Assembly (NCBI GenBank): GCA_949752745.1
Contig: OX457024.1
Coordinates: 108,802,287 to 108,866,286 of the forward strand
Source of the DNA: Protula sp. h YS-2021
Taxonomy: Eukaryota; Annelida; Polychaeta; Sabellida; Serpulidae
Length of the DNA stretch: 64,000 nucleotides
Direction: 5' to 3'
In this document: positions 1-64,000 of the stretch, piece by piece
Layout of the letters: each line of letters opens with the position of its first letter
Position numbering within the stretch: the first letter of the stretch is position 1
Translations under genes and position numbers: made by a program
The notes under the pieces: generated by a model
What the model saw: the letters and a program-made list of their open reading frames with translations, nothing else
Told to the model about the DNA's origin: nothing
The model's database searches: none

Positions 1-48
1 TCGACAACCTCATGAGCATCATGACGTACTCGAAGGTCCTGCCGGAAG
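1..48 (+). CDS. COQ8: COQ8 exon a (3' part)
   Basis: Encodes [16 protein letters not shown] from base 3. The donor is GAAG|GTAAAC at 49, leaving one base of a Gly codon. The exon begins left of the window. Confidence 0.88.
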
Positions 49-3000
49 GTAAACCTCATCCGCCGCTTTGATTGGTCGCTCGCATCTTATAAACAAAGAA
101 GAAGTATTTACACCCCTTTATTTAAAATGTGGCTGTTGTTGTTACTATTGTCGATGCTTGGAATTATAAATTTTGACGACGATACACAAAGGAGAGGGTT
201 CGGAATCCTGTAGGGGCTAGCTGGGGAGTGCCTCCCCTCCCCCCTCCCTCTCGTCCCACCGCTTCGCTAGCATGGGAGTGCGATTACGTCCTCTCCCCCT
301 GCACACCCCCTGTCCCCCCTCCCCCCGCCCCCACCCTCCGTCCCACCGCTACCTACGTCCTTGATGTAACAGGTTTGTACGTGGACAAGGCGATGGATGT
401 AGCGAGGAGGGAGTTAGCCTGGGAGTGCGATTACGTCCTCTCCCCCTGCGTACCCCCTGCCCCCCCCACCCCCACCCTCCGTCCCACCGCTACGCACGTC
501 CTTGATGTTACAGGTTTGTACGTGGACAAGGCGATGGATGTAGCGAGGAGGGAGCTAGCCTGGGGAGTGCGATTACGTCCTCTCCCCCTGCGCACCCCCT
601 GCCCCCCCCCCCCCCACCCCCACCCTCCGTCCCACCGCTACGCACGTCCTTGATGTTACAGGTTTGTACGTGGACAAGGCGATGGATGTGGCGAGGAGGG
701 AGCTAGCCTGGGAGTGCGATTACATACGCGAAGCCGAATGCTCCGAGAGGTTCCGTAAGTACCCGGCCACCCACCCCCACCCCCCGCGCGCCTTCTTATT
801 TATTAAAAGCAATAGTAGGTTCTGTCCTCCCCCCTCCCCCACCCCTCAGCTCGTTGACGTCGCTAATGACTAACCCCCCCCCCCCCCCCACCCCCCCTCC
901 GTACATACGCTAGTTATGGATGGCCCAGCGCCTAAACCACCCCCACTCCTGTTAAAACAATGAATATACTCTTAAATGTTACACAAGTGACCAGGCCGTC
1001 CTTTTCAAGGCGAAACATAAATCCGATATCTTGCGTGTGTGACCTTATAGTTGACCTTTGCCCTCATCTTTTTTTATCCAGGGAGTTACTGAAAGATGAG
1101 CCAGCATTTTACGTGCCGGAAGTGATCAAGGAACTGACAACGAAGCACGTGCTGACTACCGAACTAGTCAACGGGGTGGCCCTCGACAAGCTGGAGGATG
1201 TGGACCAGTCGGTCAAAAACAAGGTCAGTCTCTCACGGGTGGGGGGGGAGAGAGGGGACGGGGTGGCCCTGGACAAGCTGGAGGATGTGGGTCAGTCGGT
1301 CAAAAACAAGGTCGGTCTGTCACGGGGAGGGGGGGGGGGGCGGGGAGGGGGAGGGGATGGCCCTCGACAAGCTGGAGGATGTGGGCCAGTCGGTCAAAAA
1401 CAAGGTCGGTCTGTCACGGGGAGGGGGGGGGGGGGCAGGAGCGGGGAGGGGGGAGGGGATGGCCCTCGACAAGCTGGAGGATGTGGGCCAGCCGGTCAAA
1501 AACAAGGTCGGTCTGTCACGGGGAGGGGGGGGCGGGGAGGGGGGAGGGGATGGCCCTCGACAAGCTGGAGGATGTGGGCCAGTCGGTCAAAAACAAGGTC
1601 GGTCTGTCACGGGGAGGGGGGGCAGGGAGAGGGGGGACGGGGTGGCCCTCGACAAGCTGATGGATGTAGGTCAGTCGGTCAAAAACAAGGTCGGTCTGTC
1701 ACGGGGAGGGGGGGGGCGGGGAGGGGGGAGGGGATGGCCCTCGACAAGCTGGAGGATGTGGGCCAGTCGGTCAAAAACAAGGTCGGTCTGTCACGGGGAG
1801 GGGGGGCAGGGGGCGGGGAGGGGGGAGGGGATGGCCCTCGACAAGCTGGAGGATGTGGGCCAGTCGGTCAAAAACAAGGTCGGTCTGTCACGGGGAGGGG
1901 GGAGGGAGAGGGGGGACGGGGTGGCCCTCGACAAGCTGGAGGATGTGGGCCAGTCGGTCAGAAACAAGGTCGGTCTGTCACGGGGGGGGGGGGGGAGGAG
2001 GGGGGACGGGGTGGCCCTCGAAAAGCTGGAGAATTGGGCCAGTCGGTAAAAAAACAAGGTCTGTCTGTCAAAGGGGGTTGGACTGATTGGAGGGTGTGGG
2101 TCAGTCTGTCAAAGGTGGCCGTGAGGGGAGGGGGGGGGGGGGTGGGGGGCAGTCAGTCAGTCATCCCGTCCTACTTAGACCTGTCACCCAGGCCTATAAA
2201 GACTTGCCACAGCTCCCCTTCCCCTACAATCCTGACTGCAGAAAGCACAGGACCTGCTGAATCTATCGGGGAGTCCCCTTGGGGCCTTTTTCGCGCGTTT
2301 CACTGACGTTTGCACACGTGTCTTGGGGCCTTTTTCGCGCGTTTCACTGACGTTTGCACACGTGTCTGTCCGCAGATAGCACAGGACCTGCTGAATCTAT
2401 CGGGGAGACCCCTTGGGTCCTTTTTCGCGCGTTTGACTGACGTTTGCACACGTGTCTTGGGGCCTTTTTCGCGCGTTTCACTGACGTTTGCACACGTGTC
2501 TTAGGGCCTTTTTCGCGCGTTTCACTGACGTTTGCACACGTGTCTTGGGGCCTTTTTCGCGCGTTTCACTGACGTTTGCACACGTGTCTTGGGGCCTTTT
2601 TCGCGCGTTTCACTGACGTTTGCACACGTGTCTATCCACAGATAGCCCGGGAACTGCTGAAGCTGACCCTGGAGGAACTCTTCGTCTTCCACTTCATGCA
2701 GACAGACCCGAACTGGTCCAACTTCCTGTATGACAAAGCCACAGACAAGGTGAACTCTTCCTGCTTGTAAATTATAACAAAAATAATAATAAGTCAGGTC
2801 GGGGCATAATAAATAAATAAGAATATGGATGGCGGGTGTTGACAGTAGGAATTATAATAACGTAATAATAATCGGTTATTGTCACAGAAAGACAATGCCA
2901 CCTCGTTTATGTCATTATTTTATGCATAATGCGTAGGTTCTAAGATTTTTTGTCCGGAAAAAATTCGAAGGCTCAAAGTTTGTTTTTGTACTGCGGGGAG

Positions 3001-3234
3001 GGGGGGGGAGGGGGGCTGGGGGAGCAGAGATCAAAAGAAAAACAAATCAAAAGTTACACAGACATATTTGGTTACATACAGATCGTGTTGCTGGACTTCG
3101 GGGCGAGTCGGGAGTTCAGTCGTGAGTTTACGGACGACTACATCCGGGTGATCCGGGCGGCGGCCATTGACGACAGGGCGGGTGTTCTGGAGTACTCCAA
3201 GCGTCTCGCCTTCCTCACCGGATACGAGTCTAAG
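1..3234 (+). CDS. COQ8: COQ8/ADCK-family atypical kinase, five exons, partial at both ends
   Basis: UbiB/ADCK-family atypical protein kinase-like ATPase. In animals it supports coenzyme Q biosynthesis at the matrix side of the mitochondrial inner membrane. Five exons (1-48, 662-758, 1082-1223, 2642-2749, 3082-3234) join in frame (phases 1, 2, 0, 0) and give about 182 residues matching the central kinase lobe of COQ8A/B. Visible landmarks are the ECDY segment (ExD-type motif) in exon 2, TDPNWSNF (the metal-binding Asn loop) in exon 4, and LLDFGASRE (the DFG-like motif) in exon 5, followed by the FLTGYE helix. The N-terminal half, including the KxGQ motif, lies left of the window. The C-terminal exons after GYESK were not found and may be hidden by the gap at 3546-3745. 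Most introns carry minisatellites copying adjacent exon ends. COQ8A and COQ8B cannot be told apart here. Confidence 0.93.
230..661 (+). repeat. Exon-edge minisatellite with decoy acceptors of COQ8 exon b
   Basis: Units of about 145 bp. Two copies contain an intact acceptor and the first ~62 bases of exon b (starts at 373 and 514). Each then breaks off after the GATTAC codons into C-rich intron sequence, where the true exon continues with ATACGC. Confidence 0.85.
662..758 (+). CDS. COQ8: COQ8 exon b
   Basis: The acceptor ACAG ends at 661. The exon encodes [20 protein letters not shown] and continues to ERFRK. The donor is placed at 759 (AA|GTAC) because the better-looking GTAAGT at 755 would put the next exon out of frame. 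Two truncated copies of this exon start lie upstream at 373 and 514. Confidence 0.85.
1082..1223 (+). CDS. COQ8: COQ8 exon c
   Basis: The acceptor is ATCCAG|G. The exon encodes [18 protein letters not shown], then the conserved [10 protein letters not shown] segment, and ends in QSVKNK at donor AAG|GTCAGT. About nine copies of its last ~45 bases and donor follow in the intron. Confidence 0.9.
1224..2080 (+). repeat. Exon-edge minisatellite copying the COQ8 exon c donor
   Basis: About nine units of 77-100 bp, each containing the last ~45 bases of exon c (GACAAGCTGGAGGATGTG through AAAAACAAGGT) plus a G-rich intron spacer. The donor changes from AAG|GTCAGT in the real exon to AAG|GTCGGT in most copies. 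Open frames across it are repeat artefacts. Confidence 0.9.
2232..2641 (+). repeat. 44-bp minisatellite with decoy acceptors of COQ8 exon d
   Basis: Units of 44 bp (CCTTTTTCGCGCGTTTCACT then GACGTTTGCACACGTGTC), about seven copies. They are interleaved with two diverged starts of exon d, each after an acceptor (2242 and 2376). Confidence 0.85.
2642..2749 (+). CDS. COQ8: COQ8 exon d (TDPNWSNF motif)
   Basis: The acceptor is CCACAG|ATAGCC. It encodes [20 protein letters not shown] followed by [16 protein letters not shown], with donor AAG|GTGAAC. The 36 codons contain the metal-coordinating Asn loop of the family. Two diverged copies of the exon start sit upstream at 2242 and 2376. Confidence 0.92.
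3082..3234 (+). CDS. COQ8: COQ8 exon e (DFG-like motif)
   Basis: The acceptor is ATACAG|ATCGTG. It encodes [20 protein letters not shown], then [10 protein letters not shown] and FLTGYESK, with donor AAG|GTCTGT. It carries the catalytic DFG-like triad. No later COQ8 exon was recognised before the gap. Confidence 0.92.
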
Positions 3235-3545
3235 GTCTGTTCGTTCGCCTTCCAGCCGGGTTATAATTGTGATACATCATTGTGATATTTATGCGAATTG
3301 AAAAGAAAAAGTTTTTGTTTTAATTTTCTATTTCGTGGAAAACAGTGAGGACAAAAAAACAAATGTTACTTTTAATTTCAGTTTTGAATTTTTTATGAGG
3401 AAAGTCTTTTTCAATGAACCAGAATTTTTTTCATATGTAAAGCTGAGACATTTGTGTGTGCGAGCAGTTGTACTAGTGTTGCTAAGTGTGTTGTTAGCGT
3501 GTGTTGCTATGCGATTCAGCAGGCGCACGTGGATGCCGTTATGAT
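3235..3545. other. Sequence between COQ8 exon e and the assembly gap
   Basis: AT-rich intron sequence. No exon, RNA gene or repeat recognised. Confidence 0.5.
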
Positions 3546-3745
3546 NNNNNNNNNNNNNNNNNNNNNNNNNNNNNNNNNNNNNNNNNNNNNNNNNNNNNNN
3601 NNNNNNNNNNNNNNNNNNNNNNNNNNNNNNNNNNNNNNNNNNNNNNNNNNNNNNNNNNNNNNNNNNNNNNNNNNNNNNNNNNNNNNNNNNNNNNNNNNNN
3701 NNNNNNNNNNNNNNNNNNNNNNNNNNNNNNNNNNNNNNNNNNNNN
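3546..3745. other. Assembly gap (200 N)
   Basis: Exactly 200 unknown bases, the same length as the second gap, so probably a placeholder of unknown true size. The missing 3' exons of both COQ8 and CMTR1 would be expected in this neighbourhood. Confidence 0.97.
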
Positions 3746-4435
3746 CCGCGAAATGCAGCAACTCCCGCGAGCTTACCACCGGGTGCTGAAAAACACCAAA
3801 TATCCACAGATATCCGCGAAATACAGCAACTCCCGCGGGCTTACACCGGGTGCTGAAAAACACCAATATCCACGGAATCCGCGAAATACAGCAATTCCCG
3901 CGGGCTTACCACCGGGTGCTGAAAACACCAAATATCCACAGATATCCGCGAAATGCAGCACCTCCCGCGGGCTTACCACCGGGTGCTGAAAAACACCAAA
4001 TATCCACGATATCCGCGAAATGCAGCAACTCCCGCGGGCTTACCACCGGGTGCTGAAAAACACCAAATATCCACGAATTTCCGCGAAATGCAGCAACTCC
4101 CGCGGGCTTACCACCGGGTGCTGAAAAACACCAAACATCTACGGATATCCGCGAAATACAGTAATTCCCGAGGGCTTACCACCGGGTACTGAAAACCACA
4201 AATATCCACGGATATCCGCGAAATACAGTAATTCCGAGGGCTAACCACCAGGTGCGGTGTGGCTACACTCACCCCCTGATGTGGCTACACACATCCCGCG
4301 ATGTGGCTACACACACCCCGTGATGTGGTTAACACTCATCCCGAGGTATGGCTACACTTACACCGCAGTGTGCTTACACTCACCCCGCAGTGTGGCTACC
4401 CTCACCCCGCTGTGTGGCTACACTCACCCCGTGGT
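3746..4435. repeat. Two adjacent minisatellites
   Basis: 3746-4250: about seven units of ~67 bp (CCGCGAAATGCAGCAACTCC, then GGGCTTACCACCGGGTGCTG). 4251-4435: about seven units of ~23 bp (GTGGCTACACTCACCCCG variants). The first array starts at the gap edge, which may be why assembly failed there. Confidence 0.85.
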
Positions 4436-4789
4436 CGTCTTTCGGCGAAGTAAACATGAAATCCAGTAGCGCGTCCATATTGCCATTTTCATTGCAGCCC
4501 TGTTTCAAATATATTGCAACTAAACCAAATTATTCATTTCTACAGCTATTTAACTTTTACGTTCAACTCTGAGGCTGTCTTTCTCAAAATTTATTATATC
4601 TAATTGTTACATGGCATATAAATACTGCGATCTGATTGATCGATAGGAACAAGTTATATTCAATATCTGCTAATTAAAACGTACGGGAACCCGGTCGGGG
4701 GAGAAGATTTACACTGTAGGTCGTACATTTATCCCTCCCCCATAACCTATCAGTAATTAAGCGGGATTGGCCTGCTGAGGATCGGCTCA
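4436..4789. other. Unassigned stretch left of the CMTR1 repeats
   Basis: No exon with CMTR1 or COQ8 similarity was recognised on either strand. Confidence 0.4.
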
Positions 4790-5449
4790 TAAGGGTTACA
4801 CTTTGTCCCTCCTTCCCACCCCCCACCCTCCCCCCCTCGAAACCACCAACCCTCCCCTAACCTGGTAAGATGGAAGCAGGACTGACCTGTTGAGGAAGAA
4901 CGCTCCAAGGATCGTCTCGTAAGGGTCACACTTTGTCCTTCCTTCGTCCCCCACCCCCCCCCTCCCCCGACCTTGTACGGCCGAAGCAGGACTGACCTGT
5001 TGAGGAAGAAACGCTCCACGGATCGTCTCGTAAGGGTCACACTTTGTCCTTCCTTCGTCCCCCACCCCCCCCCCCCTCCCCCGACCTTGTACGACGGAAG
5101 CAGGACTGACCTGTTGAGGAAGAACGCTCCACGGATCGTCTCGTAAGGGTCACACTTTGTCCTTCCTTCGTCCCCCACCCCCCCCCCCCTCCCCCGACCT
5201 TGTACGGCCGAAGCAGGACTGACCTGTTGAGGAAGAACGCTCCACGGATCGTCTCGTAAGGGTCACACTTTGTCCTTCTTCGTCCCCCACCCCCCCCCCT
5301 CCCCCGACCTTGTACGGCCGAAGCAGGACTGACCTGTTGAGGAAGAACGCTCCACGGATCGTCTCGTAAGGGTCACACTTTGTCCTTCCTTCGTCCCCCA
5401 CCCCCCCCCCCCCCCTCCCCCGACCTTGTACGGCCGAAGCAGGACTGAC
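4790..5449 (-). repeat. Exon-edge minisatellite copying the CMTR1 exon 5 donor
   Basis: About five units of ~112 bp following the true exon in transcript order. Each reproduces ~50 coding bases ([14 protein letters not shown] with C-to-D and similar changes), the AACAG|GTCAGT donor and ~60 bp of intron ending in a G-run on the coding strand. Codon drift is slight, so the copies are recent. Confidence 0.92.
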
Positions 5450-5544
5450 CTGTTGAGGAAGAACGCTCCACGGATCGTCTCGTAAGGGTTACACTTTGTC
5501 CTTGCCCTTCTCAGTTCCTCATCTTCTAAATTATCGAAAACACT
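5450..5544 (-). CDS. CMTR1: CMTR1 exon 5
   Basis: Acceptor TTGCAG|AGT, donor AACAG|GTCAGT (phase 2). It encodes [20 protein letters not shown] then [12 protein letters not shown], the conserved entry into the methyltransferase region. About five tandem copies of its 3' half follow. Confidence 0.93.
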
Positions 5545-8500
5545 CTGCAACACGTGATCACAATGATTGATCAGCTACTTCCGATACCTTCTCTCAATCA
5601 ACCCTCGGAAACCTTGTCAATCAACCAACCTCCCCCCCCCCCCCCCCCCCACCCTCCCTCCCCACGCACTGTACACTAACACACAACAAACACGTACTGT
5701 ACACAAAACAAGTGCCCTAAACTTACACTCCACAAACACTGTACACAAACACATCACAGTCACGTACTTTCCCTGAAGCACATCTCACGGCACTTACACA
5801 TCACAGTCACGTACTTTTGCCCTGCAGCACATCTCACAGCACTTACACATCACAGTCACGTACTTTCCCTGAAGCACATCTCACAGCACTTACATATCAC
5901 AGTCACGTACTTTCCCTGAAGCACATCTCACAGCACTTACACATCACAATCACGTACTTTCCGTGAAGCACATCTCACAGCACTTACACATCACAGTCAC
6001 GTACTTTCCCTGAAGCACATCTCACAGCACTTACATATCACAGTCACGTACTTTCCCTGAAGCACATCTCACAGCACTTACACATCACAATCACGTACTT
6101 TCCCTGAAGCATATCTCACAGCACTTACACATCACAGACATGCACTTTGCACTGGAGCACATCTCACAGCACTTACACATCACAGTCACGTACTTTTGCC
6201 CTGCAGCACATCTCACAGCACTTACACATCACAGTCACGTACTTTTTCCCTGCAGCACATCTCACAGCACTTACACATCACAGACACGCACTTTGCACTG
6301 GAGCACATCTCACAGCACTTACACATCACAGTCACGTACTTCTGCCCTGCAGCAGATCTCACAGCACTTACACATCACAGACACGCACTTTTGCCCTGCA
6401 GCACATCTCACAGCACTTACACATCACAGACATGGACTTTGCACTGGAGCACATCTCACAGCACTTACACATCACAGTCACGTACTTTTGCCCTGCAGCA
6501 CATCTCACAGCACTTACACATCACAGTCACGTACTTTTGCCCTGCAGCACATCTCACAGCACTTACACATCACAGTCACGTACTTTGTCCCTGCAGCACA
6601 TCTCACAGCACTTATACATCACAGTCACGTACTTTTGCCCTGCAGCACATCTCACGGCACTTACACATCACAGTCAAGTACTTTTGCCCTGCAGCACAGC
6701 TCACAGCACTTACACATCACAGTCACGTACTTTTGCCCTGCAGCAGATCTCACAGCACTTACACATCACAGTCACGTACTTTTGCCCTGCAGCAGATCTC
6801 ACAGCCCTTACACATCACAGTCACGTACTTTTGCCCTGCAGCACATCTCACAGCACTTACATATCACAGTCACGTACTTTTTCCCTGCAGCACATCTCAC
6901 AGCACTTACACATCACAGTCACGTACTTTTGCCCTGCAGCACATCTCACTGCACTTACACATCACAGTCACGTACTTTTGCCCTGCAGCACATCTCACAG
7001 CACTTACAGATCACAGTCACGTACTTTTTCCCTGCAGCACATCTCACAGCACTTACACATCACAGTCACGTACTTTTGCCCTGCAGCACATCTCACAGCA
7101 CTTACAGATCACAGTCACGTACTTTTTCCCTGCAGCACATCTCACAGCACTTACACATCACAGTCACGTACTTTTTCCCTGCAGCACATCTCACTGCACT
7201 TACACATCACAGTCACGTACTTTTGCCCTGCAGCACATCTCACAGCACTTACAGATCACAGTCACGTACTTTTTCCCTGCAGCACATCTCACAGCACTTA
7301 CACATCACAGTCACGTACTTTTGCCCTGCAGCACATCTCACATCACTTATACACCACAGTCACGTACTTTTGCCCTGCAGCACATCTCACATCACTTATA
7401 CACCACAGTCACGTACTTTTGCCCTGCAGCACATCTCACAGCACTTACACATCATAGTCACGTACTTTTGCCCTGCAGCACATCGCACAGCACTTATACA
7501 CCACAATGACGTACTTTGCACTGGAGCACATCGCGCAGCACTTTGACGTCACAGAACTGGTGTTCATCATCCAGCGTCAGCTTCTTCTTGCCAACCTCCA
7601 TCCAGCCCTTCATCTCCTCAAGGTCAGGCACCGGCTTCGTACAGACAGGCATCCAGTCCACTTCCTCCCTAATCGCCACCTTGGTATTTTGCAGAACAGC
7701 TCCGAAATCAGACCAAAGTTCAGTAACAAAAATTCAAGAAGTCATTTGCAAACACAACCAAACCTTAACATCATTCAACAATACAAAACAAGGCCTGCTT
7801 GGTTGATTAAAAACCAAACTGAGTTCTCAATATACAATTAATAAATAAACAAATCAACAAAATAAATGAACTAAATCTAGGAAAACTTTGCGTACAGTCT
7901 ATGGCATTTTCCTGTAGTTCCCCCAGGCACCGGATAACACTATGAAACAAGCGGGATGGTCGGGGTGGGGGGGGGGGGAGGCTGGGGGGCAGATGGAAGG
8001 GGGAGGAGGGTTAGCTCTTTACTTACCTCCTCCATGTCGAAATTCCACTGGTCGGTGGTGGCCTCGAAGCCCTTGGGGGTGACGCCCAGGCCCCGACGTC
8101 CCTTCTGCAGTGACTGCTCTACAATATCCACCCGTCCCTGGCCGTGCTTACCCAGGCCCTTGCCTTCCTCGTAGCCCATTTTCGCCTACAACACGCCAAA
8201 TAGTGTGTGATGTCGTCACTGGCTAGCTCCTCTCTTTGATAGCGACTGTTCTGCACGCGCAATTTGTAGAACAACTTTCATTTTGTAGTAAAACCATGCT
8301 ACACAATTGAATTTTAGCGATTTTCTTTTATTTCGTGTCATTTGCTACAGTGAGTCGGTGAGTGGCTCGTTGATTGACTCGGTGGGTGATTCAGTGAATG
8401 GTTGGTTGTACAAACAAATAAAAAAAAAACGAAAAAAAAGAAAAAAAAACGCACCATCATCTTGGTGGAGAAAGCGCTATAGGTGCCCTTGTCCTTGGTG

Positions 8501-9127
8501 GCGCCCCCCTGCGGAATAATGTATCCCTCCGCCACGTGACTTCCACTCCGCCTCTCCTCAGCCTCGCTCTCGCTGCCACCAGACGACAATTGGTCCGCCG
8601 CCGTCGTCGTCGTGGTGACCGCGTGTTGGTGGGCGAAGGTCGCGTTACCAAACGACGGCCGTTCAAAATGGTCAGCTTCTGGGAAGCCTGAGAAGAGGAC
8701 AAAATCGAGGACAAAATCACTCCTCCCCCTCACCAAGTATATGTTACACCAGGTATATGTTAAATTTGGAGTGTGTTACAGCAAGTATGTTACACCAAGT
8801 ATATGTTACACCAAGTGTATGTTAAACCTGGTGTGTGTTACAAGGACATGTTGCACCAAATGTGCAAATTACCGTTGGATTTATAAATAAATACTTTTAT
8901 CTACAAGGCAGAATTGAACCAGATTTTAACGCGCAGCAGCCTGAACTACAAGAACATTCCGACTTACTCGATGGCTTACTTTCTTCCAGCCATTTGGCTT
9001 GTTTGAGCCGTGGAGCGCCCACGTGATCGTCATAATGATTGCCCGACACTGCACTGCCTGCGTCCGCGTCACGTGACCTGTCCACGTACTCCAATAGGCG
9101 CTTCTTCTTGTTCACGTGACCAGCCAT
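5450..9127 (-). CDS. CMTR1: CMTR1 cap-specific mRNA 2'-O-methyltransferase, N-terminal exons
   Basis: CMTR1 methylates the 2'-O of the first transcribed nucleotide (cap 0 to cap 1) in the nucleus. Five exons read on the minus strand: 8968-9127, 8455-8687, 8027-8185, 7515-7679, 5450-5544. All phases match (1, 0, 0, 0, 2). In order they encode a variable Lys/Ser-rich N terminus, a G-patch domain ([17 protein letters not shown], then [15 protein letters not shown]), the linker [10 protein letters not shown] with DDEHQFCD and VLQCK, and the start of the catalytic region ([20 protein letters not shown], then [12 protein letters not shown]). The Rossmann methyltransferase core with the K-D-K-E residues, and the C-terminal half, are absent, presumably left of 4750 or in the gap. 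The gene converges on COQ8. Confidence 0.92.
5755..7514 (-). repeat. 49-bp minisatellite grown from the CMTR1 exon 4 donor, about 36 copies
   Basis: The unit (plus strand: ACATCTCACAGCACTTACAC, then ATCACAGTCACGTACTTTTG, then CCCTGCAGC) is a diverged copy of the exon 4 end and donor. Copies nearest the exon (GTACTTTGCACTGGAGCACA) match it best. Long open frames in all three plus-strand frames follow from the 49-bp period and are not genes. Confidence 0.92.
7515..7679 (-). CDS. CMTR1: CMTR1 exon 4
   Basis: Acceptor CCAAG|GTGGCG, donor AAA|GTACGT. It encodes [20 protein letters not shown] and onward to DDEHQFCD and VLQCK. The donor abuts a 49-bp array built from the exon end and donor. Confidence 0.92.
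7680..8026. other. CMTR1 intron 3
   Basis: AT-rich intron sequence with a G-run tract near 7960-8000 on the plus strand. No other feature seen. Confidence 0.6.
8027..8185 (-). CDS. CMTR1: CMTR1 exon 3 (G-patch)
   Basis: Acceptor TTGTAG|GCG, donor GAG|GTAAGT, 53 codons. It is a complete G-patch with [14 protein letters not shown] and QKGRRGLG, and the exon ends QWNFDMEE. The match to CMTR1 is strong. Confidence 0.93.
8455..8687 (-). CDS. CMTR1: CMTR1 exon 2
   Basis: Acceptor TTCTCAG|GC, donor ATG|GTGCGT. It encodes a low-complexity Thr/Ser/Glu region ending in [10 protein letters not shown], which leads into the G-patch as in other CMTR1 proteins. A poly-A/T tract follows the donor. Confidence 0.8.
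8730..8860. repeat. Short minisatellite in CMTR1 intron 1
   Basis: Irregular ~20-bp units of CAAGTATATGTTACAC type, about six copies. Confidence 0.7.
8968..9127 (-). CDS. CMTR1: CMTR1 first coding exon
   Basis: The start Met is at 9127-9125, just inside a plausible acceptor (TTGGACAG|GCAATGG), suggesting a 5' UTR intron. It encodes [20 protein letters not shown] and onward to KWLEES. The donor is either TCGA|GTAAGT (low end 8968) or GAAA|GTAAGC (low end 8980); both keep phase. The N terminus is poorly conserved, so the exact start is uncertain. Confidence 0.65.
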
Positions 9128-9520
9128 TGCCTGTCCAATCAAATCACACAAAAGCACATTTGTATTTAACACACGTGTTCACCAAGTGTTTTATCATTCC
9201 CTTTTTAGATGCCCACTAAAAATAATTTAATGAATCAATTTTATACATAAGAGTCGAATGAGATACTTTCTGTGAGTCCAAAAGTTCGGCAGATTAGCTC
9301 ATCTTTAAATACCGTTAGATTTTACGCATTTTTTTTCAAAAGTACCGGATATTTTAAACTTTTAAGATCAAGAAAGAATGAACAGTGGCAGATAAAGGCT
9401 TTGGTCACGAGTGGTGGGGGTGGGGGAGGGGGAGTAGGGGTTCAACTTCAAAAAATAACCCGAAGCAGCGAGTTCAAATGTCAAACGTTTTGTGAAGACA
9501 GTACTTTTGTCGAAGTTAAA
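9128..9520. other. Region upstream of CMTR1
   Basis: Expected 5' UTR/promoter side of CMTR1. Several CACGTG boxes lie in and around the first exon (near 9021, 9070, 9115). No TATA box or other diagnostic element was recognised. Confidence 0.35.
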
Positions 9521-9705
9521 AGAGGGGTGTAACCATTGAAACACCCCACCCCATGGATTGGAACTGAAGGGTGGGGGAGGGTTGCAACCACTGAATCCCC
9601 TCCCCACCCCACTGAAAGGTGGGGGCAGCCATTGAACACCACCACCCCACCCCATGGACCGCCACTGAAGGGTGTGAGTGCAACCATTGAATCCCCCCCC
9701 CCCGC
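9521..9705. repeat. Imperfect ~50-bp tandem repeats
   Basis: Three to four imperfect units of the AACCATTGAA...CCCCACCCCATGGA...ACTGAAGGGTG pattern. Not coding. Confidence 0.6.
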
Positions 9706-10085
9706 ATCCCCAATGCAAATTTTACACAGAAACATTTTCGTATCTTTCGGAATGGACCAGATTTACGGCTCAACGGCCTTAAAACTTGATGGCTTTTGTT
9801 TTTTTACCTCAAAACAAAACTACATAGCAGCAAGGCTGGAATAAGCCTTTTGTGCCCCTTTTTTGGGTAGGGGGGGGGGGGAGGAGCGGGGAAGGGGGAG
9901 AATGGGGGTTACGCGAGACAGCATCAGCGTGATCAAAGACCAGTGTCTCTCCATAATCTCACCTGACGCTTTTCCAGCTAAATAGAAATGATTACTTTAT
10001 TGAACATATTTTTACACTAGCACAATTTTTGGAGCATTAATAAAAAGTAAAGTCTGGAAAAAACATGTCGCATGTGTCATGTAAA
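9706..10085. other. Unassigned intergenic stretch
   Basis: A G-rich run near 9870-9900. Nothing else recognised. Confidence 0.4.
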
Positions 10086-10205
10086 ACTATACAAAGCGCA
10101 CCGGTATTATACCAAATTACACCGGTGTTACATCAGAAGTACACCGGTTTTATATCAGATGTACACCGGTATTATGTGAGATATACACCGGTGTACACCC
10201 GACCC
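10086..10205. repeat. 28-bp ACACCGGT minisatellite
   Basis: Four to five units of ~28 bp, each with the palindrome ACCGGT (ACACCGGTGTTACATCAGA variants). Confidence 0.75.
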
Positions 10206-11020
10206 ACTGGGTGATATTTTTTCCATAATTTTTTTTATTTTTACCTGGTTGGTTGGCACTTGGAATGCAAAACTCTCGCAGTTTATTCGAAGCATAGAAA
10301 GTGCGATTGGGCGTACGAGGGAGAGAAGATAAAACAGCAACATAAAACAGCTGATCAGTCTGACAATTTTTGTTAACTTTTTTCTTGAACACCCCGATGA
10401 TACAATATTATAAGTTTCCCAAGTATATGGTGCTAAGGATATACAATGGAAAATGAGTAATGCAGGTTTCGGTCTATCGACGTCAAATTTCCCATTCCAC
10501 ATTTTTCTCCGTTTCCATTCTGAAATTTGTTCGAGGTGGGAAAGGTAGATTGGGCGACAATTTGTTGTTTTCATTACCCAAGTTTTTTCTCTCTTTCTTT
10601 TGTTGTGTGTCGCAGTGCAACATGAAAAAGAAACGTAAAATGCTTATAATCTTTACTTAACAACTTAACAAGTTTCTAAAGGCTTATACAAAATGGTCGC
10701 TACGGTTAACGGAAAGGTGAATGTGGCAATTAATATCCTGCTCGCAATTGCCGTGAAACGTAGGATTTAACTGTTTGGACAAAACGTGTTTTAAATTCCT
10801 TTGATAGCAACATATGACTACCAATAAATGAAACTGGCCAATTTTCCCTTCCTTATGTTGTTGCCAGGCATATAAACGGACACTTTTCAGGTTTCCCCAT
10901 AGTGTGAAAGTGACTGAGCAAAAATTCTGACACCCTTGAATGAGTACCCACAACGAGTCAAGAAAAATCAATCCGGTGATTACGCATTTCTTTATGCAAA
11001 AATGATTACAAAGAAAAGAA
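10206..11020. other. Unassigned intergenic stretch
   Basis: AT-rich. No coding similarity or repeat structure recognised on either strand. Confidence 0.4.
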
Positions 11021-11175
11021 GTATACCGGTGAACTGGTTAAGTCCCCCGCCGCACCTCCGTTTTTGAAATAAAACAGTTCGAGTGACCTTTGCACTTGGC
11101 CGGTTTAGCTCAGTTGGTATGATGCTCGCTCGACAAACGATAGGTGCGGAGTTCAAAATCAGGTTGTGGGCTTAT
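11021..11175 (+). repeat. tRNA-derived SINE-like fragment
   Basis: 11098-11170 contains an A-box-like TAGCTCAGTTGGTATGATG and a B-box-like GAGTTCAAAATC at tRNA spacing. The acceptor stem does not pair, so it is a decayed tRNA-derived SINE head rather than a tRNA. The preceding GGTGAACTGGTTAAGTCCCC resembles the start of the hairpin-ended repeat family at 15.7, 20.5 and 35.9 kb. Confidence 0.45.
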
Positions 11176-11384
11176 AATTCATAAGAAGTCGAAATTACAA
11201 ATTTTTCAAAACATTTAAAAAATCTGGCAATGTTTCAGTTTTTTTGTTTTTTTTTTTTGCAAAAATAAAAAATAACCACGCGTTGCACACCTCCAATATA
11301 AGTTCTCTCATTGTGCAAGAAAGAAATGAAATCACTGTATTAGTTACTGACATATGACGCGTACAAACTTACCACTATAAATAT

Positions 11385-12320
11385 CTTTGTCTTCCCCTCA
11401 TGCGCATGCGTAAATTTATGCGGCAACAATAACGCGTTGTTATAAAACAGATGACTTCTGAGGAGATATACGTGTTATGTATAAACACAGGGCGTATAGA
11501 TATTTCAAAAAGTAGCTCCCCTTTATTGAGTATTACTTTCGCGGAAATTCCAATGAGTCTGCAGTGTAAACGCGTATTATACAGAAACGACAGATTTCCA
11601 CAGATGCGTATTATACAGAAACACAAGGCATGAAAAATGTGGCCTTGGGTGCACATAGGGTACACAATGCATGAACTATTATACGAGTATATACGAGTAG
11701 AGGGAGAGGAGATAGAATTGCTTAGAGCAGATCGCTATCCGTTACAACAAAATATTAAATTTTAACTGAACTTAATAAGCCGGACGCAAATTTGCCAACC
11801 CTTTCGACTGAAATATTCCTTATTATGCGATACCTGAAAAATAAAAATCGTTTTCAGCCAATTTGGATCTACTGTGGATCTACTGTAGCCATTCGTTCTC
11901 CTCGTTCTCGTTCTCCTCCCCCTCGTACGAGGGAGAGGAGATAGAATTGGCTAGAGTAGATCGTAATTGGTGACAACAAAATGCTAAATTCCAACTCTAC
12001 TAAATAAGCCAGCTGCAAGTTTTGCAACCCCATCGACTTAAATATACACCATTTTGTGATATTTGACAAAATAAATATGTTTTGAACCACGGAAGATGTT
12101 CTTTTTCATTTCACCAATTTGGATCTACTGTAACCATTCTTTCTCCTCCCCCTTGTATATGTACCAACATAACATAGATTGCTGTGCCCAAAAAGTGCCT
12201 CACAGCAACTCAAATTGACCCCAATGAGCAATACAATGTAACGCGTTGTAGCTCTGATAAAGAAATATGCTAAGTATAAATAAAGAAGAGCTGACTTGGA
12301 GCTACTTGGAGCTGTGGGAC
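11385..12320. repeat. Dispersed repeat, related to copies near 38.2-39.3 kb
   Basis: 11386-11680 matches 38175-38580 (shared CATGCGCATGCGTAAA, AAAACAGATGAC, CACAAGGCATGAAAAATGTG). 12160-12315 matches 38590-38740. 11930-12135 matches 38980-39170 in inverted orientation. No coding capacity recognised. Confidence 0.75.
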
Positions 12321-13059
12321 TCGTAAATAGGCAAGAATTTGGCAATACTTTCAACTCAAATATTCCTTATTTTGCGATTCTTGATAAATGAAAATGTTTT
12401 TCAGATGCAGGTGTTCGCATATATTTCAATATTTTGATTTACTGCAACCACTCGTTCTCCCCTACTCATATTAATTCGTAGCAATACTCAAGCGCGCCAT
12501 CAAAGGAAACGAAAGTGAGCGATATTAGGGAACAACAAACACACCGAACAGCAATATCACAAGTACTTCTATATCTCAAACACATTTCATATCATGTACT
12601 ACTTTATATTTTAGCATTTTAAAAAAATTAACGTAAGGTTAAATAGTGACAAAAAAAAATAATAAAAGACGTACTAGAACTACGAAATGGCTACACGCGC
12701 ACCTACTATGCTGCTAAATTTAACTTTCTTTAAATATCTGTTATGTTTCAGAATTAAGTTTGCAGATGCTATCCTCGGTATGGACTACTTCGTGCGGGCC
12801 ACTCCTATAGCTAGAATCCCAGCGGTAGACACAAGTAGACTCTAGCTATAGTCTATACATATATCCAAACGCAGATATAACTATTGCTATTTATCCATAA
12901 TACATTCAACTATGCACAATCACACAGTTTTAGTCGCATATCAAGTGGAAGGACGTAATACACTTATTACTTGTGCAAACTACTATTTCTTTCAATATCC
13001 GTTATGCTTCAGTATAAGTTTGTAGATGCTATAATTAAGAGTTAAGCACACAAGGAACT
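12321..13059. other. Unassigned intergenic stretch
   Basis: AT-rich. Two related segments near 12700-12790 and 12980-13035 (CTTTAAATATCTGTTATG versus CTTTCAATATCCGTTATG) suggest an old duplication. Confidence 0.4.
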
Positions 13060-14560
13060 GTTCGCAGCACAAAAGTTATCCCAGTAACACATTATCCAAA
13101 CATGAGATTGGCGGTTTGTCGAACACGTAATTATCAAGGAAAACACTGGATGTTTTCCAACGCCCCATTCTTCTAGCATTACCTGCCATATCCTGCCTCG
13201 GTCGCCCTCGTGGCGGCTGTAGACCGGAAGCATTTGGCTGAATATTTGCTGATATCTAAACCGACCAGGTAAATGACGTCTTCGAGGATTCTGGAAACAG
13301 TAACAGCACAAACTGCTTTGTATGGCTTGTTACATGTTAAAAACCCTGAGCAAAAAATCTGGCGACCGGACGTGCTCTGCTCGATCGATATATATTCGAA
13401 GCGCTGAGGCAGGATCTAATCGAGTGTTCGATACTGGGGGGTATGCTAACAAAAAAAGCCGTCTTTATATATATCATCTTTTATTCCGAAGAATTTCAGT
13501 TCTAAATCACCATTAGCATGGAAAATCACATTGTCTGTGGAAAAAATGAGTTTCTTCTCTGCCCCGGTCCTACACTGCACTGACTTAGGTGCGATATTAG
13601 AGGGCCTTAGCATGAAGGCGAATGCTAGTAGCGTAATAACCTTTAAGCGCAGACGTTTTGTTGGTAACACATCGTTATCGGGGCCAATTCGAAAATAGCT
13701 CATTGAAGGGTTCCCTCAGCAAAATACTCACTGAAGTACGGGAGAGCTGAGTTTGTGATTTCAAAAGTGCAGTCATTAAATACCGGATATTGACGTCACA
13801 CGGGTTAGGCAGATGGATCACGTGAATAAATACTGTATCGGCGGTTGGGGCCGTTTTTCTAGGCACAATTTTCTGTTGAATTTGGCAAATTGGCAAATTC
13901 ATTATGTCGGCAAATCTGTCTATGGTGTGACAGTTGAACTTCCAGTCTAAAAGCTTGAAAACTGAGCGATTTAACTTCAAGCTGTAAGTGCTGGTGGGCG
14001 ATAATCGAGAAAGATTCGGCCACATGTGTTTTGCTTGAATATGACTTGTTTTGGTAAACTACCTTGTAAATAACCTTTGTTAGTGCTGTTAATTCGGACA
14101 CATTCCCGCCTAAATTGTTGATACAGGCGACTGTTGTGACATATTCTGTCAAAACTTGGAACCCATTTGTCAGCAAGTTAATGTTTAAACGACTGCATAG
14201 TTAAAAGAACTGCTAATAACTCACGATAATTGATTGATTTGTGTTTGACGGTGGCCGTCCGATGTTCAGCCGGTTCTTGAGACTCACATACATGCCCCAA
14301 CCGGCATCAGAAGCGTCAGTATGCATTTGTAGATCAATAGGGCGTTTAACTACTGGGCGGCCTTTCCAGGTTTTAAAGCTGTAGACCACCACTCAAGGTC
14401 ACAAATGCTTGGCCCGTCTAAAGGCAATATATCGCCCCATGAGCTGCTTGAGGATAATAAACGATAAAGATTTCGTAATGACAGTTTCGTAGGAACAATA
14501 GCTTTAGTGAATGATATACATTGGCCACCTATTGTGGCTAACACTCGTGCTGAGGCCTGG
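13060..14560 (-). pseudogene. Decayed DIRS-like retroelement (RT/RNase H and tyrosine recombinase)
   Basis: Minus-strand fragments in several frames. 14544-14350 reads like the DIRS reverse-transcriptase end (GGQCISFTKAIVP, LRNLYRLL, LEWWSTALK). About 14350-14210 continues with an RNase H-like HTDASDAGWGMYV. 14025-13675 has WKFNCHTIDRFAD. 13703-13446 has KRLRLKVITLLAFAFMLRPS and IFSTDNVIF, typical of the tyrosine recombinase of DIRS/Ngaro elements. Near 13150-13080 a frame reads VFLDNYVFDKPPISCLDNVL, resembling the recombinase C terminus with its Tyr. Stops and frameshifts separate the pieces, so it is inactive. Family assignment is from motif recognition only. Confidence 0.7.
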
Positions 14561-15064
14561 CCCTTAATCAGTACACGTTTGATAGCATAAAGAATTTATA
14601 GCTTTGAAAGCTTTGTTCCACCTGCAACCTTACACCAAAGTTTACATCTCATTATATCAAAATGTGCCTTTCAGACCCAATTTGCAATGCGAGTTGGATT
14701 TTATGTAGCTTAAGGTAGCAAGAATTTTAGGCAAATTTAGATTTTTAGCGGAATTTCTGCGTTTTGCTTCACGTTTCTTCTTTGGAACACGCACAGAGAT
14801 ATTAAAAGTACCCTTTTCTTTCGGAAAAGAAAGAAAGGTCCCCTACAACATCAGCAAACAATAATTTGTTAAAATAAAAAACAAGCCATCGTCGAAGGCG
14901 CAGACTCCAACCGGACACAAGTCGCCAATTAGGCAATTTTTGACCAATGTGAAAAACAATACGACGTTGCACAACTTCAATATATATATTCACTGTGCAA
15001 GGTGGCATATGCCTAGGATAAATAGTTTCAGAGAACTCGTGTGGAAACAAAACAGCACCCAAAG
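14561..15064. other. Unassigned stretch upstream of the DIRS remnant
   Basis: No further retroelement motif recognised. Possibly eroded element sequence. Confidence 0.35.
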
Positions 15065-15145
15065 TGTGACACAAGGACGGATGGACAGAGGGCAATCCTA
15101 TAGACCCCCGGGCTTGCCCGGTTGGGGTCTAAAAAGTTATTATGT
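15065..15145 (+). repeat. Repeat 3' end with G/C hairpin
   Basis: The segment GGACGGATGGACAGAGG is followed by a hairpin, AGACCCCCGGGCTTGCCCGG then TTGGGGTCT, and a short A-run. The design matches 37280-37345. Confidence 0.6.
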
Positions 15146-15689
15146 AATCAAATCACTATCCCATTACTGTATTTTCTCGCAAATTTGAATATCAACGTGT
15201 TTTTATTTACTTGCATAAATCTCGAGATTTTCATGCAAAAACTCGTCTGCTTGACGGCTTTTCGAGGCGGCTTGAAAGCGTAAAATATTCCGTGTGAAAA
15301 TCACACAAACCAATGAACCAAGAATACTCATGAGCTTTATATGTGTTTTTAAATAATTTAGCTGTTGTCAATGCGTCAGTCCCAAAGTTTACTAGCAGAT
15401 TTAAATTAAATGCCGGCAGATTGTTGACACCAACAAAATAACGGATATCTCAAAGTAGTCCTGGACAGAAAAATGGCGGATAAAACGCCTCTACATGAAG
15501 GATGGGATTTTCTTTATAACTTTCGGCAAGTAGATTTGAAATATTTACTGACCCAGATAGGCTCAAGACCGTGGATTTATGCAACAACTCCTTACTCTGT
15601 TAAAGCGATTTTAAAAAATGAATGAATGCAGAAGAAATTTATTTTTGCTATTCGCGAAATTCTCGCAAAAATGTAGTCCCAAAATTAAA

Positions 15690-16170
15690 GAAAACAAGTA
15701 TGTCAGTGAAACTGACTAAGTCCCCCGCAGGCGTGCGATTCCTGGATTTCGACTAAGTCTTTGAGATCTATCGCACAAGACATCCTATCCAGACGTTTGC
15801 GGCCTAACCTATTTGGACTGCCAGCAAAACTTATACCTAGGTGCACAACTATAACTTAAATTCGTTCCCTATGCGAGGTTTAAATGGAATCGCTCGAGTA
15901 GTTTCTGGGATCTGTCGCACGTAAGGTATCCTATCCAGATGTTGACAGCCTAAGATATTTGGATTTTCGACAGTCCCCAAGACATTTTTTCATGGCCGGC
16001 AAAAGCTATACCCAGGTGCACCCTATATTCTTTCCCTATGCAGGGCTTACATGGAATCCCTCCAGTAATTTACGAGATCTATTGCACAAAAGACATCATA
16101 TTCGAAATATTGACAGACGGACGGACCCAAATTCAACTCCCTCGCTTCGCGCTAGACTTAAGTAAAGGCA
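15690..16170 (+). repeat. Hairpin-start dispersed repeat
   Basis: Begins with the perfect inverted repeat GTCAGTGAAACTGAC then TAAGTCCCCCGC, and ends near 16166 after GACAGACGGACGGACCC. The internal half repeats itself once (ATCGCACAAGACATCCTATC near 15770 and a variant near 15910). Related starts lie at 11023, 20525 and 35940. Confidence 0.65.
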
Positions 16171-17573
16171 CCGTTGTAATATATTTCCAAAAAAAATTTC
16201 TATTTTTTCCTCTGGCAAATAACTTTCCTGCCATTGCTGTTGACGTTTTATGTCAAGGTCACGTAAGTGATGCGGGTCTCTGCGGGCGCCTGGATTTAGA
16301 GATATTATTTATCCCAAGTTTAATTTCGAATCCAAAATATTTTTGCAAATATTTACAAAGCTACCCATATGTTGCAAAAACAGCAACCACAAAACAATTC
16401 AGCGAACCAACGCTGACCAAGTTGTAATGCATTTCATTCAGGTTCCAAGGCAGTAGTTCCGGGCAGGGGAAATACAACGCCAAAAAGTAGCTTGCCTGGA
16501 TCCTCATGGCCGGGAACGACACAAACACGATACAAAAGCCACCTTATATCATTTGTTTATTCAGAATTTATCGGTGAACACAATTCGTAAGACGAAGAAA
16601 AAAAAAAACACTTGTACTTACATACATTGACAATAAACCAAATAAAGCAGTCAGAACTGGGCGGTCAAGGACATCCACAAAGCCTGTCAGTTCTCAGCGT
16701 GCAACTATGTAGTCCAATGAAATATTCAGGGACCATTTTAGGTACACGATCACATTATTTATTGCAATAACACGAAACGTGGAATAGAGAGACATATGAG
16801 AACGACATCCCCCTTTTTTTAAACAGGTGAACCCAGGATAACCAGGATAGTTAACAGTTCACCCAATGGAACCATTACAGGCATTTTTAGAACCCTCCCC
16901 CCCCCCCCGAGATTTACAGTGGCGTAACACTGAAGCACACTGCCAGAAATGAAATCCCCCTTCCTCCCGCACACCCTGGGGTACCCAAAGTTAATTCAAC
17001 ACCAATAAAAGGTAGCTCACTGAGCTTTCATGTCAACCAACTGATTCGACTTCAATTGTATCTTTGGCCGAGCCGACAGAGGGGGCTTTCGTCACGAACA
17101 GACGCCGACGACGCATTTATCGTCACTTTAGCAAACCCGCGGTTTTCTGTGGGCAACATACACCATAACCAACAAACACCACACCAAGGGTTAAGATCGT
17201 GCTGGGAAATTTTGTGAATACTGCCCAACCTCAGCCCAAGAATAGTAAGTCAAGCCCCATACCATCCCGCCCTCTCTCTTTCATCATTCATATCAAGACC
17301 ACAGACCACTGTGCTTTGTTGTCCGGACTGACACTGTTTACCGAGTTTGCAGAAAAAAAACCTGCAATTTCATAAGGGTCTTTCGTACGACTGCGCAAAC
17401 TGTAAAGCTTGACACTACAACTAGAACTGGAAAATGCACAATGTATCCGACCTCCCCCCCACCCCCCCCACCCCCCCCCCCCAGCTATGTACATCGCAGG
17501 CGCAATCTTGAATGTCGTCTGACCGACGTCACGTGACGTCATTATTAAGTCCCATCGCAGTTCCTTCCTCGCA
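16171..17573 (-). other. ZFR 3' UTR and downstream region
   Basis: Immediately downstream of the ZFR stop codon in transcript order. Candidate poly-A signals on the minus strand (TTTATT on the plus strand) lie near 16555 and 16758. C-runs at 17451-17483 and a perfect 16-bp palindrome at 17525-17540 are the only visible structures. Confidence 0.45.
17525..17540. promoter_or_regulatory. Perfect palindrome GACGTCACGTGACGTC
   Basis: A 16-bp perfect inverted repeat with a central CACGTG E-box and flanking GACGTC. It sits 34 bp after the ZFR stop. A bZIP/bHLH-type binding site is possible but untested. Confidence 0.35.
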
Positions 17574-35194
<17,621 letters not shown>

Positions 35195-36200
35195 CTGCGA
35201 GCAACAACAGACAAGAATTAAAAAAAAACTAGAGCGCCCTGTACACAGGCTGATCAACTTGGAAATGTGCCGCGGTCGACTGGGCACTGCGGACAACTGC
35301 ACACAAAAACGCGCAACCGTAAAAGTGAATGCATCAAGGTGAAAGCTACAAACCCTGACATAATATAAATTTGGCAGGACCTCCTCTGATACCGAACTAC
35401 AAAGCAGTCGGATTGTAGGAACAGAAGTGTTTTTGTAATTTTACCGAGCTGTGACCATTTATGGCTAATATCTTGGCCAACTCGCTGTAGCAAGTGCAAT
35501 GTTTTTGTGAGTTCTGTGATTTGGACCTTTTGAACCAAATCGCCAGACAAACTAGAGCAGTGTGCATATCCCACATATTCCCCACAGCCCCCCCCCCCCA
35601 TCAGTTAAACATGGCCATCAATAGTCAATCAAAAGCTGAAATTTTCCAAGTCCGGTTGGTGCATTTTCCTTAGACGAACCTGGCCCATTTACAATACCGA
35701 TCTGTGTTTGTTCCCATAGAAGCTACATACCAAGTTTCATCAAAATCCCTGCAGCAGTTTTTAAGTTATCGTGTTAACAAGGTGTTGATGGCAGACCGAC
35801 ACACGGTCGATCGCATATATTCCCCACAGGCTCAACCTGTGAGGAATAAAATATTAGTCACACAAGCTACAGGTCCTCATATCTGATGGGAATAGCCCAG
35901 CGACGAGTCTGCAGGGCTTAAAGTTTGGAAGAAACACGTAGGTCAGTTGAACTGACTATTTCCCCGCCGGCGTACAATTCCAGTATTTGATTTTGTTAGG
36001 TTGGACTTAAGTGCGTTAACAAACTCACTCAAGTGGTGAACGAATGTGCAAATTTTTAAAGTCCAGCTGGGTACATGTCCTTGGGCCGACCTAGCTCTTG
36101 CGAGCACCCACACTACCTATATCTACAATACTTCGACAATTGATTAAGAAATGTTGGCTTGAGGGTGTTAACACACTCACTGAAGTGCTTAAAGACCGGC
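35195..36200. repeat. Dispersed repeats, including a hairpin-start family member
   Basis: 35650-35850 resembles the interior of the 20.5-kb element and ends with a TTCCCCACAGGCTCAACCTG...GAGGAA hairpin. 35937-36200 begins GTAGGTCAGTTGAACTGACT then TTCCCCGCCGG and matches the start of the 20.5-kb element. No ZFR 5' exon recognised. Confidence 0.6.
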
Positions 36201-36409
36201 GAAAATCAACAAAATTCCATTTTGCCAGAAACATAATCATATGTTGGCTATTAAAGGGGCTGAATAATATGTAAATTATAAATTTTAATTTTTTTAATTA
36301 TCTTTTTTTTTATAATTTATCCCCAAAAATTTGCAGTCGAAAAGACACCTGCATCGGAAATATCCGAAAGTACGAATGGCCTTTTCCCCATCTATCCATT
36401 ATTTGAGGA

Positions 36410-36800
36410 CACATTTTACAACCACTCCTTTATTTCAATTTTGGGTCATTTGACTTTGGTGACATTATATTTAAAGCCCGGAACGTAAACAAACATTTAA
36501 CGGGCGAGTGCGAAAGCTAACTGTTCTGTACATTAGCAAAGAAATAAAAGATATGCAGCATATTAAAAATTGTGCCTACCTTGCAAAAAGTGAAGTTATA
36601 TATTGGGTATGAACTTTCAGCGAATGTAGGGACAGGACTGGAATGCAAGTTGCGTGTCTTACAGCACATGAAGTTGACCCATATTAGCAGAACAAAGGAA
36701 GGCTTCGTAGCTCTGACAGAGATACATAAGCCAAATCCCACTTTGGGTGTTTCGAATACAATGTGCAAGAATTTTGAATTTCGACTGCGACGGAACCGGG
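36410..36800. repeat. Dispersed repeat, copy of 39770-40130
   Basis: Shared blocks: GTAAACAAACATTT, AAATAAAAGATAT...CA, ATTAAAAATTGTGCCT, and GGAAGGCTTCGTAGCTCTGA. Confidence 0.7.
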
Positions 36801-36805
36801 TAAAA

Positions 36806-36895
36806 TAAGTACAGGGGTTCCTCGTTAATTCGTACTCCTCGGGACCAAGGGAAAAAGTACGAATTAACCGAGGGTACCAAATAACCGGGGGTCAA
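36806..36895 (+). repeat. Possible pogo/Tigger-type terminal repeat
   Basis: TA then CAGGGGTTCCTCGTTAATTC, followed by an internal inverted GTACGAATTAACCGAGG. This resembles termini of pogo-group elements. No matching second end was found. Confidence 0.35.
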
Positions 36896-37279
36896 ATTTT
36901 CGAATTGACAAAAACAACAGCAAACCTTAAAGCCTTGCGCGCTTTCGAGCAGGCTCAAATGGGCTGGTTTCCACACCATTGATTATTTTATCCTTATTCT
37001 CTATCCATGAAGCAAATGTATTTTTAGGTACCCCGTCATTATTTCAGTTCTGGTTTTTGAGCCACTTTATTTGCTTTAACACTGCTGTATTTGTGAAACA
37101 CGAGCAGGCCCCAACCGCCCCCAAATTCAAAGGGATATAAAGTCAATTTTTGACCACTTCCGGATGACCAAATCTGACCGAAAGTACCAAAAGGCACATC
37201 TACAGGTCGAGACCTTTCATTTGAGCCTATTCTCAATCTTCTACCACCAATACAACCGGAGATATGGCGTGTACAAAAA

Positions 37280-37350
37280 AAGAGAGCGATGACGGACAGA
37301 CACCTCAAACCCATAGACCCCAATCCGAAGGGTTGGGGCCTAAAAATGAA
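37280..37350 (+). repeat. Repeat 3' end with hairpin
   Basis: GACGGACAGACACCTC is followed by the hairpin TAGACCCCAATCCGAAGGGT, TGGGGCCTA and an A-run. Same design as 15065-15145. Confidence 0.6.
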
Positions 37351-40300
37351 AGAAAATATATAAAAATATAGAAGAAATATCGTAAAAACAGCTCATACTT
37401 GGAACATAAAAGAAACTGAAACTTAAAACTATTTGTTAAAACTTTTAATAATTTTCTAAAATGATATACGGGTCGTTAAAAACACGACTGCTCTTTGGTG
37501 CAAGAGAAAGTTGACATCCAGGCGAAATCTCTCTATCATTCTTTCATTTTTACCCAGTTATTTATATTCGAAACGCAGAATTTTTGCGCATTTTTATTTG
37601 GAACGCCCAAAGTGTGATTTGGCTTACAGAGTTTATCTGAGGAACAGCCGACTACAAGCCAACGGAATACTCGTCCCAAGAGTTCCTAGGAGAGAATGGG
37701 TCACAGTTGCTGTAATAGAAATGGCCAACGATCTCAACTTTTGAGCTCTTGATGTTTCGTTGCACGTTGCGGACACCGAGGATCCAACTAGCAGGACTTT
37801 TCTTAAAAAGTACACTAAGAGATACCTTGGCGCATTATTTTCGACCTCGGCAAAACTCCAAAACGTTAGTAAAGAGTGTTTTTGCAATTTTAGATTCATT
37901 GTTGTTTGGGCGACATTGGGGTTAGCTCCAAGAAGCCATCCGCTACTGAGGTTCGCGGAGGGCTTCAAATCCTCGCTATATAACTATATACAGGTCAACT
38001 ACGCTCGCTTTGAGGCACCTCTGTGGCGACACTGCGGTACATTAAGATACATACCTAGATTTATGAAGTGTTATGGAGTGCCCTCAAAGAAAATGTGTTG
38101 TTGAAGACTGCACATATCTTGATATTTTCATAAAAGAACAAGTTCTAGCAACAACCACAAATTCCCACATGCAGACATCTTTTGTTTTCCTCCCATGCGC
38201 ATGCGTAAAATTATGCGGAAACAACAAGGAGTTGTTATAAAACAGATGACCTCTGAGGAGATCTGCGTGTTATGTATAAACACAGAGCAGATATACATTA
38301 CAAAAAGTAGCCCCCTCTTACTGAGTATTATTTTTGCGAATCTCCAATGGGCCTGCAGTGTAAACGGGTATATACAGAATCGACAGATCTCTACAGAGGT
38401 CAGATATTTTATAACTTCGGTCGAATGGCATGCTGGGTAGAACAAACCCGGAAGATAAACAAAACATTTGACAGCTGGCCGATGCCTGTTTTTTTTTCAC
38501 CTTTAATTTATAATTTTGAGAAACACAAGGCATAAAAAATGTGGCCTTGGGTGCACAAAGGGTACAACCTGCATGATCTATATATATATTCCAACATAAT
38601 ATGGATTACTGTGCCGACAAAGTGCCTCAGAGCAACTAAAGTTGACCCCTATGAGCAATACAATGTAACGCGTTGTAGCTCTGATAAAGAAATATACCAA
38701 GTATAAATTAATGAAGAGCTGACTTGGAGCTACAATGGGGTATTCTCTATCCTGACCTCAAGAAAAGGTATTTTTTCAGTGCAAAATTGTTATTTGACCA
38801 TTAAAAATTGTGCGCCATAATTTATAACTGAGCCATTTAGGTGATGCTCCCGATTCTTAAGTAACGCCAGTTTCCCCAGTCGTGCACTGAGATAGGCAAA
38901 ACTAACACCAATGACATGTTCTATTATTACTCGGATTCTTGCTGTAATAAGAAGAGCGCAAGAGATATATATATACTAGGGGAAGGAGAACGAATGGTTA
39001 CAGTAGGCCCAAATTGGTGAAATGAAAATCTTCCGTGGTTAAAAAAAAAATATTTTTTCAAATATCACAAAATGATGTATATTGTCGATACGGCTGCAAA
39101 ACTTGCAGCTGGCTTATTAAATGCAGTTGGAATTTTGCATTTTGCTGTCACCAATTAGGATCTACTCTGGCCAGTTCCATCTCCTCTCTAGCTCCAAGAA
39201 GCGGTGCGCTAAAAAGTTTCCAGGCAGAGATGTACGATGTTATAAAAGTCAGAGCTACTGGGAGCTATCTCCTCTCCCTCGTAGGACTAACGGATTACAG
39301 GCCAAGGTTTAGTGAAACGGGTCTGCAGTAGCTCCAAGAAGCGGTACTCTACGAAGTTTCCGGGCACCGCTTCAAAGCCTCGCTATATAACGATAAGCAA
39401 GTCAACTGCGCTCGCTCTGAGGCATCCCTGTGGCTACTTTGTGCGCGATTCAACGACCCATAAGTCTTTATTGGCATTTACTAAAAGCCCTCAAAGTACA
39501 ACGGTAATCATACACAACTTCTGTGTTACGCTTTCTTTAAAAGAAAATAATACGGAAATAACCCAAAATCTCCCGCAATAATTGACATTTGTTTGTATAC
39601 AGGGAGCATACTTTATTGCGTGAAATAGTAACAATAATTTTTTGCAATTATCCACCAAAAAAACTTTTAAATTGATATTTCAAAAAGAACGTAAACATAA
39701 AAAGTCAAATATTGTTGGTGTACAAAATAAATTTATACGTAATTCTGCATCTATCAACTATTTAATATGTATTTTACAAATAAACTATAACCCCTTTATT
39801 TAAATTTTCGGTCCCTTGACTTTAGTCACGTGACATTTAAAGGCCAGAAAGTAAACAAACATTTGACAGGTGGATGCGGAAGCTAACTTTTCTGCACTTT
39901 TATGAACAAATAAAAGATATACAGCTCACTAAAAATTGTGCCTGTTTTACAAAAAGGGCATATTGGGCATCAACTTTCTGTAGATGTTTGAATAACAGGG
40001 GCTGGTATGCAGGATTCGTGCCTCAGAAGATATGAAATTGACCCCTATTAGTGGAGCAATGGAAGGCTTCGTAGCTCTGACAGAGAGATATACGATGTTA
40101 TACAAGTCAGAGCTACTCGGAGCTAGGTCTGCAGTTAAAGGTGTTATACGTCTCCAGTTCAAGAAACTCAGCGAATGTGTTACGACTGGGCCAGTCAAAT
40201 GATCACCCTTTCCCCTATTTGGATGAACACATTCAATTTTAATATTTTTGCGAGAAATCTGGTGGAAATGTTTTTAGGGGCTTTTGCTGAAATGGATTTG

Positions 40301-40450
40301 ATGCGCTTTCATTACCATTTCTACCTCACAAATAGTGTACTGCATTGCTACCTGTAGCTAAGAATTTGTCCTTAAAAATACCATTTCAAGCTTACCCATA
40401 TTGTGTGCCACCATGTGTGAAGCCAAAATAATTATTTGCAGCCATTTTCT
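37351..40450. repeat. Repeat-rich intergenic block
   Basis: 37960-38060 and 39360-39440 are related (CTTCAAA...CTCGCTATATAAC...GTCAACT). 38175-38740 matches 11386-12315. 38980-39170 is inverted relative to 11930-12135. 39770-40130 matches 36410-36800. No gene recognised. Confidence 0.6.
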
Positions 40451-41700
40451 TTTCTGCAAAAATGGCTTCCCTCGTGTTATGAGTCACGTGACAATCATAC
40501 GCGGATACGTGCAAATTGCCAGTATTCACATTATCTTTAAAGAAACAACCCGCTAAACATCAGAACGTTTTTTTTTTTTGGTTGTGAAAAGGTTATAACA
40601 TTTTTCTAACCCAAAACTAACCTTTTTTGGTTGCAAAAAACGTTATTTTGAGCAATTAAATAAAAACATTCTTTTACAAACCAAAAACAAACCTATCTGG
40701 TTGTAAAAACGTTACATTCACCAACCAAATAAAAACGTTTTTTCACAAACAAAAAAACAAACGTTTTTGCATTAGAACGTTATTAAAATCTATGTTTAAA
40801 TAACAAAAACAAACCAAAACCAAACCAAAAACAAACGTATTCTATTAGAACGTTATTGATATCAATTTTTAAAACAGGCATATAGTGGAACGTCATGGAA
40901 ATTTAAAAGGTATTTTAATACTATTTTAAATTAATTTTAGATATCAATAATTTATTAGCAATAATAAAGAAATCCAATGTCATATATTGTAACATCAAGG
41001 AATTTTATAGGTATTTTAATACTTTTGCAAAGTTATTTTAGATATCAATAATTTATTTGCAATTAATATACAGGAATATTATGTATGTGAATGTTGTGTA
41101 TATGTGTAGCCAGTGACTTCCGGTTGTAAGTAAAGACATGGCGGCAACCTGGCGTCTGTTTAGTTTCAATTAGTGTTTCAACATTGCCACCTTAGGCATA
41201 TAACAAATGGCGACGAGCAAATCGTGTTGCGTCGGACCGAAGAGGCTATGAGGATCTGGTGGAGAAGAAAGACGCAGAGGAAAGTACCGAAGATAACGGA
41301 AAAGTGAGTGTTTGCTGAAGTGACTTCTGAATGATGGCATCACTGATCGGACGATTGGAGTCCTTCGACGAAACTGCTGGTGACTGGGAGCTGTACAAGG
41401 AGAGGTTAGAGCAGTATTTCATTGCCAACGACGTAGCCAACGACAAAAAAAGGTGCTGTAACTCTTAGTCTGATTGGCGGAAAGACTTATTCCTTGCTAC
41501 ATAGCCTGTGTTCATCTAACAAGCCATCTACAAAGACATTCGAGCAAATTGGTGAGTTGCTGCATAACATTTCAGTCCAAAGCCCAACGTGATAGCAGAG
41601 AGATACCGGTTCTACAAGCGTCAGCAACAGACGGGTGAGTCGGTGACAGATTACGTGGGTTGTCTCCAAAAGCTGAGTGAGCATTGTGAGTTCGGTGAGC
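40450..41700. repeat. Left copy of a 1,251-bp direct repeat flanking the young Ty3/gypsy element
   Basis: Matches 55742-56992 at a constant offset of 15,292 bp, with no difference that I could see. It holds ~640 bp of genomic flank, the 114-bp LTR (41092-41205) of the old element, its primer-site region and the start of its gag. Confidence 0.93.
41087..41699 (+). pseudogene. 5' fragment of the old Ty3/gypsy element (target site, LTR, gag start)
   Basis: Target duplication GTGAA 41087-41091, LTR 41092-41205 (TGTTGTGTAT...CATATAACA). Gag starts near 41333 (MASLIGRLESFDET, WELYKERLEQYF), with a frameshift after an A-run near 41450. It is cut at 41700 by the LTR of the young element. Confidence 0.85.
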
Positions 41701-41960
41701 ATTTTATCTTGAAAACGATTTTGGCCTCTTTTTGGTTTCACCCCGTTGACCCGTATAAAACCCCGTGCCCTTCCTGGGGGCTCTCTCTCTCACCTCCTGA
41801 CCGCAAGCAGCAACAGCAACAGCATAGTTAAGACGAGCACGGCAAAGCCCCGGGGTAGAGCCAGAGTGAGAAGTTGCACGCGGCATTATGTAAGTTTATT
41901 TAAGTACTGTATTCTATAATATTTCCTATTGTCTTCTGCATTCCTGGTTGTAGAACGACA
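41700..41960 (+). repeat. 5' LTR of the young element, 5'-truncated
   Basis: Aligned base for base with 55478-55738. It has a TATA-like CCGTATAAAACC near 41752 and ends GAACGACA. An AATAAA motif (41960-41965) forms across the LTR/leader border. Confidence 0.9.
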
Positions 41961-44251
41961 ATAAATGGTACCAGAAGTGTTTTTGGGTATCGAATCTCAC
42001 GGGAAAAAATAATTAAAAAGTGAAAGAGGACATTCAAAGTCACCTTGACTGTCATTGAAGACAGGGTACTCGATAATTATTTCTACGCGTGCATTTATGC
42101 GCATGATCCTTCTGCGCGAATAGCCGGAAAAGAAGGTGAAGGCCATATTTGTTTTTATTGTTCGAAATTGAAAGAATAGTTAATTTTTTTTAAATTTTGG
42201 CCTTGTAACTGAATATATTCTTTAAAAACCATAAGTTTCGAATAAAGGATAAAAGTTTTAGTAAAACTGTAATAACCGTTTTTATACGAAGGTAAGCTGA
42301 AAAGCTGTTCCATAACGGGAGGTTAACACACGTGGTAAAAAATTAACCGTATTCTCGTTATACTTCATTTTCGTAGAAAATGACACTAAGTACGGAATAA
42401 AGCACTAATTTCTGCGTCCATAGATATATACTTTTATATAGTTCCTGTGCGAAAGGTATTAGAATTTAACAATTTTCCGCGAAATCTCGTAGTTTCGTAA
42501 CACCAGCCTGAGTCTTCGAACTTCGTACTAAGAATCTACGGGAGTCGCAGTACGAATATGAGTTGCAGTTCTATTTTGATATATCGCTCCACGTAATCCT
42601 TTGTGAAATTGCCGCAATTTTTGCGTATTTATCGTATACTTGGTCGGTTATTTTCGAAAAGCAAATCATTTTTTTATTTGGGCGCGGAAATAGTATAAAG
42701 GAATAGGTAACACAGCTCCAAGTAGCTCTCATTAATACGCAAAACCACATTTCAAATTTAGCATCAGTTTTTATTTCTGTTTCATATATAAAAAATATAT
42801 ACGTATAAATTTATTATTTTTTACTATACAGTAATGATTCCAAGTACCTCTTCGCCAGATTCGACTCTCTTAAACTAAAGTCTGAAACATTATACATCCT
42901 ATCTAAAGTTACGATTATATTTCGGTGAAGCAATTCATTTTATGTAATATATGTATGAGATTCGATTCCCAAGGTTACCAACAATATCGTACTAACAACA
43001 TAAACTAATATTTCCATATCCCGTCGTCCAAGGGGCCCGCCGAATCTGAATGAATGTGACGGAATAATGATTGTGTGTTTCTTATTTTATTTTTATCGTG
43101 CTTCATAGATTTATACTGTGTGGAAATCAATTTCATTATTTCTATATATTTAGCTGCTATACCACAGCGTAATTTCTGAATATTATTCGCTATTTGCTTC
43201 ATTTATTTAGCTGTTATACCACAGCGAATTTCATTTTCCTTTGATTCTATTTATGCTTGATTTGATTTCATTCTTTCACTATATTTAGCTGTTTTACTAC
43301 AGCGTAATTTCTAAATTTTCTATTTGTTATTTCCTTCATTTATTTAGCTGTTATACCACAGCAAATTTGATTTCTCCTTTGATTCTATTTATGTTAAATT
43401 TGATTTCTTTATTTCAATATATTTAGCTGTTTTACCACAGCGTAATTTCTAAATTTAGTGATTACTACTTGCTTTATTTCATTATCTGTTAAACCACACG
43501 GAATTTGATTTCTTCCAAAGCATATAGGCTTTCAAAAAAAAAAAAAAAAAAGGGGAGAGGAAAACTCTCCATGATTTCTTTTCGTTCCTTTGTCTAATAC
43601 TTATACTAATCCTCTTATTGTTGGTAATCTAAGTTTATATTCAAAGAAATTTGAATAGACGCTTAAAACACTGTAACAGTCATTAGTTAATGCTGATAGT
43701 AGCATGAACTAAGCATTTTTCTCCCTAGCAATAGGATTCCTTGTTGCTTCATGAAAATCAGCATTGTGTAGTTCTAGAAATAAACAGTATATATATTTCT
43801 CTTTCCTTATAAACAGAATTTAGTACTGTCTCATGGAAATAGACAGTTTAAGTACTGTGTAGTTATAGAAATAAACAATATATATCTATTCTCCTCTTGT
43901 AAATATTATATTTTCCTTTCCTTTTCCTAGAAATAGAATTTAGTACTGCCTCGTGAAAATAGGCAGTTTAGAGTTCTAGAAATAAACAAGTATAAGTATA
44001 TATTCTTGAAATTCTATGTGTTTCGTGGTGCCTACAAACACTGCTTTTATCCTAGCAATAGATATTACCCTAGTGATAGGTTATTTCTTTTGTGCATGTG
44101 AATAGTGGGTATCATGTGTATGCCTAGAGGTATAGGTATTTCTTTTCCTTAGTTTTCTTCCTGTACGTGTTTGCACATAGCTGTAGAGTAGATTTAAGTA
44201 GATTTAAGATTAGATAAGGTAGTTAAGTTGAAAGGAGGTGTTTGTGGACAA
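41961..44251 (+). other. Long leader of the young element
   Basis: The primer-binding region TGGTACCAGAAGTG starts about 5 bp after the LTR; the tRNA is not identified. 43140-43500 repeats TATTTAGCTGTTATACCACA then GCG about six times. 43740-44000 repeats a module with TTCTAGAAATAAACA and TAGTACTGTCTCATGGAAAT. No long ORF. Confidence 0.75.
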
Positions 44252-47173
44252 ATGGAATCGGACTCTGAATACAACGGTTTTGTGTATAAACACAAAGACT
44301 TGGGGAGTACCCCTGAAACAGTTCCAATGTCTTTGGCAACAGGCGGAGACACGGGAACTAGTTTCAAACCAGATGGGTTAACATCCACACCTATATCACC
44401 TTCACTTGGTGAAATACAAAGACTCACTGAACATTTGGTAAGCCTGCGGGGTGCTTTGTCACCCTCACACCAACTTTCATCACCTATCGGAAACGATACG
44501 GTTTCCGACGGGCGACCACGACTTCAACAGTTATCAACTGATCAGCATAGATCAATTACAATGCAGTACACACCACCATTTAACCAGACCTCCACATTGC
44601 CGAATTCACCGGCAGGCACAATTCAAGTCAAACCTAGCATAACTCAAACCTGTTTCAGTGCAGAACTCAAAGCCAGGGGGGATAACCCAAATCCATCAAC
44701 ATGGTCAATTCCTGAGATTACAAAAAACATAGTTGACCTTCGGAGAGATGTTGAAATTACAAAAACTAGCTTTGAAAAGTTTGAAGACGATTATAGGAGA
44801 GGAGATCAGGTATGTTTAATACATTTTAGCAAAAAGATGAACAGATTTGGAGATAGGCTAACACAGGTCGAGTCAAATTGCAATAATGTACTGACCCAGA
44901 TGAACACCTTTAGCGATAAGGTCGTCTCGGATCTTGGTCATTTTCAGTCTCAAATAGACCAGACAAAAACTTTTGTGGCTACGGAAATCAAGAAGGTGGG
45001 GGAACATTTGGATGAAAAAATTGAACCCTTGCAAATTACAATAGCCAGTATGGAACAAACCCTAGCCAAGGTTGAACGGCTTTTGGAAGGCCAATCAGAA
45101 ATTCGTGCCATGGTGCACTTGAGTGACGAGTTGCAAAATCGTTACTTAAGTAGACACCAGGATCGAGCAGGACAACCTGAAATCTTTAGGCACCGAGATA
45201 CATCGTTGCTCCACAATGAACACAGTATCACTAATCCACTCGACACACCTCATGATTATCCAGTTCCTCCTCCGATCACACGAGTAGGGACACAGGATGT
45301 ACGAACTCATAACTCTGGAATTAGTCAGTCAGTTCTCAATGCAACGTTTCCCCAACCATTTTCCAATGATACCGCACCAACAGACACGACAAATCCTTTG
45401 TCTCATAACCAACCAAACACAACTTCCCTACATAAGCAGTGCAACAATAGAACGCCGTCAACTAGGCATATTGACAGTGTTCACATTCCAGCAAACACGA
45501 ATCAGATTGCTAGTGATGCATCGCCAACTAGTCATATTGGATGTGTGTCAGGCGCAAATGATGCTAGCAATAACTTAGAACAGGGTCATACAGTGACATC
45601 TAGTAATAGTGTCAATGCCCCTAAAGCGTCTGGCGACAACGCAGATGACAAAGATCAAAATACTGTTATTTCAGGGCAAACACAAGACGAAAATAAAACA
45701 GAAAAACCACAACAAAAATCAGACAAATCCCTTCCGAGCAAATATCAAATTTACCAACAATTTCAAAAACTTAACAAGTTCACTGGTTCTTCCGAAGACA
45801 ATAACTGGATAACATTTATCCATTACTTCGAGCGGTTGTGCCAGTGGAACAATTGCTCTGATGAAGACAAGGCACAGTATTTAGGGGACTGCCTCAGTAG
45901 CCATGCTGCTGATTACTTTGCTTCGCTACCCCTAGAGCAACAGACGAACTACGAAGTACTTAAAAATAACTTAGAAAAGCGCTTTTACAAGAAGGAGGAC
46001 CCAAGGTCAATCAGGAAAAAATTCTTGACTTTAAAACAGAAGTCAGGAGAAACTATTAATGAGTTTGCGGACAAAATTAGGAAGCTAGGTATGGAGGGGA
46101 TGGAAGGAATTAGTCAGGAAATGATGGATCAAATGGCAGCGGACGCCTTCTTAGATGGTGTACAGCATAAGGCGGTTGCCTGGACTGTAGCCAATCAAAT
46201 GCCTACTTCTTTAGAAGAGGCCGTGCGTCTTTTAGACGTAGCATTAACCAATCAAAAAACTATTCTGGGGGACAAAAGTGTTAGGCAGCCAGGACTAGAT
46301 TCTCCGAGCGTAAGGGTAGTCCGTAAAGATGACCACGAAACAATGAAGTTGGCTGATAAAACCCGAACGTCGCCTAGCAACGTGCAACGGTCAAGAATGG
46401 ATTCAAAACAACGTTCTCCGATGAGGGATAACAATTTCAAACGCACTGAGTACTCACCACGCTCCCCTTCTAGAAATGGAAGGGTTCAAGGAGAACGTAG
46501 CGTGTACTCACAACGTCATAGCAATAGACGTGATAAGGGCTTCCAAGGGCCCAGTGCATATTCACCGCGTTCCCCCTATCGGACTGACCATAATTACGAC
46601 GGATATTCCTCATACCGACATTCCCCTTACAGATATGAGCGTGAGTGGGAAGAACGTGATGTTTTTTCACGTTCTCCATACAGGAACGAAGGAGAACACT
46701 GGAATAAAAATGTGGGTTATTCCAGGTCCCCTCGTCAAAATTTTGAGAGGGATTCGCGGTCTCCTGAGACCTATAGATCTGTTTACCGATCACCCGATAG
46801 GAATTACAACCGTTCCCCCAGGTTTGAGAACGGCAGGGACTATGGACAAGTAGAGCGACCCGAATACAGGACATTAGGTAGTGCCCCTTCACAGAGGTAT
46901 AGCCGTAGGGAAGAAGGTCCTTACACAAGTGACAAGGACACTCGAAGCTCAATGACGTCTATTGATTCAAAGCTTGATAAGCTTTGCAAAATAATGACGC
47001 AAAGTCTTTCAAATATTGGGGCGAATGAAATCGAATGTATTCGCTGTGGCGGTAGAGGACATTTCGCCCGAGATTGTGCTACTCAGATTAGTCCTAGAGG
47101 ACGATTTAGTTCACCCCGTTCCAAACGCATAGCATTCACAGAACCGGTAAAAGAGAGAGGGTCGAACTCTTAG
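44252..47173 (+). CDS. gag: Gag of the young Ty3/gypsy element
   Basis: Structural protein forming the particle around element RNA; about 973 residues from the ATG at 44252 to TAG at 47171. Visible parts in order: a Ser/Thr/Pro-rich N terminus, a coiled-coil-like region (about 44730-45120), a Asn/Ser/Thr/Gln-rich stretch, a retrotransposon capsid domain (WITFIHYFERL, YEVLKNNLEKRFYKKEDPRS, INEFADKIRKLG), an Arg/Ser/Tyr-rich tract with many SPR/SPYR repeats (about 46370-46900), and a zinc knuckle CIRCGGRGHFARDC (CX2CX4HX4C). It is longer than typical Ty3 Gag. The pol frame overlaps its last ~64 bases in the minus-one frame. Confidence 0.93.
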   Translation: MESDSEYNGFVYKHKDLGSTPETVPMSLATGGDTGTSFKPDGLTSTPISPSLGEIQRLTEHLVSLRGALSPSHQLSSPIGNDTVSDGRPRLQQLSTDQHRSITMQYTPPFNQTSTLPNSPAGTIQVKPSITQTCFSAELKARGDNPNPSTWSIPEITKNIVDLRRDVEITKTSFEKFEDDYRRGDQVCLIHFSKKMNRFGDRLTQVESNCNNVLTQMNTFSDKVVSDLGHFQSQIDQTKTFVATEIKKVGEHLDEKIEPLQITIASMEQTLAKVERLLEGQSEIRAMVHLSDELQNRYLSRHQDRAGQPEIFRHRDTSLLHNEHSITNPLDTPHDYPVPPPITRVGTQDVRTHNSGISQSVLNATFPQPFSNDTAPTDTTNPLSHNQPNTTSLHKQCNNRTPSTRHIDSVHIPANTNQIASDASPTSHIGCVSGANDASNNLEQGHTVTSSNSVNAPKASGDNADDKDQNTVISGQTQDENKTEKPQQKSDKSLPSKYQIYQQFQKLNKFTGSSEDNNWITFIHYFERLCQWNNCSDEDKAQYLGDCLSSHAADYFASLPLEQQTNYEVLKNNLEKRFYKKEDPRSIRKKFLTLKQKSGETINEFADKIRKLGMEGMEGISQEMMDQMAADAFLDGVQHKAVAWTVANQMPTSLEEAVRLLDVALTNQKTILGDKSVRQPGLDSPSVRVVRKDDHETMKLADKTRTSPSNVQRSRMDSKQRSPMRDNNFKRTEYSPRSPSRNGRVQGERSVYSQRHSNRRDKGFQGPSAYSPRSPYRTDHNYDGYSSYRHSPYRYEREWEERDVFSRSPYRNEGEHWNKNVGYSRSPRQNFERDSRSPETYRSVYRSPDRNYNRSPRFENGRDYGQVERPEYRTLGSAPSQRYSRREEGPYTSDKDTRSSMTSIDSKLDKLCKIMTQSLSNIGANEIECIRCGGRGHFARDCATQISPRGRFSSPRSKRIAFTEPVKERGSNS

Positions 47174-50100
47174 GCCCTGTGGTGTCGACCCGGAAATCGA
47201 TAAGAAAGGGCCTAATTGACCTCGGCTCCAGAAGTGACGTTGATGTAAGAGGTTGTCCAAATTTGCAAGGTATATCAGAGTCACATTACGAGACTTTACG
47301 GTATGACACAGTGAGAGAAGTAACGTTACTGAAGTCCGAGCCTAACGATCTGACACCTGTAATTGACATCAGTCTAAATCATCAGCAGGTAAGGGCTGTT
47401 GTCGATAGCGCGGCACAAGTAACTGTAATGAGTGAGAAGCTCTACCATTCATTAGCTACACCACCAAAATTATTAGAAGCTATTCGATTGAAAGGTGCAG
47501 GCGAAAATCAATATTTTAGGGCCCATTTGGCAATGAGTATTCGTTTCAAAATTGGTTCGCAATTCTTCGCCCTTGACAGGATATATGTAGCCCCAATCAC
47601 GGACGATTTGATTCTGGGTATAGACTTCATGAACAAATACAAAATAACAATTGATTTAGGTAATAATGTTTTCAAGATTAAAAATGAAGAAATTCCAATT
47701 AAATTGATGAAGAATTCTACAGGGAAGGAAGTCCAGGTCAGCAGGGTTTTCCTGATAAAGAGGGTTAAGGTACCGGCTAATACCTCCATTATGGTCTTGG
47801 GTAGTACCACTCTTGCAGGAGAGGGGGACGTTGTCTTGGAAGGTACTACAAACCACAAAGGGTTATTGATGCCGAGAATTTTGACAAAGTCCGCGAATAA
47901 TATCCTGGGAGTTTTAACCAACCTCAGTGATAATCCCAAACTGCTGAAGAAAGGACATTTTTTGGGAGTAGCAATGCAGTCGGGAGAAATCCTGGAGTCT
48001 AGTGATCTGGCAGGATCGGACGTTCGGTTAAATGTGCCGGAGACTGAGAAATCGTCTGCCGGTTTGCTAGTGTTTGAGTCGGACATCGAGAGCTCATGTC
48101 CTGACTCTGCTATTCAAGTGGGTGATACTGAGAAATCGTGTCATGGGTTATTCACAGTAACCTCGGACATCGAGAGCTCATGTCCTGACTCTGCTATTCA
48201 AGTGGGTGATACTGAGAAATCGTGTCATGGGTTATCCACAGTAACCTCGGGCATCGAGAAATTGTGTCCTCAGTACTCTACACTGGCTGTGCAAGCCAGT
48301 GAAACCGAGACATCGTCCCGTAGGACTCATGGCTCTGAAGTTTTGACATGCAGGCGTGAACCTGCGGAAGCCCCCCCAGGGGTACCTGTTATTCGGAGAA
48401 CAGGGGGTGATGCGTCCACTGATCCTCGAACGCTTACCCTAGACGAGTGGAAGCGAACACTTCCAAGTCATGTACAGGAGTTATTTATGACTTCCAGTCA
48501 GGATTTAAACATTGGACAGTGCGTGGAACTTGCAAAATTCCTCAAAGAATTCCAATCAGTGTTTGCTAGGGATGATGACGACTTGGGGTTTTTCTCAGGG
48601 GTTACTCACCGAATCGATACGGGAAATGCGACTCCAATACGACAACAAATGCGCCGAACACCTTTGGGTTTTCAGGAGGAAGAGGAGAAGCATTTGAATA
48701 AGATGCTAGATATGGGAGTCATTCGTGAATCGAATTCTGAGTGGGCTAGTCCCCCGGTGCTGGTTCGGAAGAAGGACGGGTCGGTGCGATGGTGCATCGA
48801 CTATCGGAAACTTAACAACGTAACTGTAAAGGATGCTTTTCCTTTGCCTAGAATCCAAGAATGTTTGGACTCCCTAAGCGGAAACGCATTTATGAGTTCC
48901 ATAGACCTCCAATCGGGATACTGGCAGTTGGGTGTTCATCCAGACGATATTCACAAAACTGCGTTCATCACCAAATACGGGTTGTATGAACATGTTAGAC
49001 TTCCGTTTGGTTTATGTAATGCACCCGCGACCTTCTCTAGGGCCATGCAGTTAGTCCTTAGAGGACTAACGTGGAATGTAGTTCTTGCTTATTTAGATGA
49101 TATCGTGATTCTAGGAAAGTCTTTCGATGAGCATATCGACAATCTACGCGAAGTCTTTACACGATTCAAGACTTTTGATTTGAAGCTGAAACCCAGAAAA
49201 TGTGCCCTATTTAAAACGGAGATCGAATTCTTAGGCAGAATAGTGAACAGGAAGGGAATCACGGTCCACCCAAATCATATTGAAAAGGTTAGGGATTGGC
49301 CTGAGCCGAAGACGGTCAATGAAGTCGAAAAATTCTTAGGATTTGTAAATTATCACAGAGATTTCCTGAAAAATTTGGCAGAAGTTTCATCAAGTTTGTA
49401 TGAATTGACGAAAAAGAATGTGGAATTTATATGGACAGACAGACATCAGGAATCCTTTGATACTCTGAAAGAGATGCTGATAAACGCGCCAACTTTAGGG
49501 TTTCCGGACCAGACTTCCAAATTTATTTTAGATACCGATGCATCGTTGACCTCTATTGGCGGTCAACTCAGTCAAATAAAGCCCGATGGATCGGAAGTCG
49601 TCATCAGTTACGGTTCGTTGGTACTCAATCCAGCCCAAAGAAATTACTGTGCAACCAGACGCGAGTTGCTGGCGGTTGTACGATTTACTAGACAATTTAG
49701 GCATTATCTTTTAGGGCGTTCTTTTTATGTTCGGACCGATCACAATTCATTGACCTGGCTAACAAGATTTAAAAATATTCAGGGTATTTTGGCGCGGTGG
49801 CTTGAAGAGTTAAGCCAGTATGATATGGTCATATTACATCGTGCTGGCGTTAAACATGTGAATGCCGATGCTCTTTCACGCATACCCGATGAATTGCGAT
49901 TTTGTAACTGCTATGAAGCCGGAAAGGATCTTAGTAGTTTGCCTTGTGCTAAGAATGGGATCCCGTGCAAATTTTGCCAAAGAGCCCATGTCGAATGGGC
50001 CCGATTTGAGGAAGACGTTGACGATGTTATCCCTCTGGCCGCGAAAGCACCAGGGAATGCATCTTTAATGCTGAGACAAATAGTTCCTGATGAAACTGGA

Positions 50101-51678
50101 AACATTTCGTCAGAACATTGGCTCCCTGGATATTCAGCAGCGGAATTAGCCGAGTTGCAAAGACATGACCCAGTAGTTGGCACTTTGCTGAAATGGATGG
50201 ACAAACAAACAATAGACGAGGATGAGTTTGCCTTAGCAAGTCCGGGAGTTAAGAAATTTTGGCAATGCAACTCCCAGTTGGTGATTCGAAACGGTTTATT
50301 GTACTATCAATGGGATCAAGATCCGCATCCACCGAAATATCTGTTTATGGTTCCAGAAAGTATTGTCAGCGAAATTCTTGGATTTTGCCATGACAATACT
50401 CTGGCTGGTCATTTAGGTTTTGATAAAACTTTACACAAAATTAAGCAATCCTTTATTTGGTACCACATGGCGACAGATTGTAAAGATTATGTCAAATCCT
50501 GTGGTGTTTGCAACAAACAGAAAAAATCTACCGTTAAACCCAAAGCCGAAATGCAGAGCTACCACGTATCAGCCCCAATGGAGAGGATTCACATCGATGT
50601 GTTGGGCCCTTTCGTCCCAAGCAAACGTGGCAACCTTTACATTCTAATGATGGTTGACCAGTTTACAAAGTGGATTGAATGTTACCCTATCCCAGATCAA
50701 TCAGCCGAAACAGTGGCGAAAACCACAGTTGATGGATTCATTTCTAGGTTCGGGTGTCCTCTGCAAATATTTACAGATCAGGGTAAAGCTTTTGATGGAA
50801 AGCTTTTCCGCGCAGTTTGTGACCTCCTGCAAATCTCCAAATTGAGAACCACTCCATATCATCCTGCCTCAAACGGGCAGGTGGAACGATACAATAGAAC
50901 AATATTGCAGATGATTCGATGTTTCTTGAATGAGAAACAAAATACTTGGGATGATCATTTGCAACAGCTTGCGGGAGCCATTAGAGCTTCTCCTAACCGA
51001 CAAACTGGGTTCACACCCAATATGTTAATGTTGGGTAGGGAAGTCTGGCAACCCGTTGACCTTTATTTTCAAGGTTGGGTCAAATCGGATTTAAGCGAGC
51101 CGGAGTATGTCAAGACGTTGCGGAGAGAGATGCTTAAGGCACAAGAAACTGCCAGAACCACTTTGAAAATGACCCAGAGGAGACAGAAGAAAGATTACGA
51201 CTTAAAATTACACCAGACTAAATTTTCTGTGGGTGACACAGTGTACAGACTAAATAACGTATCGAAAGTTGGTCAAAGCAATAAATTGAAAGCTCCTTGG
51301 AGCGGCCCTTTCCTAGTAGTCGAGATTTTGTCGCCAGCATTGATAAAAATTAAGGACAGAAAGAGGGAATTGGTAATACATCACAATAATGTGAAGTTAT
51401 GCCAAGATAGAGCTCTACCCTTATGGCTTAGAAAGCTTCGGCATAGCCTATTTGCGCAGGGAACTGGGGAAGAAATCGATAGGGACAATGATGAGGGATC
51501 CGGGAGTGACAGTTATGATTTGGACCTCCTCTTTAACGGTAGTAATGACAGACCGGAAATGCAGCAATTAGAAAATTCACAATGTGCCGTTATTCCAGAC
51601 ATAAGTATCCCTGAACGAAAAACACGTACAGGAAGGGCAACTAAGAAACCTAAGTATCTAGATGAATTCACCAGTTGA
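47110..51678 (+). CDS. pol: Pol polyprotein of the young Ty3/gypsy element
   Basis: Open from 47110 (after TAG at 47107), with no ATG near the start. It overlaps gag in the minus-one frame, so a gag-pol frameshift is likely, although I see no textbook slippery heptamer. Numbering from codon 47179: protease D76-S-A; a linker with tandem ESSCPDSAIQVGDTEKSCHG repeats (48077-48265); reverse transcriptase with VRWCIDYRKLN, FGLCNAPATF and YLDD at 638-641; RNase H with DTDAS (D787); integrase with an HHCC zinc module (HDNTLAGH...CGVCNKQ) and D1140, D1200, E1236 (35 residues between the last two); a C-terminal domain with GPFLVVEI. All catalytic residues are present. Confidence 0.95.
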   Translation, partial: FTPFQTHSIHRTGKRERVELLGPVVSTRKSIRKGLIDLGSRSDVDVRGCPNLQGISESHYETLRYDTVREVTLLKSEPNDLTPVIDISLNHQQVRAVVDSAAQVTVMSEKLYHSLATPPKLLEAIRLKGAGENQYFRAHLAMSIRFKIGSQFFALDRIYVAPITDDLILGIDFMNKYKITIDLGNNVFKIKNEEIPIKLMKNSTGKEVQVSRVFLIKRVKVPANTSIMVLGSTTLAGEGDVVLEGTTNHKGLLMPRILTKSANNILGVLTNLSDNPKLLKKGHFLGVAMQSGEILESSDLAGSDVRLNVPETEKSSAGLLVFESDIESSCPDSAIQVGDTEKSCHGLFTVTSDIESSCPDSAIQVGDTEKSCHGLSTVTSGIEKLCPQYSTLAVQASETETSSRRTHGSEVLTCRREPAEAPPGVPVIRRTGGDASTDPRTLTLDEWKRTLPSHVQELFMTSSQDLNIGQCVELAKFLKEFQSVFARDDDDLGFFSGVTHRIDTGNATPIRQQMRRTPLGFQEEEEKHLNKMLDMGVIRESNSEWASPPVLVRKKDGSVRWCIDYRKLNNVTVKDAFPLPRIQECLDSLSGNAFMSSIDLQSGYWQLGVHPDDIHKTAFITKYGLYEHVRLPFGLCNAPATFSRAMQLVLRGLTWNVVLAYLDDIVILGKSFDEHIDNLREVFTRFKTFDLKLKPRKCALFKTEIEFLGRIVNRKGITVHPNHIEKVRDWPEPKTVNEVEKFLGFVNYHRDFLKNLAEVSSSLYELTKKNVEFIWTDRHQESFDTLKEMLINAPTLGFPDQTSKFILDTDASLTSIGGQLSQIKPDGSEVVISYGSLVLNPAQRNYCATRRELLAVVRFTRQFRHYLLGRSFYVRTDHNSLTWLTRFKNIQGILARWLEELSQYDMVILHRAGVKHVNADALSRIPDELRFCNCYEAGKDLSSLPCAKNGIPCKFCQRAHVEWARFEEDVDDVIPLAAKAPGNASLMLRQIVPDETGNISSEHWLPGYSAAELAELQRHDPVVGTLLKWMDKQTIDEDEFALASPGVKKFWQCNSQLVIRNGLLYYQWDQDPHPPKYLFMVPESIVSEILGFCHDNTLAGHLGFDKTLHKIKQSFIWYHMATDCKDYVKSCGVCNKQKKSTVKPKAEMQSYHVSAPMERIHIDVLGPFVPSKRGNLYILMMVDQFTKWIECYPIPDQSAETVAKTTVDGFISRFGCPLQIFTDQGKAFDGKLFRAVCDLLQISKLRTTPYHPASNGQVERYNRTILQMIRCFLNEKQNTWDDHLQQLAGAIRASPNRQTGFTPNMLMLGREVWQPVDLYFQGWVKSDLSEPEYVKTLRREMLKAQETARTTLKMTQRRQKKDYDLKLHQTKFSVGDTVYRLNNVSKVGQSNKLKAPWSGPFLVVEILSPALIKIKDRKRELVIHHNNVKLCQDRALPLWLRKLRHSLFAQGTGEEIDRDNDEGSGSDSYDLDLLFNGSNDRPEMQQLENSQCAVIPDISIPERKTRTGRATKKPKYLDEFTS

Positions 51679-51727
51679 AGACGAGATAACCTAGGGAGTA
51701 GTTAAGTTGTTTAGTGTACTTAAGGAA

Positions 51728-51740
51728 TTTACTTTTCAGG
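51728..51740 (+). promoter_or_regulatory. Candidate 3' splice site before the third ORF
   Basis: A pyrimidine-rich TTTACTTTTCAG|G sits 61 bp after the pol stop. Reading frame requires two bases of a codon from the upstream exon. Good donors inside gag at 44437 (TTG|GTAAGC) and 44810 (CAG|GTATGT) are phase 0 and would not fit, so the donor is unknown. Confidence 0.55.
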
Positions 51741-54641
51741 AATTCTACAGCTCCCAGCATCACGGACCCCAATTTTGATCCCTTTTCCTTTCCTAACAAC
51801 GATAAAGTTTGCGAAGTTTGTTTCACCTGCGATCATAATTTTTTGGACGAAAATTGTCCCGCGCGTTATCGGAAGGAAGTCCCCAGCATTGTAAATCCTC
51901 GATTTGATACCCGTTCCTTCCCGCAAGATGGTGTGGTGTGTGAGGTTTGTTTCAGTCATGGTCATCAGTTTTTAGATACGAATTGCCCCGCTCGCTCCCA
52001 TTTCAAGATCGGGATTATAACTAGTTTTAAAGGGCCGAACTGTGTTCTGAGCAACCTCTATCCGTGCAAAATCTTAATATACGGGCATTGTTTCAAGTCC
52101 GTCGAGCATGCCTACCAATACCGGAAATGTCTGGAGTTCAATCGGGATAAAATAGCCTATAAAATTCTGCTTGATACGGAAGATCCTGTGGAGGCAAAGC
52201 GCTTGACGCACGGCATAGGGAGCCCTAGGTGGGACAACATGAGAGTTGGAATAATGGAGGAGATAATACAAGTGAAATTGAGGAACGTGCCGGAGTATCG
52301 AGATGCTCTACTGGCTGCCGAGCCGATAATAGCGGAGGCCGTCCCAAATGCTTACTTTTGGTCAGCCGGGTTGAGTGCGAGTGACCTGATGTGGACGCGT
52401 GTCCAGTCGTGGCCGGGGAAAAACATAATGGGACAAATTCACATGAGGGTGCGCGAACAGCTCAAGTGTGAGTTGGGGTATAGCAGTGCTGGTGCTCCGC
52501 CCTGCACCGTTGGTGATTCGAACGCTTCCTTGAACATTCCGGAAGATGCGACTGTCGCAGCCCCTCCACACGAACGAAACGTAACAGTAACGACTCATTG
52601 TGACGATTCTGAACTCCCCGCCGCACCTGTTGCACCTGATGTTACGCCTTCGAATGTTGCCTGCGTACCGACGATTGACGTTTCCACCACACACGCGCCT
52701 CGTGTTTCAACGTTATCTGAACTCTCCACTGTGCCCGTTACGCCCTCGAATGTTGCCTGCGTACCGACGATTGACGTTTCCACCACGCACGCGCCTCGTG
52801 TATCGACGCTATCGAGAACAGCTACCTCCTCCATCAACGTGTCGTCTCGATCCAGCCGTCAAAAGAAAAAGCCTGTGTGTCCGTTACGTTCATTTACTCA
52901 GTGCAACTGGAGTGCCAACAACGTGACACGTCATCTTTCTCGCCAGCATTGTTCGCCTTATCTTTTTAAACGTGACGATTTGGGCCCGGTGAAGGAACGT
53001 TGCGAACAAATCCTGAAATTCTTGACGCAAATCGCGACATTATTAAACGTACTTGACGTTAGCGACCTTCCTCTTTTCATGCGGCAAAATCATCTGTCAG
53101 TGGCTCCGTCGGAGCAGGTGGGTCCATTACACCGAGCAATCGTGGAAGAATTCCACCTGTTTCTGGCGGATCCACTACCTAGTCAAAGTATTGACTTTCA
53201 TACGTCGAATTGTCTGTCGGCTCTTGCGTGGTACAAGAACGTACTCTTACTTTACTCGAAACTATCTCCGACTGATCTTGAACTTTTAGCGGAAAATTAT
53301 GCTTCTCAACGTCGAGTCGATCTAGTACATACTGATGAACCACCATCTGACGTTAATATGGATTTTCCGAGAGACGTTACCACAACATCTACGTCCTCGT
53401 ATATCGGTAGTGACGTACAGTGCGCCAACGCAGAGCAAGCGCCCATCACCGCAACATCTACGTCTTCGTGTATCGGTAGTGACGTACAGTGCGCCAACGC
53501 AGAGCAAGCGCTCATCACCGCAACATCTACGTCTTCGTGTATCGGTAGTGACGTACCGTGCGCCAACGCAGAGCAAGAGCCCACCACCACAACGTCCACG
53601 TCTTCGTGCATCGTTAAGGACGTACCCTGTGTTTACGTAGATCAAGGGGCCGGCAGCAATTCGGATCATAAGAATACGAGTAATTCCTCCCATCATAACG
53701 TATCATTTCCAGTTGCCATTAATGACGTCAACGTAGACGCTACGCTGAATCGAAATCAAGATGGAACGTACTCCTTGACGTATGACGATCCGTATGAATA
53801 CGTTGTGTATGGTGCCGACGCTCACTGCCATCTAGAAAAACTCGCTGAAAAATTGGGAAAAACCATACCTTTCGATCAGCTTTTAGGGGGGACCCCAGCG
53901 AACAGAGAGCTTCAATACGTAGTCACGTCGTTTTGCTATCCGACTAGTTTTCCGTGTCATGAAGTGCGCGAACAGATTCTCGGAAATTGCCGTTTCTTTA
54001 CCTGTATTGGTTACCACCCAAAATTAGTCAAAGCCCAGAATCCGAACATGGAAATTATCCAAACGATAGTAGATGCCGTTGAAACCTGTCCAAAAGTCGT
54101 TGCCATAGGGGAAATTGGTTTAGATTACTCAATAGAAGGGTCAAACAAGAAAGCGCAACAGATAATTTTAAAAGAACTTTGTATTCTGGCAAAACAACGA
54201 GGACTGCCTATAGTCATACATTGTAGAGAACATGCGAAATACAATCCCCTTCAAGCCTCTTTGGATTGTCTGAATATACTATGGGAAATACTGCCCCAGG
54301 ATTATCCCATCTACAAGCATAGTTTAGTCAACAATATTGAAGCGAACCTGTGGACCTCTAGATTCTCCAACGTTATTTTCGGCATCAATGGGATTCTCTT
54401 TTATAAGAACTTGACCTATTTTGATTCTCTTGGCACGTTCTTGACAGTGGGAAATCTCCGTAGAATGGTTTTAGAATCTGACGCCCCACATCTTCACCCT
54501 TACGGTCAACAGAACACAAATTTTCCTTCATCAATTTTTATTATTGCCGACAAAATTGCAGAGCTTCTAAAAATCGACGTGAAAATTGTCTTACAGAGCA
54601 CCCTCAATAACGTAATAGAATTCTTCAAAATTCCGAGTTGA
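51740..54641 (+). CDS. Third ORF: zinc knuckles, NADAR domain and TatD-type nuclease
   Basis: The frame is open from 51702, but its first ATG lies deep inside the NADAR domain. A good acceptor (TTTACTTTTCAG|G) ends at 51739, so translation probably needs splicing to an upstream exon. Numbering from 51714 (975 codons): two CX2CX4HX6C modules at 33-48 and 76-91; NADAR at about 102-250 (VLSNLYPC, SVEHAYQYRKC, WDNMRVGIMEEI, NAYFWSAGL, NIMGQIHMRVREQL); Ser/Thr/Val-rich repeats; a C2H2-like finger (CPLRSFTQC...HLSRQHC); tandem TSSCIGSDVQCANAEQ repeats; a TatD domain at about 695-975. The TatD metal ligands are all present: H704 and H706 (DAHCHL), E800 (GEIGLDY), H836 (VIHCRE), H869 (KHSL), D923 (ESDAPHL). 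Known NADAR proteins act on ADP-ribose-linked N-glycosidic bonds and TatD proteins are metal-dependent nucleases. The role here is inferred only. Confidence 0.92.
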
Positions 54642-55413
54642 ACCATTTTTGAATTATTGCAGTTGGGTTGAGAAATCACCCGAAGTGTATCTATCGCTGA
54701 GAAATCGCTATTAGTTACCGGATTGACGAATTATTAGACGTGTATTATTGAATTATTGCAGATGGGTCGAGAAATCACCCGAACTGTATCTGTCGCTGAG
54801 AGATCGCTATCAATGTTTGTATGTATTCTGTTTATATTCCCGCTTTTGCTTGGCTTATTAACTTGGCCGAGAAATTGGCCAAATGGTGAATATTTGTAGA
54901 ATTGCCGTTAGACTTGCATGTATTCTGTTTATATTCCCGCTTTTGCTTGGCTTATTAACCTGGCCGAGAAATTGGCCAAATAATGAATTTTTGTAGAATT
55001 ATCGTTCGACTTGCATGTATTTATATTCGCGCTTTTGCTTGGCTAACTAATTTGGCCGAGAAGTTGGCCAAGGGATAGAAGTTCGTAGAAACGCCCTTAG
55101 ATCTGCGTGCATTCTGTTGATATTTCTAATTGCGCTCGAGCTATTAACCAATGGTCGTAAAGGTAGTTAAGAAATCTACATTTGTAGATGTGCTTGACCG
55201 GGGAGTCTGTTATAGTCGAGCAATCGCTGTAACAGGTAATATTAGTAGCGCAGACGGGCATGCCTGTATTGTAGCTAATAGGGCATGTAACATGTCTGAA
55301 GATTGGATTGATTTCTTATTTTGAATGCTCTTAAGTATTCATTCTGTGCTTTTCTCCTTCTCATTGATCATGCATGTATATATGTTCGTGTGAGTGTAGT
55401 GTGAACGGGGGGT

Positions 55414-55451
<38 letters not shown>

Positions 55452-55460
55452 GGGGGGTAG
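54642..55460 (+). other. 3' UTR of the young element with GAGAAAT hairpin series and purine tract
   Basis: Two ~105-bp units (GAATTATTGCAG...GAGAAATCACCCG...) are followed by three ~90-bp units (CCCGCTTTTGCTTGGCT...TTGGCCGAGAAATTGGCCAA). An ATCTACATTTGTAGAT hairpin lies near 55172. The region ends in CGGGGGGTTAAATT, an A-run of about 30, and the purine tract CGGGGGGTAG directly before the LTR. Confidence 0.85.
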
Positions 55461-55738
55461 TGTTGTAAAGGTTGGACCATTTTATCTTGAAAACGATTTT
55501 GGCCTCTTTTTGGTTTCACCCCGTTGACCCGTATAAAACCCCGTGCCCTTCCTGGGGGCTCTCTCTCTCACCTCCTGACCGCAAGCAGCAACAGCAACAG
55601 CATAGTTAAGACGAGCACGGCAAAGCCCCGGGGTAGAGCCAGAGTGAGAAGTTGCACGCGGCATTATGTAAGTTTATTTAAGTACTGTATTCTATAATAT
55701 TTCCTATTGTCTTCTGCATTCCTGGTTGTAGAACGACA
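55461..55738 (+). repeat. 3' LTR of the young element
   Basis: 278 bp, starts TGTTGTAAAGG after the purine tract, ends GAACGACA. No differences from the 5' LTR over the shared 261 bp. Confidence 0.92.
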
Positions 55739-55741
55739 ATA

Positions 55742-56992
55742 TTTTCTGCAAAAATGGCTTCCCTCGTGTTATGAGTCACGTGACAATCATACGCGGATAC
55801 GTGCAAATTGCCAGTATTCACATTATCTTTAAAGAAACAACCCGCTAAACATCAGAACGTTTTTTTTTTTTGGTTGTGAAAAGGTTATAACATTTTTCTA
55901 ACCCAAAACTAACCTTTTTTGGTTGCAAAAAACGTTATTTTGAGCAATTAAATAAAAACATTCTTTTACAAACCAAAAACAAACCTATCTGGTTGTAAAA
56001 ACGTTACATTCACCAACCAAATAAAAACGTTTTTTCACAAACAAAAAAACAAACGTTTTTGCATTAGAACGTTATTAAAATCTATGTTTAAATAACAAAA
56101 ACAAACCAAAACCAAACCAAAAACAAACGTATTCTATTAGAACGTTATTGATATCAATTTTTAAAACAGGCATATAGTGGAACGTCATGGAAATTTAAAA
56201 GGTATTTTAATACTATTTTAAATTAATTTTAGATATCAATAATTTATTAGCAATAATAAAGAAATCCAATGTCATATATTGTAACATCAAGGAATTTTAT
56301 AGGTATTTTAATACTTTTGCAAAGTTATTTTAGATATCAATAATTTATTTGCAATTAATATACAGGAATATTATGTATGTGAATGTTGTGTATATGTGTA
56401 GCCAGTGACTTCCGGTTGTAAGTAAAGACATGGCGGCAACCTGGCGTCTGTTTAGTTTCAATTAGTGTTTCAACATTGCCACCTTAGGCATATAACAAAT
56501 GGCGACGAGCAAATCGTGTTGCGTCGGACCGAAGAGGCTATGAGGATCTGGTGGAGAAGAAAGACGCAGAGGAAAGTACCGAAGATAACGGAAAAGTGAG
56601 TGTTTGCTGAAGTGACTTCTGAATGATGGCATCACTGATCGGACGATTGGAGTCCTTCGACGAAACTGCTGGTGACTGGGAGCTGTACAAGGAGAGGTTA
56701 GAGCAGTATTTCATTGCCAACGACGTAGCCAACGACAAAAAAAGGTGCTGTAACTCTTAGTCTGATTGGCGGAAAGACTTATTCCTTGCTACATAGCCTG
56801 TGTTCATCTAACAAGCCATCTACAAAGACATTCGAGCAAATTGGTGAGTTGCTGCATAACATTTCAGTCCAAAGCCCAACGTGATAGCAGAGAGATACCG
56901 GTTCTACAAGCGTCAGCAACAGACGGGTGAGTCGGTGACAGATTACGTGGGTTGTCTCCAAAAGCTGAGTGAGCATTGTGAGTTCGGTGAGC
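55742..56992. repeat. Right copy of the 1,251-bp direct repeat
   Basis: Matches 40450-41700. It starts immediately after the 3' LTR and runs without a break into the rest of the old element. Confidence 0.93.
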
Positions 56993-59900
56993 GTCTAGCA
57001 GAGCACCTCAGAGATCAGCTGGTTTGTGGGATAAAGAACGAAAATGTCCTGAAAAGATTGTTGTCGGAGAAACAATAAACCTACCAGAAGGCCAAGGAGA
57101 TAGCAATTGCCATGGAAATGGCCATGAAGGATGTATCGGGAATCCAAGGAGCATCGGCAAATGTTAACAAGTTGCAGAGGACCACTGGAAATCGTTGTTT
57201 CAGGTGTGGCAGGAATGGTCATGGCCCCGAGGATTGCCGTTTTAAGGACGAGAAATGTCACAACTGCGGTAAGAAAGGCCACATTAAGAGAAGATGCAAG
57301 ATGAAAAAATCCGGTAAGTCATCTTCCGAGAGGAAAAAGACCGGGACAGACCAGTTTAAGAAGCGAAAGCCAAAGAAGAAAGTTATTTATGTTGATGACG
57401 ATGAAGTGACCACTGATAGTGAAGATTCTAATGGCGACAGCACTTCCTGTTCAGATCTCGGCTATACGGGAGTTGTTTGCGATGTAAAAAACAATAGCGA
57501 GAGGAAATGTGCGTCCATTACGATCAGTCCTAAAATAAACGGTAAAATGATCAAAATGGAGCTTGATACAGGATCTGCGCTTTCGATAATATCGAAAAGG
57601 GATTATCAGCGCCATCTTGGTAAATTAAGGCTGCGGAGAACAAATGTTGTGTTAAAAACCTATACTGGAGAATGTGTAAGGCCAGAGGGGTACGTGAATG
57701 TTCTGGTGGAACACTAGGGTAAGGAACATCGTTTGCGGCTGTACATTCTTCACGGGGGAGGTCCACCTTTGTTCGGTAGAGATTGGCTCCGACACATCAA
57801 GTTAAACTGGCAGGAAATCAAGTCCATACGGATGGCTCAAGGTAAGAAGAAATTAGACCATCTTCTGGAAAAGTACAGTGAGTGTTGTTTCGGCAAGGAA
57901 CTGGGTGAGCTAAAAGGGATAACTGCGAAGTTACACTTCAAAGAAGGAGTTACCCCTAAATTTTGCAAACCTAGCTAAGTCCCGTTTGCAATGAGGGGCA
58001 AGGTCGACAAGGAGCTGGACAACATGGTGAGCAAAGGGATCCTTTCACCGGTAGAGTGGAGTGATTGGGCTGCACCCATTGTCCCAATTCTGAAGAAGGA
58101 CGGTTCTGTCAGGATATGTGGCGATTTTAAAGTCACTGTCAATCCACAGCTCAATGTTGACTCGTACCCATTGCCTACTATTGAGAGCATGTTAGCAACA
58201 TTGGCAGGTGGAGAGAAATTTTCAAAGATAGACCTCAAAACGGTGTATCTTCAAATGGTAGTGGACGACGAATCGAGAAAATACCTGACCATCAACACAC
58301 AGAAAGGACTTTTTGTTTTCAATCACCTGGCGTATGGTATTTCCCCAGCTGCTTGTATTTGGCAACGCGCAATTGAACAGGTTTTAAAAGGTATCAAAAA
58401 CGTGCAGTGTATTTTGGATGACACGATAATCACCGGTTCAGACGACGATGATCACCTATGTACCCTCGAGAAAGTCTTTCAGCGATTAATAGAATACGGC
58501 CTTAAAGTCAACCCCAACAAGTGTGAGTTTTTCAAAGATTCCATTGAATTTTGTGCTCACATCGTCAACAAAGACGGAATCCACAAGACCGATTCGAAAG
58601 TCAAGGCAGTTACAGATGCGCCAGCTCCAAGAAATGTTTCGGAATTACGAAACTGGGTCGCCCTGGTGAACTACTACCACCGCTTCCTACCCAACTTGTC
58701 TACGATACTACATCCATTGCACCAGTTGCTCCACAAAAATCAGAAATGGTTATGGACAGACTCATGTGCAAAGGCTGTTAAGAAAACGAAGGATCTCATC
58801 ACATCTGATCTCGTTTTAGCACATTATGATCCGAAACTGCCGCTTCGACTGCACTGTGACGCATCATCAAAAGGTATTTCTGGAGTTGTTTCGCATATCT
58901 ACCCAGATGGAAGCGAACGCCCCATTAGGTTTGCATCCCGAACATTGTCAAAAGCTGAACAAAATTACTCACAAACCGATCGAGAGGCCCTCAGCATCAT
59001 TTGGAGCATCCAGAAATTCAACATGTACCTGTTCGCCCGAAAATTTACTCTAGTTACCGACTGCAAAGTTTTGGTTTCGGTCTTCAATCCCAAAAAAGGT
59101 ATTTCAACAACTACGGCTTCGCGGATGCAAAGATACGCCATTTTCCTTACTGGCTATAATTATGAAATTGAATACAGAAAGACAAGTGAACACGCCCACG
59201 CTGACGGGTTAAGTAGACTACCCCTTCCGGTAAGCCAGAAAAATTCGTCAGGAGAGAGAGAGCACTATTCTACGCTGCCCTACTCGACAACTTTCCGGTT
59301 TCATTCAAACAAATTGCCCAGGCAACGTCAAAAGACCAGGTATTGTCTAGAATTTTCGAGTTCACAAGAAATGGCTGGCCCGGTAAAGTTGAAGAACTTT
59401 CCCCTTATCATTCACATGAATCAGAATTATCGATTTCACAAGAGTGTCTGCTCATTGGAAACAGAGTGGTTATTCCGGAAAAGTTCCAGAGAGCATTCCT
59501 GCAAGAACTCCATAGTGCCCATCCTGGTATGGTGAAAATGAAAAAATTGGCTAGATCGTACATTTGGTGGGCCCAATATCGACAGAGATATCAAAACACA
59601 AGCTAAAATGTGCCCGAGGTGCTTAGAGATAAGCAAAGCTCCAACAAGAGCTACAGTGCACCCCTGGGAATGGCCAAGTCAGCCGTGGAAAAGGATCCAC
59701 ATTGATTTTGCAGGACCTTTTCAAGGCCATATGTTTATCATAATAGTCGATGCACACTCCAGATGGATAGAGGTACGGATCATGGAAAAAATCACTGCCC
59801 CGTAAACTGTCAAAGTACTTCAAGAACTGTTTAGCGCCTATGGAATTTGTGATGTTATCTGTACAGACAATGGTACAACCTTCCATTCTGAAGCCTTCCA

Positions 59901-60710
59901 GAAATTCTTAAAACTACATGGAATTATCCACAAAACTACGAGCCCTTTTAAATCCTCGCGAAACGGTTTAGCAGAACGTATGGTTCAGAGTCTGAAATCT
60001 AGTCTCAAATCGATGAAGCACGAACCTCGTTCAATGCACGAGAAAGTAGCCAAATTTCTACTCATGTATCGATCAACTAAAAACGCAACTACCAACGAGA
60101 CCCCATCCTTGTTATTCCTAGAACGTGGAATCAAAACAAGGCTGGATTTGGCAAAACCCAGTTTGCGCGACAACATTTACAGAAATGTAAACACCAAAGA
60201 CAAACTTCAGCGCCGTTCATTTAGTGTGGGTGATGAAGTGCTTGTGAGGGACTATCGATAAAAGCACGGAAAATTGGCATTTGCAGTTATCTCGCGAAAA
60301 ATCGGAACGTTAATGTATGAAGTTTTGGTTGAAAATTCAATTTGGAGAAGGCACGTTGACCAAATCCGTTGTTCACAACACCCGATTGAAGAAAAACATA
60401 TCAAGATCGATAATACCCCTCAGCCATTAACTGTTTTACCAAGCCCACTGAACCTAACCCGACAGTAGACCGTACAGCTATTCCGTGTACCATAGCGCCA
60501 TCTACAGCTGGTGAAACCATGATTTCAAAAGAGAAGCCCGCTGTTTCTAGCCGAAAAACTGTGACAGTTAGAATTCCAGAGCCTTCTGTCGATGTTTCAC
60601 ACCCCGTTTCACCGGCTAAAGCAAAAACTGAAATTCCAAGTGTCGGTGGTCGTGTATCGCGATCAGGTCGTTCTGTAAGATCGCCAAAGAAGTACGGTTT
60701 CGAGGACTAA
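56625..60710 (+). pseudogene. Broken gag-pol of the old Ty3/gypsy element
   Basis: Segments in order: gag (MASLIGRLESFDE...YRFYKRQQQTGESVTDYVG) with a frameshift and a stop at 57076; two zinc knuckles CFRCGRNGHGPEDC and CHNCGKKGHIKRRC; protease ELDTGSALSI with a stop at 57715; a stop at 57976; reverse transcriptase from 57991 with ILDD in place of the usual YLDD near 58416; RNase H (HCDASSKGISGV); then a frame change near 59230; integrase pieces (HPGMVKMKK, HIDFAGPF, CTDNGTTF, RNGLAERMVQS) split by stops at 59604 and 59803; and a C terminus ending SGRSVRSPKKYGFED at 60710. The order resembles the Mag/K02A2.6-like branch of Ty3/gypsy. Not functional. Confidence 0.9.
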
Positions 60711-61376
60711 CTTTTAGTTAAATGTCGTACAATGAAGATATTTTGCTATATTCAATTATTATTTATTCATTCCAAGCCAATATTAACGTTTTATGTTTTT
60801 TTAATGTTGTACAGGTGCCGATTTGATAACTGGTTGCAGTTCAGTTAAAGTGCTGATAACGTTGCTGTAATGTTGACATTTTTTACAGTTAATCGACATT
60901 TCAGCTGCTGTAATTGTGTACGGTAAATATAAAAAGAAGAGAATTTTGGATTTATTTTTTCGCATTTAATTGCTTATAATATATCTGAACTAAGTGGCAA
61001 GTTTAAGGTTATGGTTTAGATATCTCTAAAGTAGTTATTTTGCGTATTCATTGTCCTTTATAATTACTTCGAGCTTCATTTCCATGCCTGTTAAGTGATC
61101 CTTGAAGTCGCATTCATGGATCGAGTTTGTAATCATAGAATGTCGAATCGCAGTGATAGCGATAATATTGAGTAAAGAAAAAAAGGTTGAAAAAGTAAAA
61201 TTCCGCAATTTTCAGGTAATTTAATTGATATATTCTGTCTAGTATGCTTATAAATTTTATATCTCTTTGTTTGATAATCAGATAAAGTGTTCAACTGAAT
61301 GCTGGTAGCAAAATAGCAGTTAAAGCACAGTTAAGCAGTAATCTACACAGTAAGTCTTGTTTCAGTATGCGGGTAA
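60711..61376 (+). other. 3' UTR of the old element
   Basis: AT-rich. No ORF or repeat recognised before the 3' LTR. Confidence 0.5.
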
Positions 61377-61495
61377 TGTTGTGTATATGTGTAGCCAGTG
61401 ACTTCCGGTTGTAAATAAAGACATGGCGGCAACTTGGCGTCTGTATGGTTTCAATTAGCGTTTCCACGTAGCCACCTAACGCATATAACAGTGAA

Positions 61496-62900
61496 CGTCA
61501 TGGAACTGCTATAAGCTTTTTTTAAATACTATTGTAAAGTAACTTTATATATGAACCATTTATTCGAAATAACAAGAATTGGCATTTAGATACCTCAAAT
61601 CCAATTTCACATATATTTAATTAATTACTACTATCTATAACTATGCACTGAAAAAAACCCTCCTAAAATATGCTATAGCTGTTATCTAAATGCCCTAAAT
61701 TATCAGTATAAAAAGCAGGCAATTTCAAAGCCATACATTAACCAGTTTACTTATTTGGCAAAAGTGAAATTTGGAAAAAAAGTTTAAGAATAAAAATGTT
61801 CAGCAATTTTTGACAATTTTTTGAAAAAAAAACTTTTTCATCTGCTAAATCCTTATAAAATGCCAGTCAAAATGCATTAAAGTGTCATAATTAAAATTTT
61901 GTCGACCGAACTGAAACAGCTAGTGGCCAAATATCATCTACATTAACACGGATTAGTCGTGGCGTAGAGGTTAGTTCGTCGCTTTGGGTGCGAAAGGTTC
62001 CCGGTTCAAACCCAGGCAGGTACGAATATTCAATGCTAGTTATTAATAATAAAAGCAATGATCTGATAATGTGAGCTTCAGAAGTAGCAAGGGCGTTAAT
62101 ACAGATCCGTAGGCCCCATAGTTAACGGATCTCGGCTCAGCGGAGGGAAAATAGCTGACGCAATACAGTGACGTCATGATCTATTTATAACAGCACATAC
62201 ATGAATTTATGTTGACGGGTTGTGCGTAGTGGGTAAGGGGTAAAGTGGTGGTATTTAAATGCACTGAAGCATGTTAATCAGTAAGCATTTCGAGGGAGGG
62301 GGTATTGCCTGCAATGCAACAGTATACTAATATGTTCCCCATAGGTGTATAGTGGTTTATGTGGTGATAAAAAGCAATAATATGTGCTTACCTGATCACT
62401 TTGCCGTTAATCGTATACGCTACTGATGTTTGACAGCGTACCGGTATTTTCATAGAAAGAATTATCCATAAAAATGTCTATCATCATATTGCCCTATTTG
62501 TTATCTGACTTGGCTTAAGTGTTGGTGTGGGGAAAATAGAGAGGTGGAAAGGGGTTTAATAAGCACTTGGAGGGTACAATTGAACAATAGCGCACTGTTC
62601 AAAGAGAGGTGAGTTTTGAATGTAAACTGTGAGATAGCTAGAACTGTTCAATGACCTCGGACGCGAATGGGGTACATAAGGGGAAGCAAGAAAAACACAT
62701 TTTCTTTTTTATTATTATTATTTTATTGACATATAAATACAACATATTTACAATCTATACATAATATACACGCACCCATAACACATCCCGTCCATTATTA
62801 ATCACATTTGCTTTTTATACCAAAAAGCAGAGTTTTTTGGCAGCATATTTTTTGCAAACACACAAATGACCTGACTCTTCGGCCCAACCAATTGCATGAA
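61496..62900. other. Intergenic stretch with a tRNA-Pro-like sequence
   Basis: AT-rich apart from the tRNA-like segment at 61953-62026. The sequence flanking the old element (ACGTCATGGAA) resembles 40880-40910, so the element sits in an older repeat. No other gene seen. Confidence 0.45.
61953..62026 (+). tRNA. tRNA-Pro(UGG)-like sequence, probably pseudogene or SINE head
   Basis: The anticodon arm TCGC-TTTGGGT-GCGA gives anticodon TGG. The D-arm region GTGGCGTAGAGGTTAG and T-arm GGTTCAAACC are recognisable. The acceptor stem does not pair, so it is probably not functional. Confidence 0.45.
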
Positions 62901-62904
62901 TATG

Positions 62905-63065
62905 CTTGTAATGAACGGTTTACGGGTAAATTAACACCGCGCCAGCGACCAGTATTACAATCAATTGGTTAGATTGATAGGTTTGCGGGCGAATTAACAC
63001 CGCGCCAGTGACCGGTATTACAATCAATTGGTTATAATGATAGGTTTACGATAAATTAACGATAA
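62905..63065. repeat. ~75-bp tandem repeats near the Polinton-like integrase
   Basis: Two and a half units with AATTAACACCGCGCCAG, GACCGGTATTACAATCAATT and GGTTTACG. Possibly part of the element's terminal region. Confidence 0.65.
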
Positions 63066-63261
63066 ATAAACATTAACATGACCATGCACAGCGTTAAATA
63101 CACAAACGGCCTGACTTTATAATCTGATCGTTTGCATGCCTGGTTTGCTGTGTTTTCTACTTTAAGGTATATTTACAAATATGAAGAATAACCCCCATCT
63201 ATATACTAATTACAATTAATATGCACATTATATATACATTTATTTTTGTCTCATCTGATGT

Positions 63262-64000
63262 TTAATCGTTATTATAGTCTTTGAGTCTATAAATAGGCAC
63301 TTGCCCTCTTCTGAACCGCTGAGCTATGGTGAAGACCTCCCCTGTCCTTCTTTGGTCGTATTCACGGGTAAACCTGTTTCTTTGATGTGTAATGCGCACG
63401 CGGTTACCGGGCTTGAATTTATATCTTCTAATTTTATGTTTGCCACCCAGCTCGCGTTGTGCAGTTCTAGTGAAATATGTCGCTATGCGGACATCTTCGT
63501 TATTTTCTTTCACGTCGTTGGGAGCAGTGTCTGCGGTACTGTGAACTGTTGCATTATATCCATCGGCAAAGTTCTGGATCTGGTCAATGTATGTAAAGGC
63601 ATTTTTGTAGGTGAAATACCGGTATGTCTTAGAATTGATGGTTTTGATTGCCCTTTCACTGATGGATGCCTTGTTTTCATTTTGAGCAAACAACTGGCGA
63701 ATATCTCTGGATTTCAAAAGAGACTTGACGGCATTGGCGCAAAATTCCTGGCCCTTGTCACTGTGTATTCTATTCGGTATTCTCCCCTCATTAAAGATGT
63801 CTTTGAAGGTTTTAGCCACAGACATTCCTGTTTTGTCCTTCAATGGGCGCAGCAATAGATATTTTGAGAATGTGTCTACTACGACGAGTATATATTTGAA
63901 TCCTTTGTTATCCTTTGAAAATTTCACCATGTCCATTAAAACTGCAGACCACTGGTCATCTTTTCCTGCAACAATAATGGAGGTTTGTTTAAAATGAAGC
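63262..64000 (-). CDS. Polinton/Maverick-type rve integrase, N terminus beyond window
   Basis: DDE integrase of the group annotated as transposon-derived F54H12.3-like, which I associate with Maverick/Polinton elements. The frame is open to the right edge (upstream of the internal Met it reads GKDDQWSAVL), so the gene continues past 64000; the stop is at 63262. Visible: MDMVKFSKDNKGFKYILVVV (first Asp), HSDKGQEF (second Asp), NENKASISERAIKTINSKTY (Glu), and a C-terminal KFKPGNRVRI...GEVFTIAQRF domain. The region shows no frameshift, so it may be recent. The rest of the element would lie to the right. Confidence 0.82.
   Translation of the reverse strand, partial: LHFKQTSIIVAGKDDQWSAVLMDMVKFSKDNKGFKYILVVVDTFSKYLLLRPLKDKTGMSVAKTFKDIFNEGRIPNRIHSDKGQEFCANAVKSLLKSRDIRQLFAQNENKASISERAIKTINSKTYRYFTYKNAFTYIDQIQNFADGYNATVHSTADTAPNDVKENNEDVRIATYFTRTAQRELGGKHKIRRYKFKPGNRVRITHQRNRFTREYDQRRTGEVFTIAQRFRRGQVPIYRLKDYNND

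What the first reader, a model, noticed from the sequence alone, without database searches (positions are those of the whole stretch)
51714..54641. Ty3/gypsy retrotransposon carrying a NADAR-TatD fusion protein
Directly after pol, in the env position, an intact ORF joins zinc-knuckle-like modules, a NADAR (ADP-ribose glycosidase-type) domain and a TatD nuclease whose six expected metal ligands are all present. Standard Ty3/gypsy elements encode nothing like this. NADAR proteins are known to remove ADP-ribose from nucleic acid or nucleotides, and TatD is a metal-dependent nuclease. The element may therefore carry its own ADP-ribose eraser plus nuclease, either to counter host ADP-ribosylation defence or to process its cDNA or R-loops. 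Intact catalytic residues in a young copy argue for selection.
Basis: partly seen in the sequence, partly recalled or inferred. Interest (0 to 1): 0.95.

Follow-up and report, generated by a model that had tools for sequence, protein, structure and literature searches.

The report
Retrotransposon carrying NADAR–TatD enzyme gene
A jumping gene in an animal genome carries a third gene for a protein that looks able both to strip ADP-ribose tags from nucleic acid and to cut it; the conservation of that gene suggests the element needs it, perhaps to resist or repair a host attack on its genetic material.

Summary
Between the LTRs of a Ty3/gypsy element (window 41697-55738), behind gag and pol, lies one open frame (51702-54641): two CX2CX4HX6C knuckles, NADAR (Pfam 9.5e-24), a C2H2 finger plus helical region, and TatD (1.1e-33). 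It is no chance capture. 17 of 17 LTR pairs found in the host genome enclose it. In the printed pairs of 11 intact copies pN/pS is 0.16-0.31 (pol 0.00-0.41); against two diverged copies it is 0.06-0.14 over the folded domains that could be scored and 0.7-2.1 over linkers. A decayed sister element keeps a 37%-identical ORF3 behind a 42-72%-identical pol. Two further NADAR-TatD fusions keep all ten active-site positions checked. LINEs of the same genome also carry NADAR. NADAR in brown-algal Gypsy and oyster Tx1 LINEs is in print; I found nothing on TatD cargo or on the fusion. Likely role: erase ADP-ribose from, and repair or trim, the element's own nucleic acid. That mechanism is inferred, not shown.

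The parts
41697..41960 (+). 5' LTR, lacking its first 14 nt (matches LTR positions 15-278; one mismatch, at 41699, on the edge of the flanking duplication)
41966..41979 (+). primer binding site TGGTACCAGAAGTG (tRNA-Leu-like, tRNA identity recalled)
   Evidence: read directly
44252..47173 (+). gag from first ATG (Retrotrans_gag/PNMA capsid; CCHC knuckle just under its cut-off)
47110..51678 (+). pol, frame -1 to gag: protease, RT, RNase H, H2C2 integrase, rve
51739..51740 (+). candidate splice acceptor TTTACTTTTCAG|G; with LTR donor TAT|GTAAGT (last exon base 41889) the junction would give AUG in frame with ORF3
   Evidence: inference, the acceptor ranks only 43rd of 14028 positions
51702..54641 (+). 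ORF3, stop-to-stop, 979 aa
51810..51857 (+). knuckle 1, CX2CX4HX6C (residues 37-52)
51939..51986 (+). knuckle 2, CX2CX4HX6C (residues 80-95)
52035..52466 (+). NADAR domain (residues 112-255); E135, K142, E212, W220 align with E43, K50, E125, W133 of P. nicotianae NADAR
52866..53291 (+). C2H2 finger (C393, C401, H411, H416) and helical region (residues 389-530), shared with C2H2-TatD proteins
53379..53646 (+). 69-nt in-frame tandem repeats in the second linker; 956-aa copies are shorter by 23 aa, one unit's length (where their gap lies was not checked)
53817..54629 (+). TatD domain (residues 706-976), HxH class II, six metal ligand positions present
55421..55460 (+). A-rich tract and G-run (polypurine tract)
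   Evidence: read directly
55461..55738 (+). 3' LTR, TGTTGT...GACA, 278 bp

Best explanation
ORF3 is a long-standing, selected gene of a Ty3/gypsy family. Shown: it sits between the LTRs behind pol in every LTR pair found, evolves under purifying selection, and keeps both active sites. Inferred: the protein, made from a spliced, env-like subgenomic RNA, binds nucleic acid through its knuckles and finger, uses NADAR to remove ADP-ribose from guanine bases of the element's cDNA (or RNA), and uses TatD (3'-exonuclease/AP-endonuclease class) to trim or open damaged or abasic sites. In effect it is a cDNA protection-and-repair cofactor against host nucleic-acid ADP-ribosylation. The presence of NADAR in LINEs of the same genome points to a shared pressure.
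For: Anatomy and HMMs; folds; NADAR residues at the positions studied for guanine-ADP-ribose hydrolysis; 17/17 LTR pairs; pN/pS (91); sister element with linked ORF3; two more fusion proteins at 40% and 36% identity with the same residues; NADAR in LINE ORF1 and on a LINE RT tail of the same genome. Literature: guanine de-ADP-ribosylation is conserved in eukaryotic NADARs (PMC11543638); TATDN1 and TATDN3 are 3'-exonucleases mainly on ssDNA and AP endonucleases on dsDNA (PMC10085689); DNA guanine ADP-ribosyltransferases exist in butterflies and shellfish and are proposed as immune (PMC8053099).
Against: No activity, expression or splice data. A host guanine ADP-ribosyltransferase search did not complete and the host taxon is unnamed. 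No ATG precedes NADAR in frame, and the splice signals are only moderately strong. In the paper on E. coli C7 NADAR, alanine at the first Glu had only a minor effect in vitro, so its presence proves little by itself. The knuckle before NADAR is absent from P0002 as recovered. ORF3 codon usage does not follow gag or pol (r 0.09 and 0.12, against 0.61 for gag-pol). TATDN2 is tied to R-loop RNA, so DNA repair is not the only option.
Confidence: 0.42

Rival explanations
1. ORF3 acts on the host, not on element nucleic acid: TatD resolves R-loops or cuts host DNA to favour integration or transcription, and NADAR clears soluble ADP-ribose signals.
For: TatD is HxH class II as TATDN2 and TATDN3 are; Tatdn2 loss raises R-loops in primordial germ cells (PMC12709183, abstract); viral NADARs are proposed to target soluble ADP-ribose derivatives (PMC9503650, passages).
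Against: Several retroelement NADARs sit beside nucleic-acid-binding knuckles, which fits a nucleic-acid substrate better; the same paper proposes that NADARs of eukaryotic RNA viruses mainly target macromolecular ADP-ribosylation.
Confidence: 0.22
2. The domains are kept as nucleic-acid-binding or structural parts (a second Gag-like protein) and have lost catalysis.
For: Knuckles and a C2H2 finger are present; pN/pS is lowest over the C2H2-helical region (0.06); one relative in the genome has lost TatD ligands yet stays open.
Against: The NADAR and TatD active-site positions checked are kept in all three fusions and pN/pS is low over both enzyme domains (0.09-0.14).
Confidence: 0.13
3. TatD is an offensive nuclease against rival mobile elements or unprotected nucleic acid, and NADAR a separate protective module.
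For: Two enzymes fused; the genome gives 112 TatD matches and at least 150 NADAR matches, many not of this family.
Against: TatD enzymes are not known as toxins of this sort (recalled); no self-protection partner was seen.
Confidence: 0.08
4. Chance capture of a host gene, drifting neutrally.
For: Codon usage differs from gag-pol.
Against: 17 of 17 LTR pairs carry it, pN/pS 0.16-0.31, deep conservation and linkage.
Confidence: 0.02

Closest known systems
NADAR-bearing Gypsy elements of Ectocarpus (PMC12477816, passages)
   Same: Ty3/gypsy element with a YbiA-family NADAR domain
   Different: [quoted passage not shown] here it is in a separate ORF3 behind pol, with knuckles, a C2H2 finger and TatD
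Tx1 LINEs with NADAR in ORF1 (Crassostrea gigas, PMC12477816, passages)
   Same: Retroelement NADAR; LINEs of this genome (L036, L060) also have NADAR in ORF1 (whether they are Tx1 was not tested)
   Different: The LINE-ORF1 NADARs of this genome fall apart from ORF3's; no TatD, no LTRs
Guanine-ADP-ribose hydrolase NADARs (DarT1-NADAR, P. nicotianae NADAR 8bau)
   Same: Fold and Glu/Lys/Glu active-site positions
   Different: Not an antitoxin operon; fused to a nuclease in a retroelement; activity untested
TatD class II nucleases (TATDN2, TATDN3, YcfH)
   Same: Fold and HxH metal site
   Different: Fused to a C2H2-helical region and NADAR; carried by a retroelement
Env-bearing Ty3/gypsy elements (errantivirus type, recalled)
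   Same: Third ORF in env position, possibly spliced
   Different: ORF3 encodes enzyme domains, not a recognisable glycoprotein

Membership tests
Ty3/gypsy (Metaviridae) LTR retrotransposon | Pol order protease-RT-RNase H-integrase | tested here: met
   best PDB match Ty3 Gag-Pol 7q5b, 9.6e-99, over RT-RNase H
Ty3/gypsy (Metaviridae) LTR retrotransposon | LTRs, PBS after 5' LTR, polypurine tract before 3' LTR | tested here: met
Ty3/gypsy (Metaviridae) LTR retrotransposon | Short target-site duplication of the copy | tested here: not met
   This copy: 5' LTR lacks 14 nt and a 1251-bp direct duplication flanks the element; other copies not examined for it. Not required for membership
NADAR (PF08719) YbiA type | Pfam match over gathering score, and fold | tested here: met
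NADAR (PF08719) YbiA type | Catalytic Glu, Lys and YbiA-type Glu | tested here: met
   E135, K142, E212 against E43, K50, E125; the two-residue offset between the PDB chain and the paper's numbers is my reading from the spacing
NADAR (PF08719) YbiA type | Hydrolysis of guanine-ADP-ribose | not testable with these tools
   needs purified protein
TatD class II nuclease | TatD fold, HxH motif and six metal ligand positions | tested here: met
   list of ligands recalled
TatD class II nuclease | Metal-dependent nuclease activity | not testable with these tools
   needs purified protein
Env-bearing retroelement (errantivirus type) | ORF3 is a membrane fusion glycoprotein | tested here: inconclusive
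   Pfam finds only NADAR and TatD in ORF3 and the third conserved module is a C2H2-helical region; no transmembrane or signal predictor was run
Spliced env-like expression | Subgenomic spliced RNA | tested here: inconclusive
   acceptor and LTR donor would create an in-frame AUG, but rank only 43 and 19

The most novel reading that the evidence does not exclude
Unrelated retroelements of one animal lineage (Ty3/gypsy ORF3, LINE ORF1, LINE RT tail) have repeatedly taken up nucleic-acid ADP-ribose erasers because the host marks mobile-element DNA or RNA with ADP-ribose in the germ line. The Ty3 ORF3 couples the eraser to a TatD repair nuclease. ADP-ribosylation would then be an undescribed anti-transposon defence in animals.
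Probability: 0.28. Interest if true: 0.95.

Novelty: new variant of a known kind. Interest (0 to 1): 0.82.

Why it matters
What NADAR proteins do in animals is open (PMC11125620 says so in its discussion, passages). A retrotransposon that keeps NADAR under purifying selection, in a genome where LINEs also carry it, ties the domain to a conflict over nucleic acids and makes that testable with purified domains and with assays for ADP-ribosylated guanine in germ cells. It also adds TatD, in fusion with NADAR, to the list of retroelement cargo.

Tried and rejected
Rejected: chance capture. Rejected: 'NADAR carried by Polintons': a 421-aa NADAR ORF lies beside a DNA polymerase B frame in L040/L061 (Pfam DNA_pol_B_2 20.8 bits, under its cut-off of 25.8; Polinton by eye), but reading further showed it to be ORF1 of a LINE (endonuclease and RT frames downstream in L062 and L064, recognised by eye) inserted there. 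Not followed: IMG/VR hits L001-L008 (8 loci, 23-27% identity over TatD residues only), taken as generic TatD.

Led nowhere: whole-protein homologue search alone (1 hit). Literature on TatD in retrotransposons: 1 paper; 20 of 4,036 listed; 6 papers hold both words; 2 papers; judged by title only, none about TatD as cargo. HIV/PARylation/TatD (none). A slippery heptamer of the XXXYYYZ type in the gag-pol overlap (none). Genomic context of the other TatD matches could not be fetched. An own-genome pol search and a search with PF22596 (accession recalled for scabin/pierisin-type ADP-ribosyltransferases) did not complete.

Limits of the selection test: of 20 loci L009-L028 (L009 is the window copy) 11 ORF3 copies were used; L016 and L021-L028 (partial, rearranged or split matches) were left out; L020 pol was left out because its longest open frame was 852 codons. 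Only pairs with W, L010 or L019 as first member were printed. Copies share ancestry and differences are clustered (43 synonymous differences lie in TatD for L019 and for L020; 12 of 20 W-L010 differences lie in NADAR), which suggests recombination, so the binomial p-values overstate independence. In one search minus-strand loci were read in the wrong orientation; its ORF3 numbers are void and one search replaces them. Limits of the LTR test: 40 of 63 candidates were scored; pairing was by distance and strand, so the C5:72969230-72981820 pair, inside a cluster, may not be one element.

Full report
What is there. The window is 64 kb of a genome of 863 Mb in 218 contigs (C1:108802287-108866286). 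It also holds exons that look like ZFR and a COQ8-type kinase: Pfam gives ABC1 and zf-met over their cut-offs and DZF_N under its own; the gene names, and that the host is an animal, are recalled inference from them. From 41697 to 55738 lies one Ty3/gypsy element: LTRs (278 bp; the 5' one lacks 14 nt; a 264-base run is identical between the two ends, with one mismatch beyond it at the boundary), a primer binding site at 41966-41979, gag 44252-47173, pol 47110-51678 with protease, RT, RNase H, H2C2 and rve, and a polypurine tract before 55461. RT and RNase H match Ty3 Gag-Pol best in the PDB (9.6e-99). Behind pol comes ORF3, 979 codons without a stop.

ORF3 anatomy. From N- to C-terminus: two CX2CX4HX6C knuckles (residues 37-52, 80-95), NADAR (112-255), a linker, a C2H2 finger and helical region (389-530), a second linker with 69-nt in-frame repeats, and TatD (706-976). 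The AlphaFold model of the whole protein is good over TatD (ten-residue means mostly 70-95) and poor over linkers (mean pLDDT 55, pTM 0.39, 7 sequences). Foldseek puts it on S. aureus TatD and human TATDN3 structures. The NADAR piece (pLDDT 74, 4 sequences) falls on 8bau, a NADAR with ADP-ribose (E 5e-7), and on YbiA. E135, K142, E212 and W220 line up with E43, K50, E125 and W133 of the Phytophthora enzyme. That structure and mutation of the E. [quoted passage not shown]). TatD is of the HxH class II (PMC10085689, passages).

Is it a property of the element family? ORF3 gave 73 matches in the genome, some of them pieces of one copy (47 of 2286 candidates scored, so counts are lower bounds). 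Eleven copies match over 1-979 without a stop and eight more have open frames of 924-1122 codons. The LTR gave 40 matches; 17 same-strand pairs 8-15.5 kb apart can be formed, and ORF3 lies inside 17 of 17, including an old pair only 89% identical to the query LTR. Of the six unpaired LTRs, four lie within 15 kb of an ORF3 and two (C5:79860224, C6:70752154) do not, as solo LTRs would.

Selection. Over the 11 copies used, ORF3 pN/pS is 0.16-0.31 in the printed pairs that have synonymous differences; for example W-L010 has 13 synonymous and 7 nonsynonymous differences, W-L019 59 and 39, W-L020 54 and 37. For pol the printed ratios are 0.00-0.41 (the two zeros rest on one difference each). Pairs with no synonymous difference have no ratio. 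By domain, W-L019 gives NADAR 0.09, C2H2-helical 0.06, TatD 0.12, against knuckles 0.66 and linkers 0.95 and 2.11. W-L020 gives C2H2-helical 0.06, TatD 0.14 and linkers 0.76 and 0.69; its NADAR and knuckles have one nonsynonymous and no synonymous difference each. The caveats (shared ancestry, clustered differences, copies dropped) are in Tried and rejected.

Deep history. A decayed sister element (L055, C3:34685000-34694000) has pol segments 42-72% identical and directly behind them an ORF3 remnant 37% identical over residues 88-616; no TatD match was found in that stretch. In the protein database two more NADAR-TatD fusions exist: P0015 (738 aa) and P0002 (761 aa), 40% and 36% identical to ORF3, with ten of ten positions checked (E135, K142, E212, W220, six TatD positions) identical. 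P0015 starts MAYIRSLTSPDFDP, which lines up near the candidate splice acceptor. Four further proteins (P0003, P0008, P0011, P0013) have the C2H2 finger and TatD without NADAR; in that alignment P0003 lacks the H873 equivalent. Their genomic contexts are not available here.

Expression. No ATG precedes residue 180 in frame. A sequence TTTACTTTTCAG|G ends at 51739, and the LTR holds TAT|GTAAGT with last exon base 41889; joined, they would read ...AU|G AAU UCU in frame. By a generic consensus the acceptor ranks 43rd of 14028 positions and the donor 19th, and better-scoring sites exist (for example a donor at 42291), so this is a proposal only. The acceptor is unchanged in six of six other copies printed, but so is most of the surrounding sequence.

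NADAR and TatD elsewhere in the same genome. The NADAR model gives at least 150 matches (150 of 2193 candidates scored); by my count 21 of the 150 coincide with ORF3 places. I read 14 of the others or their surroundings (L031-L040, L056, L058-L060). A 421-aa ORF with C-terminal NADAR is followed by endonuclease and RT frames, recognised by eye, in the two places looked at (L036 with L064, L040 with L062). A 599-aa ORF with C-terminal NADAR (L060) has Exo_endo_phos (over cut-off) and RVT_1 (under cut-off) downstream. An 824-codon frame has RVT_1 and zf-RVT (both under their cut-offs), a knuckle and NADAR (L056). L058 and L059 end in knuckle-NADAR and are unassigned. A tree of ten NADAR domains has one split at 100/99 between a group of seven (ORF3, P0002, P0015, P0001, L056, L058, L059; six of seven with the knuckle) and the LINE-ORF1-type three (L031, L036, L060). 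L060 is on a long branch, the tool warns of false joins, and forks inside the group of seven are mostly weak. I read this as at least two entries into, or moves between, retroelements. TatD gives 112 matches, some of them pieces of one locus; among them are open frames of equal length (467 codons three times, 487 three times, 456 twice) outside this family, which suggests further repeated TatD families, not examined.

Known or new. NADAR in Gypsy Pol of Ectocarpus and in ORF1 of oyster Tx1 LINEs is in print (PMC12477816, passages); its authors call the role unclear and suggest RNA processing. No paper in the held library (CC-licensed PubMed Central) holds both NADAR and TatD, and the few papers that hold TatD with retrotransposon or gypsy are, by title, on other subjects. 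Subscription literature and Repbase were not searchable. I therefore call it a new variant of a known kind: a retroelement with an accessory enzyme ORF, with a fusion not described before as far as I could search.

Mechanism. Guanine de-ADP-ribosylation is conserved in eukaryotic NADARs (PMC11543638, summary). TATDN1 and TATDN3 cut abasic dsDNA and trim mainly ssDNA (PMC10085689); TATDN2 is tied to R-loops and germ-cell genome stability (PMC12709183, abstract; PMC12754012, passages). DNA guanine ADP-ribosylation occurs in butterflies and shellfish and is proposed as immunity (PMC8053099, passages). From these I infer a protein that keeps the element's cDNA or RNA free of ADP-ribose and of lesions. 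A host-directed role (R-loops, ADP-ribose signals) is the main rival. Neither is shown.

Noticed in passing
40450-41700 and 55742-56992: A 1251-bp, 100% identical direct duplication flanks the element; it lies directly upstream of a second Ty3-type element's gag/RT frames (57079-59535). The 5' LTR lacks its first 14 nt and 3 nt (ATA) follow the 3' LTR's CA, as in an unprocessed cDNA end. This looks like integrase-independent capture or an assembly error, not ordinary integration.
   Followed up: partly
L053:5711-8395 (-), C4:69708716-69710695: A single 894-codon open frame with two C2H2-helical modules and a TatD domain whose HxH, catalytic Glu and IH.R positions are changed (by eye); no gag or pol similarity in L053-L054. 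Candidate host-domesticated, catalytically dead relative of ORF3.
   Followed up: partly
L036, L040, L056, L060 (genome C3, C2, C3, C2): LINE-like elements of the same genome carry NADAR at the C-terminus of ORF1 or behind the RT zinc finger.
   Followed up: partly
L058:4680-7967 (-): A 1096-codon frame ending in knuckle-NADAR, rich in Ser/Arg before it, with no other Pfam domain.
   Followed up: no
genome C3:97512415-97527525: Eight copies of an ORF3 fragment (residues 37/38-147/148), each in a 132-codon open frame, spaced 2.0-2.1 kb apart: a tandem array made from part of ORF3.
   Followed up: no
genome C5:72943000-72982000: Cluster of at least four ORF3 copies and four LTRs in both orientations within 40 kb.
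   Followed up: no
genome, one search list (e.g. C8:38701176, C3:79309234, C10:19951360): TatD in open frames outside this family, some of equal length in several places; context not fetched.
   Followed up: no
51702-54641: ORF3 codon usage does not correlate with pol or gag (r 0.12 and 0.09; gag-pol 0.61), although it is under selection with them.
   Followed up: no
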